Shown here: positions 1 through 64,000 of the stretch, one piece after another | How the letters are laid out: every line of letters begins with the position of its first letter | How positions within the stretch are numbered: the first letter of the stretch is position 1 | Source of the DNA: Halanaerobium saccharolyticum | GTDB taxonomy: Bacteria; Bacillota; Halanaerobiia; Halanaerobiales; Halanaerobiaceae | NCBI RefSeq assembly: GCF_003259895.1 | Contig: NZ_QLME01000013.1 | Location: forward strand, 16,348 to 80,347 | Direction: 5' to 3' | Length of the DNA stretch: 64,000 nt | Position numbers and translations under genes: made by a program | Notes under the pieces: generated by a model | The model's input: the letters and a program-made list of their open reading frames with translations, nothing else | Told to the model about the DNA's origin: nothing | Databases searched by the model: none

Positions 1-1125
1 GGAAAAACAACACTAACAGCAGCAATCACAAATGTGTTAGCAAACTATGGTGGAGCAGAAGTAAGAGCATTTGATACAATTGATAATGCCCCAGAAGAAA
101 AAGAAAGAGGAATCACAATTGCGACATCTCACGTAGAGTATGAAACAGAGTCAAGACACTATGCTCACGTAGACTGTCCTGGACACGCTGACTATGTAAA
201 GAATATGATTACAGGTGCAGCGCAGATGGATGGAGCAATCCTGGTAGTATCTGCAGCAGATGGACCAATGCCGCAGACAAGAGAACACATTCTTTTAGCA
301 AGACAGGTTGGTGTACCATCAATCGTAGTCTTTTTAAACAAAGCAGATATGGTAGACGACGAAGAGTTAATCGAACTTGTAGAAATGGAAGTAAGAGAAC
401 TCTTAGACGAATACGAATTCCCAGGGGACGATATTCCGGTAATAGTAGGATCAGCCCTTAAAGCTGCCGAAAACGGAGATCCAGAAGGAGAATGGGGTAA
501 AAAGATTATTGAGCTTATGGATGCAGTAGATAGCTATATTCCAGAGCCAGAAAGAGATACAGAAAAGCCATTCTTAATGCCTGTAGAGGATGTATTCTCA
601 ATAACAGGACGAGGAACAGTAGCAACAGGAAGAATCGAGAGAGGAACTCTACATCCATCAGATGAGGTAGAGGTTGTAGGAATCAAAGATACAACAACAA
701 CAGTAGTAACAGGAGTAGAAATGTTCCGTAAGATGTTAGACGAAGCAGTAGCAGGAGATAACATTGGAGCATTATTAAGAGGTGTAAAGAGAGAAGACAT
801 CGAAAGAGGTCAGGTACTGGCAAAGCCAGGAAGCATTACACCACACACAAAGTTCTACGCTGAGGTATATGTACTAAGTAAAGATGAGGGTGGAAGACAC
901 ACACCATTCTTTGATGGATATAGACCACAATTTTACTTCCGTACAACAGACGTAACAGGAGACATCAGTTTACCAGAAGGAGTAGATATGGTAATGCCTG
1001 GAGATAACATTGAGATGACAGGAGAGTTAATTACTCCAATAGCTATGGAAGAAGGACTACGTTTTGCAATCCGTGAAGGTGGTCACACAGTAGGAGCTGG
1101 AGTTGTAACTGAAATTATTGAGTAA
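1..1125 (+). CDS. tuf: Elongation factor Tu, first copy (5' truncated by window edge)
   Basis: EF-Tu is the GTPase that carries aminoacyl-tRNA to the ribosome. The reading frame is already open at base 1, at the codon matching Gly24 of the P-loop in the complete copy at 15354. The 374 residues present are identical to residues 24-397 of that copy. I found only three base differences, all silent (bases 3, 408 and 636 against 15425, 15830 and 16058). A strong terminator follows the stop. The codons favour A endings (GTA, ACA, CCA, GGA) more than neighbouring genes such as rpoB. The start codon lies outside the window. Confidence 0.98.
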
Positions 1126-1174
1126 TTAGCTGCTTAACATTCTAAGTTATTAAAACTTAAATTTAATTCCATAG

Positions 1175-1207
1175 GCATGTGCAGAATGAACTGCACATGC
1201 TTTTTTT
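1175..1207 (+). terminator. Rho-independent terminator after first tuf
   Basis: A perfect 10-bp stem (GCATGTGCAG / CTGCACATGC) with a 6-base loop is followed by seven T. It ends the upstream tuf transcript before the rpmG promoter. Confidence 0.95.
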
Positions 1208-1217
1208 CTAAAAAACA

Positions 1218-1246
1218 TTGACATTGCACTTTAAATATGGTAAATT
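1218..1246 (+). promoter_or_regulatory. Promoter for rpmG-secE-nusG
   Basis: TTGACA at 1218-1223, a 17-base spacer, then TAAATT at 1241-1246. The -35 box is perfect and the -10 box matches 4 of 6. It lies just after the tuf terminator, so it should start the secE-nusG transcript. Confidence 0.8.
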
Positions 1247-1362
1247 AATTAAGGTTAAGAATCAGAAAAAAATAAAGTAAATTAGAGAGGTAATTTAAGT
1301 TATGATCTCTTTAAATATAATTTTTCAAGCAGGAACTGTTTGATTGAGGAGGTGGATTTACG

Positions 1363-1512
1363 GTGAGAGATATTATTACACTTGAATGTACAGAATGCAA
1401 AAACCGCAATTATTCTACCAAAAAAAATAAAAAGAATACTCGTGATAGGCTGGAATTGAAAAAATATTGTAAGTTTTGCAAGGAGCACACCCTCCATCGT
1501 GAAACAAAGTAG
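1363..1512 (+). CDS. rpmG: 50S ribosomal protein L33
   Basis: A 49-residue protein of the large ribosomal subunit. It starts at GTG 1363 behind a good ribosome binding site (GAGGAGGTGG) and ends at TAG. Two CxxC pairs, C9/C12 and C36/C39, make the zinc-binding (C+) form. Length is typical of L33. It sits directly before secE and nusG, as in many Firmicutes. Confidence 0.95.
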
Positions 1513-1548
1513 AATCATTAATACTTTAGCTGAGGAAGTGATTTAAAG

Positions 1549-1752
1549 ATGGCAAAAGAACTAGGGTTTTTTGGTAAAATATCTAAATTTTTAAAATCAG
1601 TAAAGTCTGAATTAAAGAAAGTAAACTGGCCAAACAAAGAAGAAATTACATCAAATACACTAGTTGTAATTGTAACTGTAATTGCTTTAATATCATTTAT
1701 TGGTATCATAGATTTTGCGCTGGCTAATATAATTACTCCATTAATTTCGTAA
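1549..1752 (+). CDS. secE: Preprotein translocase subunit SecE
   Basis: A small membrane subunit that clamps SecY in the protein-export channel. The 67-residue protein has a basic amphipathic N-terminus with the SecE signature around KVNWP (residues 24-28) and one membrane segment at about 38-60. This is the single-TM form usual in Gram-positive bacteria. It lies between rpmG and nusG, the conserved order. Confidence 0.97.
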   Translation: MAKELGFFGKISKFLKSVKSELKKVNWPNKEEITSNTLVVIVTVIALISFIGIIDFALANIITPLIS

Positions 1753-1788
1753 TTGAGGAGGTGAGGATTCTCTAGAGAATCCTTAAAT

Positions 1789-2358
1789 ATGAGTGAAGAA
1801 AGCAAGTTAAACGAAGAGTTAGAAAAAGGAAAAGAAGATATACCCTGGTATGTAGTTCATACATATTCGGGACATGAAAGAAAAGTTAAGGCAAATCTTG
1901 AAAAAAGAATAGCCAGTACAGGTATGGAAGACAGTATTTTTAGAATTCTAGTTCCAACTGAAGAAAAAATAGAAAAGAAAAAAGGGAAAGATGAAGTAGT
2001 TAAAAAGCGGATTTTCCCCGGTTATATCTTATTACAGATGGATATGAATGATAAATCATGGTATGTTGTTAAAAATACGCCTGGTGTAATAGGTTTCGTC
2101 AGTGGTGGGACTAAGCCCCTCCCTGTTGAAAAAGCTGAAGTCGATGCTATTTTGAGCAGCATGGGAGAAAAAGCTAAAAAAGTTTCTGTTGATTTTGAGG
2201 TTGGAGATCAGGTGACTGTAAAAGATGGTCCATTTGAAGATTTTGATGGAGTAATCAAAGAGATTCATCCGGAACAGGGTAAGGCAAAAATTCTTGTTTC
2301 GATGTTTGGGAGAGAAACTCCAGTTGAATTGTCATTTGATCAATTTGATAAACACTAG
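1789..2358 (+). CDS. nusG: Transcription termination/antitermination factor NusG
   Basis: NusG binds RNA polymerase and controls pausing and termination and links it to the ribosome. The 189-residue protein has the NGN domain from about residue 18 (WYVVHTYSGHE) to 112 and a C-terminal KOW domain at about 137-165 (VGDQVTVKDGPF). An extra acidic/basic N-terminal tail of about 17 residues precedes the NGN domain. It is followed by rplK, as in most bacteria. Confidence 0.98.
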   Translation: MSEESKLNEELEKGKEDIPWYVVHTYSGHERKVKANLEKRIASTGMEDSIFRILVPTEEKIEKKKGKDEVVKKRIFPGYILLQMDMNDKSWYVVKNTPGVIGFVSGGTKPLPVEKAEVDAILSSMGEKAKKVSVDFEVGDQVTVKDGPFEDFDGVIKEIHPEQGKAKILVSMFGRETPVELSFDQFDKH

Positions 2359-2405
2359 TGAAGATTTTTAAATAGATAATCATTTTGAAGAAAGGGGTGT
2401 TTTAA

Positions 2406-2828
2406 ATGGCTAAACAGGTTATGACAGTTATTAAATTACAGATTCCTGGAGGACAGGCTAACCCTGCCCCACCAGTAGGTCCTGCACTGGGACAGCATGG
2501 TGTTAATATTATGGAGTTCTGTAAATCTTTTAATGCTAAAACTCAGGATAATCAGGGAACATTAATCCCGGTAGAAATTACAGTATATCAGGATCGTTCT
2601 TTTGATTTTATTACTAAAACTCCACCAGCTGCTGTATTATTAAAGCAGGCTGCAGGAATTGATACTGCTTCTGGAGAACCTAATATAGATAAGGTTGCTA
2701 CAGTTAGCAAAGATGCTGTACAGAAGATTGCAGAAACTAAAATGCAGGATTTAAATGCTGGTAGTATGGAAGCTGCAATGAGTATGATCGAAGGTACTGC
2801 AAGAAGTATGGGAATTCTGGTAGAGTAA
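2406..2828 (+). CDS. rplK: 50S ribosomal protein L11
   Basis: L11 forms the GTPase-associated centre with 23S rRNA. The 140-residue length is standard. The N-terminal part carries the proline-rich [20 protein letters not shown] signature, and the C-terminal rRNA-binding domain is complete. It starts at ATG 2406 after AAAGGGGTG. Confidence 0.98.
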
Positions 2829-2880
2829 ATTAAATAGACATAATTCTATTTGATTAGAAGCTTAAAAATAAGTGTTATTG

Positions 2881-2925
2881 ATAGACGTAATTCAGTGGGA
2901 GGAAAGATTCCGCTAATACCACAAA
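2881..2925 (+). promoter_or_regulatory. Putative L1-binding autoregulatory leader upstream of rplA
   Basis: The 109-base gap between rplK and rplA holds a hairpin: GTGG (2895-2898) pairs CCAC (2919-2922), an asymmetric internal loop follows, and GGAA (2901-2904) pairs TTCC (2908-2911). A short stem, asymmetric loop and stem just upstream of rplA is how L1 target sites on mRNA look, mimicking its 23S rRNA site. It sits right before the ribosome binding site, so bound L1 could block translation. Inferred from position and shape. Confidence 0.55.
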
Positions 2926-2937
2926 GGAGGAATAATA

Positions 2938-3642
2938 ATGGCAAAAAGCAGACGTTATGCAGAAACTGTAGAAAAATATGATCGGGAAAAATTATTTGAT
3001 CCCAAAGAAGCTTTTGGATTAGTTAAAGAACTTGCAACTGCAAACTTTGATGAAACAATCGAGCTTTCAGCAAGACTGGGAGTAGATCCCAAACATGCTG
3101 ATCAAAATATTAGAGGGACTGTTGTTTTACCGGAAGGTACAGGTCAGGAAGTTACTTTAATTGTATTTGCTAAAGGTGAAAAAGCCAAAGAAGCTGAGGA
3201 AGCCGGAGCAGATTTTGTCGGTGGTGAAGAACTGGCAGAAAAAATTGAGGGTGGCTGGTTAGATTTTGATTTAGCTATTGCTACACCTGATATGATGAGT
3301 GTTGTTGGCCGCCTGGGTAGAGTTTTAGGACCAAAGGGTTTAATGCCTAATCCTAAAGCGGGTACTGTAACTTTTGAATTAGAAAAGGCAGTAGCTGAGT
3401 TTAAAGCAGGTAAGCTGGAATATCGTGTTGATAAGACTGGTATTGTTCATTTACCAATTGGTAAAGCTTCTTTTACTAAAGAAGAGCTTTTGAACAATTA
3501 TCATAAAATCATGGATACTCTTGCAAAAGAACGTCCAGCAGCATCTAAGGGTAAATTCTTTAGATCTTTAGCTATCTCACCAACAATGGGTCCTGGAGTT
3601 AAAGTTGATCCAGCAGCTACAATGGAATTTATTGGTCGCTAA
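2938..3642 (+). CDS. rplA: 50S ribosomal protein L1
   Basis: L1 builds the mobile stalk next to the E site. The 234-residue protein has the usual length and the L1 signature region ([20 protein letters not shown], about residues 126-145). It starts at ATG 2938 behind AAAGGAGG. In many bacteria L1 represses its own operon, which fits the hairpin in the upstream gap. Confidence 0.98.
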
Positions 3643-3649
3643 AAAAAGT

Positions 3650-3678
3650 TTGACCTGTTAAGTTTTTTGTGTTATATT
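3650..3678 (+). promoter_or_regulatory. Promoter for rplJ-rplL
   Basis: TTGACC at 3650-3655, a 17-base spacer and TATATT at 3673-3678, starting 8 bases after the rplA stop. Transcription would start just before the L10 leader. Confidence 0.8.
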
Positions 3679-3687
3679 TATTTAGAC

Positions 3688-3806
3688 AAGAAAATAACCT
3701 TACCGAAGACAGCAGGGGCGCAATGCTTAAATTTTCCTGCCGAGGGCAACTTTCTGCAAATGTAATTTTGCATTTATACCTCCTGACTGTCTACAGGAGG
3801 TTTTTT
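3688..3806 (+). ncRNA. Ribosomal protein L10 leader RNA
   Basis: The leader carries the conserved bases CCGAAGACAGCAGG and, downstream, CCTGCCGAGG, which pair as the core of the L10 leader family found upstream of rplJ. It ends in a terminator hairpin (CCTCCTG 3779-3785 / CAGGAGG 3794-3800, then six T). L10 or the L10-L12 complex is known to bind such leaders. The terminator suggests control by attenuation. Confidence 0.9.
3779..3806 (+). terminator. Attenuator terminator in rplJ leader
   Basis: A 7-bp stem CCTCCTG/CAGGAGG with an 8-base loop and TTTTTT. It lies within the L10 leader and 51 bases before the rplJ start, so it would stop transcripts before the structural genes. Confidence 0.9.
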
Positions 3807-3857
3807 CAATTTAGAAAAGATTTATTGTGGAGCTCATATTTTGAGGGGGGTGAAAAT

Positions 3858-4373
3858 GTGGCAAGACCAGAAAAAGAAGCGGTTGTTAAAGAACTTACTG
3901 GTAAATTTAGTAGTGCAAAATCACTTGTAATTACTGATTATCTGGGATTAAATGTTGCCGAAATGACAGAATTAAGAAGCAAGTTAAGAGATGCGGGAGT
4001 AGAATTTAAAGTTGTAAAAAATACTCTGGCTACTATTGCTGCTAATGATGTTGAAATGGAAGAAATGACAGAATATTTTTCAGGACCTACAGCTATTGCA
4101 TTTGGTGAAGATGACGCTGTTTCTCCTGCAAAAATTTTAGTTGAATTTGCTAAAGATCATGAAGTTTTAGAAATTAAAGCTGGTCTTTTAAATGGTGAAA
4201 TTATTAGTAAAGAGAAAGTGGAATCTCTGGCAGAAATTCCATCCAGAGAAGAATTACTTGCGAAAGCTTTTGCAAGTATGAAAGCACCCCTATCTGGATT
4301 GGTCAATGTACTGCAGGGTAATATTCGCGGCTTAGTACAGGTATTAAATCAAATCAAAGAAGAGAAAGCTTAA
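3858..4373 (+). CDS. rplJ: 50S ribosomal protein L10
   Basis: L10 anchors the L12 dimers on the ribosomal stalk. I place the start at GTG 3858, behind GAGGGGGG, giving 171 residues beginning VARPEKEAV. The frame stays open upstream to 3669, but that extension runs through the L10 leader RNA and terminator and is not part of the protein. The C-terminal helix (residues about 135-171) is the L12-binding spine. Confidence 0.96.
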
Positions 4374-4395
4374 AAAAATAAGGAGGATTATTATA

Positions 4396-4761
4396 ATGAA
4401 TAAAGAGGAAATTATTAGTGCAATTGAGGAAATGAGTGTTTTAGAATTATCTGAACTGGTTGAAGAATTAGAAGAAAAGTTTGGTGTAAGTGCAGCTGCA
4501 CCTGTTGCTGTAGCTGGTGGAGCAGCTGGTGGCGCTGAAGAAGAAGAAAAATCCGAATTTGATGTTTTCTTAGCTGAGGTTGGCGGCAAGAAAATTAAAG
4601 TTATCAAAGCCGTTCGTGAATTAACAGGTTTAGGTTTAAAAGAAGCTAAGGCTGTTGTTGATGACGCTCCTGGTAATGTTAAAGAAGCTCTAAGCAAAGA
4701 AGATGCAGAAGAAATGAAAGAAAAGTTAGAAGAAGCTGGAGCAACTGTAGAACTTAAGTAA
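4396..4761 (+). CDS. rplL: 50S ribosomal protein L7/L12
   Basis: L7/L12 is the flexible stalk protein that recruits translation factors. The 121-residue protein has the N-terminal dimerisation helices, an Ala/Gly-rich hinge (about residues 33-50) and the C-terminal factor-binding domain with the [13 protein letters not shown] motif. A good AAGGAGG site precedes ATG 4396. A strong terminator follows. Confidence 0.98.
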
Positions 4762-4787
4762 TCCAGTCTTAATATAGCAATTATGAT

Positions 4788-4831
4788 AATAGTCCTGCTG
4801 TATAAATTTATATACAGTGGGACTATTTTTT
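4788..4831 (+). terminator. Terminator after rplL
   Basis: Long interrupted stem: ATAGTCC (4789-4795) with GGACTAT (4820-4826), and CTGTATA (4798-4804) with TATACAG (4811-4817), then a T-run. It ends the rplJ-rplL unit. Confidence 0.9.
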
Positions 4832-5007
4832 CATCATAAAGTATGGAATTCTCTCTTTTATATACATTTATTGATTATTTTCATTATTTATATAAAAAAA
4901 TACTTTTATGGTATAGTTTAGTTTTTAATATTATAAATTCTTGTATTAATCATGAAGGTAATGAGTAATGTAAAAAGATTGTAAATGAGAGAATTTCATT
5001 TAAAATC
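4832..5007 (+). other. AT-rich intergenic stretch upstream of rpoB promoter, no gene seen
   Basis: Very AT-rich DNA between the rplL terminator and the rpoB promoter. I see no open frame with a ribosome binding site. ATTCTCTC near 4850 and GAGAGAAT near 4988 are inverted copies of each other. The A/T tracts directly upstream of the promoter could act as an UP element. Confidence 0.5.
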
Positions 5008-5010
5008 CTC

Positions 5011-5039
5011 TTGACAAGAGAATTTTCCTGTGCTATCAT
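5011..5039 (+). promoter_or_regulatory. Promoter for rpoB-rpoC
   Basis: TTGACA at 5011-5016, a 17-base spacer and TATCAT at 5034-5039. The -35 box sits in a palindrome, CTCTTG-A-CAAGAG (5008-5020). About 75 bases of leader precede the gene. Confidence 0.85.
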
Positions 5040-5123
5040 TATTAGATGTCTATAAGGTAAATAAGAATATGATTATTATGGGACAGTTTCAGCTAATTAT
5101 TAGAATTTCCTGGGGGTGCAATG

Positions 5124-8100
5124 ATGTCAACGGCAAGGGAAAGACGAAGTTTTAGTAAAATTGATGACGCGATGGACTTGCCAGATTTGATTTATACACA
5201 ATTAAACTCTTATCAATGGTTTTTAGAAGAGGGATTGCATGAGGTTTTTAACGAAATTTCTCCAATCGAAGATTTTTCTGAAAATCTGGTACTAGAATTT
5301 GTAGATTATTATTTAGAAGATCCTGAATATACTGTGCAGGAATGCAGAGATAGAGATGACACTTATTCGGCTTCTTTGCAGGTTAAGGTACGTTTAATTA
5401 ACAAAGAAACTGGTGAGGTCAAAGAGCAGGAAGTATTTATGGGTGATTTTCCACTAATGACTGATAAGGCGACATTTATTATTAATGGTGCCGAAAGAGT
5501 TGTTGTTAATCAGCTGGTTAGATCATCTGGTGTTTATTTTAGTGATGAAAGAACAAAAGATGGGCGCCGTTTAATTACAGGTAGTATTATACCTAATCGT
5601 GGTGCCTGGATAGAATTTGAATATGACAAAAAGAGAATAATATCTGTGAGAGTTGATAGAACAAGAAAGCTTCCATCAACTGTTTTGCTGCGCGCACTTG
5701 GTTTTGGTACAGATGCAGAAATCACTGATGAGTTTGGTGACTCAGAAGTACTGCATGATACTCTGGAAAGAGATAGTACAGAATCAAAAGAGGAAGCATT
5801 AATAGAATTATATAAGCGCCTTCGTCCGGGGGAACCACCGACAGTAGAAAGTGCTACTAATCTTTTAGATTCATTATTTTTTGATCATAAAAGATATGAT
5901 ATGGCAGCAGTTGGACGCTATAAATTAAATAAAAAGTTAGAGTTAGATGTTGATAAAGATCGTAAATATCTGCATATTGATGATATTGCAGCAACAGTAA
6001 AATATATGATTAAACTGGTTTATAATGATCCAGAAGCCTACATTGATGATATTGATCATCTGGGTAACCGCCGCTTGAAAACTGTAGGTGAATTATTACA
6101 GAATCAGTTTAGAATTGGACTTTCCAGAATGGAAAGAGTTGTTAGAGAGAGAATGACTATCCAGGATGTAGATGTAGTTACTCCACAGGCTTTAATTAAT
6201 ACGAGACCTGTTGTAGCTTCCATCCAGGAATTCTTTGGTAGTTCTCAGCTTTCTCAGTTTATGGATCAGACAAATCCAATGTCAGAGTTAACTCATAAAA
6301 GAAGATTATCTGCATTAGGACCTGGTGGTTTAAGTAGAGAAAGAGCTGGTTTTGATGTGCGTGATGTTCATCACTCTCATTATGGCCGTATCTGTCCTAT
6401 TGAAACTCCAGAAGGACCAAATATTGGTCTGATTGGTACAATGGGAACTTATGCTAAAACAAATGAGTTTGGGTTTTTGATGACTCCTTATCGAAGGGTG
6501 GTTGACTCACAGGTTACAGACGATATTGATTATTTAACTGCTGATGAGGAAGATAAACATATAATTGCTCAGGCAAATGCTGAGATTGATGAAGAAGGTA
6601 ACTTTACTAGTGAATTTGTAATTGCCCGTAAGAGAGGCGATATTCTGGAGGTTCATCCAGAAGATTTAGATTATATGGATGTATCAACCAAGCAGATGGT
6701 TGGTGTATCTGCAGCGATGATTCCTTTCTTAGAAAATGATGATGCTAACCGGGCTTTAATGGGAGCCAACATGCAGCGTCAGGCTGTTCCGCTGATGATA
6801 ACTGATGCGCCAATGGTAGCTACCGGTATGGAATATAAGGCAGCTAAAGATTCCGGTGCAGTTATTGTTGCCGAAAAAGATGGTAAAGTTGTCAGTGTTA
6901 CTTCTCAAAAGATAATGGTTAAAAATGATGACGGTTTAATTGACAGTTATAAACTAATGAAATATAAAAGATCCAATCAGGGTAGCTGTATGAATCAGAA
7001 GCCGATTGTTGCTAAAGGTGATGAGATTGAAGCAGGAGATATTATTGCTGATGGTCCTTCAACCGAGAAAGGCGAAATGGCTCTGGGTCGTAACTCTTTA
7101 ATTGCTTTTATGCCCTGGGAAGGATATAACTATGAGGATGCTATTTTGATCAGTGAGAATCTGGTTAAAGAAGATGCATTCACAACAATTCATATAGAAG
7201 AACATGAAGCAGAGGCCAGAGATACAAAACTTGGTCCTGAAGAAATTACTCGTGATATTCCAAATGTAGGAGAAAGCTCACTCAAAAATCTGGATGAACG
7301 CGGAATTATTCGTGTTGGGGCAGAGGTTGAAGAAGGAGATATCTTAGTTGGTAAAGTGACTCCAAAGGGAGAAACTGAATTGTCAGCTGAAGAAAGACTC
7401 TTAAGAGCTATTTTTGGTGAAAAAGCACGAGAAGTAAGAGATACATCTCTTAAAGTTCCTCATGGAGAAGTAGGTATTGTAGTAGATGTTAAAGTCTTTT
7501 CTCGAGAACAGGGAGATGACCTGAAGCCCGGCGTTAACCGTCTGGTTAGAGTTTATGTTGCTACTAAAAGAAAGATTTCCGTTGGAGATAAGCTTGCCGG
7601 TCGTCATGGTAATAAAGGTGTTATTTCCAGAATTTTACCGGAAGAAGATATGCCTTTCTTACCTAATGGTGAACCTGTAGAGGTTGTACTTAATCCACTG
7701 GGTGTACCATCACGGATGAACATCGGACAGGTATTGGAGACTCACCTTGGTATGGCTGCCAGAGCACTGGGGATTTATACAGAAACACCAGTCTTTAATG
7801 GTGCTTTAGAGGAAGAAGTTGAAGATGTACTGGAAGAAGCAGGACTTAACAGAGATGGTAAAACAGTTCTTTATGATGGTAGAACTGGAGAGAGATTTGA
7901 AGAAAGAGTTACGGTTGGAGTTATGTATATTTTAAAACTTCACCATTTGGTTGATGATAAATTGCATGCTCGTTCAACAGGGCCTTATTCTCTTGTTACA
8001 CAGCAGCCGCTGGGAGGTAAAGCTCAGTTTGGTGGCCAGCGATTTGGTGAGATGGAAGTTTGGGCACTCGAGGCTTATGGTGCTGCTTACACCTTACAGG

Positions 8101-8378
8101 AAATGCTGACAGTTAAATCTGATGATGTTGTAGGAAGAGTTAAAGCCTATGAAGCTATAGTTAAAGGTGAAAATGTTCCTGATCCTGGTATTCCAGAATC
8201 ATTTAAAGTATTGATTAAAGAGATGCAGAGTCTTGGACTTGATGCAAGAATCTTTACTTCTGATGAAGAGGAATTACAGGTTGCTGAAAATGAGGATGAA
8301 ATGATGGAAACAGCACAAAAACTTGGTTTAGATACAGACTTAAAATTAAGTCGTGATAATGATAATGATGACGAATAA
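5124..8378 (+). CDS. rpoB: DNA-directed RNA polymerase subunit beta
   Basis: The beta subunit forms half of the polymerase active-site cleft. It is 1084 residues from ATG 5124, or 1085 from ATG 5121; the second ATG is better spaced from GGGGGTG (5112-5118). The rifampicin region ([16 protein letters not shown] to LSALGPGG, about residues 370-403) has the drug-sensitive residues of E. coli. The active-site motif GRHGNKG lies near residue 825. It is shorter than the roughly 1190 residues of Bacillus RpoB, mainly lacking a C-terminal extension. Confidence 0.98.
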
Positions 8379-8404
8379 TTCCAATATAGAAAGGGGAGAG
8401 ACCC

Positions 8405-11400
8405 TTGTTAAATGTGAATAATTTCGATTCAATGAGGATCGGAGTTGCTTCTGCAGAGCAGATACGTGATTGGTCCCGTGGAGAGGTTAAAAAACCGGAA
8501 ACAATTAATTACAGAACTTTAAAACCTGAAAAAGATGGTTTATTCTGTGAGAAAATTTTCGGGCCGACTAAGGACTATGAATGTCACTGTGGAAAGTATA
8601 AGCGAGTCCGTTATAAAGGTGTTGTGTGTGACCGCTGTGGAGTAGAGGTAACCAGATCCAAAGTGAGAAGAGAAAGAATGGGGCACATTGAACTGGCTGC
8701 ACCATGCACACACATTTGGTATTTCAAAGGTATCCCCAGTCGTCTGGGTTTAATAATGGATATGTCACCAAGAGCACTGGAAAAAGTAATCTACTTTGTT
8801 CATTATATTGTAACTGATCCTGGTGATACACCATTAAGTGAAAAGCAGCTGCTGCCGGAAAGTGAATACCGGGAAGCTAAAAATAAATACGGTAATACTT
8901 TTAAAGCTGCCATGGGAGCAGAGGCTATTCAGGAACTGCTGGGAAGAATCGATGTTGAAGCTGAAGTTGAAGAACTTAAAAAGGAAGTTAAAGAAGCAAC
9001 TGGACAGCGGCGCAAAAGAGCTGTGCGTAGGCTGGAAGTTATGGATGGACTTTTAGATTCAGGTTTAAATCCTGCTAATCTTGTTCTGAGTGCAATTCCA
9101 GTTATTCCACCTGACTTAAGACCAATGGTTCAACTTGATGGAGGTCGTTTTGCTACTTCCGATTTAAATGATTTGTATAGAAGAGTAATTAACCGTAATA
9201 ATAGATTGAAGAGGCTGCTTGATCTTGGAGCACCCGAAATCATTATTCGAAATGAGAAGAGAATGCTGCAGGAATCAGTAGATGCTTTAATTGATAATGG
9301 TCGTCGTGGAAGACCGGTTACCGGGGCTGGAAATAGACCACTTAAATCTTTAAGTGATATGCTTAAAGGTAAACAGGGGCGATTCCGCCAGAACTTACTG
9401 GGTAAGCGTGTTGATTATTCCGGTCGTTCGGTTATTGTTGTTGGTCCAGATCTTAAAATGCATCAGTGTGGTCTGCCCAAAAAAATGGCTTTAGAGCTAT
9501 TTAAACCTTTTGTAATGAGAGGTCTGGTTGAAGAAGGGCATGCACATAATATTAAAAATGCTAAGAGAATGGTTGAAGACGTTGACGAAGCAGTCTGGGG
9601 TATTTTAGAAGAAGCGATTAAAGATCATCCGGTACTTCTAAACCGTGCTCCTACACTGCACAGACTTGGTATTCAGGCTTTTGAGCCAGTATTAGTTGAA
9701 GGAAAGGCTATTAAATTACACCCATTAGTTTGTCCAGCTTACAATGCTGACTTTGATGGTGACCAGATGGCCGTACACTTACCTTTATCTGTAGAAGCTC
9801 AGGCCGAATCCAGACTGTTAATGTTAGCAACTACCAATATTTTGAATCCGTCTGATGGTGCTCCAATAACTATACCAACTCAGGATATGGTATTAGGAGT
9901 CTTCTACTTAACAACTATTAAAGATGATCGAAAAGGAGCTGGCAAAATATTTGCCAATGCAGATGAAGCAATTAAAGCTTATGATACTGATCGGGTTCAC
10001 CTGCAGGCACCTGTTAAAGTTAGATTAGATGGAGAAATTATAGAAACATCAATTGGTAGAGTTATTTTCAACGAATCTCTACCAGAAGAGGTCGAATTTG
10101 TCAATCAGAGAATAGGAAAAAGTGACTTAGGTGATTTAATTACTGATCTTTACGAAGAAGTTGGTAATGATAAGACTGCCGAAACACTGGACAAAATTAA
10201 AGAGATGGGTTATGATTATGCAACTCGTTCTGGTATTTCTATTGCAGTTAGTGATGCGGAAATACCTCCATCTAAGCCTGAGATTGTTTCTAAGGCAGAA
10301 GATGAAGTTCACCAGATTGAAAATCACTATCGTCGTGGTGCTATTACAGAGGACGAGAGATATCATAAAGTTGTTGATATCTGGAATCAGGCAAAAGATG
10401 ATGTTACAGATGCACTTTTAGCCAACCTTGATGAAAGCAATAATATTTACATCATGGCTATTTCTGGTGCTCGTGGTAATACATCTCAGATTTCTCAGCT
10501 TGCAGGTATGCGTGGTTTGATGGCAGATCCATCAGGTAGAATTATTGATGTTCCAATTCGTTCCAGTTTCCGGGAAGGGCTGGATGTTCTGGAATATTTC
10601 TTATCTACTCACGGTGCCCGTAAAGGTCTTGCTGATACTGCTCTGAGAACCGCTGACTCTGGTTATCTAACCAGACGTCTGGTCGATGTATCACAGGATG
10701 TTATTGTTAGAGAAGATGACTGTGGTACTGACCACGGAATTGAAGTTGAGGCAATCGGGCCTAAAGGCAAAAATGCTGTGGAACCTTTATCAGAACGCTG
10801 TCTTGGTCGTTATACCGCTGAAGAAATCGTAGATCCAGAAAGTGGAGATGTGATTGTTGAAGCCAATACTCTAATTAACAAAAAGAAAATGAGTGAGATT
10901 GAAGCAGCTGGTATTGATCAGGTCAAGATTAGATCAGTTCTAACCTGTGAAGCTCAGCATGGTGTCTGCCGTAAATGTTATGGACGCAACCTTGCTACTG
11001 GTAAACCAGTTGATATTGGTGAGTCAATCGGTATTGTTGCTGCTCAGTCTATCGGTGAACCTGGTACCCAGCTTACAATGCGTACCTTCCACACTGGTGG
11101 TGTTGCTGGTGATGATATTACCCAGGGTCTACCGAGAGTTGAAGAGCTTTTTGAAGGTAGAACTCCAAAAGGTCAGGCAATCATGACCGAAAGAGAAGGT
11201 TATGTAACGATTGTGGAAAAGAAAAATTCCAAACGAGTAGTAGTCGAAAATGAAGACGGTAAAAAGAAAACCTATAAGATCCCTTATGGATCTAAAATGA
11301 TTGTAAAAGATGATGATTATGTAACAGCTGGAGACAAGTTGACAGAAGGTCCTCTTGATCCAAATGTACTGCTGAAAGTAAAAGGAGAAAAAGCTGTTCA

Positions 11401-11884
11401 AAATTATCTTTTGGAAGAGGTTCAGAATGTTTATCGTTCCCAGGGTGTTGAAATTAATGATAAGCACATCGAAGTAATAGTTCGCCAGATGATGAAAAAA
11501 TTAAAAATTGTAAAACCTGGTGATACTGAATTGCTCCCTGGAAGTTTAGTAAATAGATATGATTACCGTAAAGCTAATGAGGAAGCTGCTGCTAATAATG
11601 AAGAACCTGCAGTTGCTAATCCAGAATTACTCGGGATTACAAAAGCTTCACTTGCTACAGATTCATTCTTATCTGCTGCTTCATTCCAGGAAACAACAAG
11701 AGTGCTGACAGAGGCTTCTCTGGATGGAAAAGTTGATCCATTATTAGGTCTTAAAGAAAATGTGATAATTGGACAGCTAATTCCAGCGGGTACAGGAATG
11801 AAATATTATAGAGATATTGATGTAGTAAAAGAAGATGGAACTAAGTTTGGTGACTTAACTGAAGATTTAACTGAAGTTGAATAA
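8405..11884 (+). CDS. rpoC: DNA-directed RNA polymerase subunit beta'
   Basis: The beta' subunit holds the catalytic Mg2+. The 1159-residue protein starts at TTG 8405 behind AAAGGGGAGAG. It has the N-terminal zinc site (C-x-C at about 60-62 and CDRC at about 75-78), the catalytic NADFDGDQ loop at about 446-453, the second zinc site ([11 protein letters not shown] near 848) and the trigger loop ([16 protein letters not shown] near 886-900). It follows rpoB by 26 bases in one transcript. Confidence 0.98.
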
Positions 11885-11922
11885 AGTTATCAAAATATAG
11901 AAGCTAAATATCTTAATAAACT

Positions 11923-12016
11923 AAAAGAGTTTCTCCTTTATTGGCAGGTGAATTTGGATTGGGAATCTATTTATTAGTCCTTAATTTACATTATCAATAA
12001 AAGGAGAAACTCTTTT
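11923..12016 (+). terminator. Large-loop terminator after rpoC
   Basis: A 21-bp stem with one bulged A joins 11923-11943 (AAAAGAGTTTCTCC...) to 11995-12016 (...GGAGAAACTCTTTT), then more T. The loop is unusually long, about 51 bases. It ends the rpoBC transcript just before the next promoter. Confidence 0.8.
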
Positions 12017-12026
12017 TAATTTTTGC

Positions 12027-12055
12027 TTGACATGGACAGTTAAAGCTGTTAAAAT
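12027..12055 (+). promoter_or_regulatory. Promoter for the L7Ae-like gene, rpsL-rpsG-fusA-tuf
   Basis: TTGACA at 12027-12032, 17 bases, TAAAAT at 12050-12055. It starts 11 bases after the rpoC terminator stem and should drive the str-type operon. Confidence 0.85.
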
Positions 12056-12099
12056 ATTTAAGTGTGCTCAACAAAGTTTGATTTGGAGGTTTGGTTAAA

Positions 12100-12342
12100 A
12101 TGCTAAGCAATAAATGCAGTGCTGACTTACTTGTAGGCAGCAAGCAGACTCTAAAAGCTATAGCAAATAATCAGGTGGAAAAGATATTTTTAGCTAAAGA
12201 TATTGACCAGCCTTTAAAAAAAGAAATACTTAAGGCTGTTAATGATAATAATATTCCTTTTGAGATTGTAGAAAGCAAAAATGAATTGGGCAGAATTTGT
12301 GGGATCGATGTTTCTGCAGCTTCTGCAGCACTATTGAAATAA
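12100..12342 (+). CDS. L7Ae/L30e-family RNA-binding protein (YbxF-like)
   Basis: An 80-residue protein of the L7Ae/L30e/Gadd45 fold, which binds kink-turn RNA. The frame and position between rpoC and rpsL match YbxF (RplGB) of Bacillus. Start is ATG 12100, 10 bases after GGAGG; an in-frame TTG at 12091 overlaps that site and is rejected. Its exact role is not known; YbxF binds K-turn RNA but is not essential in Bacillus. Confidence 0.88.
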
Positions 12343-12362
12343 TTGGAAGGAGGTGGGATTGC

Positions 12363-12734
12363 ATGCCGACAATTAGTCAGTTGATCCGTAAAGGACGAGA
12401 AAAGACTAAAAAGAAGACTTCCGCTCCTGCTTTGGAGGGTTCTCCACAGAAAAGGGGTGTCTGTACTAGAGTATATACTGCTACTCCTAAAAAGCCTAAC
12501 TCGGCTTTAAGAAAAGTAGCTCGTGTTCGTTTAACTAATGGAAAAGAGGTAACAGCCTATATTCCAGGAATTGGACATAACTTACAGGAACACTCTGTTG
12601 TATTAGTAAGAGGTGGAAGAGTTAAGGATTTACCAGGTGTTAGATATCATATTGTTAGAGGAGCACTCGATACAGCTGGTGTAGAAGATAGAAAACAGGG
12701 ACGTTCCAAGTATGGTGTAAAAAAACCTAAGTAA
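12363..12734 (+). CDS. rpsL: 30S ribosomal protein S12
   Basis: S12 lines the decoding centre. It is 123 residues from ATG 12363 behind GGAGGTGGG; the frame runs open upstream but overlaps the previous gene. The conserved loops [11 protein letters not shown] and [13 protein letters not shown] are both present with the lysines found in streptomycin-sensitive strains. It heads the rpsL-rpsG-fusA-tuf order. Confidence 0.98.
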
Positions 12735-12748
12735 AAGGAGGGATTTTA

Positions 12749-13216
12749 GTGCGCAAAAATAGAGCAGAAAAAAGAGATGTTCTGCCTGATCCGGTATATG
12801 ATAATGTTGTTGTCAGCAGAATTATTAATAAATTAATGTTAGATGGCAAAAAGGGACTGGCGGAAAAAGCATTTTACAGTGCTCTCGATATCATCTCCGA
12901 AAATACTGGTGAAGATGGTTTGACAGTAGTTAATGAAGCACTGGAAAACATCAAACCCGCTCTTGAAGTTAAATCAAGACGTGTTGGTGGTTCAAACTAT
13001 CAGGTGCCGGTAGAAGTTGATGAAGGTAGAAAAAGAACTTTAGCATTACGCTGGTTAGTAACCGCAGCTAGAGCTCGTAACGAAAGAACTATGAGAGAAA
13101 GAATTGCTGGAGAAATCACGGACGCATATAACAATACAGGCGGCGCAGTTAGAAAGAAAGAAGAAGTCCATCGCATGGCTGAAGCCAACAGAGCTTTTGC
13201 ACATTACAGATGGTAA
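12749..13216 (+). CDS. rpsG: 30S ribosomal protein S7
   Basis: S7 starts assembly of the 30S head by binding the 3' domain of 16S rRNA. It is 155 residues from GTG 12749 behind AAAAGGAGGG. The S7 signature region ([18 protein letters not shown]) lies near residues 30-47. It lies 14 bases after rpsL. Confidence 0.97.
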
Positions 13217-13261
13217 TTTAGTTGCGTGATGTATATAATTTTTATATAAGGGGGGAGAATA

Positions 13262-15328
13262 GTGGCCCGACAATTTCCACTAGAGAAAACACGTAACATT
13301 GGTATTATGGCACATATTGACGCAGGTAAGACAACTACAACAGAAAGAATTTTATACTATACAGGTCGAGTTCATAAAATGGGTGAAACTCATGATGGTG
13401 CATCTGTTATGGACTGGATGGAGCAGGAACAGGAAAGAGGAATCACAATCACCTCTGCTGCTACTACCTGTCAGTGGCGTGAGAATAGGATTAATATTAT
13501 AGATACGCCCGGACACGTGGACTTTACAGTTGAGGTAGAAAGATCCTTGAGAGTTTTAGATGGAGCAATTGCTTTATTCTGTTCTGTAGGTGGGGTTGAA
13601 CCACAATCTGAAACTGTATGGAGACAGGCTGATAAATATGGAGTTCCCAGAATTGCATTTGTTAACAAAATGGATAGAACGGGAGCAGATTTTTTCAGAG
13701 CTGTAGATATGATGAAGGATAGACTTGGTGCTAATGCAGTGCCTATTCAACTTCCAATTGGAAGTGAAGATAGATTTGATGGTGTTGTTGATTTAGTAGA
13801 AATGGACGCTATTGTTTATGAAGATGAACTTGGTGTCAATTTTGATAGAGTTGAAATACCAGAAGATATGCAGGAAAAGGCAGCAGAGTACAGAGAGATT
13901 TTAATGGAAGTTCTGGCTGAAGAAGATGACGAATTCATGATGAAATACCTAGAAGGTGAAGTAAGTACTGATGATATTAAAAAACTACTACGTCAGGCAG
14001 TACTTAATGTTAATGTAATCCCGGTATTATGTGGATCTGCTTTTAAAAACAAAGGTGTACAGATGCTGTTGGATGCAGTGCTTGACTACTTACCTTCTCC
14101 AACTGATGTACCACCTATAGAAGGTTTTAACCCTGAGACAGAAGAAACTGAAACTAGAGAAGCATCAGATGATGCTCCATTCTCCGGTCTGGCATTTAAA
14201 ATTATGTCTGACCCTTATGTTGGGAAATTAGCTTTCTTTAGATCTTATTCTGGAAGCTTAGAAGCTGGTTCTTATGTTTATAATGCAACAGCAGATATTC
14301 GCGAAAGAGTTGGACGTATCCTACAGATGCATGCTAACCGACGTGAAGAAAGAGATGAAATCTTTGCTGGTGACCTTGGAGCTTTAGTTGGTCTTAAAAA
14401 CACAAGTACAGGTGACACAATTTGTGACCAGGACAATCCAATTGTTTTAGAAGCAATGGAATTCCCTGAACCAGTTATTGGTGTTGCTATTGAACCTAAG
14501 AGTAAGGCAGACCAGGACAAACTTGGTGAAGCTTTACAGAGATTAGCAGAAGAGGATCCGACATTTAGAGTTCACACTGATGAGGAAACTGGCCAGACAA
14601 TTATTGAAGGTATGGGAGAATTACACCTTGAAGTTATTGTTGACCGCCTCTTAAGAGAATTTAAAGTTGATGCTAACATTGGTAAACCTAAGGTAGCTTA
14701 CCGTGAAACAATTACTAAGAAAGTTACTGATATACAGGGTAAATTCATCCGCCAGTCTGGTGGTCGTGGACAGTATGGTCATGTTGTGATTGACCTTGAA
14801 CCACAACCTGCAGGCGAAGGGTTTGAATTTGATGATAAAATCACAGGTGGTTCAATTCCACGTGAATACATTCCTTCTGTAGAAGATGGAATTAGAGAAG
14901 CTATGGAAAATGGTATTATTGCCGGTTATCCAGTTGTAGATGTTAAGGTAACTCTGAATGATGGTAGTTATCACGATGTTGACTCATCTGAAATGGCATT
15001 TAAAATCGCTGGTTCCATGGGCTTTAGAGAAGGTGCTAAAAAAGCAGGACCTGCAATTTTAGAACCTATAATGAGTGTTGAAGTTGTTACTCCTGAAGAA
15101 TATATGGGAGACGTTATGGGTGACCTTAATGGACGTCGTGGAAAAGTTGAAGGCATGGAGCCTAGAGGTAATGCTCAGGTAGTTAGTGCTCATGTACCGC
15201 TTTCTGAGATGTTTGGTTATTCAACTGACCTTCGTTCCAAAACTCAGGGTAGAGCAACTTATACAATGCAGTTCTCTCATTATGAAAAGGCACCAAAAAG
15301 TATCACTGAAGAAATTATTGGAGAATAG
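13262..15328 (+). CDS. fusA: Elongation factor G
   Basis: EF-G is the GTPase for ribosomal translocation. The 688-residue protein starts at GTG 13262 behind AAGGGGGGAG. GTPase motifs are AHIDAGKTT (G1, near residue 17), DTPGHVDF (G3, near 81) and NKMD (G4, near 135). Domains II-V are complete, with the GGRGQYGHV stretch of domain IV near residue 500. It is followed by tuf after 25 bases. Confidence 0.98.
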
Positions 15329-15353
15329 ATAAATTTATAAGGAGGAATAGAAA

Positions 15354-16547
15354 ATGGCAAAAGCAAAATTTGAAAGAAACAAACCACATGTTAACATAGG
15401 AACAATAGGACATGTTGACCATGGGAAAACAACACTAACAGCAGCAATCACAAATGTGTTAGCAAACTATGGTGGAGCAGAAGTAAGAGCATTTGATACA
15501 ATTGATAATGCCCCAGAAGAAAAAGAAAGAGGAATCACAATTGCGACATCTCACGTAGAGTATGAAACAGAGTCAAGACACTATGCTCACGTAGACTGTC
15601 CTGGACACGCTGACTATGTAAAGAATATGATTACAGGTGCAGCGCAGATGGATGGAGCAATCCTGGTAGTATCTGCAGCAGATGGACCAATGCCGCAGAC
15701 AAGAGAACACATTCTTTTAGCAAGACAGGTTGGTGTACCATCAATCGTAGTCTTTTTAAACAAAGCAGATATGGTAGACGACGAAGAGTTAATCGAACTT
15801 GTAGAAATGGAAGTAAGAGAACTCTTAGATGAATACGAATTCCCAGGGGACGATATTCCGGTAATAGTAGGATCAGCCCTTAAAGCTGCCGAAAACGGAG
15901 ATCCAGAAGGAGAATGGGGTAAAAAGATTATTGAGCTTATGGATGCAGTAGATAGCTATATTCCAGAGCCAGAAAGAGATACAGAAAAGCCATTCTTAAT
16001 GCCTGTAGAGGATGTATTCTCAATAACAGGACGAGGAACAGTAGCAACAGGAAGAATTGAGAGAGGAACTCTACATCCATCAGATGAGGTAGAGGTTGTA
16101 GGAATCAAAGATACAACAACAACAGTAGTAACAGGAGTAGAAATGTTCCGTAAGATGTTAGACGAAGCAGTAGCAGGAGATAACATTGGAGCATTATTAA
16201 GAGGTGTAAAGAGAGAAGACATCGAAAGAGGTCAGGTACTGGCAAAGCCAGGAAGCATTACACCACACACAAAGTTCTACGCTGAGGTATATGTACTAAG
16301 TAAAGATGAGGGTGGAAGACACACACCATTCTTTGATGGATATAGACCACAATTTTACTTCCGTACAACAGACGTAACAGGAGACATCAGTTTACCAGAA
16401 GGAGTAGATATGGTAATGCCTGGAGATAACATTGAGATGACAGGAGAGTTAATTACTCCAATAGCTATGGAAGAAGGACTACGTTTTGCAATCCGTGAAG
16501 GTGGTCACACAGTAGGAGCTGGAGTTGTAACTGAAATTATTGAGTAA
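15354..16547 (+). CDS. tuf: Elongation factor Tu, second copy (complete)
   Basis: A full-length 397-residue EF-Tu. GTPase motifs: GHVDHGKT at 19-26, RGITI at 59-63, DCPGH at 81-85, NKAD at 136-139 and SAL at 174-176. The start ATG 15354 follows AAGGAGGA. Where both copies are visible the proteins are identical. Similarity between the loci ends within a few bases after the stop, as expected if gene conversion keeps the coding sequences the same. Confidence 0.98.
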
Positions 16548-16550
16548 TTA

Positions 16551-16582
16551 AAAAAGCAGAGGAGGCAGCCTCCTCGCTTTTT
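16551..16582 (+). terminator. Terminator between tuf and rpsJ
   Basis: AAAAAGC (16551-16557) and GAGGAGG (16559-16565) pair with CCTCCTC (16569-16575) and GCTTTTT (16576-16582), with one bulged A and a 3-base loop. It is a strong hairpin with a T-run, yet only 48 bases separate it from rpsJ. Confidence 0.9.
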
Positions 16583-16630
16583 CTATGCTCCTAACTGAGC
16601 TTAAATCGTAAAGATTAAGGAGGTAAGCAA

Positions 16631-16942
16631 ATGGCAAAACACGAAAAAATTAGGATTCGCCTTAAAGCTTTTGAACATGAGCTCCTGGATCAATCAGCAG
16701 AAAAAATTGTTGCAACTGCTGAGAGAACTGGTGCAGATGTATCTGGTCCAGTACCTCTACCAACAGAGAAAGAGGTATTTACAGTACTTCGCTCACCTCA
16801 TGTTCATAAAGATGCAAGAGAACAATTTGAAATGAGAACACATAAAAGATTGATCGATATTCTCGATCCTACATCAAAAACTGTAGACTCACTGATGAGG
16901 CTTGATTTGCCCGCAGGAGTAAATATAGAAATTAAACTTTAA
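16631..16942 (+). CDS. rpsJ: 30S ribosomal protein S10
   Basis: S10 sits in the 30S head and, as NusE, also takes part in antitermination with NusG. The 103-residue length and the sequence [15 protein letters not shown] near the N-terminus are typical. It starts at ATG 16631 behind AAGGAGG and heads the S10 operon. I see no clear promoter in the 48 bases between the tuf terminator and this gene. Confidence 0.97.
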
Positions 16943-16963
16943 TGTCAGGAGGTGTATTAGGCC

Positions 16964-17584
16964 ATGGCGAAAGCTATATTAGGAAAAAAGCTGGGTATGA
17001 CTCAGTATTTTAAAGATAATGGAGAGCTGGTACCTGTAACTGTAGTTGAGGCCGGTCCCTGTGTTGTAACACAGATTAAGACTACAGAAAAAGATGGATA
17101 TAATTCAGTGCAGCTTGGATTTGGAGAAGTAAAAAAGCACAGACTTAACAAACCGGAACTTGGTCAATTTGAAAGTCGTGATATTGAACCAAAAAAACAT
17201 TTAAGAGAATTTAAAGGTTTAGATATGGAACTAAGTGAAGGCAGTGAAATTAAAGCTGATCTCTTTGAAGCAGGAGAAAAAGTTAATGTTAGTGGTATTT
17301 CCAAAGGTAAAGGGTTTGCTGGTAATATTAAAAGATGGAATCATCACAGTGGACCAATGTCACACGGTTCTCACTTCCATCGTGCACCAGGTTCAATCGG
17401 TGCTGTTGATGCAAGAAGAGTATACAAAGGCTTTAAAATGCCCGGAAGAATGGGTCATGATAGAGTAACTGAAAGAAACTTAGAAATAGTAAAAGTTGAC
17501 GTAGAGCGTAATGTTTTATTAATTTCTGGTCCAGTACCAGGTGCTAAAAAAGCAGTGCTCGAAATCAAATCTGTTAACAACTAA
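16964..17584 (+). CDS. rplC: 50S ribosomal protein L3
   Basis: L3 binds near the peptidyl-transferase centre and nucleates 50S assembly. It is 206 residues from ATG 16964, behind AGGAGGTG. The loop near SHGSHFHRAPGSIGAVDARR (about residues 125-144) and the following KMPGRMG are the signature. It follows rpsJ by 21 bases. Confidence 0.97.
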   Translation: MAKAILGKKLGMTQYFKDNGELVPVTVVEAGPCVVTQIKTTEKDGYNSVQLGFGEVKKHRLNKPELGQFESRDIEPKKHLREFKGLDMELSEGSEIKADLFEAGEKVNVSGISKGKGFAGNIKRWNHHSGPMSHGSHFHRAPGSIGAVDARRVYKGFKMPGRMGHDRVTERNLEIVKVDVERNVLLISGPVPGAKKAVLEIKSVNN

Positions 17585-17609
17585 ATAAGTTGAGAAAGGA
17601 GGATTTTTG

Positions 17610-18239
17610 ATGCCGCAGGTAACAAAATTCAATCAGAGTGGAAAAGAACTCGAAAAAGTAGAATTAAATGATTCTGTTTTTAATGATAAAATAAATAAAC
17701 ATGTTGTACATCAGGTAGTTAATGCACAATTAGCTGCTAGAAGAGGCGGAAACGCTTCTACTAAAACAAGGGGAAATGTTCGCGGTGGTGGCCGCAAACC
17801 CTGGAGACAAAAAGGTACTGGACGTGCTCGTCACGGAAGTATTCGCTCTCCATTATGGGTAGGTGGAGGAATCACATTTGGACCTTCTCCTCGCAGTTAT
17901 GATAAAAAGTTGACTAAAAAGATGAGAAGATTAGCGCTTAGATCTGTCTTAACCGATAAGGTAGAGAGAGATGAGTTAATTTTAGTTGACAAGATTGAGC
18001 TTGACCAACCAAAAACAAAAGCAGTAATTAATATTTTAGCTGATTTAAACTTAGAAGATAAAAAAGTTGTTTTAGTAATGCCCGAAAAGGATGACAACTT
18101 ATATCTATCAGCCAGAAATATTCCGAATGTCAAAACACTGCTTGCCGGTTCAATAAATGCATATGATCTTTTAGATAATGAAATGCTTGTCTTTATCGAA
18201 GAAGCGGTTAAAATGGTTGAGGAGGTGCTGGGCGAATGA
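17610..18239 (+). CDS. rplD: 50S ribosomal protein L4
   Basis: L4 lines the exit tunnel. It is 209 residues from ATG 17610, seven bases after AAAGGAGG; an in-frame TTG directly before is less well spaced. The tunnel loop (KPWRQKGTGRARHGSIRSP, about residues 62-80) is complete, with no sign of macrolide-resistance changes. It overlaps rplW by 4 bases (ATGA). Confidence 0.97.
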   Translation: MPQVTKFNQSGKELEKVELNDSVFNDKINKHVVHQVVNAQLAARRGGNASTKTRGNVRGGGRKPWRQKGTGRARHGSIRSPLWVGGGITFGPSPRSYDKKLTKKMRRLALRSVLTDKVERDELILVDKIELDQPKTKAVINILADLNLEDKKVVLVMPEKDDNLYLSARNIPNVKTLLAGSINAYDLLDNEMLVFIEEAVKMVEEVLGE

Positions 18240-18526
18240 AAGAAGCAAGAGATATTATCATAGCACCTATTATTTCTGAAAACACAATGGAACAGATGCA
18301 GGAGGCTGATACTTATACATTTAAGGTAGCCAAAAATGCAAATAAAGTTGAGATTAGAAACGCAGTAGAAGAAATTTTCTCTGTAAATGTAGTAAATGTT
18401 AATACAATGAATGTTAGAGGTAAAAAAAGAAGACTCGGCTTCCATGTTGGTAAAAAACCTGACTGGAAAAAAGCTTTAGTTAAGCTGGCTGAGGGCGATG
18501 AAATAGAAATTTACGAAGGCCTCTAA
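18236..18526 (+). CDS. rplW: 50S ribosomal protein L23
   Basis: L23 sits at the tunnel exit and docks trigger factor and SRP. The 96-residue protein begins with the conserved DIIIAPIISE and includes the VNTMNVRGKKRR loop. It is translationally coupled to rplD through a 4-base overlap. Confidence 0.97.
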   Translation: MKEARDIIIAPIISENTMEQMQEADTYTFKVAKNANKVEIRNAVEEIFSVNVVNVNTMNVRGKKRRLGFHVGKKPDWKKALVKLAEGDEIEIYEGL

Positions 18527-18554
18527 AAAATAATTAATAAAGGAGGGAAAAAAG

Positions 18555-19391
18555 ATGGCGATTAAAAGTTTTAAACCAACCACACCTTCAAGGCGTTATA
18601 TGACTGTTGCCAGTTTTGATGAAATTACAACCGATACGCCAGAAAAGAGTCTGCTGGCTCCAATCAAAAGGAAGGGCGGCCGTAACGCAAATGGTAGAAT
18701 TACCAGCCGTCATCAGGGTGGTGGACACAAGCGCCGCTATCGTATAATAGATTTTAAGCGGGACAAAGATGGAATTCCTGCTAAAGTAAAAACTATAGAA
18801 TATGATCCAAATCGTTCTGCAAGAATCGCTCTGCTGCAGTATGCAGATGGAGAAAAAAGATACATTCTGGCACCAGATAAAGTAGAAGTTGGTGATACCT
18901 TAGATACTGGTGTTGAAGCTGATATTACTGCTGGAAATGCACTTAAATTAAAAGATATTCCTGTTGGTACGATTGTACACAATGTTGAAATGCAGGCAGG
19001 AAAAGGTGGACAGATTGCACGCTCTGCTGGAACAATGGCTCAGATTCTTGCTAAAGAAGGTAAGTTTGTCCATTTAAAAATGCCTTCTGGTGAAGTTAGG
19101 TTAATTCATAATGTATGTAAAGCTACTGTTGGACAGGTTGGTAATATTGATCACGAAAATATTACTATCGGTAAAGCCGGACGCAGCCGCTGGAAAGGTA
19201 AAAGACCTCATGTACGCGGTGTAGTTATGAATCCTCATGACCATCCACACGGTGGTGGAGAAGGTAAATCACCTGCTGGTAGACATCCTGTAACTCCGTG
19301 GGGTAAACCTACTATGGGTAAGAAGACACGTAAACCAAAGCGCTCAGATAAGTATATTATTCGTTCACGTCACGCTAAGAAGCGCAAATAG
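18555..19391 (+). CDS. rplB: 50S ribosomal protein L2
   Basis: L2 is needed for subunit joining and peptidyl transfer. The 278-residue protein has the full family length and the C-terminal region [18 protein letters not shown] (about residues 223-240) that holds the conserved active-centre histidine. It starts at ATG 18555 after AAAGGAGGG. Confidence 0.98.
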
Positions 19392-19409
19392 TAGAAAGGA
19401 GGATTATTG

Positions 19410-19694
19410 ATGGCTAGATCTATAAAAAAGGGACCTTTCGTCTCAGAGAAACTAATTGCCAAAATCAGAGAAATGAATGAGAGTGGAAAAAAGCAGGTTG
19501 TTAAAACCTGGTCAAGAAGCTCAACCATTTTCCCTGAAATGGTTGGACATACAATTGCTGTCCATGATGGTCGTAAGCATGTGCCAGTATATATATCTGA
19601 AGAAATGGTAGGACATAAACTAGGAGAATTTGCTCCAACCAGAATCTTTAGAGGTCACAGCCGCCATACAGAACGTTCAACAGCACTTAAATAG
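19410..19694 (+). CDS. rpsS: 30S ribosomal protein S19
   Basis: S19 binds S13 in the 30S head. It is 94 residues from ATG 19410 ([10 protein letters not shown]), spaced well from AAAGGAGG; a TTG one codon earlier is less likely. The C-terminal [14 protein letters not shown] segment is the family signature. Confidence 0.97.
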
Positions 19695-19725
19695 GAAATA
19701 TTGTAGATAGTAAGGGGGTTTTAAA

Positions 19726-20067
19726 ATGGAAGCAAAAGCAGTTGCAAAGCACCTGCGTATTACTGCCCGTAAAGCACGTCTGGTAACAGACTTAATTAAG
19801 GGTAAAGATGTTAATACTGCAGTTGCAATTTTAAAAAGCACACCGAAAAAAGCTGCTAAAATGGTAGAAAAAGTATTAAATTCAGCTGCAGCAAATGCTG
19901 AAAATAATCATGATATGTTTGTAGATGATCTTTATGTTAAGAGAGCTTTTGTTGATGAGGGTCCTACTATGAAAAGATGGAAACCTCGTGCACAGGGATC
20001 GGCAAGTCCTATTAATAAAAGAACAAGCCACATCACAGTCGTGTTAAGCGATACAAAGGAGGTATAA
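19726..20067 (+). CDS. rplV: 50S ribosomal protein L22
   Basis: L22 reaches into the exit tunnel. It is 113 residues, with the typical start ([16 protein letters not shown]) and the beta-hairpin region [18 protein letters not shown] near residues 85-102. It starts at ATG 19726 and is followed by rpsC after 3 bases. Confidence 0.97.
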
Positions 20068-20070
20068 AAT

Positions 20071-20715
20071 TTGGGTAATAAAATAAATCCACATGGTCTC
20101 CGAGTTGGAGTTATAAGAGATTGGGAAGCAAAATGGTATGCAGATAAAAAAGATTATTCCAGGCTTTTAAATGAAGACCGTGAGATTAGAAGTCATGTTA
20201 AGGAGAAAATGTTTGAAGCTGGTATTTCTAGAGTTGTAATCGAAAGAGCTGCTAATAGATTAAAATTAGATGTACACACTGCCAGACCAGGAATGGTTAT
20301 TGGACGTGGTGGTTCTGAAGTTGAAGCATTAAGAAATGAAGTTGAAGCATTAACTGGAAAAACTGTACAGATTAATGTTGTAGAAGTTAAAGATCCAGAA
20401 ATGAATGCTCAATTAGTTGCTGAAAATATTGCTTCTCAGTTAGTTAGAAGAATTTCTTTTCGTAGAGCAATGAAGCAGGCAATGAACCGTGCAATGCGTA
20501 TGGGAGCTGAAGGTTTTAAAGTTCAGAGCAGTGGACGTCTTGGTGGAGCAGAAATGGCCAGACGTGAAGGCTACAGTGAAGGTAGTGTTCCGATGCATAC
20601 ATTGAGAGCTGATATTGATTATGGATTTGCAGAAGCAGACACAACATATGGAACAATTGGAGTTAAAGTTTGGATCAATAAGGGAGAAATACTTCCAGAA
20701 ATAGATGATGAATAG
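20071..20715 (+). CDS. rpsC: 30S ribosomal protein S3
   Basis: S3 lines the mRNA entry tunnel. It is 214 residues from TTG 20071, five bases after AAAGGAGG, which overlaps the end of rplV. The KH domain with the [11 protein letters not shown] loop lies near residues 76-90. The C-terminal domain is complete. Confidence 0.97.
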
Positions 20716-20744
20716 ATAGATTATGTAGGAAAGGAGGCTCTTTG

Positions 20745-21179
20745 ATGTTAGTACCTAAAAGAGTAAAACATCGTAAGCAAATGAGAGGAAGAATGAGAGG
20801 TAAAGCTAATCGGGGAAATAAAATCACTTTTGGTGAATATGGTCTACAGGCCTTAGAACCCGTATGGATTACCAATAGACAGATAGAGGCTGCTCGTGTT
20901 GCCCTTACTAGAAGCATTAAGCGTGGAGGTAAAGTTTGGATTAAGATTTTCCCGGACAAGCCTGTAACTGCAAAACCTGCTGAAACCAGAATGGGTAGTG
21001 GTAAAGGAGCACCAGAGAAATGGGTGGCTGTTGTAAAACCAGGTAGAATTATGTTTGAGCTGGCTGGTGTACCAGAAGAGGTTGCCAGAGAAGCGATGCG
21101 CCTTGCATCTCACAAACTGCCTATTAAAACTAAATTTGTAGCAAGAGAGGGAATGGATGGTGAGGCCGATGAGAGCTGA
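20745..21179 (+). CDS. rplP: 50S ribosomal protein L16
   Basis: L16 helps place the A-site tRNA. It is 144 residues from ATG 20745 ([11 protein letters not shown]); a TTG codon just upstream is not preferred. The conserved [16 protein letters not shown] and [18 protein letters not shown] segments are present. Its 3' end overlaps the start of rpmC by 11 bases. Confidence 0.97.
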
Positions 21180-21372
21180 TGAATTAAGAAATTTAACAGA
21201 AGCAGAGTTAGAACAGAAAGCCCGGGAATTTAAAGAAGAGTTATTTAACCTTCGCTTTCAACATGCAACAGCACAGTTGGATAATCCCATGAGGATTAAA
21301 GAGGTTAAGAGAATTATTGCCCGAATTAAAACTATTCTGCGGGAAAGAGAACTGGGTATAAAAAGGGCATAA
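21169..21372 (+). CDS. rpmC: 50S ribosomal protein L29
   Basis: L29 lies near the tunnel exit with L23. I choose ATG 21169 ([10 protein letters not shown]), giving 67 residues; the frame also has ATG 21157 four codons earlier, inside rplP. The signature [18 protein letters not shown] (about residues 42-59) is present. Overlap with rplP suggests coupled translation. Confidence 0.96.
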
Positions 21373-21394
21373 TTTTTTTGAAAGGAGGTTACTT

Positions 21395-21649
21395 ATGGAA
21401 AGAAATAGTCGTAAAGAGAGAAAAGGTGTTGTAGTAAGTGATAAACAGGATAAAACTATTACTGTCGCTGTAGAGCGCAGAACTCAGCATCCTAAATATA
21501 AAAGAGTTGTTAAGAAAACTAAAAAGTATGCAGCTCATGATGAAGAGAATGTTTGTAATGAAGGTGACATTGTAAGGATTATGGAAACACGTCCATTAAG
21601 CAAGACTAAGAGATGGCGTTTATTAGATATTATTGAAAAAGCAAAATAA
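21395..21649 (+). CDS. rpsQ: 30S ribosomal protein S17
   Basis: S17 is a primary 16S rRNA binder with an OB fold. The 84-residue protein has the [15 protein letters not shown] start and the [13 protein letters not shown] signature near residues 64-76. It starts at ATG 21395 after GAAAGGAGG. Confidence 0.97.
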
Positions 21650-21678
21650 GTCCTGGAAGTAGAAAGGAGGGCCTGAAA

Positions 21679-22047
21679 ATGATACAATCTGAAAGCCGTT
21701 TAAAGGTAGCGGATAATTCAGGTGCCCGCGAACTTTTATGTATTAAGGTACTTGGAGGCTCCAAGAAAAAATATGCTAAAGTTGGAGACACTATAGTAGT
21801 CAGCGTTAAAGAGGCTATTCCTGATGGAATGGTTAAAAAAGGTGAGGTTGCTAAAGCAGTAGTTGTTAGAACCAAGAAAGCCTTAAAGCGCAAAGACGGC
21901 ACCTATATTAGATTTGATGAAAATGCAGCAGTAATTATAGATGATAATAATAATCCTAAAGGTACACGTATTTTTGGTCCTGTGACCCGTGAACTGAGGG
22001 AAAAGAATTATATGAAAATTATCTCCCTTGCACCGGAGGTATTATAG
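21679..22047 (+). CDS. rplN: 50S ribosomal protein L14
   Basis: L14 lies at the subunit interface. The 122-residue protein has the standard length and begins [19 protein letters not shown], a near-invariant start. Start ATG 21679 follows AAAGGAGGG. Confidence 0.98.
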
Positions 22048-22062
22048 AAGGAGGGGATTCGA

Positions 22063-22377
22063 TTGAGAATTAAAAAAGGTGACACTGTGGAAGTTATATC
22101 CGGAAAAGATAAAGGCAAACGCGGTGAGATTTTAAAGGTAATTCCTAAAAAAGATCGCGTAATCGTGGAAGGTGTGAATATTGTAAACCGTCACGTAAGT
22201 CCTACACAGGATATGCCGCAGGGTGGAATTATCGAAAATGAAGCACCAATTCATGCTTCAAATGTTCAACTCGTCTGCCCTCGTTGTGACGAAAAGACCA
22301 GGGTTGGCGCAGAACGTTTAGAGGATGGAACAAAAGTTAGAAAATGCAAAAAATGTGACGAAGTAGTTGATAAATAA
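22063..22377 (+). CDS. rplX: 50S ribosomal protein L24
   Basis: L24 starts 50S assembly by binding the 5' end of 23S rRNA. It is 104 residues from TTG 22063 behind GAAGGAGGGG. A KOW motif ([18 protein letters not shown]) spans about residues 4-21. The C-terminus carries two CxxC pairs (CPRC near 76 and CKKC near 97), so this is a zinc-binding L24. Confidence 0.96.
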
Positions 22378-22399
22378 ATAAGTGAAAGGAGGTCCAGAA

Positions 22400-22939
22400 A
22401 TGTCAGTATTAGCTCAAGAATATAAGGAAGAAATTCTACCTCAACTGGTGGAGAAATTTGATTACAATAATGTAATGGAAGCTCCTAAATTAGAAAAAAT
22501 AATTGTTAATGTTGGGTTAGGAGAAGCTAAAGAAGATACTAAACTTCTGGATACTGTTGTTGATGAGATCGCAAGAATAACTGGGCAGAGCCCTACTGTA
22601 ACTCGGGCAAAAAAATCAATTGCTAATTTTAAAATTAGAGAAGGTATGCCAGTTGGAATAAAGGTTACTCTTCGCGGTGAGCAGATGTTTGAGTTTTTAT
22701 ATAAATTGATTAATGTTTCAATGCCGCGTATCCGAGATTTTAGAGGTGTATCTCCTAAATCATTTGACGGTCGCGGTAATTACAGCCTGGGAATAAGCGA
22801 ACATACTGTTTTCCCGGAAATAAACATTGATGAAGTTGATAATATTCACGGTTTAGAAGTTACGATTGTGACTTCTGCAGAAACAGATGAAGAAGCATTT
22901 GAATTATTATCAATAATGGGAATGCCATTTAAGAAGTAA
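22400..22939 (+). CDS. rplE: 50S ribosomal protein L5
   Basis: L5 binds 5S rRNA and contacts the P-site tRNA. It is 179 residues from ATG 22400; the in-frame GTG at 22382 lies before the ribosome binding site (AAAGGAGG) and is rejected. The signature [16 protein letters not shown] (about residues 33-48) and [18 protein letters not shown] are clear. Confidence 0.97.
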
Positions 22940-22967
22940 AGACCTATAAATTGAAGGAGGGTTTAGT

Positions 22968-23153
22968 TTGGCGCGTAAAGCTCTAATCGAAAAGGCCAAT
23001 AAAGAGCCTAAATATGAGACAAGAAAAGTGAATCGCTGCAGCAGATGTGGACGTTCACGTGGATATATGAGAAAGTTTGATTTATGCAGAATTTGTTTCA
23101 GAGAATTAGCTCACAAAGGCGAAATTCCTGGAGTTAAAAAAGCAAGCTGGTAA
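22968..23153 (+). CDS. rpsN: 30S ribosomal protein S14, zinc-binding type
   Basis: S14 of the 61-residue zinc form. [20 protein letters not shown] (about residues 24-43) holds the four zinc-binding cysteines. It starts at TTG 22968 behind GAAGGAGGG. It lies between rplE and rpsH as usual. Confidence 0.97.
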
Positions 23154-23173
23154 AACTGGAAGGAGGTTTGTAA

Positions 23174-23572
23174 ATGAATTTAACAGATCCAATAGCAGAT
23201 ATGCTGACCCGGATTCGCAATGCTAATAGTATTGGGAAAGATAGAGTTGATATTCCCGCTTCTAAGGTTAAAACCAGCATTGGTGAACTATTGAAAGATG
23301 AAGGTTTCATTAATGATGTAAAATTAGTTGAGAGAAAACCTCAGAACATGATTCGGGTTTATTTAAAATATGGTGATAATGACGAAAAAGTTATAAGCGG
23401 AATTAAAAGAATCAGTAAACCTGGTTTAAGAGTATATGTTGGCAGTGATGAAGTGCCTCAGGTACTTGGAGGTTTAGGAATCGCTGTGATTTCTACTTCC
23501 CAGGGTGTTATGAGCGACAAAGAAGCAAGAGAAAAAGGTATTGGTGGAGAAGTTCTCTGCTACGTCTGGTAG
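23174..23572 (+). CDS. rpsH: 30S ribosomal protein S8
   Basis: S8 binds the central domain of 16S rRNA and, in E. coli, represses the spc operon. The 132-residue protein starts [17 protein letters not shown] and ends with the [11 protein letters not shown] signature. Start ATG 23174 follows GGAAGGAGG. Confidence 0.98.
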
Positions 23573-23628
23573 AGATGGCTTCTGCTTGAGAGAACTTTTC
23601 TAAGATAAAATATACGGAGGTGAAATTT

Positions 23629-24162
23629 ATGTCACGTATTGGTGTACTACCTATAGAAATACCGGAAAAAGTTGAAGTAACTGTTGATGGTCAGAGCGTT
23701 AAGGTTAAAGGACCATTAGGTGAATTAGAAAGGACATTTAAAGCTGGTATTGATATCAAAGTTGATGATGATCAAGTTGTTGTTGAACGCAATGGTGATG
23801 ATATCGAAGCTCGTTCTATGCACGGTTTAGTTAGAAGTTTAATCGAAGGTATGGTTGAGGGTGTTAGCAAGGGCTTTGAAAAGAAATTAGAAATGGTAGG
23901 TGTAGGATATAATGCTCAGGTTCAGGGTGATAAGCTTAAACTTGAGGTTGGGTATTCTCATCCGGTAATTATTGAAGCTGAAGGTGATATTTCATTTGAA
24001 GTTGAGAAAAACACGAATATCACAGTTAAAGGAATAGATAAGCAGCGTGTTGGTGATACAGCCGCAAAGATTCGTGAAGTAAGAAAACCAGAACCTTACA
24101 AAGGTAAAGGAATTAAATATGTTGGAGAGCATATTAGACGTAAGGTTGGTAAAACTGGTTAA
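23629..24162 (+). CDS. rplF: 50S ribosomal protein L6
   Basis: L6 lies near the factor-binding site. It is 177 residues from ATG 23629 (MSRIGVLPIEIP); the GTG three codons earlier overlaps the ribosome binding site. The C-terminal signature EPYKGKGIKYVGEHIRRK (about residues 155-172) is present. Confidence 0.97.
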   Translation: MSRIGVLPIEIPEKVEVTVDGQSVKVKGPLGELERTFKAGIDIKVDDDQVVVERNGDDIEARSMHGLVRSLIEGMVEGVSKGFEKKLEMVGVGYNAQVQGDKLKLEVGYSHPVIIEAEGDISFEVEKNTNITVKGIDKQRVGDTAAKIREVRKPEPYKGKGIKYVGEHIRRKVGKTG

Positions 24163-24180
24163 TAGAAAGGAGTGAATATG

Positions 24181-24537
24181 ATGGGTAAAAGAGAAGCAAG
24201 AAAAAAACGCCATCAGAGAATTAGAAATAAAGTTGTGGGGACACCTACTCGTCCAAGAATGAATGTAACCCGCAGTTTGAAGCATGTATATGTACAAATT
24301 ATAGATGATTTATCTGGAGAAACAATTGCTTCTGCCTCTACACTTGACCCAGCTCTACGCGATTCAATTGAAGTAGCAAGTAATAAAGATGCTGCCAAAA
24401 TGGTAGGAGAGTTAGCTGCCAGTAGAGCACTGGAAAAAGGAATAGATACAGTAGTATTTGATAGAAGTGGATATAAATATCACGGCCGAGTTAAAGCTCT
24501 GGCTGATGCTGCCCGCGAGGAAGGGCTAAAGTTTTAA
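24181..24537 (+). CDS. rplR: 50S ribosomal protein L18
   Basis: L18 binds 5S rRNA with L5. It is 118 residues from ATG 24181, or 119 from ATG 24178; both fit the AAAGGAG site at 24166-24172. The basic N-terminus and the C-terminal [24 protein letters not shown] stretch are typical (20 key residues around 95-117). Confidence 0.96.
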
Positions 24538-24553
24538 ATAAGGAGGTAAATTA

Positions 24554-25054
24554 ATGAGTAAAATTAACGCTGATAAACTCGACCTTGAGGAGCGCGTTGT
24601 TAATATTAATCGTGTTGCCAAGGTTGTAAAAGGTGGCCGTAGGTTTAGCTTTAGTGCCCTGGTAGTTGTAGGGGACGGAGAAGGCCATGTTGGTGCAGGT
24701 ATTGGTAAAGCAAACGAAGTGCCTGAAGCCATCAGAAAAGGTATTGATGCAGCTAAAAAAGAATTAATCGAAGTTCCAATTGTAGGTACTACAATTCCCC
24801 ATGAGAAAACCGGAGTTTTTGGTGCTGGTAGAGTATTACTTAAACCGGCTGCTCCTGGTACTGGTGTAATTGCTGGTGGTCCTGTACGTGCGGTAATCGA
24901 GCTTGCAGGCATTAGTGATATTTTAACTAAATCTCTTGGAACATCTAATCCGATTAATATGATCAATGCTACAATTACTGGTCTTAAAGAGCTTAAAAGT
25001 GCAGAACAAGTTGCCAAATTAAGAGGTAAATCTGTAGAAGAATTAATTGGATAA
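24554..25054 (+). CDS. rpsE: 30S ribosomal protein S5
   Basis: S5 lines the mRNA entry tunnel and affects fidelity. The 166-residue protein has the dsRBD-like domain with the [20 protein letters not shown] stretch (about residues 27-46) and a complete C-terminal domain. Unlike most bacteria, it is followed directly by rplO, not by rpmD. Confidence 0.97.
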
Positions 25055-25073
25055 TTATCAAGGAGGTGTAAGT

Positions 25074-25517
25074 ATGAAATTAAACAATCTTAAACCTGCT
25101 GCTGGATATAAAAAAGATCGTAAAAGAGTTGGTCGTGGTACTGGCTCTGGTCGCGGTTATACTTCCGGTAGAGGTGCAAATGGACAGAATTCTCGTGCAG
25201 GAGGAGAAGTACGCCCTACATTTGAAGGGGGACAGACTCCTCTATTTAGACGTCTTCCCAAAAGAGGATTTAACAATAAATTTAAAAAAGAATTTAATGA
25301 AGTAAATGTATACCAGCTAAATAGATTCTCAGCTGATGAAACTGTAACACCTGATGTTTTATTAGAAAAGGGAATTATTGATGGTATTGCTAAAAATGGT
25401 GTAAAAATACTGGGTAAAGGTGAAGTTGATGTTGCCCTTAATGTTAAAGTGCAGGCTTTTACTGCTTCTGCCAGAAAGAAAATAGAAGCTGCTGGCGGAA
25501 AGTCAGAGGTGATTTAA
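25074..25517 (+). CDS. rplO: 50S ribosomal protein L15
   Basis: L15 stabilises late 50S assembly. It is 147 residues from ATG 25074 behind AAGGAGGTG; the upstream TTG at 25047 is inside rpsE. The glycine/arginine-rich N-terminus ([19 protein letters not shown]) is diagnostic. Only 19 bases separate it from rpsE, so no L30 gene can fit. Confidence 0.97.
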
Positions 25518-25518
25518 G

Positions 25519-26787
25519 TTGATTAAGGCTCTCGGTAATGTTTTTAAAGTAAAAGAACTTAGAAATAAAGTTTTATTTATGCTTGCTATGATGGCAGTTT
25601 ACCGTCTGGGTGCACATATTCCAGTCCCTGGAGTAGATGTTGCATTACTTCAGGAAAGGTTGTTTGGTGGTAACTTTGGCGGGGCACTAGACTTTTTAGA
25701 TTTATTTGCAGGTGGTGCTTTAAGTAACTTTACAATTTTTGCGATGAGCATTACTCCCTACATTACTGCTTCAATTATTTTACAGCTCTTAACTGTAGTT
25801 GTACCTAAATTAGAAGAGCTTTCTAAACAGGGTAATGAGGGCCGCAAAAAAATCGCTCAATATACCAGATATGGTACAATAGTTCTGGCTGTAATTCAGG
25901 CAGTGGGTATTACAATGTATATTCAGCGTTTTGGTGCCGTACCTAATGCAACAGTATTTGATGTTGCTTTAATTATTGTAAGTTTAACTGCAGGTACAGC
26001 GTTTTTAATGTGGTTGGGTGAGCAGATTACAGATAAAGGAATCGGAAATGGTATTTCTATTATCATTTTCACATCTATTATTTCCCGTTTTCCATCAGAT
26101 ATGTATAACACATATGAGTTATTACAGGCGGGCACAATATCAATTTTAAATGTGCTTATTTTTGCTGTGCTGGCTGTTATAATTATTGCGGGTATTATCT
26201 TTGTCCAGCAGGGAGAAAGAAGAATTCCGGTTCAATATTCAAAGAGAATTGTGGGTCGTAGAGTTTACGGAGGTAGAAGTACTCATATTCCAATGAAGAT
26301 CAATCAGGCTGGTGTTATTCCGGTTATTTTTGCTTCATCAGTACTTTTATTCCCGGGAATTATCGCTCAGGTTTTACCTTATGACTGGGCTACAGGCCTT
26401 GCAAATGCAATCAGTCCTGGTTCAGGACTTTATATGGTATTATATGGTCTGATGATTTTATTCTTTACTTATTTCTATACTGCAATTACCTTTAATCCAG
26501 AAGAGGTAGCAGATAATATGAAGAAATATGGTGGGTTTATTCCTGGAATTCGTCCTGGAAGACCAACTATCAATTATTTAGATAGAGTTTTGATGAGGGT
26601 CACACTTGCAGGAGCTGTATTCTTAACTATAGTTGCTTTACTTCCTTTTGCTATGCAGCCGCTGACCGGTGTAACAATTAGTTTTGGAGGTACATCTCTA
26701 ATTATTATGGTTGGTGTTGCTTTAAAAACTATGGAACAGATCGAATCCCATCTCCTGATGAGACACTATGAAGGTTTCATGAAATAA
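25519..26787 (+). CDS. secY: Preprotein translocase subunit SecY
   Basis: SecY is the export channel. The 422-residue protein has about ten membrane segments and the plug region near residues 55-70. It starts at TTG 25519, one base after the rplO stop, with AGAGGTG inside rplO as ribosome binding site. The cytoplasmic loop QQGERRIPVQYSKRIVGRR (about residues 230-248) is the second SecY signature. Confidence 0.97.
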   Translation: MIKALGNVFKVKELRNKVLFMLAMMAVYRLGAHIPVPGVDVALLQERLFGGNFGGALDFLDLFAGGALSNFTIFAMSITPYITASIILQLLTVVVPKLEELSKQGNEGRKKIAQYTRYGTIVLAVIQAVGITMYIQRFGAVPNATVFDVALIIVSLTAGTAFLMWLGEQITDKGIGNGISIIIFTSIISRFPSDMYNTYELLQAGTISILNVLIFAVLAVIIIAGIIFVQQGERRIPVQYSKRIVGRRVYGGRSTHIPMKINQAGVIPVIFASSVLLFPGIIAQVLPYDWATGLANAISPGSGLYMVLYGLMILFFTYFYTAITFNPEEVADNMKKYGGFIPGIRPGRPTINYLDRVLMRVTLAGAVFLTIVALLPFAMQPLTGVTISFGGTSLIIMVGVALKTMEQIESHLLMRHYEGFMK

Positions 26788-26802
26788 AAAGGAGGAAATA
26801 TA

Positions 26803-27453
26803 ATGGATATGATTTTGCTGGGTTTACCTGGTGTTGGAAAAGGTACTCAGGCTAAGAAATTAGAAGAAAGTCTAGAAATTCCTCATATTGCTACCGGTGA
26901 TATATTCAGAAAAGCAATCAAAAATGAGACTCCTTTGGGTAAAAAGGCTAAATCATTTATTGATGCTGGCGAACTGGTACCAGATGAAGTAACAATCGGG
27001 ATTGTTAAAGAAAGATTAACTAAGCCTGATTGTGAAAACGGGTTTATTCTGGATGGTTTTCCCCGTACAATTGCACAGGCAGAAGCTCTGGATGAAATTC
27101 TAGTTGAGCAGAATAGAGAACTTGATTTAGTAATTTATCTGCAGGCTGAAATTGATATTTTAGTTAAAAGACTGGCCGGACGTAGAGTTTGTGTTGATTG
27201 TGGTGCAGTTTATCATGTTGAAAATGATCCACCTGAAGTTGAAGGTGTATGTGATAAATGTGGTGGGAAATTAATTCAGCGCAGTGATGATCAGGAAAAA
27301 ACTGTAAAGAAAAGAATTGAAGTAAATAAAGAGAAAACTGCTAAACTTGCAGATTATTATCAAAATAAAGGAATACTGCATGAGGTGGAAAGCACCGGTG
27401 GAATTGATAAGGTGCAGCAGCGTCTCATGGAATTAATTGAGGCGAATAAATAA
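26803..27453 (+). CDS. adk: Adenylate kinase
   Basis: Converts ATP and AMP to two ADP in the cytoplasm. The 216-residue protein has the P-loop [10 protein letters not shown] near residues 7-16, the AMP-binding DGFPRT near 85-90, and a long LID domain with four zinc cysteines (C130, C133, C150, C153), the form usual in Gram-positives. Its stop overlaps the map start by one base (TAATG). Confidence 0.97.
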
Positions 27454-28202
27454 TGATTATCTTGAAGTCGAGGCGTGAAATTGATATAATGCGGGAAGCA
27501 AATCAGATAGTAGCAGAAACTCATGCTTATCTATCTGAAAATATTAAACCTGGTATTTCCACTGCTGAACTTGATCAGCTTGCTGATCAATTTATCCGCA
27601 GCAGAGGTGCAGTGCCATCATTTAAAGGCTATCAGGGATTTCCGGCCTCAGTTTGTATCTCAATTAATGAAGAAGTTGTACATGGTATTCCTGCTGATCA
27701 CCGTTATTTAGAAGCTGGTGATATTGTAAGTATTGACATTGGGACTTTTTACGAAGGTTTTAATGGTGATGCTGCCAGAACACATGCAGTTGGATCAATT
27801 TCTGATAAGGCCAGCAAATTATTAAAAGTAACAGAAGAATCTCTTCTTAAAGGAATAGAAAAAGCAATTATCGGCAACAGGTTATTTGATATTTCTCATG
27901 CTGTACAGAAATATGTTGAGGAAAATGGGTTTTCTGTGGTTCGTGATTATGTAGGTCACGGTATAGGTCGTGATATGCATGAAGATCCACAGATACCTAA
28001 TTTTGGACCGGCAGGGAAAGGACCAAAATTAAAAAAGGGAATGACCCTTGCTATAGAACCAATGGTAAACATTGGTGGTTATGAAGTTGAAACTTTAGAA
28101 GATGATTGGACAGTAGTAACTAAGGATCGGAGTTTATCTGCTCATTTTGAGCATACTATTGCAATAACTAAAGATGGAGTAGAAATATTAAGTAAAATCT
28201 AA
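27453..28202 (+). CDS. map: Type I methionine aminopeptidase
   Basis: Removes the initiator Met from new proteins. The 249-residue enzyme shows the metal ligands in order: HGIP (His near 78), DIGT (Asp near 95), DAARTH (Asp near 106), [12 protein letters not shown] (His near 169) and EPM (Glu near 203), plus the last Glu in HFEHT near 234. It overlaps adk by one base. Confidence 0.97.
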
Positions 28203-28208
28203 GTTTTA

Positions 28209-28238
28209 TTGCAGAGCTCATCTTATCTATGGTATAAT
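28209..28238 (+). promoter_or_regulatory. Internal promoter after map
   Basis: TTGCAG at 28209-28214, an 18-base spacer and a perfect extended -10, TGGTATAAT (28230-28238). It could add transcripts for infA-rpmJ-rpsM-rpsK-rpsD-rpoA-rplQ. Confidence 0.7.
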
Positions 28239-28273
28239 GTACAGTACGTGTTAAAAGCGGATAAAAGAAATGA

Positions 28274-28567
28274 GTGATAGTTTTGGAGACTGCTTTAAAA
28301 GTTGGCGAAATTGTTAAGTCGACTGCCGGCAGAGATAAAGATACTTATTATCTGGTAATAGATAATGAGTCAAGGAGAAAAATCAAAGTTGTCGATGGTG
28401 TAAAAAGGAAATTTAATAATCCCAAATATAAAAACAGCAGACATTTAGAAAGTACAGGTCAAATTGCAGCAGAGTTTTTAAAGAATTTGAAGAATCAGAA
28501 ACGAGTTCGCAGTGAAGATGTTCGCTTAATTTTAAAGGATTATCTCACCAAAGAGGAGGTAAAATAA
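28274..28567 (+). CDS. KOW-domain RNA-binding protein (L14e-like, YbzG-like)
   Basis: A 97-residue basic protein starting at GTG 28274 with a weak ribosome binding site; an in-frame TTG at 28283 is an alternative. The N-terminal part (LKVGEIVKSTAGRDKDTYYLVI) is a KOW-like fold related to ribosomal L14e/L27e. The place between map and infA matches Bacillus ybzG. Its function is not established; RNA or ribosome binding is inferred. Confidence 0.85.
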   Translation: MIVLETALKVGEIVKSTAGRDKDTYYLVIDNESRRKIKVVDGVKRKFNNPKYKNSRHLESTGQIAAEFLKNLKNQKRVRSEDVRLILKDYLTKEEVK

Positions 28568-28570
28568 TTT

Positions 28571-28795
28571 ATGGCTAAAGAAGATCCTATTGAAGTCCAG
28601 GGGACAGTAGTTGAACCCCTGCCAAATGCAATGTTTAGAGTCGAATTAGAAAATGGGCACAAAGTTCTGGCACATGTTTCAGGAAAAATGAGGATGAATT
28701 TTATACGAATCTTACCTGGTGATAAGGTAACAGTAGAACTTTCTCCCTATGACTTGAGTCGTGGCCGGATTACTTATCGACATAAAGCGAAATAA
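28571..28795 (+). CDS. infA: Translation initiation factor IF-1
   Basis: IF-1 blocks the A site during initiation. The 74-residue S1-fold protein carries [19 protein letters not shown] and [19 protein letters not shown], nearly invariant in the family. It is two residues longer than most. The ribosome binding site GAGGAGG lies in the end of the previous gene. Confidence 0.97.
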
Positions 28796-28812
28796 ATTAC
28801 CACAAGGGGTGA

Positions 28813-28932
<120 letters not shown>

Positions 28933-28952
28933 AAAATACTGGAGGTGAAATC

Positions 28953-29336
28953 ATGGCTAGAATTGAAGGTGTTGATCTTCCTAGAAATAAAAGGGTAGAG
29001 ATTGGATTGACATATATTTATGGTATTGGAAAAACTACTTCTCAAAAAATTCTTGAAAGCACAGGTGTTGATCCTGATACAAGAATTAAAGATTTGACTG
29101 AAGCTGAAATTTCAGATTTAAGAAGTGAAATTGATAACAATTATATTGTTGAAGGTGAATTAAGAAGAGAAAGAAGAGCTGATATTAAGAGATTAAAAGA
29201 TATTGGCTGTTACCGTGGTCTTCGTCACCGTAGAGGTTTACCTGTACGAGGACAGAGAACTAAAACAAATGCACGTACCCGTAAGGGACCTAAAAAGACT
29301 GTTGGAATCAAATCCCGTTCAGTTACTCCAAAATAG
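28953..29336 (+). CDS. rpsM: 30S ribosomal protein S13
   Basis: S13 bridges the subunits through the 30S head. It is 127 residues with the N-terminal [14 protein letters not shown] and the C-terminal [18 protein letters not shown] signature (about residues 93-110). Start ATG 28953 follows GGAGGTG. Confidence 0.98.
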
Positions 29337-29355
29337 TAAGGAGGGAATTTAATTA

Positions 29356-29751
29356 ATGGCTAAAAATAAGAAAAAAGCACGCAGAAGAAAAAAAGTGAAA
29401 CGTAATATTGAAAAAGGTCAGGCTCATATTAAATCTACCTTTAATAATACAATCATCTCAATTACAGATGAAGAAGGTAAGGTTGTGGCCTGGTCAAGTG
29501 CTGGAAAAGTTGGTTATAAGGGTTCAAGAAAAAGTACTCCTTTTGCTGCTCAGTTAGCTGCAGAAAATGCTGCTGATGAAGCAAAAGAGATGGGAATGAA
29601 GGATATTGAAATCTTTGTTAAAGGACCAGGTTCTGGAAGAGAATCTGCAATTAGAACTCTGCAGTCTGCAGGACTGAATATTACTTTAATCAAAGATATT
29701 ACTCCTATTCCACATAATGGATGTAGACCCCCAAAAAGAAGACGAATATAA
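29356..29751 (+). CDS. rpsK: 30S ribosomal protein S11
   Basis: S11 lines the platform of the 30S subunit. The 131-residue protein has the expected basic N-terminus, [16 protein letters not shown] near residues 22-37, and the C-terminal [16 protein letters not shown] tail. It follows rpsM by 19 bases. Confidence 0.98.
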
Positions 29752-29779
29752 TTATATAATAGAAAGTTGAGGTGTAAAA

Positions 29780-30406
29780 ATGGCAAGATATACAGGACCA
29801 GTATGTAAATTATGCAGGCGTGAAGGTGAAAAATTATATTTAAAAGGCGCCCGCTGTTATAGTAAAAAATGTTCTTTTGATCGCAGACCATATGTTCCAG
29901 GTGAACATGGTCAGGGACGTCAAAAAGTTTCAGAATACGGATCTCAAATGAGAGAAAAGCAAAAAGTTAGAAGAATTTATGGAATTATGGAAAAGCAGTT
30001 CCGTAACTATTTTGAGACTGCAGAAAATATCCAGGGTGTAACAGGTGTAAACTTTTTACAGCTTCTAGAAAGAAGATTGGATAATGTTGTTTACAGAATG
30101 GGTTTTGCTCGCTCCAGAAGTGAAGCAAGACAATTTGTAAGACATGGACACATTAAAGTGAATGGACGCAAGGTTGACATTCCTTCTTATCAAATAGATG
30201 TGGATGATGTAGTTAGTGTTAAAGATTCCAGCCGCAAAGCCAATCGCTTTAAAGAGATCTTTGAATATAATTCGGATTTTTCTACCCAGGAATGGCTTAA
30301 TTCTGATCTAGAAAAAGCTGAAGGTACAATTGTTGCATTACCAGAGAGGGAAGATATCGATTATCCGGTAGAAGAACACCTGATTGTCGAGTATTATTCA
30401 CGGTAA
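29780..30406 (+). CDS. rpsD: 30S ribosomal protein S4
   Basis: S4 is a primary binder of 16S rRNA and helps unwind mRNA. It is 208 residues. The N-terminus has the zinc-type cysteines (C9, C12, C26, C31), and the S4 RNA-binding domain ([20 protein letters not shown]) lies near residues 95-114. It sits between rpsK and rpoA in the alpha operon. Confidence 0.98.
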
Positions 30407-30458
30407 ATGAATACCCTCAGTCATAAAATTGTTAATTTAAGGAGGGTAAGCTGATAAG

Positions 30459-31406
30459 ATGATAGAAATCGAAAAACCACGTGTGGAAAGACTGGAAAGT
30501 GATGTAAACTATGGTCGTTATGAAATTTCTCCTTTAGAAAGAGGATATGGTACTACTCTTGGTAATTCTTTACGTCGAATTTTGCTTTCTTCTCTACCTG
30601 GAGCTGCACTTACTTCAGTTAAAGTAGAGGGAGTAAAACATGAGTTTTCATCTATTCCAGGAGTAGTTGAAGATATGACTGATTTAATTTTGAATCTAAA
30701 AGAGGTAGTTGTTAAGCATTCTGGTGAAGAACAGACAACTATTAGATTAGAAGCAGAAGGAGAAGGAGAAGTTACTGCTGGTGACTTTGTTTCTTCAGGT
30801 GATGTGCAGATTGTCAATAAAGATCATCATATTGCTACACTAGCTGAAGATGGAAGATTAGTTTTAGAAGCAACTGTTGATAAGGGAAGAGGCTATCACA
30901 CTGCTGAAGAAAACAAAGACTTATTTGATAACAATGTAATTGGCCTAATTCCAATAGATTCTTCTTATAGTCCTATTGAAAGAGCCAATTTTAATATCGA
31001 AAATACCAGAGTTGGTCAGGTAACTGATTTTGATCGTTTAGTATTAGAAGTTAATACTAATGGTAGTATTAATCCTGATGATGCTATCAGTCTTGCTGCT
31101 AAAATCATGGTAGAACATCTTGAATTATTCATCAATTTAACTGATGAAATTGAAGATGTAGAAATTATGGTAGAAGTAGAAGAAGAAGAAAAGGATAAAA
31201 TTCTGGATACAACAATTGAAGAACTGGAACTTTCTGTTCGTTCTTCTAATTGTCTAAAACGGGCTGGAATCAATACAGTTGAAGAATTAGTTGATAAAAC
31301 TGAAGATGACTTAATGAAAGTCCGAAATCTGGGTAAGAAATCCTTACAGGAAATCAAAGATAAATTAGATGAACTTGAGTTAGATTTAAAAGAGAATGAA
31401 ATTTAA
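30459..31406 (+). CDS. rpoA: DNA-directed RNA polymerase subunit alpha
   Basis: Alpha starts polymerase assembly and binds UP elements and activators. The 315-residue protein has the N-terminal dimer domain ([21 protein letters not shown] near residues 25-45) and a C-terminal helix-hairpin-helix domain (about 250-310) joined by an acidic linker. GGAGGG is 12 bases from ATG 30459, slightly long. Confidence 0.98.
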
Positions 31407-31419
31407 GGAGGGATTTTAG

Positions 31420-31761
31420 GTGGCTAAGCGTAAATTACAGAAAAGATCTTCTCACCGTCAGGCGATGTTTAGAAATATGGCGACATCACTGTTTCGTGAA
31501 GGAAGAATCGAAACTACACTACCTAAGGCTAAAGAATTAAGATCTTATGCTGAGAAACTTATTACTACTGCGAAGACCAATGATTTAGCTTCAAGACGCA
31601 AGGTAATGAGTAAAATCAAAGATAAAGAAGTAGTTACTAAATTATTTGATGAAATAGCACCTCAGTATTCAGAAAGACCTGGTGGTTATACAAGAATTTT
31701 AAAGATGTATCCCCGCAGAGGAGATGCAGCTAAGCAAGCGATTATTGAACTCGTAGAATAA
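31420..31761 (+). CDS. rplQ: 50S ribosomal protein L17
   Basis: The 113-residue short form typical of Gram-positives. It starts at GTG 31420 behind AAGGAGGG and carries the signature [20 protein letters not shown] (about residues 10-29). It closes the alpha operon; the Ecf transporter genes follow after 20 bases with no terminator. Confidence 0.97.
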
Positions 31762-31781
31762 TACTGAATGTAGGTGTTAAT

Positions 31782-32603
31782 ATGAGCCTGATAGAAATAA
31801 GTGGGGTAGATTTTCTTTATGAAAATGACAACAGTGATCGACCGGCTTTGCAGAATATTGATCTGCAGATAGAAGCCGGTGATTTTGCTGTTATTATTGG
31901 TTCAAATGGTTCAGGCAAATCTACCCTGGCAAAGTTATTAAATGTACTCTTAACTCCTTCTAAAGGAGAGATTTTTGTTGCTGGTTTAAATACTAATAAT
32001 CCGGATAATACCTGGAAGATAAGACAGCGGGTTGGAATGGTTTTTCAAAATCCAGACAATCAGCTTGTTGCTTCGATGGTTGAGGATGATGTAGCATTTG
32101 GACCGGAAAATTTAGGTATCCCTACCCAGGAAATCAGAAAAAGAGTTGATAAAGCTCTAGAAATGGTTGGGATGGCAGGATTTCAAAAATTTGCTCCTCA
32201 TAAATTATCTGGAGGTCAAAAACAGAGAGTTGCTATTGCCGGGGTTATTGCCATGGAACCGGACTGTATAGTTTTAGATGAACCTACTGCAATGCTTGAT
32301 CCACAGGGAAGAAAAGAAGTAATGGAAACAGTTCAATACCTAAATAAAGAAAAAGGAATTACTGTTGTTCACATTACTCACTTTATGGAGGAAGCGGTAA
32401 ATGCAGATCAGGTCATTGTGATGAATCAAGGTCAGATTTTGCATAAAGGGAGTCCGAAATCCATTTTTAGATTAGTTGAGCAGTTAAAGGATGTTAATTT
32501 AGATATACCTGTTGCAGTTGAAGTTGCAGAATATCTGCGTCAGGAAAATATCGATATTCCTGATATTTTAAGTATAGATGAGTTGGTGGATGCATTATGT
32601 TAA
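31782..32603 (+). CDS. ecfA1: ECF transporter ATPase EcfA1
   Basis: One of two ATPases that power energy-coupling-factor uptake of vitamins and metals through different S components. The 273-residue ABC protein has Walker A GSNGSGKST at about 40-48, Q-loop near VFQNPDNQ, signature LSGGQKQR near 142-149, and Walker B VLDEPTA near 164-170. It overlaps the next gene by 7 bases. No S component is encoded here, so the substrate cannot be read. Confidence 0.95.
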   Translation: MSLIEISGVDFLYENDNSDRPALQNIDLQIEAGDFAVIIGSNGSGKSTLAKLLNVLLTPSKGEIFVAGLNTNNPDNTWKIRQRVGMVFQNPDNQLVASMVEDDVAFGPENLGIPTQEIRKRVDKALEMVGMAGFQKFAPHKLSGGQKQRVAIAGVIAMEPDCIVLDEPTAMLDPQGRKEVMETVQYLNKEKGITVVHITHFMEEAVNADQVIVMNQGQILHKGSPKSIFRLVEQLKDVNLDIPVAVEVAEYLRQENIDIPDILSIDELVDALC

Positions 32604-33445
32604 TAGAATTAAATGAGGTAAGCCATGTCTATCAGGATGAAAATAATGTTAAGGCATTAAAAAATATTAATTTAGAGATCAGCAGGGGAGAATTTATTGG
32701 AATTGTAGGACATACAGGTTCTGGTAAATCTACTTTAGTTCAGCTATTTAATGGTCTAATTATTCCAAGCTCTGGTACTGTTAAGGTTAATGGTAAAAAT
32801 ATTACAAATGAAAAAAGTAATTTAAAAGAAACCAGACGTCATGTTGGTTTGGTTTTTCAGTATCCTGAACATCAATTATTTGAAGAAACTGTTTATCAGG
32901 ATATAGCCTTTGGTCCCAAGAATCTGGGTCTAAAAAAAGATGAGATTCGAGAAAGAGTCGAAGAAGTGATGGGCTTAGTTGGTCTTGATTATGAGGAATT
33001 TAAAGATAGATCTCCATTTAATTTAAGTGGTGGTCAGCAGCGTAAGGTTGCTATTGCCGGAGTTTTAGCTCTAAAACCTGAAGTCTTAGTACTGGATGAA
33101 CCAAGTGCTGGACTTGACCCACAGGGTAGAAAGCAGCTTGCAGAACTGCTTAAATATCTTTATCAGGAGCTAAATATTACGGTTATTTTGATCTCACACC
33201 GAATGGAAGAGATTGCTGAACTTGCAAGCAGAGTTATTGTAATGCATCAGGGAGAAATTGTAATTGATGATAATCCTATTGAGGTTTTCTCAAGGGAGCA
33301 GAAATTACACAAATTGTCACTAGATCTTCCCCAGATTACCGAAATTCTGCATCGTTTAGAAGAAAGAGGATTGAAAGTAAATACTAATTTATTTTCTATA
33401 TCTGAGGCATCAGCAGAAATAATTAAAGCATTGAGGAGCCACTAA
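32597..33445 (+). CDS. ecfA2: ECF transporter ATPase EcfA2
   Basis: The partner ATPase, 282 residues. Walker A GHTGSGKST at about 38-46, VFQYPEHQLFEETV Q-loop, signature LSGGQQRK near 142-149, Walker B VLDEPSAGLD near 162-171. The EHQLFEETV stretch is typical of EcfA2. It overlaps ecfA1 and is one base from ecfT. Confidence 0.95.
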   Translation: MLIELNEVSHVYQDENNVKALKNINLEISRGEFIGIVGHTGSGKSTLVQLFNGLIIPSSGTVKVNGKNITNEKSNLKETRRHVGLVFQYPEHQLFEETVYQDIAFGPKNLGLKKDEIRERVEEVMGLVGLDYEEFKDRSPFNLSGGQQRKVAIAGVLALKPEVLVLDEPSAGLDPQGRKQLAELLKYLYQELNITVILISHRMEEIAELASRVIVMHQGEIVIDDNPIEVFSREQKLHKLSLDLPQITEILHRLEERGLKVNTNLFSISEASAEIIKALRSH

Positions 33446-33446
33446 T

Positions 33447-34238
33447 ATGCTAAAAGATATAACAATTGGTCAGTATATAGCTCGCGATTCTATTATTCAC
33501 GCTCTGGATGCCCGGATTAAAATTATGATTACTACAATCCTGATAATTGCTTTATTTACAATTGATACATTTACTGGCTTTGGATTTTTTGCTGCCTTTG
33601 TTCTGGTAGTTGTTTTATTATCCAAAATCTCAGTCAAAAAAGTTCTCAAAGGATTAAAACCGATTTTAATTTTAGTTTTGTTTACTCTCTTTATTCATAT
33701 CTTTTTGACTAAGGGAGGAGAAGTTTTATGGTCCTGGAGATTTATTTCTATTGAATCTGAAGGAGTATATACAGGATTTTTTATGGTAAGTAGAATTTTT
33801 ATTTTAATTTTATTTACTTCGCTCTTAACCTTAACTACTTCTCCACTGCAGTTAACAGATGGTATTGAATATATTTTATCCCCTTTAAAGAGGTTTGGGG
33901 TGCCGGCAAGTGAGCTGTCAATGATGATGACAATTGCTTTAAGGTTTATTCCAACATTACTGGAAGAGGCTGATAAAATTATGAAAGCTCAGCAGGCTAG
34001 AGGTGCTGATTTTGAATCTGGTAATTTAATTCAGAGAGCTAAAAGTTTAATTCCTTTACTGGTTCCTTTATTTATAAGTGCTTTTAGAAGAGCAGATGAT
34101 CTGGCTTTAGCAATGGAGTCCAGGTGTTATCGTGGTGGTGAAGGAAGAACAAGGCTGCATGAATTAGAGTTTAGATATTATGATTTTATTGCTTTAATTA
34201 TTATAATTATACTGGCAGTCGCCGTATCATTTTATTAG
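33447..34238 (+). CDS. ecfT: ECF transporter transmembrane subunit EcfT
   Basis: The membrane scaffold that links the two ATPases to an S component. The 263-residue protein has several hydrophobic segments, and the two coupling motifs with Ala-Arg-Gly type sequence: QQARGAD near residue 190 and the second, MESRCYRGGEGRTR, near 220. Gene order ecfA1-ecfA2-ecfT-truA after rplQ is conserved in Firmicutes. Confidence 0.95.
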   Translation: MLKDITIGQYIARDSIIHALDARIKIMITTILIIALFTIDTFTGFGFFAAFVLVVVLLSKISVKKVLKGLKPILILVLFTLFIHIFLTKGGEVLWSWRFISIESEGVYTGFFMVSRIFILILFTSLLTLTTSPLQLTDGIEYILSPLKRFGVPASELSMMMTIALRFIPTLLEEADKIMKAQQARGADFESGNLIQRAKSLIPLLVPLFISAFRRADDLALAMESRCYRGGEGRTRLHELEFRYYDFIALIIIIILAVAVSFY

Positions 34239-34250
34239 GTGAGATTTAAA

Positions 34251-34997
34251 ATGAGACAAAACTACAAAATTATAGTTGAATATGATGGAACTAATTATAG
34301 TGGCTGGCAGATTCAGAAAAATACCAGTCAAACAATACAGCAAAAAATAGAGCAAACCCTTACTAAAATTAATAAGAATAGGGTACAGATTACAGGTGCT
34401 GGAAGGACAGATGCTGGGGTTCACGCGGCTGGTCAGACAGCAAATTTCTTTCTGGATGTTGAGATTCCGCTTGCCAAGATTCCAATTGCTTTAAATACTG
34501 AACTACCTGATGATATCATCTGTAAAAAAGCGGAAAAAGTGGATCAGGATTTTCACGCTCGTTATGATGCACGGGGCAAAAAATATAGATATAGAATTTT
34601 GAACAGTAATTTTAATTCAGTTTTTGTCCGCAATTTTGTTTATAATGTTTATAAAAAACTTGATTTAGAACTTATGCAGAAGGCTACAAATATTTTTGAA
34701 GGCTGTCATGATTTTGCTTCATTTTGTGCTGCTGGTTCTTCTGTAGAATCTACAGTTAGAGAAATATATTCTTTAGACATTTATCCAGCAGAAGATGCTG
34801 AAATCTGGATCGATGTTGTTGGTAATGGTTTTTTATATAATATGATAAGAATTTTAGCCGGTACACTTATTGAAGCCGGTCTTGGAAAAAGAACTCTGTC
34901 TGAATTGAAATATATTTTGCAGAGTTGTGATCGAAATAATGCTGGTTTTACTGCTCCGGCTCAGGGTTTAACTTTAATCAAAGTACTTTATGATTAA
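34251..34997 (+). CDS. truA: tRNA pseudouridine synthase A
   Basis: Makes pseudouridine at positions 38-40 of tRNA. It is 248 residues from ATG 34251; the GTG at 34239 overlaps the ribosome binding site. The catalytic Asp is D54 in GAGRTDAGVHA (49-59). Other motifs: FHARYDARGKKYRYRI and GNGFLYNMIRILAGTL. Confidence 0.97.
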   Translation: MRQNYKIIVEYDGTNYSGWQIQKNTSQTIQQKIEQTLTKINKNRVQITGAGRTDAGVHAAGQTANFFLDVEIPLAKIPIALNTELPDDIICKKAEKVDQDFHARYDARGKKYRYRILNSNFNSVFVRNFVYNVYKKLDLELMQKATNIFEGCHDFASFCAAGSSVESTVREIYSLDIYPAEDAEIWIDVVGNGFLYNMIRILAGTLIEAGLGKRTLSELKYILQSCDRNNAGFTAPAQGLTLIKVLYD

Positions 34998-35014
34998 TTT
35001 ATTTTCGTTTAACT

Positions 35015-35043
35015 TGACAAAAGCAGAAGATTGTATTAAAATT
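35015..35043 (+). promoter_or_regulatory. Promoter for rplM-rpsI
   Basis: TTGACA at 35015-35020, 17-base spacer, TAAATT at 35038-35043. It lies 17 bases after the truA stop. Confidence 0.8.
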
Positions 35044-35045
35044 AC

Positions 35046-35125
35046 TATGAATTATTCTGTTCAACAACTAGCCCCGTTGAGAATAATTTCATGTAATTAT
35101 AGAGATAATTTTTAACTAAGGAGGT
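35046..35125 (+). ncRNA. Putative ribosomal protein L13 leader RNA
   Basis: The leader folds into a stem in which ATTATTCT (35051-35058) pairs with AGAATAAT (35080-35087) and CAAC (62-65) pairs with GTTG (76-79), around a loop with CTAGCCCC. A structured leader of this kind is known before rplM in Bacillus (L13 leader). Assigned by position and the conserved-looking loop; alignment to the Rfam family would decide. Confidence 0.65.
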
Positions 35126-35131
35126 ATAGTT

Positions 35132-35560
35132 ATGTCAACATATATGGCAAATAATGAAACTGTAGAGCGCAACTGGTATGTAGTTGATGCTGCAGATAAA
35201 ACTTTAGGAAGACTTGCATCTGAAATCGCTCAGTATATTAGAGGAAAGCACAAGCCGACTTTTACTCCTCATGTAGATATGGGAGATTATGTAATAGTTG
35301 TTAATGCTGAAAAAATTAAATTAACAGGGAAAAAGTGGGATGACAAGAAACATTACAGTCACACAAATTATCCTGGTGGTATTAATGAAATTACTTATAG
35401 AGAACTACGTGCTAAGAATCCTGAATTTATTATCGAAAAAGCTGTTAAAGGTATGTTACCACATAATAAATTAGGTAGAAAAATGATAAAAAAATTAAAA
35501 GTATATAGTGGAGCAAATCATCCACATCAGGCTCAACAGCCGGAACAATTAGAACTTTAA
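35132..35560 (+). CDS. rplM: 50S ribosomal protein L13
   Basis: L13 is an early assembly protein of the 50S subunit. The 142-residue protein has [16 protein letters not shown] near residues 14-29 and the signature [21 protein letters not shown] near 109-128. Start ATG 35132 follows AAGGAGG. It pairs with rpsI as in nearly all bacteria. Confidence 0.97.
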
Positions 35561-35583
35561 TTCTGAGAGGAGGAATTTAATAG

Positions 35584-35979
35584 ATGGCTTCTGAAGTACA
35601 ATATAGAGGTACAGGTCGTAGAAAAACTTCTACAGCTCGTGTTCGCCTGCTGCCTGGAGACGGAAAATTTTTAGTAAATGACAAAGAAATTGATAACTAT
35701 TTTAATAGAAAATCTTTAATTAAAGATATTATGTCACCTTTAGAATTAGTTAATGCTGATGGAACTTTTGATGTATTAGTAAATGTTAGAGGTGGTGGAC
35801 TTTCTGGTCAGGCTGGAGCAGTTCGTCATGGAATTGCTAGAGCATTACTGGAAGTTGACAAAGATTACCGTGGACCACTTAAAAAAGCTGGTTACTTAAC
35901 CAGAGACTCCCGTATGGTTGAAAGAAAGAAATACGGACGCAAAAAAGCGAGAAAAAGTCCACAGTTCTCAAAAAGATAA
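35584..35979 (+). CDS. rpsI: 30S ribosomal protein S9
   Basis: S9 reaches with its C-terminal tail to the P-site tRNA. The 131-residue protein has [19 protein letters not shown] near residues 70-88 and ends in the basic tail [13 protein letters not shown] strong terminator follows the gene. Confidence 0.98.
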
Positions 35980-36001
35980 TATTATTTTTGATTTTATTCA
36001 G

Positions 36002-36025
36002 GCAGAGCTCAGGCTCTGCTTTTTT
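36002..36025 (+). terminator. Terminator after rpsI
   Basis: GCAGAGC (36002-36008), loop TCAG, GCTCTGC (36013-36019), then six T. It ends the long ribosomal gene run. Confidence 0.95.
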
Positions 36026-36343
36026 CTTTTTTATAATTATATTCTCCTATTATTTTAAGTCTGCACAATGAAATATCGCTCCAGTAAAACTTTATAACAA
36101 TAACTAGTATTCGTAAAATTAATTTACTTTGCTTTAATTATAAAAAATAAAAAAGCCGGCCTTCTTGTATTAGTATGTTAGATAACAAGCTAAAAATTGG
36201 CCTTCTAATTGGGTGTTTTTTTATCATCTAATTTATAGTATAATAAAAACGAAGGAGAAATTAATTTTGTGCTTTTTTATTGATCGAGAAAATAAAGTTA
36301 GTCAAGATTTGTTTTGATTTAAATTAAGCTGGAGGTGGAATTT
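36026..36343 (+). other. Intergenic region upstream of the AmmeMemoRadiSam genes
   Basis: AT-rich, no clear gene. GGCCTTCT occurs twice, near 36158 and 36200, around a possible weak hairpin (CTTGT/ACAAG). A perfect -10 box TATAAT lies at 36239-36244, but no good -35 is visible. An AAGGAG at 36252-36257 precedes a TTG-started 16-codon frame (36267-36317); its coding status is doubtful. Confidence 0.4.
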
Positions 36344-37183
36344 ATGGGAGTTAAATGTGCTGCTTTACTGCCACACCCGCCGATTGTGATTGAAGAAATT
36401 GGTGATCGGGAATTGAAAAAGGCAGAAAAGACTGTTCAGGGTTTTAAAAAGACAGCTGAAGAGATTGCTGAATTTAAAGATGAACTTGACCTATTGATTT
36501 TTATTACTCCTCATGGACCAGTTTTTAGATCTACTGCTTCTATTATTGTTAAAGAAGATCTTAAAGGAAACTTTAGTGATTTTGGGCATTCAAAACTTAA
36601 ATTTAGCGAAAAATCTGACACTAAATTTGCTGAAAAACTAATTTCCAATGTTAAAGAAAAGAATTTATCCCTGCAGCCTCTGCGAAAAAAAGATTTAAGG
36701 GATTATGGAGTTGATCAGGAACTTGATCATGGAATTATGGTGCCTTTAAACTATTTAGAAAAGGCAGGAGTTAAATTACCTATTCTACCAATTTCGATAG
36801 GTTTTATTACCTATCAGGAGCTGTATAAGATTGGTCAGGAAATTGCCAGAACGGCTTCAGAACTTGATTATAAGATTGCAGTGATAGCAAGTGGAGATCT
36901 TTCACATCGATTAAAAAAAGGAGCACCTGCAGGCTTCAATCCAGACGCTCATCTCTTTGATGAGAAGTTAATGCAGTATTTTAAAGACCAGGATTTCGAG
37001 TCAATTTTGAATTTTGATCAGGATTTAATCGAAAAGGCTGGCGAGTGTGGTTTAAGACCAATTATAACAATGCTGGGGACCCTGGACAGTTTAGAAGTTG
37101 ATGTTAAAGTTAACTCTTATGAGGGACCTTTTGGTGTCGGTTATGGTACAGTTTTTATTAATCCTAAAACAGATAAAAAATAA
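36344..37183 (+). CDS. LigB/DODA-type extradiol dioxygenase-like protein of the AmmeMemoRadiSam system
   Basis: A 279-residue protein of the class III extradiol dioxygenase (LigB) fold, the group that includes MEMO. Putative metal histidines lie in LLPHPP (H11), ITPHGP (H57) and SGDLSHR (near 190). Start ATG 36344 is well spaced from GGAGGTGG. It is followed by AMMECR1 and radical SAM genes, the known but functionally unassigned trio. A true ring-cleaving role in an anaerobe is unlikely; I infer only a metal-binding enzyme fold. Confidence 0.85.
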   Translation: MGVKCAALLPHPPIVIEEIGDRELKKAEKTVQGFKKTAEEIAEFKDELDLLIFITPHGPVFRSTASIIVKEDLKGNFSDFGHSKLKFSEKSDTKFAEKLISNVKEKNLSLQPLRKKDLRDYGVDQELDHGIMVPLNYLEKAGVKLPILPISIGFITYQELYKIGQEIARTASELDYKIAVIASGDLSHRLKKGAPAGFNPDAHLFDEKLMQYFKDQDFESILNFDQDLIEKAGECGLRPIITMLGTLDSLEVDVKVNSYEGPFGVGYGTVFINPKTDKK

Positions 37184-37212
37184 ACTAGAGAAGATAATTG
37201 GGAGTGATTATA

Positions 37213-37740
37213 ATGGATGAAGAAAAATATATTACTAATTTAGCCAGAAAGACAGTGGAAGAATATATTGTTTCTGGCAAAGAAGCTGAAGTTGAGGAAG
37301 AGCAGCTGCCGGATATTTTAAAAAAGAAAGCAGGAGTTTTTGTTTGTTTAAGAAAAAAAGGTAACTTAAGAGGCTGTATGGGAACATTTAGACCTGTTCA
37401 GAAAAATGCAGCTTATGAAATCATTAGTAATGCTATGACAGCTGCAGAAAATGATCCTCGTTTTCCGGAAGTGGTAAAGGAAGAGCTGAATGAGATTCAA
37501 ATTTCGGTTGATATTTTGTCGGAACCGGAAGAAGTTAGTGATAAATCGAAGCTTGATCCAAAAAAATATGGAATTTTGGTAAAAGGAGGTCATCAAACAG
37601 GTCTGCTGCTGCCGGATTTAGAGGGGATTGATACAGCTGAAAAGCAGCTAAATATTGCTAAGAAAAAAGCTGGTTTAAGGGAAGATGCTGAAGTAGAAAT
37701 TTACCGTTTTAAAGTAAGGAGGTTTGAGGAAAATGAATGA
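37213..37740 (+). CDS. AMMECR1-domain protein
   Basis: A 175-residue AMMECR1 protein. The family motif LRGCMGTF lies at residues 52-59 (LRGCIGT in most members), and NDPRFPEV follows near 80. The start at ATG 37213 is preceded by GGAGTG. It overlaps the radical SAM gene by 8 bases, so the two are probably translated together. The biochemical role is unknown in all organisms I know of. Confidence 0.92.
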   Translation: MDEEKYITNLARKTVEEYIVSGKEAEVEEEQLPDILKKKAGVFVCLRKKGNLRGCMGTFRPVQKNAAYEIISNAMTAAENDPRFPEVVKEELNEIQISVDILSEPEEVSDKSKLDPKKYGILVKGGHQTGLLLPDLEGIDTAEKQLNIAKKKAGLREDAEVEIYRFKVRRFEENE

Positions 37741-38728
37741 TCAACATCCTGCTAAATTTTATCATTTAGAGGAAGAAGAGTTAATAGGATGTGAGCTTTG
37801 TCCTCATAACTGTGTAATTTCTAATAACAAAACGGGAATTTGTATGGTTAGAAAAAATATTGAAGGAGAGTTGTATACTTTAAATTACGGCAAAGTTTCT
37901 TCTCTGGGTGTTGATCCCGTTGAAAAAAAACCTCTTTATCATTTTCATCCAGAGGCCCAGGTTCTTTCATTTGGCAGCTGGGGCTGCAATATGAGCTGTG
38001 GATTCTGTCAAAACTGGAGAATTAGTCAGCAAAAGCCGCAGTTGCGAGATTTTCAACCAGCAGAGGTTGTAGAAACAGCTTTGGCTAAAAATATTAATCT
38101 GCTTGCATACACTTATTCTGAGCCGACAATTTTCTATGAATATATGTTTGAGACTGCTGAGATTGCTCACCAGAAGGGGTTAAAAAATATAATGGTCAGC
38201 AATGGTTTTATTAATCAAAAACCTTTAGAAGAGCTGATACCATTATTAGATGCTGCTAATATCGACTTAAAGGCGTTTAATAATGATTTTTATCAGCAGC
38301 ACTGTCACGGTGGACTGGAAGCTGTAAAAAAGACAATAAAAAAGCTGGCTGAAGAAAAAATCCATCTGGAAGTAACAAATTTAATTATCACTGATTTAAA
38401 TGATGATCTGGAAGAATTAAAAAATCTTTTCCAATGGCTGGCTGGTGTTAATAGTAAAATTCCACTTCATTTAAGCAGATATCACCCTGCCTATAAGCTA
38501 GATAATCCGCCAACAGATTTAGAATTGATGAAAAATGCTTATCAGGAAGCAGAAAAATATCTGGATCATGTTTATTTAGGTAATGCAATTATTGAAAATA
38601 CAGCTGATACTTTTTGTCCAGATTGTGGAGCCAGGCTGATTAAGCGGAGAAGCTATAATGTAGAAAACAGACTGCAGAATAATAGATGCCCAGACTGTGG
38701 AGAGAATATTTATGGTGAGTTTGTATAA
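37733..38728 (+). CDS. AmmeMemoRadiSam-type radical SAM enzyme
   Basis: A 331-residue radical SAM protein. The SAM-cluster motif is C85-x3-C89-x2-C92 (CNMSCGFC). Upstream cysteines C20, C23, C27 and C37 form a probable extra metal site, and a C-terminal zinc ribbon has two CPDCG pairs (about 295 and 325). This layout, related to pyruvate-formate-lyase activases, is the third member of the AMMECR1/MEMO/radical SAM set. ATG 37733 follows AAGGAGG. The substrate is not known. Confidence 0.9.
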   Translation: MNDQHPAKFYHLEEEELIGCELCPHNCVISNNKTGICMVRKNIEGELYTLNYGKVSSLGVDPVEKKPLYHFHPEAQVLSFGSWGCNMSCGFCQNWRISQQKPQLRDFQPAEVVETALAKNINLLAYTYSEPTIFYEYMFETAEIAHQKGLKNIMVSNGFINQKPLEELIPLLDAANIDLKAFNNDFYQQHCHGGLEAVKKTIKKLAEEKIHLEVTNLIITDLNDDLEELKNLFQWLAGVNSKIPLHLSRYHPAYKLDNPPTDLELMKNAYQEAEKYLDHVYLGNAIIENTADTFCPDCGARLIKRRSYNVENRLQNNRCPDCGENIYGEFV

Positions 38729-38776
38729 CTGCCAAATTATCAAATAATTTTTAATTTTATATTTTTAAAAATTAAC

Positions 38777-38805
38777 TTGACAGCTATTATAAGTACTGCT
38801 ATACT
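38777..38805 (+). promoter_or_regulatory. Promoter for the zinc-ribbon microprotein
   Basis: TTGACA (38777-38782), 17-base spacer, TATACT (38800-38805): near-perfect consensus. Confidence 0.88.
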
Positions 38806-38852
38806 CTAAATAAGCTCATATAATACTATAACACTATAAGGAGGGCTTAATA

Positions 38853-39014
38853 ATGAGAAATAAAAATGTAGAATGTAATGTTTGTGGAAGTCAGAATTGG
38901 TCTGGTGCACTCTATTGTGAAAAGTGTAGTGGAGACTTATATCATAATCATAATGATGAAAAGATGGCAGCAAAGATTAACCAGGTAAATGGTATCTTTA
39001 AGCTGTGGGTGTAA
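38853..39014 (+). CDS. Small zinc-ribbon protein, 53 residues, function unknown
   Basis: Starts at ATG 38853 behind AAGGAGGG and ends at TAA. Two CxxC pairs, C8/C11 and C22/C25, form a zinc ribbon; a His/Asn-rich stretch (YHNHNDE, near 30) and a short C-terminal helix ending LWV follow. It has its own consensus promoter and terminator, so it is a single-gene transcript likely to be well expressed. I do not recognise the family. The fold fits a nucleic-acid- or protein-binding adaptor. Confidence 0.85.
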   Translation: MRNKNVECNVCGSQNWSGALYCEKCSGDLYHNHNDEKMAAKINQVNGIFKLWV

Positions 39015-39030
39015 AGTAAATAAGAATTTA

Positions 39031-39057
39031 AAAAGGTCGGCCTCTGGCCGGCCTTTT
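39031..39057. terminator. Bidirectional terminator between converging genes
   Basis: AAAAGGTCGGCC (39031-39042), loop TCT, GGCCGGCCTTTT (39046-39057), with a single G-T pair. A on one side and T on the other let it work for both the zinc-ribbon gene and the minus-strand membrane protein gene. Confidence 0.9.
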
Positions 39058-39076
39058 ATGTTATTAGAGAAGTTTT

Positions 39077-39802
39077 TTAAATTATTACAAAATCAAATCC
39101 GTAAATAAAAACTATGTAGAGTGTCAGAAAATAGCTGTAAAAAATAATTGGCGTAAATAGATTATGACCACTTATAATATAAAGATAATTACTGATAACT
39201 ACCGAAATGAAAATTATTAAAATAAAGGCAGGATTAAATTCTAGAAATAAGACTGAAGCAAATAAACCACTGAAGATAACTGCTAAAAACCCTGGTAAAT
39301 ATAGGTCAAATAGTGAAAAAATTATTTTATTGAATAAAAATTGTTCTACACTGGCTGTAAAAATAAGTATAATGAAAATCATAACCACCAGTGGTAGATC
39401 ACTATAAATTACTCTAAAAATATTTTCTCCCAGCTGCAGAGGGAAAAAGCTGCTTTCAATTTGGGGTTTATAATTAAGATTAATCAAAATAACACCGACT
39501 GTTAATAGTAAAAAGATAAAAAATAGTGCTTTTAAATTTACTTTTTCTTTTTTATACTTAAAGCCGAGATCAGCAAAGCTAAAATCATAAAGTAAATTAA
39601 AATAACTGTAAATAATAAATAAAAAAACAATATGGGAGAGAACATTAATTGCAAAAGCTAAGATTTCATTAATATAAATTAGTGAGGTAAAATCTTTTTC
39701 TATAATATAATAGCTGCTTAAAGTAATAAAATACCAGGCGACAATAATTATTAAAAAGTCTTTATAATTCAGTCGCTTATCGGAAAAGATATTGTTTTTC
39801 AA
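39077..39802 (-). CDS. CPBP-like (CAAX protease/bacteriocin-processing family) membrane protein, degenerate
   Basis: A 241-residue protein with about seven membrane segments, read on the minus strand from TTG 39802 behind GGAGGTGATA (39815-39806). The C-terminal half resembles the CPBP/Abi intramembrane protease family: SVEQFLFNKIIFSL stands where EExxxR is expected, ASVLFLEFN where FxxxH is expected, and SGHNLFTPI keeps the third motif. With the first Glu and second His missing it may be inactive as a protease. Family call tentative. Confidence 0.6.
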   Translation of the reverse strand: MKNNIFSDKRLNYKDFLIIIVAWYFITLSSYYIIEKDFTSLIYINEILAFAINVLSHIVFLFIIYSYFNLLYDFSFADLGFKYKKEKVNLKALFFIFLLLTVGVILINLNYKPQIESSFFPLQLGENIFRVIYSDLPLVVMIFIILIFTASVEQFLFNKIIFSLFDLYLPGFLAVIFSGLFASVLFLEFNPAFILIIFISVVISNYLYIISGHNLFTPIIFYSYFLTLYIVFIYGFDFVII

Positions 39803-39935
39803 ACTATCACCTCCTCTCTCTTATTTCTATTAAAATCAGATGATTCCTTTAAAAAATTTTTTTTTTGATGGATTTTAAAAATAAGCAGGTTTTAGACTGT
39901 TGTTTGCCGAATATTTATAGTAAGAGGTGATAAAA

Positions 39936-40712
39936 TTGTCCTGGCAGGTTATAACAAGTTTATTGGATATTTTTATAATTGCGTTCATTATTTATTATTT
40001 ACTTAATATTATCTCAGGCACGAGGGCAGTCCAGCTGATTAAAGGACTGGGTTTGATTTTTTTAGTTGCCCTCCTGGCACAACTTTTAGAATTAAATACT
40101 GTTAACTGGTTTTTAGATAGCTTTCTAACTATTATTATGGTAGCACTACCGATTGTTTTTCAGCCTGAATTGAGGCGAGCTTTAGAACAGATAGGTAGAG
40201 GAGGTTTTCTTAAAGAACAGTTCTGGCAGAACTGGGGGCCAAAGGAGATTAACGAGATTGTGCTGGCCACAGCAGATATGTCAGAAAAGAGAATTGGAGC
40301 TTTAATTGTTATTTCGCGTAAAGTGGGATTGAAAAATTATATTGAAACCGGAATAGAGCTTGGTGCTTCAATTAGTAAACAGCTTCTAGTCAGTATTTTT
40401 CAGCATGACTCTCCTCTTCATGATGGTGCTTTAATAATTGAGAATGGTAAGATTCAGGCAGCCAGCTGTTTTTTAAATCTTTCTACCCGCTCTGACATTA
40501 ACCCCAGATTGGGAACAAGACACAGAGCAGCAATTGGCATTACGGAGGAGTCCGATGCTCTGGCTTTAGTAGTATCCGAAGAAACAGGGGTAATTTCGAT
40601 TGCTGAGGACGGACAGTTGAGCCGCCACCTTGATAAAGCAGAACTGAGAGAAGCATTGACCCATGGTTTTGAAAAATCTAAAGAAAAATCATTTATGAGG
40701 AGGCATTTCTAA
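39936..40712 (+). CDS. cdaA: Diadenylate cyclase CdaA
   Basis: Makes cyclic di-AMP from two ATP at the membrane. It is 258 residues from TTG 39936, eight bases after AAGAGG; an in-frame GTG at 39927 overlaps that site. Three N-terminal membrane segments (about residues 1-75) precede the DAC domain with DGALII near 162 and RHRAAIG near 195, the two catalytic motifs. It is followed by cdaR and glmM, the conserved operon. Confidence 0.96.
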   Translation: MSWQVITSLLDIFIIAFIIYYLLNIISGTRAVQLIKGLGLIFLVALLAQLLELNTVNWFLDSFLTIIMVALPIVFQPELRRALEQIGRGGFLKEQFWQNWGPKEINEIVLATADMSEKRIGALIVISRKVGLKNYIETGIELGASISKQLLVSIFQHDSPLHDGALIIENGKIQAASCFLNLSTRSDINPRLGTRHRAAIGITEESDALALVVSEETGVISIAEDGQLSRHLDKAELREALTHGFEKSKEKSFMRRHF

Positions 40713-41101
40713 TGTTTTCTCTAACCGAAAATCAAAAAAAAATAGTTTTAGCGTTCGTAATTGCTGTTTTGCTCTGGGGTTATGCAAGTAACCAGACTGC
40801 AAATATTTTTAATTATGGAGAAGAACAGGCGGCATCATTTTTAGTGAACATTGAAGTTAGAAATTTAGCTGATGAATATCAGATAGAATCAATGTCAGTT
40901 GAGAGAGCTGTAGTCAGGATTGATTATGTCTCATATTTTTCTCAGCTTAATCGAAATGATATTACTGCTTATGTTGATTTGCGTAATGTTGATCCAGGTG
41001 ATAATATGAAAATAATCGAAGTTGATTTACCTAATTCAGCCAGGCTGATGGGGGTGGATCCTGGATATTTACTGGTTAATATTAGTAGAAAAGATGAATG
41101 A
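40712..41101 (+). CDS. cdaR: CdaR-like regulator with a single YbbR domain
   Basis: A 129-residue membrane-anchored protein. One N-terminal membrane helix (about residues 9-25) is followed by a single YbbR-type domain (about 40-127). The usual CdaR of Bacillus has several YbbR repeats and over 400 residues, so this is a minimal form. ATG overlaps the cdaA stop by one base. CdaR modulates CdaA activity in known cases. Confidence 0.85.
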   Translation: MFSLTENQKKIVLAFVIAVLLWGYASNQTANIFNYGEEQAASFLVNIEVRNLADEYQIESMSVERAVVRIDYVSYFSQLNRNDITAYVDLRNVDPGDNMKIIEVDLPNSARLMGVDPGYLLVNISRKDE

Positions 41102-41195
41102 TTAAAATCAAGTTTATATTTAAACCAGATTATAAGGTATGAAAATCTAAAGACTGATTGCTTGAGACTAATATTAATAATTTGAGGTGGAAAAT

Positions 41196-42548
41196 TTGGA
41201 GAAGAAATTGTTTGGAACTGATGGTGTTCGCGGTGTTGCCAATCATGAGTTAAAAGGTGAACTGGCATTTAAATTGGGTAGAATTGGCGGCTATTATTTG
41301 ACGAAAAATTCGGAGCAGGAGAGACCAGTGGTTATTATTGGTAAGGATACTCGACTTTCTGGTGATATGCTGGAGGCTGCTTTGATGGCCGGTTTGACTT
41401 CAGTTGGAATTGATGTTTACAGACTGGGAATTATTCCGACTCCTGGTGTCTGTTTTTTGAGTAGATCAAAAGAGGTAGCTGGAGGAGTTATGATTTCTGC
41501 TTCTCATAATCCAACTGCTGATAATGGGATTAAATTTTTTGATCAGAATGGAATTAAGCTCAGTGATCAGGCGGAATTAGAAATTGAAGAGCTGATTTTT
41601 AATGATCATTCAGAAGAATTACCCTATCCAATTGATAATGAGATTGGCCTGATTGAAGAAAAGTATGACTGGATTGAGGAATATATTAATTTTGTAATTA
41701 AGAGTACTGATCAAAAACTTGATGGATTGAAAGTAGTAATCGACTGTGCCAATGGTGCTGCTTATCAGGCTTCACCATCTGTTTTTGAATCACTTGGAGC
41801 AGAAGTAATTGTAATTAATAATCATCCAAATGGCGCAGAGATCAATGTTAATTGTGGTTCCACAGCACCTGAACTGGCAGCAGAAAAAGTAATTAAGACA
41901 GACGCTGATTTAGGGGTTGCCCATGATGGTGATGCTGATAGAGTGATTTTAATTGACGAAAAGGGCGAGATTGTAGAAGGTGACAACATTATGGCTGTTG
42001 CTGCCAGAGAAATGATTGCTCAGGATAAATTAAATAAAAATACAGTTGTCACAACTAAGTACAGTAATCTGGGATTAAAAGAAAGCCTGGCAGAAGTAGG
42101 TGCTGAGCTGGTAATTACCAAAAATGGAGACCGTTATGTTCTGGCAGAAATGCTGAAAAATAATTATAGGCTGGGTGGAGAAAAATCTGGTCATATTATT
42201 TTTAGTGAATACAACACAACTGGTGATGGAATTTTAACTGCAGTTAAAATTGCTGCTATCATAAAAAAGAAAGGTCAATCTTTATCTCAATTGAAGGAAG
42301 TTATGAGTTACTGGCCACAATTGTTGGCTAATGTAAAAGTCAGTCAGAAAGACGGCTGGGATCAAAATACCAGGATTGAAGCTGAAATTAAAGCTGCAGA
42401 AAATGAGATTGGAACTTCAGGTCGAGTTTTTGTCCGTGCTTCTGGAACCGAGCCTCTGATCAGAGTAATGTTAGAGGGTAAGGAAGAAGAACTTTTAAAT
42501 AAATGGGAAAGGAAATTAACTAAATTAATTAGTGAAGAATTGAACTAA
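41196..42548 (+). CDS. glmM: Phosphoglucosamine mutase
   Basis: Converts glucosamine-6-P to glucosamine-1-P for peptidoglycan precursors. It is 450 residues from TTG 41196 behind GAGGTGG; an upstream GTG overlaps that site. The phosphorylated serine is S103 in ISASHNP, the Mg2+ loop is DGDADR near 248-253, and the sugar-binding GEKSG and phosphate-binding [11 protein letters not shown] loops follow. Being next to cdaA is meaningful, as GlmM is known to inhibit CdaA. Confidence 0.97.
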
Positions 42549-42666
42549 ATCATTTGCTATTTATAGTAATTTATAATAAAATGAGAGCTGTATTTGCTGC
42601 TATTTAGTTAAAAATGCTATGTGATTAAGTATTTTAAAAACAGATAAAGGAGGTGAGTATAAAAAA
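42549..42666 (+). other. Intergenic region between glmM and the glmS leader
   Basis: AT-rich. A perfect -10 box TATAAT lies at 42572-42577 without a good -35, so it is a weak promoter candidate for glmS. A strong Shine-Dalgarno-like AAAGGAGGTGA lies at 42647-42657, well before glmS. No clear terminator for glmM was seen. Confidence 0.4.
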
Positions 42667-42708
42667 GATGAGGATAAAGCGCCAGAACCTGATTGCAACG
42701 GGATTTTA
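42667..42708 (+). CDS. Possible 13-residue leader peptide overlapping the glmS ribozyme
   Basis: ATG 42667 opens a 13-codon frame ending TAA at 42708. A near-perfect ribosome binding site, AAAGGAGGTGA, lies 9-12 bases upstream. The frame runs across the ribozyme cleavage site. A ribosome here would compete with ribozyme folding. It is untested and may be chance, but the strong binding site has no other nearby start codon. Confidence 0.3.
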
Positions 42709-42835
42709 ATCAGGTGGACGAGGAAGAAGGTTATCGAATCTTCGGCGGATGCCTTCAGGTAGAGGTTGTCTACCTAAAGTTTATTTCTTAAAATCAGCAG
42801 GTAATTGTTGAGACAGAGGAAATAAACAGCAGCTG
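42672..42835 (+). ncRNA. glmS ribozyme (glucosamine-6-phosphate-responsive)
   Basis: The sequence carries the conserved ribozyme core in order: AAAGCGCCAGAAC at 42675-42687, GGACGAGG near 42714, GGTTATCGA near 42729 and TCGGCGGATGCC near 42742-42753, then a P3-P4 region. The expected cleavage is between A42677 and G42678. When glucosamine-6-P is plentiful the RNA cuts itself and glmS expression falls. It lies directly upstream of glmS. Confidence 0.95.
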
Positions 42836-42910
42836 ACAGTTAAATATTGTGTTAATAAGTATTAAAAATAATTGATTTAAAAGATACGAATATAATGGAG
42901 GTTAAAATAT

Positions 42911-44734
42911 ATGTGTGGAATTGTTGGTTATATTGGAAAAAAAGATGCAGCACCGATTTTACTGGAAGGATTAAAAAAGTTAGAATATAGAGGTTATGAC
43001 TCAGCCGGGATTGCTGTCCAGGAAAAACAGGGGATAGCATTAGTTAAAAAGAAAGGTAAGTTAAACAGTCTGGAAGAAATACTTAAGCAGAAATCTCCTC
43101 GAGGAAATGTAGGGATTGGTCATACTCGCTGGGCAACTCATGGAAAACCTTCAACACCTAATTCTCATCCCCATCAAAGTTCAGAAGGAGAATTTGTGGT
43201 TGTTCATAATGGAATTATTGAAAATTACCTGGAATTGAAAAATCAATTAAAAAAAGAAGGTTATGTTTTTGATTCGGAAACTGATACGGAAGTTATCCCT
43301 AATTTAATCTCAAAATTCTATCAGGGAAATATAGAAGAAGCGGTCCGGAAGGCAGTTGATTTACTGGAAGGTTCCTATGCAATAGCTGTTCTATCAAAAA
43401 AAGAGAAAGAAAAAATTGTTGCGGTCCGGAAAGACAGTCCTCTAATTATTGGTTTAGGAGAAGATGAGTATTTTATCGGTTCTGATATTCCCGCTATTCT
43501 GGATCATACCAGAAATGTTTATATTTTAGATGATAACGAAATGGCTGTACTTGAACATCAGGGTGTAAAAACTTATACGGTGGAAGGTGAAGAACTGGAT
43601 AAAGAAATATTTAATGTTGACTGGGAAGCTTCCATGGCTGAAAAAGGTGGATATGATCATTTTATGTTAAAAGAAATCCATGAGCAGCCAGAAACAGTAA
43701 AGAATTGTATAAATGGCCGCTTAACAGAAACGGATGTTAAATTTGAAGGCTTTACTATGGATCAGGAAGAATTAAATAAATATAATAAAATATATATTGT
43801 GGCCTGTGGAACTGCTTATAATTCTGGTTTAGTTGGTAAATATGCTATCGAAAAGCTGGCCCGGGTTCCAGTTGAGGTTGCAATAGCTTCTGAGTTTAGA
43901 TACCGCGATCCCATTGTAGATGAGAACACTCTGGTAATTGTAGTTAGTCAGTCTGGAGAAACAGCCGATACTCTGGCTGCTGTTAGAGAATCTAAAGCTA
44001 AAGGAGCCCGGATTATTGGGATCTGTAATGTGGTTGGAAGTACGATTGCCCGCGAATCAGATGATGTTATTTATATTCATGCGGGTCCAGAAATTGCTGT
44101 AGCTTCTACCAAGGCTTATATCGGAATGATTACAGTCCAATATTTGCTGGCGATTTATTTTGCCAGAATTAAAGGGTTATTAGCCGATGATAAAAGCAGA
44201 GAAATTATCAGCAGTTTTAAACAAATACCTGAACAGATAAAAGAAGTTCTGGAAAAAAATGAAGCAGAAATCAAAGCTCAAATTGATAATTATGCCGACC
44301 GCGAAAATATATTTTATATTGGCCGCGGCCTGGATAATGCTGTGGTAGAAGAAGCTTCACTTAAACTTAAGGAAATTTCTTATATTCATGCAGAGTCTTA
44401 TCCAGCTGGTGAATTAAAGCATGGAACTCTGGCGCTAGTTGAAGAGGGAGTGCCGGTAATTGCTGTAGCTACTCAGACTGATGTTATTGATAAAACTTTA
44501 AGTAATATCAAAGAAGTTAAAGCAAGAGATGGAGTTGTAACTGCTGTAGTAACTGAGGGTGTAAAAGATCTGGATGATATTGACTTCAGATTTGAAATTC
44601 CTGCCACTAACGAATTGTTGGCAGGCATTCTTTCTACAGTTCCTCTGCAGCTGCTGGCATATTATATAGCAGTTGAGAGAGAATGTGCGATAGATCAGCC
44701 CCGTAATCTGGCTAAAAGTGTAACTGTAGAATAG
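42911..44734 (+). CDS. glmS: Glutamine-fructose-6-phosphate aminotransferase
   Basis: Makes glucosamine-6-P from fructose-6-P and glutamine, the entry to amino-sugar synthesis. The 607-residue enzyme begins MCGIVGYIG, with Cys2 as the glutaminase nucleophile once Met is removed. Two SIS isomerase domains follow (SQSGETADT near 350 and the ESYPAGELKHG region near 497). The C-terminal NLAKSVTVE is the invariant end. Product feedback acts through the ribozyme upstream. Confidence 0.98.
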   Translation: MCGIVGYIGKKDAAPILLEGLKKLEYRGYDSAGIAVQEKQGIALVKKKGKLNSLEEILKQKSPRGNVGIGHTRWATHGKPSTPNSHPHQSSEGEFVVVHNGIIENYLELKNQLKKEGYVFDSETDTEVIPNLISKFYQGNIEEAVRKAVDLLEGSYAIAVLSKKEKEKIVAVRKDSPLIIGLGEDEYFIGSDIPAILDHTRNVYILDDNEMAVLEHQGVKTYTVEGEELDKEIFNVDWEASMAEKGGYDHFMLKEIHEQPETVKNCINGRLTETDVKFEGFTMDQEELNKYNKIYIVACGTAYNSGLVGKYAIEKLARVPVEVAIASEFRYRDPIVDENTLVIVVSQSGETADTLAAVRESKAKGARIIGICNVVGSTIARESDDVIYIHAGPEIAVASTKAYIGMITVQYLLAIYFARIKGLLADDKSREIISSFKQIPEQIKEVLEKNEAEIKAQIDNYADRENIFYIGRGLDNAVVEEASLKLKEISYIHAESYPAGELKHGTLALVEEGVPVIAVATQTDVIDKTLSNIKEVKARDGVVTAVVTEGVKDLDDIDFRFEIPATNELLAGILSTVPLQLLAYYIAVERECAIDQPRNLAKSVTVE

Positions 44735-44772
44735 TAACAAGACTTATATATTCAAATAAGGAATCTTTAATT

Positions 44773-44828
44773 AACCGGAGCTCTGGTTTAGGTTTTAGCC
44801 TGAATTAGAGTGCCGGTTATTTCTGTTT
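44773..44828 (+). terminator. Terminator-like hairpin after glmS
   Basis: AACCGG (44773-44778) pairs CCGGTT (44813-44818), with a 12-bp inner stem containing wobble pairs and a 6-base loop. The T-run (ATTTCTGTTT) is imperfect. Confidence 0.75.
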
Positions 44829-44887
44829 AAAGCACATTATTAAAAAATGGCGGTAATCTATACAGCCAGAATCTTAAATTGATATCC

Positions 44888-44916
44888 TTGTATTTTTCAA
44901 TTAGCAGTAGTATCAT
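44888..44916 (+). promoter_or_regulatory. Candidate promoter for the mtl operon
   Basis: TTGTAT (44888-44893), 17-base spacer, TATCAT (44911-44916). The -35 is weak (TTG only), as expected for a promoter helped by an activator such as MtlR. Confidence 0.55.
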
Positions 44917-44981
44917 TAACTTAAGTTAGAAGGTTCTAATAATAAATTTAAATTATTTATACTAAAACAGGGAGTGAGATT

Positions 44982-46370
44982 ATGAGAGAAAAAATTCAGA
45001 GTTTTGGTCGATTTTTGAGTGGGATGATCATGCCCAATATCGGTGCTTTTATTGCCTGGGGTTTGATTACAGCCTTATTTATCCCCGATGGCTGGGTACC
45101 AAACGAAGGCTTTGCATCTTTAGTTGGACCAATGATCACTTATTTATTACCTCTGCTGATTGGTTATACAGGTGGTAAACTTGTCAGTGGAAGAAGAGGT
45201 GGAGTTGTTGGTGCAGTAGCTACAATGGGGGTTATTGTTGGTGCTGAGATTCCAATGTTTTTAGGTGCCATGGTTATGGGTCCTATTGGTGGTTGGACAA
45301 TTAAGAAGTTTGATCAGGCTATAGAAGGTAAAGTTAAATCAGGATTTGAAATGTTAGTTAATAATTTCTCTTCTGGAATTATTGGAATGTTATTAACTTT
45401 GCTTGCTTATGTTGTAATTGGACCATTTGTTTCTGGTTTAAATAACTTTTTGAGATTAGGAGTAGAGTGGATAGTAAGTGCTGGATTGTTACCTCTGGCA
45501 TCCCTGCTTATTGAACCAGGTAAAGTATTATTCTTAAATAATGCCATTAATCACGGTGTTTTAAGCCCGATAGGAGTTCAGCAGGTAGAAGAAATGGGTA
45601 AATCAATTATGTTCTTACTGGAAACAAATCCTGGCCCAGGACTGGGACTTTTACTGGCCTACTGGGCAGCTGGTAAAGGTAATGCGAAATTAACTGCACC
45701 TGGTGCAGCAATAATTCATTTCTTTGGCGGAATTCACGAAATATATTTCCCATATGTTTTAATGAAGCCAACTATGATTTTAGCTGTAATAGCAGGTGGT
45801 ATGACTGGAGTTTTTACTTTTGTAGTAACCGGAGCTGGACTTGTAGCAACTCCTTCTCCAGGTAGTATTTTTGCTGAACTGGCAATGACACCTCCTGGAA
45901 GTTTTATTCCGGTATTGTCAGGTATCTTTTTATCTACTCTTGTTTCCTTTGGTGTGGGCTGGGTAATCTTAAAAACAACCTCTCATCCTGAAGAAACAGG
46001 TGACCTGGGAGCAGCTACATCTCAGATGGAAGATTTGAAAGGGAAAAAATCTTCTGTATCCGATCAAATTAGTGGAAGCACAGAAGAAATTAGTAAAATC
46101 ATTGTGGCCTGTGACGCTGGTATGGGTTCCAGTGCTATGGCAGCAACTCAATTAAGAAATAAAATTCAGGATGCGGGACTTGATATTAAAGTTGACAATT
46201 CTTCTATTGACGAAATTCCTAAAGATAGTGATATTGTCCTGCTTCATGGTTCTTTATTAGAAAGAGCCAAAAAACGAGTTCCTGATAGTGAATTTTTAGT
46301 TATCGAGAACTTTATGGGCAGTCCAGTTTATGATGAACTGGTAGAAAGATTAAAAAAGAATCAAAAGTAA
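44982..46370 (+). CDS. mtlA: Mannitol-specific PTS permease, EIICB
   Basis: Takes up mannitol and phosphorylates it to mannitol-1-P. The 462-residue protein has the membrane EIIC domain (about residues 1-335) with GGIHE near H252, and a C-terminal EIIB domain with the phosphorylated C377 in VACDAGMGSS. EIIA is a separate gene (mtlF) downstream. Start ATG 44982 follows GGGAGTG. Confidence 0.96.
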   Translation: MREKIQSFGRFLSGMIMPNIGAFIAWGLITALFIPDGWVPNEGFASLVGPMITYLLPLLIGYTGGKLVSGRRGGVVGAVATMGVIVGAEIPMFLGAMVMGPIGGWTIKKFDQAIEGKVKSGFEMLVNNFSSGIIGMLLTLLAYVVIGPFVSGLNNFLRLGVEWIVSAGLLPLASLLIEPGKVLFLNNAINHGVLSPIGVQQVEEMGKSIMFLLETNPGPGLGLLLAYWAAGKGNAKLTAPGAAIIHFFGGIHEIYFPYVLMKPTMILAVIAGGMTGVFTFVVTGAGLVATPSPGSIFAELAMTPPGSFIPVLSGIFLSTLVSFGVGWVILKTTSHPEETGDLGAATSQMEDLKGKKSSVSDQISGSTEEISKIIVACDAGMGSSAMAATQLRNKIQDAGLDIKVDNSSIDEIPKDSDIVLLHGSLLERAKKRVPDSEFLVIENFMGSPVYDELVERLKKNQK

Positions 46371-46378
46371 AATGACAG

Positions 46379-46414
46379 ACAAATAAAGTGGCAGCTGCCA
46401 CTTTATTTGTTTTT
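46379..46414 (+). terminator. Palindromic terminator between mtlA and mtlR
   Basis: A 32-bp perfect palindrome (46379-46410, centred on GGCAGCTGCC) followed by four T. It probably lowers expression of mtlR-mtlF-mtlD relative to mtlA. Confidence 0.85.
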
Positions 46415-46487
46415 AATTAATTTCTATTTAATCAATATCTATTTTAATAGCTCAAATTTAATGTTTTGATCGAGGAAGAGGTAAAAA

Positions 46488-48629
46488 ATGAAAATTGATA
46501 ACTTAACTTCTCGGGAAAAAAAGATAATAAAAATTTTAATTAATAGAAATGAATATCTAACTGTAAAAGATCTTGCAGATCAACTCGGAGTGAGTGAGAG
46601 AACCATTTCAAGAGAGATGGCGTCTTTAAAAAAGTCATTTAAAGATTCAGATTTAAATATTATTTCTAAACCGAGTGTGGGAACTACAGTTACAGGGGAC
46701 GAAGAAATTCTTAAGCAGTATCAGAAAAAGTTAAGTGAAAAAGATTCGCTTTCGGAATATTCTCCTGTAGGAAGAAAAAGATATATAATAAAGCAGTTTA
46801 TTTTTTCAGATCGTTTTCAAAAATTAACAGCTCTGGCCCATCAGCTGGCTGTGACAGAAGCTACAATTAGTTATGATCTTAATAAAGTGGCAGAGTGGTT
46901 TGAAAAAAGAGGGCTTGAGCTCAATAGAAAACAGGGGATAGGAGTTTTTCTGGAGGGTTCAGAAGAAAACTTTAGACGCGCAGTAATTGATTTTTTATAT
47001 GAAGATTTTGGTGAAGAAAAAGTATTAGATATAATCAGGAATAATGTTGATAGTAACCTCAATGAAAATAGAAATGAAACAGAAATTTCAAAAACTAAAC
47101 TTGATATTTTAAATTTTATTAGTTATGAGACTTCCAATAAAATTGAAAAAAGTATTAATCAAATTTTAAAACAAAATGATTTTCAAATGGTTAACAGTTC
47201 TTATATTGGTTTATTAATTCATCTGGCACTGGCCATAAAAAGGCTGGAAAATAATGAAGAAATTTCTATAGAAACCGAAAAACTGGAGACGTTAAAAAGG
47301 ACTAAAGAATATAAGCTGGCGGAAAAAATTGCAGCTAGATTGGAAAAAATTTTTGAGCTGACAATTCCTGAAGACGAAAAAGCTTTTATTACTATGCATT
47401 TAAAAGGTGCAAAAATAAGAAAAAATGTCGAAATGATAGAAGAGCCGCTGGCAGATGAAGAACTGGAAGCGATAAAATTGGCCAGAACGCTGGTAAGAGA
47501 GGTAGAAAACAAATTAAATGTTAAATTAGCTGATGATTATAATTTGATTTCTGGTTTAACTACCCATCTAGAACCGGCAGTTTCCAGACTGAAAATGGGA
47601 ATGAAGATTAGAAACCCTATTTTAAAAGATTTAAAACGGGAGTATAATGATATTTTTAAGATTACTAAAGAAGCAGCAGAAGTGTTGGCTGAAGAACTTG
47701 CCTGTGAAATTCCGGATTCTGAAATTGGGTATTTAACAATGCATATTGCTTCGGCATTAGAAAATGCTGATTTTTATTTCTCCAGAATAAATACTTTAGT
47801 GGTTTGTTCCAGTGGAATTGGAAGTTCCCGGATACTGGCTGCCCGTCTCAAAAAAACACTTTCTAATCTAGAAATTGTAGCTGAAACCTCTGCTTTAAAT
47901 ATTGAAGAGTATTTGGAGAATAACCAGGTTGATCTTATTATTTCTACTGTAGCTCTGGATAAATATTCCGAGAAAACAGCGGTTGTCTCTCCAGTTTTAG
48001 TTAAGGAAGATATTAGAAAAATTAACAATAAGATTAAACAAATAAATATCAGTAAAGCACAGGAGAAAAAAACAAAAAATATTACAGCTGCTGAAGATGG
48101 TTCTTTTGAAGAAAACCTGGAATTAGTATCCAGATTATCTAATGATATACTTAAGTTAATTAGAGAATTTAAAATAATTGAATTTGACAAATTAAATAAT
48201 TATCAAGAAATTTTTCGAAAAATATGCAGTGGTAATTATTTACCTGAAAATTTTGATAAGCCAAAGGTTTATCAGGCTCTTGTAGAAAGAGAGAAAAAAG
48301 GAGCTACTATTATTCCAGAAATGAAGCTTGCTCTTCTGCATGGCCGGAGTGAAGGAGTAGATTATCCGTTTATTTCTTTAGTCAAATTAAAGGAGACTCT
48401 GAAAGTTAAAAATATTAAAAATGAGGAAAATATAGATCGAATTATTGTGCTGCTGGCTCCTGAAAAAATGCTTAAAGAAGAAATTAATCTTCTGAGTAAA
48501 TTTAGCTCGTCAATAATTGAAAATGAAAACTTTAGTCAAATAATTCGTCGTGGTTCACGTGAGGAATTTCTTAAATATTTTAAAGAATTAATGTCAACTT
48601 ATTTTAATGATTTTATGCTCACCCAGTAA
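46488..48629 (+). CDS. mtlR: PRD-containing transcriptional activator MtlR
   Basis: Activates mannitol genes according to PTS phosphorylation state. The 713-residue protein has two N-terminal helix-turn-helix regions (about residues 5-60 and 95-140), two PRD domains (about 200-315 and 325-430), an EIIB-Gat-like domain with Cys in VVCSSGIGSS (near 440), and a C-terminal EIIA-like domain with LLHGRSEGV (near 615). Order mtlA-mtlR-mtlF-mtlD matches Geobacillus. Confidence 0.94.
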   Translation: MKIDNLTSREKKIIKILINRNEYLTVKDLADQLGVSERTISREMASLKKSFKDSDLNIISKPSVGTTVTGDEEILKQYQKKLSEKDSLSEYSPVGRKRYIIKQFIFSDRFQKLTALAHQLAVTEATISYDLNKVAEWFEKRGLELNRKQGIGVFLEGSEENFRRAVIDFLYEDFGEEKVLDIIRNNVDSNLNENRNETEISKTKLDILNFISYETSNKIEKSINQILKQNDFQMVNSSYIGLLIHLALAIKRLENNEEISIETEKLETLKRTKEYKLAEKIAARLEKIFELTIPEDEKAFITMHLKGAKIRKNVEMIEEPLADEELEAIKLARTLVREVENKLNVKLADDYNLISGLTTHLEPAVSRLKMGMKIRNPILKDLKREYNDIFKITKEAAEVLAEELACEIPDSEIGYLTMHIASALENADFYFSRINTLVVCSSGIGSSRILAARLKKTLSNLEIVAETSALNIEEYLENNQVDLIISTVALDKYSEKTAVVSPVLVKEDIRKINNKIKQINISKAQEKKTKNITAAEDGSFEENLELVSRLSNDILKLIREFKIIEFDKLNNYQEIFRKICSGNYLPENFDKPKVYQALVEREKKGATIIPEMKLALLHGRSEGVDYPFISLVKLKETLKVKNIKNEENIDRIIVLLAPEKMLKEEINLLSKFSSSIIENENFSQIIRRGSREEFLKYFKELMSTYFNDFMLTQ

Positions 48630-48683
48630 ATTATTCAAAGTACAATAAAATTCAACTTAATTTAAGAAAGAGAGGGATATAAG

Positions 48684-49139
48684 ATGGGATTTTCAGATTT
48701 TTTTAAGAAAAAGGAAAATAAGATAATGAATGAGGATTTAATTAGATTGGGAGTAAAGGTCGCTAACAAGGAAGAAGCTGTAAAAATAGCAGGTGAATTA
48801 CTCTATGATAATGGTTATGTGGAAGAAGATTATCTGGAGGCAATGCAGGAAAGAGAAAAAGATGTCTCTACTTTTATGGGTAATGGAGTAGCAATTCCTC
48901 ATGGAACTAACAAAGCAAAAAAATATATCAAAAAAACAGGGCTTTCATTTGTTCAAATTCCTGAAGGTGTTGATTTTGGAGACGGCAACACAGCCCATAT
49001 AGTAATTGGAATAGCTGGGAAAGGCGATGAGCATCTACAGATATTACAAAATCTAGCAACTATACTTCAGGATGAGGAAAAAACCGAGGCTTTAACAAAG
49101 ACTGATGATAAAAAAATTGTGCTGAAAGAGTTACTTTAA
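48684..49139 (+). CDS. mtlF: Mannitol-specific PTS enzyme IIA
   Basis: Passes phosphate from HPr to MtlA. The 151-residue EIIA has its active His at H73 in GVAIPHGT. The first 14 residues (basic, MGFSDFFKKKENK) are a short extra tail; a second ATG at 48726 would give the usual length, but GAGAGGGA fits ATG 48684. Confidence 0.94.
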   Translation: MGFSDFFKKKENKIMNEDLIRLGVKVANKEEAVKIAGELLYDNGYVEEDYLEAMQEREKDVSTFMGNGVAIPHGTNKAKKYIKKTGLSFVQIPEGVDFGDGNTAHIVIGIAGKGDEHLQILQNLATILQDEEKTEALTKTDDKKIVLKELL

Positions 49140-49167
49140 GTCTAAAAATTTAGAAGAAGGTGAGAGA

Positions 49168-50319
49168 ATGAAAAAAGCTTTGCATTTTGGAGCTGGAAAT
49201 ATTGGTCGGGGTTTTATTGGACTTTTATTGAATTTATCAGAATATGAAGTAGTTTTTGCAGATATTGATCAGGAAATTATTGCTGAATTAAATGAATATA
49301 AATCTTACAGAGTCTCTGAAGTAGGAGACGAAAAAGAAAAACACTATCAGGTTGATAATGTGAGAGGAATTTTGAGCAATAAAACTTATCAGGTTGCTGA
49401 AGAAATCAAAGATGCTGATCTGATTACTACAGCAGTTGGAGTCAACAATCTCAAGTATCTGGCTGAGGTTATTGCAGAAGGTATTAAATTGAGAATAGCT
49501 GAAGCTCCAAACAAAAAATTGAATATTATAGCCTGTGAAAATGCAGTTAGAGCCACCAGTAAGCTTAAAAAAGAGGTCTATAAATTTTTCACTCAGGAAG
49601 AAGAAGAAAAGGCAGAAAAACAGGTGGGCTTTGTAGATTCAGCTGTTGATAGAATTGTACCTCCTCAGGAGAATGAAGACAGGCTGGAAGTCAAGGTAGA
49701 ACCTTTTAAGGAGTGGATTGTAGATAAAACTCAATTTAAAGGTAAAATACCTATTATAGAAGGTATGACACCGAGTGATAATTTATTAGCTTTTGTAGAA
49801 AGAAAGATCTATACTTTGAATACAGGTCATGCTGCCACAGCCTATCTGGGTTTTTATTACAATTATCAGTATATTCATCAGGCAATAAAAGATGAGAAAA
49901 TTTATGATACTGTTAAATCAGCTCTGGAAGAATCTGGTCAAAGTCTAGTTAAGCTGTATGATTTTGATTCTAAAGAGCATGAGCAGTATATTGAAAAAAT
50001 ATTAAAAAGATTTATGAATCCTGCTTTAAAAGATTCTGTGGAAAGAGTTGGTAGAGAACCAATGCGTAAGCTTTCTGAGGAAGATAGACTGGTTACACCA
50101 GCTTTAAGAGCTGTAGAAAATGATATATCACCCACAGGCTTGAGTAAAAGTATTGCTGCTGCTCTATTATTTGATGTGGAAGCAGATGAACAATCCCAGA
50201 AAATGCAAAAGCTTATTCAAGAAAAAGGTGTAGAACAGGCTTTAGAGGAAATAACTACAATTAAGAGTGAGAGTAAACTGGGAAGAAAAATATTGGCTAA
50301 ATATAAAGAAATGAAATAA
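49168..50319 (+). CDS. mtlD: Mannitol-1-phosphate 5-dehydrogenase
   Basis: Oxidises mannitol-1-P to fructose-6-P with NAD+. The 383-residue enzyme has the Rossmann motif GAGNIGRG (8-15) and the family catalytic stretch with the KIYTLNTGHA region near residues 212-221. It closes the mtl operon; a terminator follows. Confidence 0.97.
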   Translation: MKKALHFGAGNIGRGFIGLLLNLSEYEVVFADIDQEIIAELNEYKSYRVSEVGDEKEKHYQVDNVRGILSNKTYQVAEEIKDADLITTAVGVNNLKYLAEVIAEGIKLRIAEAPNKKLNIIACENAVRATSKLKKEVYKFFTQEEEEKAEKQVGFVDSAVDRIVPPQENEDRLEVKVEPFKEWIVDKTQFKGKIPIIEGMTPSDNLLAFVERKIYTLNTGHAATAYLGFYYNYQYIHQAIKDEKIYDTVKSALEESGQSLVKLYDFDSKEHEQYIEKILKRFMNPALKDSVERVGREPMRKLSEEDRLVTPALRAVENDISPTGLSKSIAAALLFDVEADEQSQKMQKLIQEKGVEQALEEITTIKSESKLGRKILAKYKEMK

Positions 50320-50356
50320 CAGAGTGAAATAAGAATATAACAAAGATAATTTAAGG

Positions 50357-50402
50357 CCCATAAATTAAGTGAGAGTCTGCTTAATTTAAATGGGTTTTTT
50401 TC
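50357..50402 (+). terminator. Terminator after mtlD
   Basis: CCCATAAATTAAG (50357-50369) pairs CTTAATTTAAATGGG (50380-50394) with two unpaired bases, then a run of eight T interrupted by one C. Confidence 0.85.
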
Positions 50403-50486
50403 TTTTTGGGGCTAATTTATTTTTAAAACCCACTTGCTCCAATAAATAGCTTCATAGTCTAAAATAAGTTTTGGAGATTAAGTATT

Positions 50487-50515
50487 TTGCATTTAGGAGA
50501 GAATTTTAATATAAT
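50487..50515 (+). promoter_or_regulatory. Promoter for acpS-nnr-dcd
   Basis: TTGCAT (50487-50492), 17-base spacer, TATAAT (50510-50515). Confidence 0.75.
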
Positions 50516-50566
50516 TATGATAGATAGCTTATTTAAAGTAGTAATTTATAGTAGAAAGGAAATCTT

Positions 50567-50944
50567 ATGATAATTGGTACGGGAATAGATATTGTAAAAA
50601 ACAGCCGCATAGAAAGATTGATTGAAAAATATGGCACAAGATTTTTAAAAAAAGTATATTTAGATAATGAAATTGAATATTGTAAGAGCAAAGTGAACTC
50701 TACTCCTTCTTTTGCTGCTCGTTTTGCTGCCAAAGAGGCAGTGCTTAAAGCTCTAGGTACAGGGATGCGCAAAAACAGCTGGCATGATATCGAGATATTT
50801 AATAATCAGCTGGGCAAACCAGAAGTGAGATTATTTAAGAGAACTGCTGTCAGGGCAGAAGAGTTAGGAGTAAAAAATATTTTTTTAAGTATTTCTCACG
50901 AAAAAAAATACAGTGTAGCACAAATCATTTTGGAAGGAGCTTAA
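50567..50944 (+). CDS. acpS: Holo-[acyl-carrier-protein] synthase
   Basis: Attaches phosphopantetheine to acyl carrier protein. The 125-residue protein has both family motifs: GTGIDIV (Asp8, Mg2+) at the N-terminus and FAARFAAKEAVLKALGTG near residues 46-63. ATG 50567 follows AAAGGAAA. It precedes nnr as in Bacillus. Confidence 0.97.
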   Translation: MIIGTGIDIVKNSRIERLIEKYGTRFLKKVYLDNEIEYCKSKVNSTPSFAARFAAKEAVLKALGTGMRKNSWHDIEIFNNQLGKPEVRLFKRTAVRAEELGVKNIFLSISHEKKYSVAQIILEGA

Positions 50945-50948
50945 AAGA

Positions 50949-52553
50949 ATGTATGTTTTGACTCCAGAATCAATGGGAAAGTGTGATCAGGAAACTATAG
51001 AGGCTGGGATTCCAGAAATTTTACTGATGGAAGCTGCAGCCCGGGAAACTGCTGAATTTGCAGATAGAATTATAAAAGAGAAATTATTAAATAATGTTAA
51101 TTACTATCAAAAATCTGAAAAGAAAAAAATTAAAAATTTTAAAATTACAATTCTGGTTGGTAAAGGCAATAACGGAGGAGATGGACTGGCAGCAGCTCGA
51201 ATTCTGACCAGTAAAGGTTATCAGGTTGAGATAATTCTTGCTGCAGCTGGGGATGAACTCTCCGGGGTGAATAAGAAAAATTATGAGCTCTGTCTTTATC
51301 ATAATCTTGAATACTATCAATATGACGAGCTAAATTCCAGGAGATTATTGAGTAAATTAAAGCACAGTAATTTTATAATAGATGCTCTGCTGGGTACAGG
51401 TATTACAGGTGAAGTAAGAGGTAACATTAAAGAAATAATTCCCTTAATTAATCAGGTGGTTAAAGAATATGGGAAAAAGGTTCTGGCTGTGGATATTCCT
51501 TCTGGAATCAATGGAAAAGATGGAAGTGTAGCCGGTCGAGCCGTCAAAGCTGACTATACGGTAACTATGGCTGCCTATAAACGGGGACTGCTCTTATACC
51601 CGGGCAGTGATTATGCCGGTAGAGTTGAAGTAGTAGATATTGGAATTAAAGAGGATGTAATTGCTAAAAACAGTAAAGATCTAAAGCTATTTACCCAAAG
51701 CGATGCTCAGATTTTACTGCCGCTCAGAAAAAATGATGGACATAAGGGTACTTTTGGCAAAATCGCTTTTCTGGCTGGATCAAGAGGGATGGGAGGAGCG
51801 CCTTTGTTAAGTACGGAAGCAGCTTTACGCAGTGGTTCCGGTCTGGTTTATCTTCTGACAGCCGCTGAGGTTGAAGCAGTAGTTGCCAACCAGTTAAAGG
51901 AGCTTCTAAGCATTCCTCTGGCTTCCAGTGATGGAATTATAGCCGAAAAGTCACTTGAAAAGATTTTAGATTTTAGTTCAAAGGTAGATCTGCTGGCAGC
52001 TGGTCCAGGTCTTGGTAATAATGAGGCCACTCAGAAAGTTATCAGGGGTATTCTAGAAAATCTGAGTCTGCCGCTGGTGCTTGATGCTGACGCTCTTAAT
52101 TCAATTAAAAATTTAGATTTATTAAAAAAATACGGCGGGGAAATATTAATTACTCCTCATCCTGGAGAAATGGCCAGGCTGCTTGACAAATCAATTACGG
52201 AAATTAATCAAAATAGAATTGAAATTGCTAGAGACTTTGCGAAAAAATATAAGGTGAATGTTATTCTTAAAGGAGCTGCAACAGTTACTGCAGCAGCTGA
52301 TGGCAGGGTTTATCTTAATCATACAGGTACCAATGGGATGGCTACTGCCGGTAGTGGTGATGTTTTAACAGGTATTGTTTCTGCCCTTATAGGTCAGGGT
52401 ATGCCTATGTTTGATGCTGCAGCACTGGCTGTTTATGTACATGGTAGAAGTGGAGAGCTGGCAGCAGAGCAAAAAAGTGATTTTGGCTTAAAATCAGGTG
52501 ATATAATAGATTTTTTGCCAGAAGTATGGAAACTTTTAAAAATTAAATATTAA
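50949..52553 (+). CDS. nnr: Bifunctional NAD(P)HX epimerase/dehydratase
   Basis: Repairs damaged (hydrated) NADH and NADPH. The 534-residue protein joins an N-terminal epimerase (about 1-220; GKGNNGGDGL near 73-82) to a C-terminal ADP-dependent dehydratase (about 250-534; KGTFGKIAFLAGS near 264 and NGMATAGSGDVLTG near 460). It lies 4 bases after acpS. Confidence 0.96.
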   Translation: MYVLTPESMGKCDQETIEAGIPEILLMEAAARETAEFADRIIKEKLLNNVNYYQKSEKKKIKNFKITILVGKGNNGGDGLAAARILTSKGYQVEIILAAAGDELSGVNKKNYELCLYHNLEYYQYDELNSRRLLSKLKHSNFIIDALLGTGITGEVRGNIKEIIPLINQVVKEYGKKVLAVDIPSGINGKDGSVAGRAVKADYTVTMAAYKRGLLLYPGSDYAGRVEVVDIGIKEDVIAKNSKDLKLFTQSDAQILLPLRKNDGHKGTFGKIAFLAGSRGMGGAPLLSTEAALRSGSGLVYLLTAAEVEAVVANQLKELLSIPLASSDGIIAEKSLEKILDFSSKVDLLAAGPGLGNNEATQKVIRGILENLSLPLVLDADALNSIKNLDLLKKYGGEILITPHPGEMARLLDKSITEINQNRIEIARDFAKKYKVNVILKGAATVTAAADGRVYLNHTGTNGMATAGSGDVLTGIVSALIGQGMPMFDAAALAVYVHGRSGELAAEQKSDFGLKSGDIIDFLPEVWKLLKIKY

Positions 52554-52564
52554 GGAGTCAAATA

Positions 52565-53107
52565 ATGATACTATCAGACAATACAATTAAAAAAATGTTA
52601 GCAAATAAAGAACTTATTATAGATCCTATTGATGAAATGCAGATTCAGCCAGCTTCTGTGGATATGAGGCTTGGGGATGATTTTTTGAAAGTAGATGAAA
52701 ATTCTCTACCTTTAATGACTTTAAATGATCAGGTACATTACGAAGAAGTAAAAGGCTCAGAAATTATTATTCCACCGCATTCATTCTTACTTGCTACAAC
52801 AAAGGAATATATTAAACTACCGGATAATTTAACTGCCTTTGTTGAAGGAAGAAGTTCTATTGGGAGAATGGGGCTTTTTATTCAAAATGCGGGCTGGGTT
52901 GACCCTGGATTTGAAGGTCAGATTACTCTGGAACTTTATAATGCAAATCGACTTCCTATTAAACTGGAAGCGGATCGCAGAATCTGTCAGCTTGTATTTG
53001 CTTCTATGGATAATGAAGCAGATAATCCATATCGTGGTAAATATCAGGGACAAAAAAATACAGTTGGCACCAGAGTTTTTAAAGATCCAGAAAATAAAAA
53101 GAGATAA
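52565..53107 (+). CDS. dcd: dCTP deaminase
   Basis: Deaminates dCTP in dTTP synthesis. The 180-residue protein shows the dUTPase-like core: EGRSSIGRMGL near residues 96-106 (Ser and Arg for the triphosphate) and the catalytic Glu in GQITLELYN near 124. Whether it is the bifunctional form that also hydrolyses dUTP cannot be told from sequence alone. Confidence 0.92.
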   Translation: MILSDNTIKKMLANKELIIDPIDEMQIQPASVDMRLGDDFLKVDENSLPLMTLNDQVHYEEVKGSEIIIPPHSFLLATTKEYIKLPDNLTAFVEGRSSIGRMGLFIQNAGWVDPGFEGQITLELYNANRLPIKLEADRRICQLVFASMDNEADNPYRGKYQGQKNTVGTRVFKDPENKKR

Positions 53108-53123
53108 ACCTGGAGGTGTAGTT

Positions 53124-55373
53124 ATGGTAACATTAGTTATTTCGAATATAGATAATAGTATTGGTCCTGGTGATATTGTAGGTGCTTTTATTAATGAGGC
53201 CGGAACAGCAAGTGATGATATTGGTAAAATTAATATAGATAAAAGAAATAATAAAGCTGAAGTAGAAGTAAACTGGGATTCTGCTTCCCAAATCATAAAA
53301 GCTATGGATAATAATCAGATTGGGGGAGTTAAGGTTCAGGTCAGCGCTAAAAATCAGGATGATTTAATTGATAAAGAAATTATAAATTATTATAATAAAT
53401 TTCATAAATTAGTTGATTTAGAAAGAGAAGAAGAAATAGATAGACATAAACTGGAAATAAAATATTTATCAGCTAGAGAAAGACAGGCAAAAGGTAGAAC
53501 ATTATTAGATCTACATGGAAAGGATAATGGAACCACTTTCGGCCACCGCCCTCTGGTGAAATTAACTTCTAAATATCAAGGAGAAAGGCTGGCTGAGACT
53601 CAAATCACTCCTGGAGATTTAGTAATGATCAGTCTAAATAAGCCTTTACATCCGGATAACCCTACCGGCACAGTGGTAGAAAAAACATCTTATTCGATTA
53701 CGGTGGCTTTTGAGAGTCACCCACCTGAATTTATTTATAATAAAGGAGTAAGGCTTGATTTGTTTGTTAATGATACAACTTTCCAGAGAATGTTTACTGC
53801 TCTGGAAAAAATAAAACATCCCGAAAACGAGCTGCAGGAAAGAAAAAGAGATATCCTGCTGGATAGGAAAATGCCGACATTTGCTGCTAGAGAAGAATTG
53901 GAACTTGAGTTTCTCAACCAGTCGCAGAAAGATGCTGTAGAAAATGCACTGGCTGCAGAAGACATCTATTTAATTCAGGGACCTCCTGGAACTGGTAAAA
54001 CTGTAACAGCAGTGGAACTGATAGCAAAAGCTGTCGAACAGGGAGCTAAGGTTCTGGCAGCAGCAGATTCGAATACAGCAGTTGATAATTTGTTGGAGCT
54101 GCTGGCGGAAAAAGATCTTAATGTAATTAGAATTGGACATCCAATCCGGGTTACTAAAAAGTTAAGAGAACACACTTTAGATGAGGTAGTTTTAGAGCAC
54201 CAGGATTATTTAGAAGCAGAAAAATTAAGAGATGAAGTTTCTGATTTAATTAATAAACAGGAATCCTATATTTATCCCGGTGGAAAATACAGAAGAGGTT
54301 TATCGGATCAGGAAATTAAAAATTATGCCGAAAAAGATTTAGAACATCATGTTAGAGGTATCAGCCCTGAGGTTATTGATGAAATGGCAAGCTGGTTGGA
54401 GCTTCAGGAAAAAATAGACAGGTATTTTAAAGAAATAGAACGGCTTGAAAATAAAGCCGTAGAAGAACTGCTGGACGAAGCTGATGTTATTTGTACTACT
54501 AATATTACAGCCGGCTCTGAGCTGTTAGAAAACAGAGAATTTGATTTAAGTGTAATAGATGAGGCTACTCAGGCGACACAACCAGCAGCTTTAATCCCTT
54601 ATCTAAAAGCAAAAAAATCAATTTTAATCGGCGATCATAAACAGCTGCCTCCGACTGTAGTCAACCAGGAAGCAGCGGAAAAAGGTTTAAGTGTCTCTTT
54701 ATTTGAAAAATTAATCGAAAACTATCAGAAGCAGCTCAGTTCCCTGCTGGAAATTCAGTATAGAATGAATAGAGAAATTATGGGTTTTTCCAGTATTTAT
54801 TTTTACAATAACAGCCTTAAAGCAGCCGCTTCTGTAGCAGAACAAAAAATAGGTGATCTGGGAGTTAAAACAACGGGTGAAGATTGTTTTACAGATAAAT
54901 CATTAAAGTCAGGGTATCCTCTGGTCTTTTTAGATACCAGAGAAATGAAGTCAGCTGAAAGATCGTTTGAAGGCTCAAATTCTTATGATAATCCTGTGGA
55001 ATCAGAAATTGTACTTGATATCCTTGATCGAGCTCTTAAATCCTCTCTCTCAGAGGATGATATTGCTGTAATAGCTGCTTATAAAGATCAGGTTGATTTA
55101 ATAAATCAGCACAATAAATTTAAAAATGTTGAAATTGATACAGTTGACGCTTTTCAGGGAAGGGAAAAAGAAATGATTATTTTTTCTGCTGTTCGCAGCA
55201 ATCAGGAAAATAATATTGGTTTTTTAAGAGATTTACGACGCCTTAATGTTGCTTTAACCAGAGCTAAAAGAAAAATGATTTTTATTGGTGACAGCAGCAC
55301 AATCTGTGAGCATGATGCATATAATAAACTGCTTAAATATATCAAAAAAAGTGGGCTTTATTATAAACTATAG
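53124..55373 (+). CDS. UPF1/IGHMBP2-type SF1 helicase with N-terminal DbpA-like RNA-binding domain
   Basis: A 749-residue protein from ATG 53124 behind GGAGGTG; the frame is open further upstream but only inside dcd. Residues 1-75 resemble the RRM-like DbpA domain of DEAD-box proteins (IGPGDIVGAFINEAG, then IGKINID). A beta-barrel 1B region follows. Helicase motifs: GPPGTGKT 286-293, DEAT near 479-482, GDHKQLPP, QYRMNREI, DAFQGREKE and RLNVALTRAK. RNA or RNA-DNA unwinding is inferred; the biological target is unknown. Confidence 0.9.
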   Translation: MVTLVISNIDNSIGPGDIVGAFINEAGTASDDIGKINIDKRNNKAEVEVNWDSASQIIKAMDNNQIGGVKVQVSAKNQDDLIDKEIINYYNKFHKLVDLEREEEIDRHKLEIKYLSARERQAKGRTLLDLHGKDNGTTFGHRPLVKLTSKYQGERLAETQITPGDLVMISLNKPLHPDNPTGTVVEKTSYSITVAFESHPPEFIYNKGVRLDLFVNDTTFQRMFTALEKIKHPENELQERKRDILLDRKMPTFAAREELELEFLNQSQKDAVENALAAEDIYLIQGPPGTGKTVTAVELIAKAVEQGAKVLAAADSNTAVDNLLELLAEKDLNVIRIGHPIRVTKKLREHTLDEVVLEHQDYLEAEKLRDEVSDLINKQESYIYPGGKYRRGLSDQEIKNYAEKDLEHHVRGISPEVIDEMASWLELQEKIDRYFKEIERLENKAVEELLDEADVICTTNITAGSELLENREFDLSVIDEATQATQPAALIPYLKAKKSILIGDHKQLPPTVVNQEAAEKGLSVSLFEKLIENYQKQLSSLLEIQYRMNREIMGFSSIYFYNNSLKAAASVAEQKIGDLGVKTTGEDCFTDKSLKSGYPLVFLDTREMKSAERSFEGSNSYDNPVESEIVLDILDRALKSSLSEDDIAVIAAYKDQVDLINQHNKFKNVEIDTVDAFQGREKEMIIFSAVRSNQENNIGFLRDLRRLNVALTRAKRKMIFIGDSSTICEHDAYNKLLKYIKKSGLYYKL

Positions 55374-55376
55374 TTA

Positions 55377-55430
55377 TCTCCAAAATAATCATTAAATATC
55401 CAGATATTATATTTCTCTGGAGACCTTTTA
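55377..55430 (+). terminator. Weak terminator candidate after the helicase gene
   Basis: TCTCCA (55377-55382) can pair TGGAGA (55418-55423), with a long loop of 35 bases, then CCTTTTA. A second, weaker stem (ATCCC/GGGAT, 55454-55483) with ATTTTTA follows. Neither is strong. Confidence 0.4.
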
Positions 55431-55490
55431 CAGAGATATAAAAAAATTGATTGATCCCAGTAATATCAGTAATTTTAAGGGATATTTTTA

Positions 55491-55519
55491 TTGACACTAT
55501 TTAAAATTTAAGATATAAT
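55491..55519 (+). promoter_or_regulatory. Perfect-consensus promoter for the 48-residue antitoxin-like gene
   Basis: TTGACA (55491-55496), 17-base spacer, TATAAT (55514-55519): full match at both boxes with ideal spacing. It is among the strongest promoters in the window. Confidence 0.92.
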
Positions 55520-55569
55520 TAGATTGACTAAAGGTGTTTTGAAATCATTTTAGAATGAGGTGGTTAATA

Positions 55570-55716
55570 GTGGAGAGGCTGCGCCGTAAGAAAAACTTTA
55601 GTAAAAGTGAAAAAGAAGAGATTGCCAGAGCAATGGTTAAGGGCTATGAAAAATTGGCTGCAGTAAATGAAGATCTTATTCGAAATGTTTCTCTACTTAA
55701 GGATGGGGCTAATTAG
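55570..55716 (+). CDS. 48-residue protein resembling the toxin-binding C-terminus of MazE/EndoAI antitoxin
   Basis: Starts at GTG 55570, six bases after GAGGTGG. It is too short to hold a DNA-binding domain. The stretch EKEEIARAMVKGYEKLAAVN (about 14-33) aligns with [20 protein letters not shown] of the full antitoxin next door, keeping the Glu pair, Gly-Tyr and Asn positions. A basic N-terminus (RLRRKK) replaces the ribbon-helix-helix. Own promoter and terminator. I infer a free toxin-binding module; it has not been described to my knowledge. Confidence 0.75.
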   Translation: MERLRRKKNFSKSEKEEIARAMVKGYEKLAAVNEDLIRNVSLLKDGAN

Positions 55717-55729
55717 TCTCATCTTTTTT
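55702..55729 (+). terminator. Terminator of the 48-residue gene
   Basis: GATGGGGC (55702-55709), loop TAATTA, GTCTCATC (55716-55723) with two G-T pairs, then six T. The stem overlaps the last codons of the gene. Confidence 0.8.
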
Positions 55730-55759
55730 CTTCATTTTTCGAAAATCTAGCTGTCATAA

Positions 55760-55787
55760 TTGATTATTATCAATTAAATGATATAAT
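55760..55787 (+). promoter_or_regulatory. Promoter for mazE-mazF
   Basis: TTGATT (55760-55765), 16-base spacer, TATAAT (55782-55787), just after the preceding terminator. Confidence 0.65.
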
Positions 55788-55820
55788 AAAAACAGCTGAA
55801 AAGCAGTGGAGGTGTGTCTG

Positions 55821-56117
55821 TTGTCAGAAAGCAGAAAATTAAAGATTGAACTTCCAGTATATGTTGTGGAAGAAATTGAACATTATTGTAAAAATAATAA
55901 TCAGAAGCGAAATGCATTTCTCAATCAGGCAGTTAAGTATTATTTAAAAGAATTGAAAAAAGAAGAGGTTCGAAATCATCTTCGCGATGGTTATAAAAAA
56001 ATGGCCGGTCTTAATCAACAATTAGCTGATGAGGGTTTATCAAGTGAGTGTCATTCATACTTATGCTATGAACAAAGACTGGTGGAGTGTGAAAAAATTG
56101 AAAGTAAAAAGGGGTGA
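55821..56117 (+). CDS. mazE: MazE/EndoAI-type antitoxin
   Basis: Antitoxin that binds and blocks the neighbouring toxin and represses its own operon. It is 98 residues from TTG 55821, eight bases after GGAGG. The N-terminal half ([18 protein letters not shown] ... [13 protein letters not shown]) is a ribbon-helix-helix; the C-terminal half carries [20 protein letters not shown], the toxin-binding part. It is followed by a cysteine-containing tail. Its end overlaps mazF by 20 bases. Confidence 0.9.
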
Positions 56118-56448
56118 CGTTTTTTACGCTAATTTAAATCCAGTTGTAGGTTCTGAGCAGGGCGGAGTTAGACCAGTCTTAATTATCCAGAATGATATTG
56201 GGAATAAGTACAGTCCTACTGTAATTGTAGCTGCGATTACTTCTCGAATTAACAAAGCTAAGCTGCCAACTCATGTTGAGATTCCAGCTGACTACAACAA
56301 TTTGGATAAAGATTCTGTTATATTATTAGAACAGATCAGAACTTTAGATAAGAAGAGATTACAGCGCCACATAGCCCATCTTGGTGAAGATGTAATCGAA
56401 GATGTTAATCAATCACTGGAAATAAGTCTTGGCTTAATAGATTTATAA
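56098..56448 (+). CDS. mazF: MazF/EndoA-type mRNA interferase toxin
   Basis: A sequence-specific endoribonuclease that cuts mRNA to slow growth. I place the start at TTG 56098, ten bases after GGTGGAG, giving 116 residues, the length of Bacillus EndoA. Upstream in-frame ATG 56068 and GTG 56089 are other options. Motifs: [29 protein letters not shown], and LPTHVEI and [13 protein letters not shown], very close to EndoA. Catalytic Arg and Thr (TSRI) are present. Confidence 0.93.
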
Positions 56449-56472
56449 TATATATATTTTAAGCTTTTCTTC

Positions 56473-56501
56473 TTGACAGTGTGAAAAAAATATCATATAC
56501 T
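56473..56501 (+). promoter_or_regulatory. Promoter for the hydrogenase locus
   Basis: TTGACA (56473-56478), 17-base spacer, TATACT (56496-56501). About 115 bases of leader precede the first gene. Confidence 0.85.
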
Positions 56502-56621
56502 TTTGATGGGTATTTTTTTATTGTTTAAAGTGAATATTATCACTATAATCAATAAATAGAAATATTTTACAAATTGCAAAAACGGCAAAAATAAGATATT
56601 ATTTAACTATGGAGGTTAAAA

Positions 56622-56996
56622 ATGAATCTAAAAACTGTCAAATCTCTTCTTAATACTGAAACTATCTTTGAGGGTACTGAAGAAAAGGATGATTTCGAGG
56701 TAAAAAACGCCTGTGGTGCTGATTTAATGAGTGATGTACTGGCCTTTTCGAATGAAAAGACACTTTTGCTGACCGGTTTGACTAATCCTCAGGTAGTACG
56801 TACCGCCGAAATGGTTGGGATTAAGGTTATTATATTTGTCAGAGGAAAAGAACCACAGATAGAAACAATTTCTTTAGCCAATCAGCTGAATATTTTTCTT
56901 TATTCCACAGACAAGCCGTTATTTGAGGCCTGTGGTCTTTTGTATAAAAATGGGATTGGACCGGAAGAGATGAATTATATAGAAGCCTCCAAATAA
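56622..56996 (+). CDS. DRTGG-domain protein, first copy
   Basis: A 124-residue protein resembling the DRTGG domain (about residues 25-110: FEVKNACGADLMSDVLAF, then LLLTGLTNPQVVRTAEM). DRTGG domains are found in sensors and regulators and are thought to bind ligands; the exact role is unknown. ATG 56622 follows GGAGG. It heads a gene cluster with hydrogenase subunits, as in other anaerobic Firmicutes. Confidence 0.75.
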   Translation: MNLKTVKSLLNTETIFEGTEEKDDFEVKNACGADLMSDVLAFSNEKTLLLTGLTNPQVVRTAEMVGIKVIIFVRGKEPQIETISLANQLNIFLYSTDKPLFEACGLLYKNGIGPEEMNYIEASK

Positions 56997-57013
56997 TTTA
57001 TCAGGAGTTGATT

Positions 57014-57457
57014 TTGTCTTTGCAAAAACAACAAATATTGAATAAAGAAATTGAAAGTTTTGATTTTCAGAGCGGGGGAGAAGCTTCAAGTAATTTAAAA
57101 AATATCCTGCGCAAACTGGGAGTTCCATCTCAAACTGTTCGCAAAACAGCAATTATTACCTATGAATTAGAAATGAATGTGGTAATTCATTCTCTGGGAG
57201 GAGAACTGACAGCTTTAATTTCCGAAGAAGAGCTGGAGATCAGGGTTGATGACAGTGGCCCGGGAATAGAAGATCTTGATAAAGCTTTTACAGCTGGTTA
57301 TTCTACTGCAAGTGATGAAATCCGGGAAATGGGTTTTGGAGCTGGCATGGGACTTGTTAATGTCAAACGTTATGCAGACCAGATTGATGTAAAATCATCT
57401 AAGGAAAATGGAACACATGTGAAAGTAATAATTAATTTAACTGATAGTACTAATTAA
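57014..57457 (+). CDS. SpoIIAB/RsbW-like ATPase, first copy
   Basis: A 147-residue GHKL-type ATPase from TTG 57014, six bases after CAGGAG. ATP-binding boxes: N box YELEMNVVIHS (near residue 55), G1 DDSGPGI (near 80) and G2 GFGAGMGL (near 111). No histidine-kinase dimer domain is present, so it looks like an anti-sigma-factor-type serine kinase or stand-alone ATPase. Target unknown. Confidence 0.85.
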   Translation: MSLQKQQILNKEIESFDFQSGGEASSNLKNILRKLGVPSQTVRKTAIITYELEMNVVIHSLGGELTALISEEELEIRVDDSGPGIEDLDKAFTAGYSTASDEIREMGFGAGMGLVNVKRYADQIDVKSSKENGTHVKVIINLTDSTN

Positions 57458-57476
57458 TCGCTGCAGGAGGTTAATG

Positions 57477-58814
57477 ATGACCAAAAAGCACTCTGTGCTC
57501 TTAAAAGAAGAAAAGTGTGAGGGATGTACAAACTGTGTGAAGGGGTGTCCTACAAAAGCAATCCGGGTCCATCAGGGAAAAGCCTGGATCAAAGAGGATC
57601 TCTGTATTGACTGTGCAGAATGTATTAGAGCCTGTGAATACCATGCTAAATATACTAAAACAGATCAACTTACCAAAATAGAAAAGTCTGAATATCCAAT
57701 TTTATTAATTCCACCCAGTTTTTACAGCCAATTTTCTGCAAAAATTTCTGCACAAAAAATTAAAAAAGCCATTAAAAATTTAGGCTTTGAGGAAGTTTTT
57801 GATGTAGCAGATGCAGCGGCCGCTTTATCCCGTAAAACACTTGATTTTTTAAATAATAATTCTGGAACTTATATCTCTACTTCCTGTCCAGTAATTGTTA
57901 GATTGATTAAACTTCAATTTCCTGATCTAATTGAGATGTTAATTCCTCTTAAATCACCGGTGGAGCTAATTGCCGAAAGAATTGAAAGAAAATTAAAAGA
58001 AGAAAAAAATATTGATCCAGATATTTTCTTTTTAACTCCCTGTCCCGCAAAACTAACCACTGTCAAAAGAGCAATCGGACAGAAAACAAGTTTTTTAAGT
58101 GGTGCCATTGGGGTAGAGAGTATCTATCAAAAAATATATGAATCACTGGAAGATATCGAACTGGAGAAAGAAGAAAATAATCAATTGATGACTCTGGCGA
58201 CCATCTGGGGAAGTGAAGGTGGAGAAGAAAGTATTTTGAAATCCTGGGAGAATATAAACACTTTAAGTGTTTCTGGAATTACGGAAGTAAAAAAGCTGCT
58301 GGATGAAATAGAGAGAAATAATATTCCAGAAGCAATTAGGTATTTTGAACTCACCTCCTGTGCTAATGGTTGTATTGGAGGGGTTTTAAATGTTATTAAT
58401 CCTTTTCAATCACAGTTTAACTTAGAAGAAAGGATTAAAAATATTAGGGAAATCATGCAAAAACATAATATTGACTTAAAGAAAAAAGATGATGAATTTT
58501 ATAATTTTGCCCTTTCTGAAAAAATTACTGCAGATAATGTATCAAAACTGGATAATGATTTCAAAAAGGCAATGCAGAAGTTGGAACAGCTGCAGAAAGA
58601 AATAGAGATTTTACCTGGATTAGATTGTGCAGCCTGTGGTGCACCAGACTGTAAGACTTTTGCCGAAGATGTAATTAACGGACGTGCCAGTAGAACTGAT
58701 TGTATATTTATGCTTAGAGAACAGCTTGGCAGACTGGCAGATGATCTTTCAATTCTGGCAAATGAGTTACCGCCAGTTATGGCATCTAAAAAGGAGGAAG
58801 CAGATGACAGTTAA
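57477..58814 (+). CDS. [FeFe]-hydrogenase-like iron-sulfur protein, divergent (sensory type)
   Basis: A 445-residue protein. Two 4Fe-4S motifs (CEGCTNCVKGCP, CIDCAECIRAC) lie at about residues 14-55. H-cluster-like motifs diverge from the catalytic type: TSCP near 135, TPCPAK near 187, and TSCANGCIGG near 292. A C-terminal FeS domain (LDCAACGAPDCKTF near 383) follows. This layout matches group D-like hydrogenase homologues thought to sense rather than make H2. It overlaps the next gene by 11 bases. ATG 57477 is chosen over 57474 for spacing. Confidence 0.8.
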   Translation: MTKKHSVLLKEEKCEGCTNCVKGCPTKAIRVHQGKAWIKEDLCIDCAECIRACEYHAKYTKTDQLTKIEKSEYPILLIPPSFYSQFSAKISAQKIKKAIKNLGFEEVFDVADAAAALSRKTLDFLNNNSGTYISTSCPVIVRLIKLQFPDLIEMLIPLKSPVELIAERIERKLKEEKNIDPDIFFLTPCPAKLTTVKRAIGQKTSFLSGAIGVESIYQKIYESLEDIELEKEENNQLMTLATIWGSEGGEESILKSWENINTLSVSGITEVKKLLDEIERNNIPEAIRYFELTSCANGCIGGVLNVINPFQSQFNLEERIKNIREIMQKHNIDLKKKDDEFYNFALSEKITADNVSKLDNDFKKAMQKLEQLQKEIEILPGLDCAACGAPDCKTFAEDVINGRASRTDCIFMLREQLGRLADDLSILANELPPVMASKKEEADDS

Positions 58815-59133
58815 AGAACTTGTAGATCAATTTGATTTAGAAGTAGTTGCTGGCCCGAATTTAGACAGAGAAGTTGATGGAGCTTATATAGGTGATCTTT
58901 TGAGTAATGTAATGGCCAGGGCTGAACAGGGAAATCTCTGGTTGACAGTTCAGGGACATCAAAATGTGGTAGCTGTAGCTTTATTAGTAGAGTTGGCCGC
59001 TGTGATCCTGGTAGAAGACTTTGATTATGAAGAAAATGCAGTTCAGAGAGCCTGTCAAAAAGGAGTTAATCTATTAAAAACCAGAAAAAAAAGTTATGCT
59101 TTAGCCTGTAACTTTTGTGAAAGTAAAATTTAA
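58804..59133 (+). CDS. DRTGG-domain protein, second copy
   Basis: A 109-residue protein with the DRTGG pattern across most of its length (REVDGAYIGDLLSNVMAR near 22-39, LWLTVQGHQNVVAVALL). It starts at ATG 58804 behind GGAGG and overlaps the [FeFe]-hydrogenase-like gene by 11 bases, so the two are probably made together. The reading frame is open further upstream, but only inside the previous gene. Confidence 0.75.
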   Translation: MTVKELVDQFDLEVVAGPNLDREVDGAYIGDLLSNVMARAEQGNLWLTVQGHQNVVAVALLVELAAVILVEDFDYEENAVQRACQKGVNLLKTRKKSYALACNFCESKI

Positions 59134-59868
59134 ATGCTGAAATTAAAAGCTGATCTTCATCTACATTCTGTATTGTCTCCCTGTGGTGATCTATTGATGA
59201 CTCCAGAAGAGATAGTAAAAAAAGCAAAAAAAGAGGGGATTGAAGTTTTAGCTCTGACAGATCATAATTCTGCAGAAAATGTAGAAGTTTTCGGGTTTTT
59301 TTGTGAAAAGCATAATTTGAAATATATTCCGGCAATGGAGACTGAAACAAAAGAAGAAATTCACATTTTATGTTATTTCCCAGACCTCAAAAGTCTTCTA
59401 AAATGGCAGAAAATAGTTTATGACAGACTGCCTGAACAGAAAAATGATGAGGATTTTTTTGGGCCTCAAATTAAATGTAATTTTAATGATGATTATCAAT
59501 CTAAAATACAGTACTTACTTGCCGGGGCAGTTGATTTGAGTTTAGAACAGTGTCTTGCCAGGGTTAGAAAATTGGGTGGGGTAGCAGTACCCTCACACCT
59601 GGATAGAAAACACAGTATTATATCTCAGCTGGGATTTATACCACCGGAACTAAACTTAATTACAGCTGAAATATCCAAAAATACTGAGCCAAAAATTTTA
59701 CACGAAAAATTTTCTTATTTAAATAAACTGCAGTTTATGCAGAATTCTGACAGTCACTATCTTAAAGAAATAAAAGCCTATCAGAGTCTGATAGTTGAAG
59801 AATTTTCTTTTGCAGAATTTAAAAAAGCTGTTCAAAAAGAAGAAGGAAGAAAGATTGACTTAATTTAA
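59134..59868 (+). CDS. PHP-domain phosphoesterase
   Basis: A 244-residue PHP-fold protein, metal motifs DLHLHS (near 7-12), LTDHN (near 40-44), SHLDRK (near 155) and NSDSH (near 208). The family hydrolyses phosphate esters; the substrate here is unknown. The start codon directly follows the stop of the preceding gene. Its link to hydrogenase genes is conserved in related bacteria but unexplained. Confidence 0.85.
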   Translation: MLKLKADLHLHSVLSPCGDLLMTPEEIVKKAKKEGIEVLALTDHNSAENVEVFGFFCEKHNLKYIPAMETETKEEIHILCYFPDLKSLLKWQKIVYDRLPEQKNDEDFFGPQIKCNFNDDYQSKIQYLLAGAVDLSLEQCLARVRKLGGVAVPSHLDRKHSIISQLGFIPPELNLITAEISKNTEPKILHEKFSYLNKLQFMQNSDSHYLKEIKAYQSLIVEEFSFAEFKKAVQKEEGRKIDLI

Positions 59869-59896
59869 ACTTAATTTATCAAGGAGGTAATTATTG

Positions 59897-60379
59897 ATGG
59901 CAGAGATGACAGAAGAAAAATTAGCAGAGTTTTTAGAGCCATTAAAAGAAATTTTATCACGTTATGAAAAAAAGGAAAGATACTTAATCCCGGTTTTACA
60001 GGAAGCTCAGGAAGAATATGGATATTTACCGGAAGAGGTTATGAAAGAGATAGCTTTAGGCTTGAATCTTTCTTTAAGTCAGGTATATGGAGTTGTAACA
60101 TTTTACAGTCAGTTCCATCAGCAGCCAAGAGGTAATAATATTGTTCGAGTCTGTATGGGTACTGCCTGTCATGTTCGAGGTGGAGAAGGTATTTTAAATG
60201 CTATTAAAGATGAGCTGGGGATTGAAGCAGGAGAAACTACTGATGATTTAGAGTTTACACTTGAATCTGTAGCCTGTATTGGTGCCTGTGGTCTGGCTCC
60301 AGTTATTATGGTCAATGATGACACACATGGTCGTTTAACTCCCGAAAAAGTTCCTGAGATTATGGCAAAGTATAAATAA
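59897..60379 (+). CDS. NADH-dependent hydrogenase subunit, NuoE-like 2Fe-2S protein
   Basis: A 160-residue 2Fe-2S thioredoxin-like protein (HydC/HndA/NuoE type). The four cluster cysteines lie in CMGTAC (near 87 and 92) and CIGACG (near 128 and 132). ATG 59897 follows AAGGAGG. It heads the catalytic part of the cluster; electrons move from NADH through this complex to HydA. Confidence 0.93.
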   Translation: MAEMTEEKLAEFLEPLKEILSRYEKKERYLIPVLQEAQEEYGYLPEEVMKEIALGLNLSLSQVYGVVTFYSQFHQQPRGNNIVRVCMGTACHVRGGEGILNAIKDELGIEAGETTDDLEFTLESVACIGACGLAPVIMVNDDTHGRLTPEKVPEIMAKYK

Positions 60380-60380
60380 A

Positions 60381-60938
60381 ATGAGGGAATTATCTCTTCA
60401 TATTCTGGATATTATTGAAAATTCTCGGAGAGCAGAAGCTGATTTAATAAAAATTAAGATTGAAGAAATAATAGACGATAATTTATTAAAGATAGTGATC
60501 GAGGATAATGGTAGTGGAATTTCTCAGGAGAAATTAAATGAAATTACTGATCCTTTTATTACTTCAAGAACAACCAGAGAAGTGGGCCTGGGTTTGTCAT
60601 TATTTAAAGCAGCTGCAGAGAGTTGTAGTGGGGAATTTAAAATTGATTCTCAAATTGATAAAGGCACCAGGGTAGCAGCGAAGTTTGAATATGATCATAT
60701 TGATCGAGCTCCTCTGGGAGACATGACAACTACAATCAGTAATTTTATAGCAGCCAATGGTGATCAGGTTGATCTTGTTTACCAGCATCAATATCAGGAA
60801 AATAGTTTCAAATTTGATAGCAGAGAAATTAAAGCTGAATTGGAAGATCTTTCAATTCAGTCCAGGCAGATAATCGCCTGGATCAGAGAATATATTGGAG
60901 AAAATTTAGCAGAAATCCGCGGAGGTGAAGCTTTTTAA
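60381..60938 (+). CDS. Histidine-kinase-like ATPase, second copy
   Basis: A 185-residue GHKL ATPase. N box LDIIENSRRAEAD (near 9-21), G1 EDNGSGIS (near 41), G2 TTREVGLGLSLF (near 62). Phosphoacceptor and sensor domains are absent. It sits between NuoE-like and 2Fe-2S genes, with a one-base overlap to the next gene. A regulatory role tied to the hydrogenase is inferred from position only. Confidence 0.85.
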   Translation: MRELSLHILDIIENSRRAEADLIKIKIEEIIDDNLLKIVIEDNGSGISQEKLNEITDPFITSRTTREVGLGLSLFKAAAESCSGEFKIDSQIDKGTRVAAKFEYDHIDRAPLGDMTTTISNFIAANGDQVDLVYQHQYQENSFKFDSREIKAELEDLSIQSRQIIAWIREYIGENLAEIRGGEAF

Positions 60939-61300
60939 TGAAATCTTTAGCAGAATTAAAAGAATTAAGAAATAAAGTGCAGAAGGAAATGAAAAAGCGT
61001 GATCAGGGAACAAAAGCAGAAATTATTGTTGGAATGGGAACCTGTGGGATTGCAGCAGGAGCCAGAGATATTTTGAAAGCTGTATTAGCAGAAATCGAAA
61101 AACGAGATCTTGATGTCAGAGTGACCCAGACTGGATGTATTGGTATGTGCGAAAAAGAACCTCTAATCGATGTAAAACTTCCTGGTAAAAAAAGAATTAC
61201 CTATGGAAATTTAAGTGAAGCAGATGTACAAAAGATTATTTCAGAACATGTAGTAAATGGCAATGTCGTAACTGGTTTAGTAATCGCCCGACACAACTAA
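60938..61300 (+). CDS. 2Fe-2S thioredoxin-like hydrogenase subunit (HndB-like)
   Basis: A 120-residue thioredoxin-like 2Fe-2S protein: GMGTCGIAAG (near 31-40) and GCIGMCEKEP (near 67-76) hold four cysteines between them, of which three are typical. It is related to HndB of NADP-reducing hydrogenase. ATG overlaps the previous stop (TAATG). Confidence 0.88.
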   Translation: MKSLAELKELRNKVQKEMKKRDQGTKAEIIVGMGTCGIAAGARDILKAVLAEIEKRDLDVRVTQTGCIGMCEKEPLIDVKLPGKKRITYGNLSEADVQKIISEHVVNGNVVTGLVIARHN

Positions 61301-61323
61301 GAATAATAAGGAGGCACTTGTAA

Positions 61324-63126
61324 ATGAAGGATTCTATTTATCGTTCCCATGTATTAATCTGTACAGGAACAGGATGTGTATCATCTGGAGCTAAAACTTT
61401 AAAAGATTCTTTAGCAGAAGAATTAGCTGCAAATGATTTAAGTGGAGAAATAAAAATTGTAGAAACTGGATGTCACGGATTCTGTGAAAAAGGTCCAATC
61501 ATGATCGTCTATCCAGAAGGAGTATTCTACTGTGAAGTACAGTCAGATGATGTGGCAGAAATAGTTGAGGAACACTTATTAAAAGGTAGAACTGTAGAAA
61601 GATTACTTTTTAAAGAACCAATGACAGAAGAACAAATCCCATCCTATCAGGATATTGATTTTTACAAAAAGCAGCAGCGGATAGCGCTGGCTAACTGTGG
61701 TAAGATTGATCCGGAAGATATAAATGAATATATTGCTTTAGGTGGCTATGAAGCAGCAGGTAAAGTTTTAACTGAAATGGAGCCTCAGGGAGTTGTGGAT
61801 ACTATAAAAGACTCTGGTCTTCGCGGCCGGGGGGGTGGAGGTTTCCCAACAGGTTTAAAGTGGCAGTTTGCTAAAAACTCCGAAAGTGATAAAAAGTATT
61901 TGATTTGTAATGCTGATGAGGGAGATCCTGGTGCATTTATGGACCGCAGTATTTTAGAAGGAGATCCTCACAGAATTATAGAAGGTATGTTAGTTGCAGC
62001 TTACGCAATTGGTGCTGATGAAGGTTATGTTTATGTTAGAGCCGAATATCCACTGGCAATTAAAAGGCTGGAAAAAGCTATAGAAGATGCTGAAGAATAT
62101 GGTTTATTGGGTGATGATATTTTCAGCAGCGGTTTCAATTTTAAACTTCATATTAAAAAGGGTGCAGGAGCCTTTGTTTGTGGTGAAGAAACAGCTCTAA
62201 TGAACTCTATTGAAGGTAAAAGAGGTATGCCTACACCAAGACCACCTTATCCGGCAGTAAGAGGACTCTGGGGCAAACCAACCAATATCAACAATGTAGA
62301 AACATATGCAAATATTCCCTATATAATTAATGAGGGAGCAGATAGTTTTACAGCAATTGGTACAGAAGGAAGTGCTGGTACAAAAGTTTTTGCTTTAACT
62401 GGAAAAATTAATAATACCGGTTTGGTAGAAGTACCTATGGGAACAACTTTAAAAGAAGTTATTTTCGAAATTGGTGGTGGACTTGGACAGGGTAAAAAGT
62501 TTAAGGCAGTTCAGACTGGTGGTCCATCTGGAGGTTGTTTACCTGAGGATTATCTGGATTTACCAATTGATTACGACTCATTATTAGATGCTGGAACTAT
62601 GATGGGTTCTGGTGGTATGGTTGTAATGGATGAAGATTCCTGTATGGTTGATGTAGCAAGATTCTTCTTAAACTTTACCCAGAGCGAATCATGTGGTAAA
62701 TGTACCCCCTGTCGAGAAGGTACAAAAAGAATGTTAGAGATTTTAAATAGAATAACTGATGGTGAAGGTAAAGATGGAGATATTGAGTTATTATTGGAAT
62801 TAGGAGACCATATAAAAAGCACATCTTTATGTGGTTTAGGGCAGTCAGCTCCCAATCCTGTCTTAAGTACAGTCCGTTATTTCCGGGATGAATATGAAGC
62901 CCACATCCATGACCATAATTGTCCTGCTGGTGTTTGTTCTGATTTAGCAGGAGCCTATGTAATAGACGAAGAAGCCTGTATTGGCTGTAGTAAATGTGCT
63001 AAAGTATGTCCTGTAGATGCAATAAGTGGAGAAATTAAGAATCCATTTACAATAGACCCTGATGTTTGTATTGCCTGTGGAGCCTGTGAACCAGAATGTC
63101 CTGTAGACGCAATTTCACAGGGATAA
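61324..63126 (+). CDS. NADH-binding hydrogenase subunit, NuoF-like (HydB)
   Basis: A 600-residue flavoprotein. Domains in order: N-terminal 2Fe-2S thioredoxin-like (CTGTGC near 13, GCHGFCEKG near 52), the FMN/NADH NuoF core (LRGRGGGGFPTG near 167-178), a 4Fe-4S site (ESCGKCTPCREG near 456), and a C-terminal pair of 4Fe-4S ferredoxin motifs (CIGCSKCAKVCP and CIACGACEPECP). This matches the beta subunit of electron-bifurcating [FeFe] hydrogenases. Confidence 0.94.
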   Translation: MKDSIYRSHVLICTGTGCVSSGAKTLKDSLAEELAANDLSGEIKIVETGCHGFCEKGPIMIVYPEGVFYCEVQSDDVAEIVEEHLLKGRTVERLLFKEPMTEEQIPSYQDIDFYKKQQRIALANCGKIDPEDINEYIALGGYEAAGKVLTEMEPQGVVDTIKDSGLRGRGGGGFPTGLKWQFAKNSESDKKYLICNADEGDPGAFMDRSILEGDPHRIIEGMLVAAYAIGADEGYVYVRAEYPLAIKRLEKAIEDAEEYGLLGDDIFSSGFNFKLHIKKGAGAFVCGEETALMNSIEGKRGMPTPRPPYPAVRGLWGKPTNINNVETYANIPYIINEGADSFTAIGTEGSAGTKVFALTGKINNTGLVEVPMGTTLKEVIFEIGGGLGQGKKFKAVQTGGPSGGCLPEDYLDLPIDYDSLLDAGTMMGSGGMVVMDEDSCMVDVARFFLNFTQSESCGKCTPCREGTKRMLEILNRITDGEGKDGDIELLLELGDHIKSTSLCGLGQSAPNPVLSTVRYFRDEYEAHIHDHNCPAGVCSDLAGAYVIDEEACIGCSKCAKVCPVDAISGEIKNPFTIDPDVCIACGACEPECPVDAISQG

Positions 63127-63150
63127 ACTCTTATAATAGGAGGGAAATTA

Positions 63151-64000
63151 ATGAGCAAAGTTAAAATAACAATAGATGAACAGACTGTAGAAGTTGACGA
63201 AGATAGCTCTCTACTGGAAGCAGCTAAAGAGATTGGGGTTGATATACCTATTCTCTGTTACCACCCTGATTTAAGTTTACACGGTGCCTGTAGGGTATGT
63301 GTGGTAGAAGATGAGAAAAGCGGTAAATTACTCGCATCCTGTGCTTCCCCGGTGAGAGACGGCATGAAAATTAATACCAGAAGTATGAAGGCCAGAAAGG
63401 CCAGAAGAAGAAATGTTGAATTACTGCTGGCAAATCATCCTAATGATTGTCTTGGTTGTGATCGGAATAATCACTGTGAACTTCAGGATTTAACTTATGA
63501 ATTAGGAATCAAATCAGAAGATGTGGAAAAATTTGCTGGAGAAAAAAGAGAATTGGAACTTGACACAGCAGGTCCGGCTTTAAAAAGAGATCCAAATAAA
63601 TGTATTTTATGTGGACGATGTGTACGTATCTGTGAAGAAGTGCAGGGAGTTTCGGCACTGCAGTTTACTGAGCGTGGTTTTAATTCAATAGTAACAACTG
63701 CCTTTGATTTACCACAGGCAGATATCAACTGTGTTAATTGTGGTCAGTGTGCAACTGTCTGTCCGGTAGCAGCAATTACCGAGCTAAGTGAGATAGATAA
63801 AGTTTGGGCTGCCCTGGAAGATGACGACAAACATGTTTTAGTTCAGACAGCTCCTTCCATTCAGGCAACTTTAGGGGAAGAATTTGGAATGGAAACAGGA
63901 ACAGTTGTCAGAGGGAAAATGGTTGCTGCTTTAAGAAAACTTGGTTTTGACCAGATATTTTCAACAGACTTTGCAGCAGATCTGACAATTCTGGAAGAGG
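63151..64000 (+). CDS. hydA: [FeFe] hydrogenase catalytic subunit, N-terminal part (cut by window edge)
   Basis: Opens at ATG 63151 behind AGGAGGG; 283 residues are inside the window and the frame runs out of it. The 2Fe-2S domain has C36, C47, C50 and C64; the His-Cys3 4Fe-4S site has H96, C100, C103 and C109; two 4Fe-4S sites have C151-C154-C157-C161 and C194-C197-C200-C204. The H-cluster domain starts at about 225 (GEEFG near 242), but its cysteine motifs lie beyond the edge. Confidence 0.93.
   Translation, partial: MSKVKITIDEQTVEVDEDSSLLEAAKEIGVDIPILCYHPDLSLHGACRVCVVEDEKSGKLLASCASPVRDGMKINTRSMKARKARRRNVELLLANHPNDCLGCDRNNHCELQDLTYELGIKSEDVEKFAGEKRELELDTAGPALKRDPNKCILCGRCVRICEEVQGVSALQFTERGFNSIVTTAFDLPQADINCVNCGQCATVCPVAAITELSEIDKVWAALEDDDKHVLVQTAPSIQATLGEEFGMETGTVVRGKMVAALRKLGFDQIFSTDFAADLTILEE

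Follow-up and report, generated by a model that had tools for sequence, protein, structure and literature searches.

A free-standing MazE-tail gene conserved beside mazEF in the Halanaerobiia, probably encoding a second MazF antitoxin

Inhibitors of the toxin MazF that lack a ribbon-helix-helix (RHH) domain are already known, namely AimX and the MazE of Staphylococcus aureus. AimX, encoded by the Bacillus arbitrium phages phi3T and SPbeta under the control of AimR/AimP and used against the host, is a free-standing MazE tail of about 51 residues with an M-x3-Y-x2-M helix, in which M14, Y18, E20, and M21 make the same contacts with MazF as MazE does; it binds MazF roughly five times more tightly than MazE and displaces MazE (PMC10769878). 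AimX and MazE also both bind the phage protein phi3T_93 through that same helix, and YosL, a phage-borne protein of 100-130 residues from phi3T/SPbeta, is a second MazF-binding mimic of MazE beside the existing one (PMC10769878). The MazE of S. aureus (NCBIfam NF041459) is short, has no RHH, and is the sole antitoxin, in one operon with mazF. The site at which MazF is perturbed by a 34-residue peptide of this protein (residues 23-56) is the one expected for binding, and the system is reported to be tied to sigB and not to be autoregulated (PMC4041440). The MazE of Bacillus subtilis, EndoAI (YdcD), joins a DNA-binding N-terminal domain to the C-terminal MazF-binding helix and carries an additional C-terminal segment.

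The window analyzed here, a 64,000-nucleotide stretch of the Halanaerobium saccharolyticum genome, encodes a 48-residue protein between a helicase-like gene and the pair mazE-mazF (Table 1). The protein shares with AimX and the S. aureus MazE the absence of an RHH, with AimX a helix of the M-x3-Y-x2-M type, with YosL the proposed status of a second MazF-binding MazE mimic, and with EndoAI a helix homologous to the one that binds MazF. Unlike AimX, however, its gene is chromosomal, host-owned, provided with a promoter of its own, and situated beside mazEF across the class; unlike the S. aureus MazE, the protein is an addition to an RHH-type MazE. It differs from EndoAI in lacking both the DNA-binding domain and the additional C-terminal segment, and the true counterpart of EndoAI is the adjacent mazE, which, contrary to the arrangement of RHH-type antitoxin genes directly upstream of mazF and co-transcribed with it, separates the small gene from the toxin gene. 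We propose, with a probability of about two in three, that the small gene encodes a second antitoxin and that inhibition of MazF is its main function, a reading drawn from sequence comparison. A first-pass annotation of this DNA had remarked that such two-tier control had not been seen described. The open papers that we searched, a part of the literature, describe neither a complete mazEF accompanied by an additional, host-encoded MazE tail nor any toxin-antitoxin system from Halanaerobium. The remark holds within those papers for the host-encoded arrangement, but AimX and the S. aureus MazE are precedents for the type of protein.

Table 1. Features of the small gene and the adjoining mazEF pair, in window coordinates.
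Feature	Position	Strand	Basis and remarks
Small-gene promoter, sigma-70-type, TTGACA-17-TATAAT	55491..55519	+	Consensus, 12/12
Small-gene Shine-Dalgarno sequence, GAGGTGG	55557..55563	+	From sequence; 6 nt to GTG
Gene of stand-alone MazE-tail protein, 48 aa, GTG start	55570..55716	+	Frame, orthologues, MazE/AimX homology
Intrinsic terminator over last codons and stop of small ORF	55699..55732	+	Stem 55699-55726, 3' arm AGTCTCATC, then T-rich run
Inverted repeat TAATTGA-TTATTA-TCAATTA over mazEF -35	55757..55776	+	Shuffle P 0.06
Probable mazEF promoter, TTGATT-16-TATAAT, TG before -10	55760..55787	+	10/12; variable among relatives
mazE, full-length antitoxin with N-terminal RHH	55821..56117	+	EndoAI 4me7_E, E 1.4e-16 (alignment led by window mazE); own genome, E 1.2e-40; start may be GTG 55806
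mazF/EndoA toxin, PemK family	56044..56448	+	PF02452, E 1.6e-37; true start within 56044-56107

The frame, its ribosome binding site, and the consensus promoter that had been annotated were all confirmed. The helicase-like gene upstream, assigned by visual inspection of its P-loop motifs, ends at position 55373. In 37 of 45 loci the corresponding site ahead of the small gene carries a promoter that matches at least 11 of the 12 consensus positions, while shuffled sequences reach this score at a frequency of 0-0.015 per locus, and a GAGGTG-type Shine-Dalgarno sequence precedes the ORF in most orthologues. Inverted repeats that might serve as operators over this promoter were in general not above shuffled sequences. 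These signals suggest that the gene is expressed.

Relatedness to the tail of MazE is very likely (a confidence of about nineteen in twenty would not overstate it), and the comparison is clearly better than random. By BLASTP, the window protein is identical to the adjacent MazE at 9 of 22 positions (E 9e-5), and profile-profile alignment (hhalign) of the small proteins with the neighboring MazEs gave a probability of 97% and an E-value of 4.4e-11 over 35 columns. When a profile built from the small proteins only, and containing no MazE, was compared with all PDB sequences, the first match was AimX (8anv_C, E 5.2e-5) and the second B. subtilis EndoAI (4me7_E, E 0.019), with the next at 0.34. 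The S. aureus MazE model NF041459 (54 positions) matches 11 of 19 small proteins at E-values down to 4.9e-10, the window protein not being among them and no small-protein score being shown near the curated cut-off of 108 bits. Across the phylum, the small-protein profiles retrieve mainly full-length MazE frames. The window protein alone, in contrast, had no match in Pfam, NCBIfam, or PADLOC, had only weak matches in PHROGs, to families of unknown function, and was recovered by a MazE profile from its own genome at no better than E 0.09; the case therefore rests on the orthologues. A tblastn search of phage records returned one match at chance level (E 6).

The absence of an RHH, noted in the initial annotation, was borne out: the small proteins are 47-62 residues long, and their similarity to MazE begins past the RHH region. 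The shared pattern that had been read as EE...GYxK reflects real homology, but IxxxMxxGYxKMAxxN describes it more generally. In an alignment of 43 distinct small proteins, variation is lowest at G25, Y26, N33, M22, M29, K15, I18, and K28, and Gly25-Tyr26 is invariant in all 43. The MazF-contacting residues M14, Y18, E20, and M21 of AimX align with positions 22, 26, 28, and 29. All four belong to this set of eight out of 48 columns, for which the chance with four given columns is about 4e-4. Position 22 is Met or Leu, 26 is Tyr, and 29 is Met (Leu in the window protein), whereas position 28 is mostly Lys or Gln where AimX has Glu20, a match of position and not of residue. The helix face that inserts into the MazF groove would be formed by the Gly-Tyr pair, which is invariant, and the Met positions. 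AlphaFold2 predicts the 48-mer as a single helix over residues 12-46 (pLDDT of about 93 over residues 11-30), which is compatible with the bound form of MazE, although it is no proof of it.

The proteins also differ from MazE. They lack its C-terminal segment YE..LAECE; in Halanaerobium the half past GYxKMA diverges from MazE; and in one genus (family f4 genus g6, loci L025-L027 and L030) IAREMIEGYKK is kept while the MazE-like segment that follows is lost. MazF binding is predicted with least assurance in that genus, where the part past GYKK is unlike MazE. This loss, the basic N-terminus of many small proteins, and the precedent of phi3T_93 (PMC10769878), which indicates that the helix can be reused, could each be accommodated if the protein no longer inhibits MazF and instead acts on MazE or another partner, for example as a competitor for the protease adaptor involved in MazE degradation or as an anti-antitoxin. 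We consider this unlikely, given that conservation falls on the residues entering the MazF groove, that linkage to mazEF is strict, and that the presumptive target is single-copy, the mazF of the window being the only PemK/MazF gene found in the genome.

The initial annotation had suggested looking for the same gene beside mazEF in relatives, and it does occur there. Profile searches and inspection of loci placed it in 45 of 59 class genomes. Of these, 30 come from the 38 genomes of the order to which Halanaerobium belongs, while families f8, f9, and f11 contribute 15. A search of 61 relatives with the single protein found the gene, as a frame of its own of about 50 residues, in every one of the 12 genus members searched, where position and start codon are conserved as well, and in most of the order; in genome contigs the single protein identified five Halanaerobium loci, the closest named ones from H. 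saccharolyticum, H. kushneri, and H. congolense. Wherever flanking sequence is available, the arrangement is helicase, small gene, mazE, mazF, the helicase being unrecognized in some loci within the 1.5 kb that was fetched, and no copy away from mazEF was found within the class genomes. That the frame, place, and start codon are conserved across genus, order, and class indicates that the ORF does not arise by chance, and the existence and conservation of the gene can be regarded as very likely.

Thirteen class genomes, most of them with mazF, lack the small gene, which is therefore dispensable. It is missing from families f10 and f6 and from one genus of f4, and in f10 mazEF follows alr, as it does in Bacillus; in one class genome the contig begins inside mazE, so that the presence of the gene is not decidable there. 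Beyond the class, 199 and 398 phylum genomes were searched with profiles, and the matches listed lie in frames of at least 84 residues, as expected for full-length MazE, except in two genomes of family f34. There, a 49-residue RHH-free ORF with a MazE tail (..MIDGYKQMAAINLQIAEEF..) follows alr (L093, 1421-1570, minus strand; L094, 1444-1593, plus strand), no mazF-like ORF is evident beside it, and it appears to be an independent orphan MazE tail. The small gene is a lineage-specific companion of mazEF and not a phylum-wide part of it.

The small gene is under purifying selection. Variable columns among the 12 genus members number 25, 17, and 39 at codon positions 1, 2, and 3, and substitutions are mostly synonymous, with a mean pN/pS of 0.35. 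Two clean pairs of loci had ratios of at most 0.1 (L001/L003, pS 0.357 and pN 0.035; L011/L012, pS 0.287 and pN 0.009). A gene that is short and retains only the tail of MazE might be taken for the decaying fragment of a duplicated mazE, but place, promoter, Shine-Dalgarno sequence, start, and frame are kept in 45 genomes of several families and pN/pS is well below 1. This conservation refutes the pseudogene reading, to which we give next to no credence.

The terminator noted in the initial annotation is present, but it is not a separate downstream element, as its stem takes in the end of the ORF, from the final codons through the stop. The GATGRGRC/GTCTCATC stem is retained across most of the order, whereas the hairpin of the sister families, GAGACG/CGTCTC, lies mostly 3' of the stop, clear of the small ORF, and the f4 genomes keep the ORF and lack the terminator. 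Terminators usually drift. The GUCUC 3' arm is nevertheless retained class-wide (as GATGAGAC/GTCTCATC within one order and as GAGACG/CGTCTC among the sister families), as seen in the window and in L016-L024, L028, L029, L060-L071, and L078-L080, and hairpins of this kind are rare in these genomes. A candidate pairing of the 3' arm with the Shine-Dalgarno sequence of the small ORF was dropped, because the sister families do not preserve it and any purine run resembling a Shine-Dalgarno sequence pairs with such a tail.

The conserved and otherwise rare 3' arm, together with the shortness of the transcription unit, would suit a small regulatory RNA in which the ORF is incidental, an alternative that the first-pass annotation had raised. 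In its pure form this is disfavored by purifying selection at the codon level, and protein conservation is family-wide despite large divergence of the DNA. Rfam searches of a 600-base locus returned only sub-threshold chance matches, with no family above threshold, and we regard a purely RNA function as highly improbable.

A leader-peptide attenuator, in which ribosomes on the ORF would set passage through the terminator into mazEF and the peptide sequence would matter little, is suggested by the terminator, which across most of the order covers the final codons together with the stop, and by loci that have no good mazEF promoter (L011/L012, L002, and L010). Yet Firmicutes commonly have terminators that overlap stop codons, the sister-family hairpin is mostly clear of the ORF, the f4 genomes keep the ORF in the absence of a terminator, many loci have a mazEF promoter, and class-wide conservation of the MazE helix at the protein level would be left unexplained. 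Attenuation is thus quite unlikely to account for the gene.

Promoters ahead of mazEF vary. Some pairs have a 12/12 promoter of their own (e.g., L013, L014, L019, L020, L028, L029, L078, and L079), L002 and L010 have only poor candidates before mazE, and in L011/L012 the gap between the small gene and mazE is 25-32 nt. In L025, L026, L030, and L017, mazE begins 5-39 nt past the small gene with no terminator between them. Given the short gap or the want of a clear mazEF promoter, the promoter of the small gene probably also feeds mazEF in several relatives. The inverted repeat over the mazEF -35 is not kept throughout the genus and is at best a weak candidate for a MazE operator. In the window, mazE and mazF overlap at 56044-56117, and the MazE of Halanaerobium has a C-terminal extension, KIESKKG, past the ..AECE end of other genera that runs over the mazF start. 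Downstream of mazF a TTGACA-17-TATACT promoter (56473-56501) precedes genes (56622-60379) whose products, judged by eye from the translations, look DRTGG-type, anti-sigma/ATPase-like, iron-sulfur hydrogenase-like, and NuoE-like.

Under the second-antitoxin reading, a paralogue of MazE would have lost, or never had, the RHH, leaving a basic N-terminus and the helix for the MazF groove. Its near-consensus promoter would drive a short message ending mostly at the terminator on its own stop codon, and the 48-mer helix, by homology, would enter the groove of the MazF dimer and block the toxin. Because it has no DNA-binding domain, the 48-mer should not itself repress, and it may buffer toxin that escapes MazE. 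Its own strong promoter and the terminator would set the output of small protein relative to mazEF. In those lineages where mazEF has no promoter of its own, its transcripts probably come from polymerase that reads through the terminator, and the small antitoxin would therefore be made in excess.

The earlier suggestion that a constant supply of the small protein would buffer the toxin without repressing the operon is supported as regards the gene's own strong promoter and the absence of an RHH, but is weakened by the several relatives in which the gene probably shares its promoter with mazEF. Moreover, an antitoxin that draws MazF off MazE could change mazEF autoregulation; since withdrawal of MazF can alter the repressor complex, acting without repressing the operon is not the same as acting without affecting it.

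In models of type II toxin-antitoxin control, neutralization of the toxin and repression of the operon are assigned to a single protein. More tentatively than for MazF inhibition itself, and with the odds somewhat against it, we suggest that the Halanaerobiia may have a three-component MazEF in which, alongside the autoregulating MazE, a dedicated antitoxin that is expressed separately and does not bind DNA maintains a minimum level of MazF inhibition and decouples neutralization from repression, as an endogenous counterpart of AimX. If so, the small antitoxin could also blunt phage or stress triggers that act through MazE. A natural, class-wide split between neutralizing and repressing, with both forms beside one toxin, would make such buffering testable by removal of the gene. 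As a host-side relative of the phage protein AimX, the small gene is also relevant to a possible origin of such peptides in host genes.
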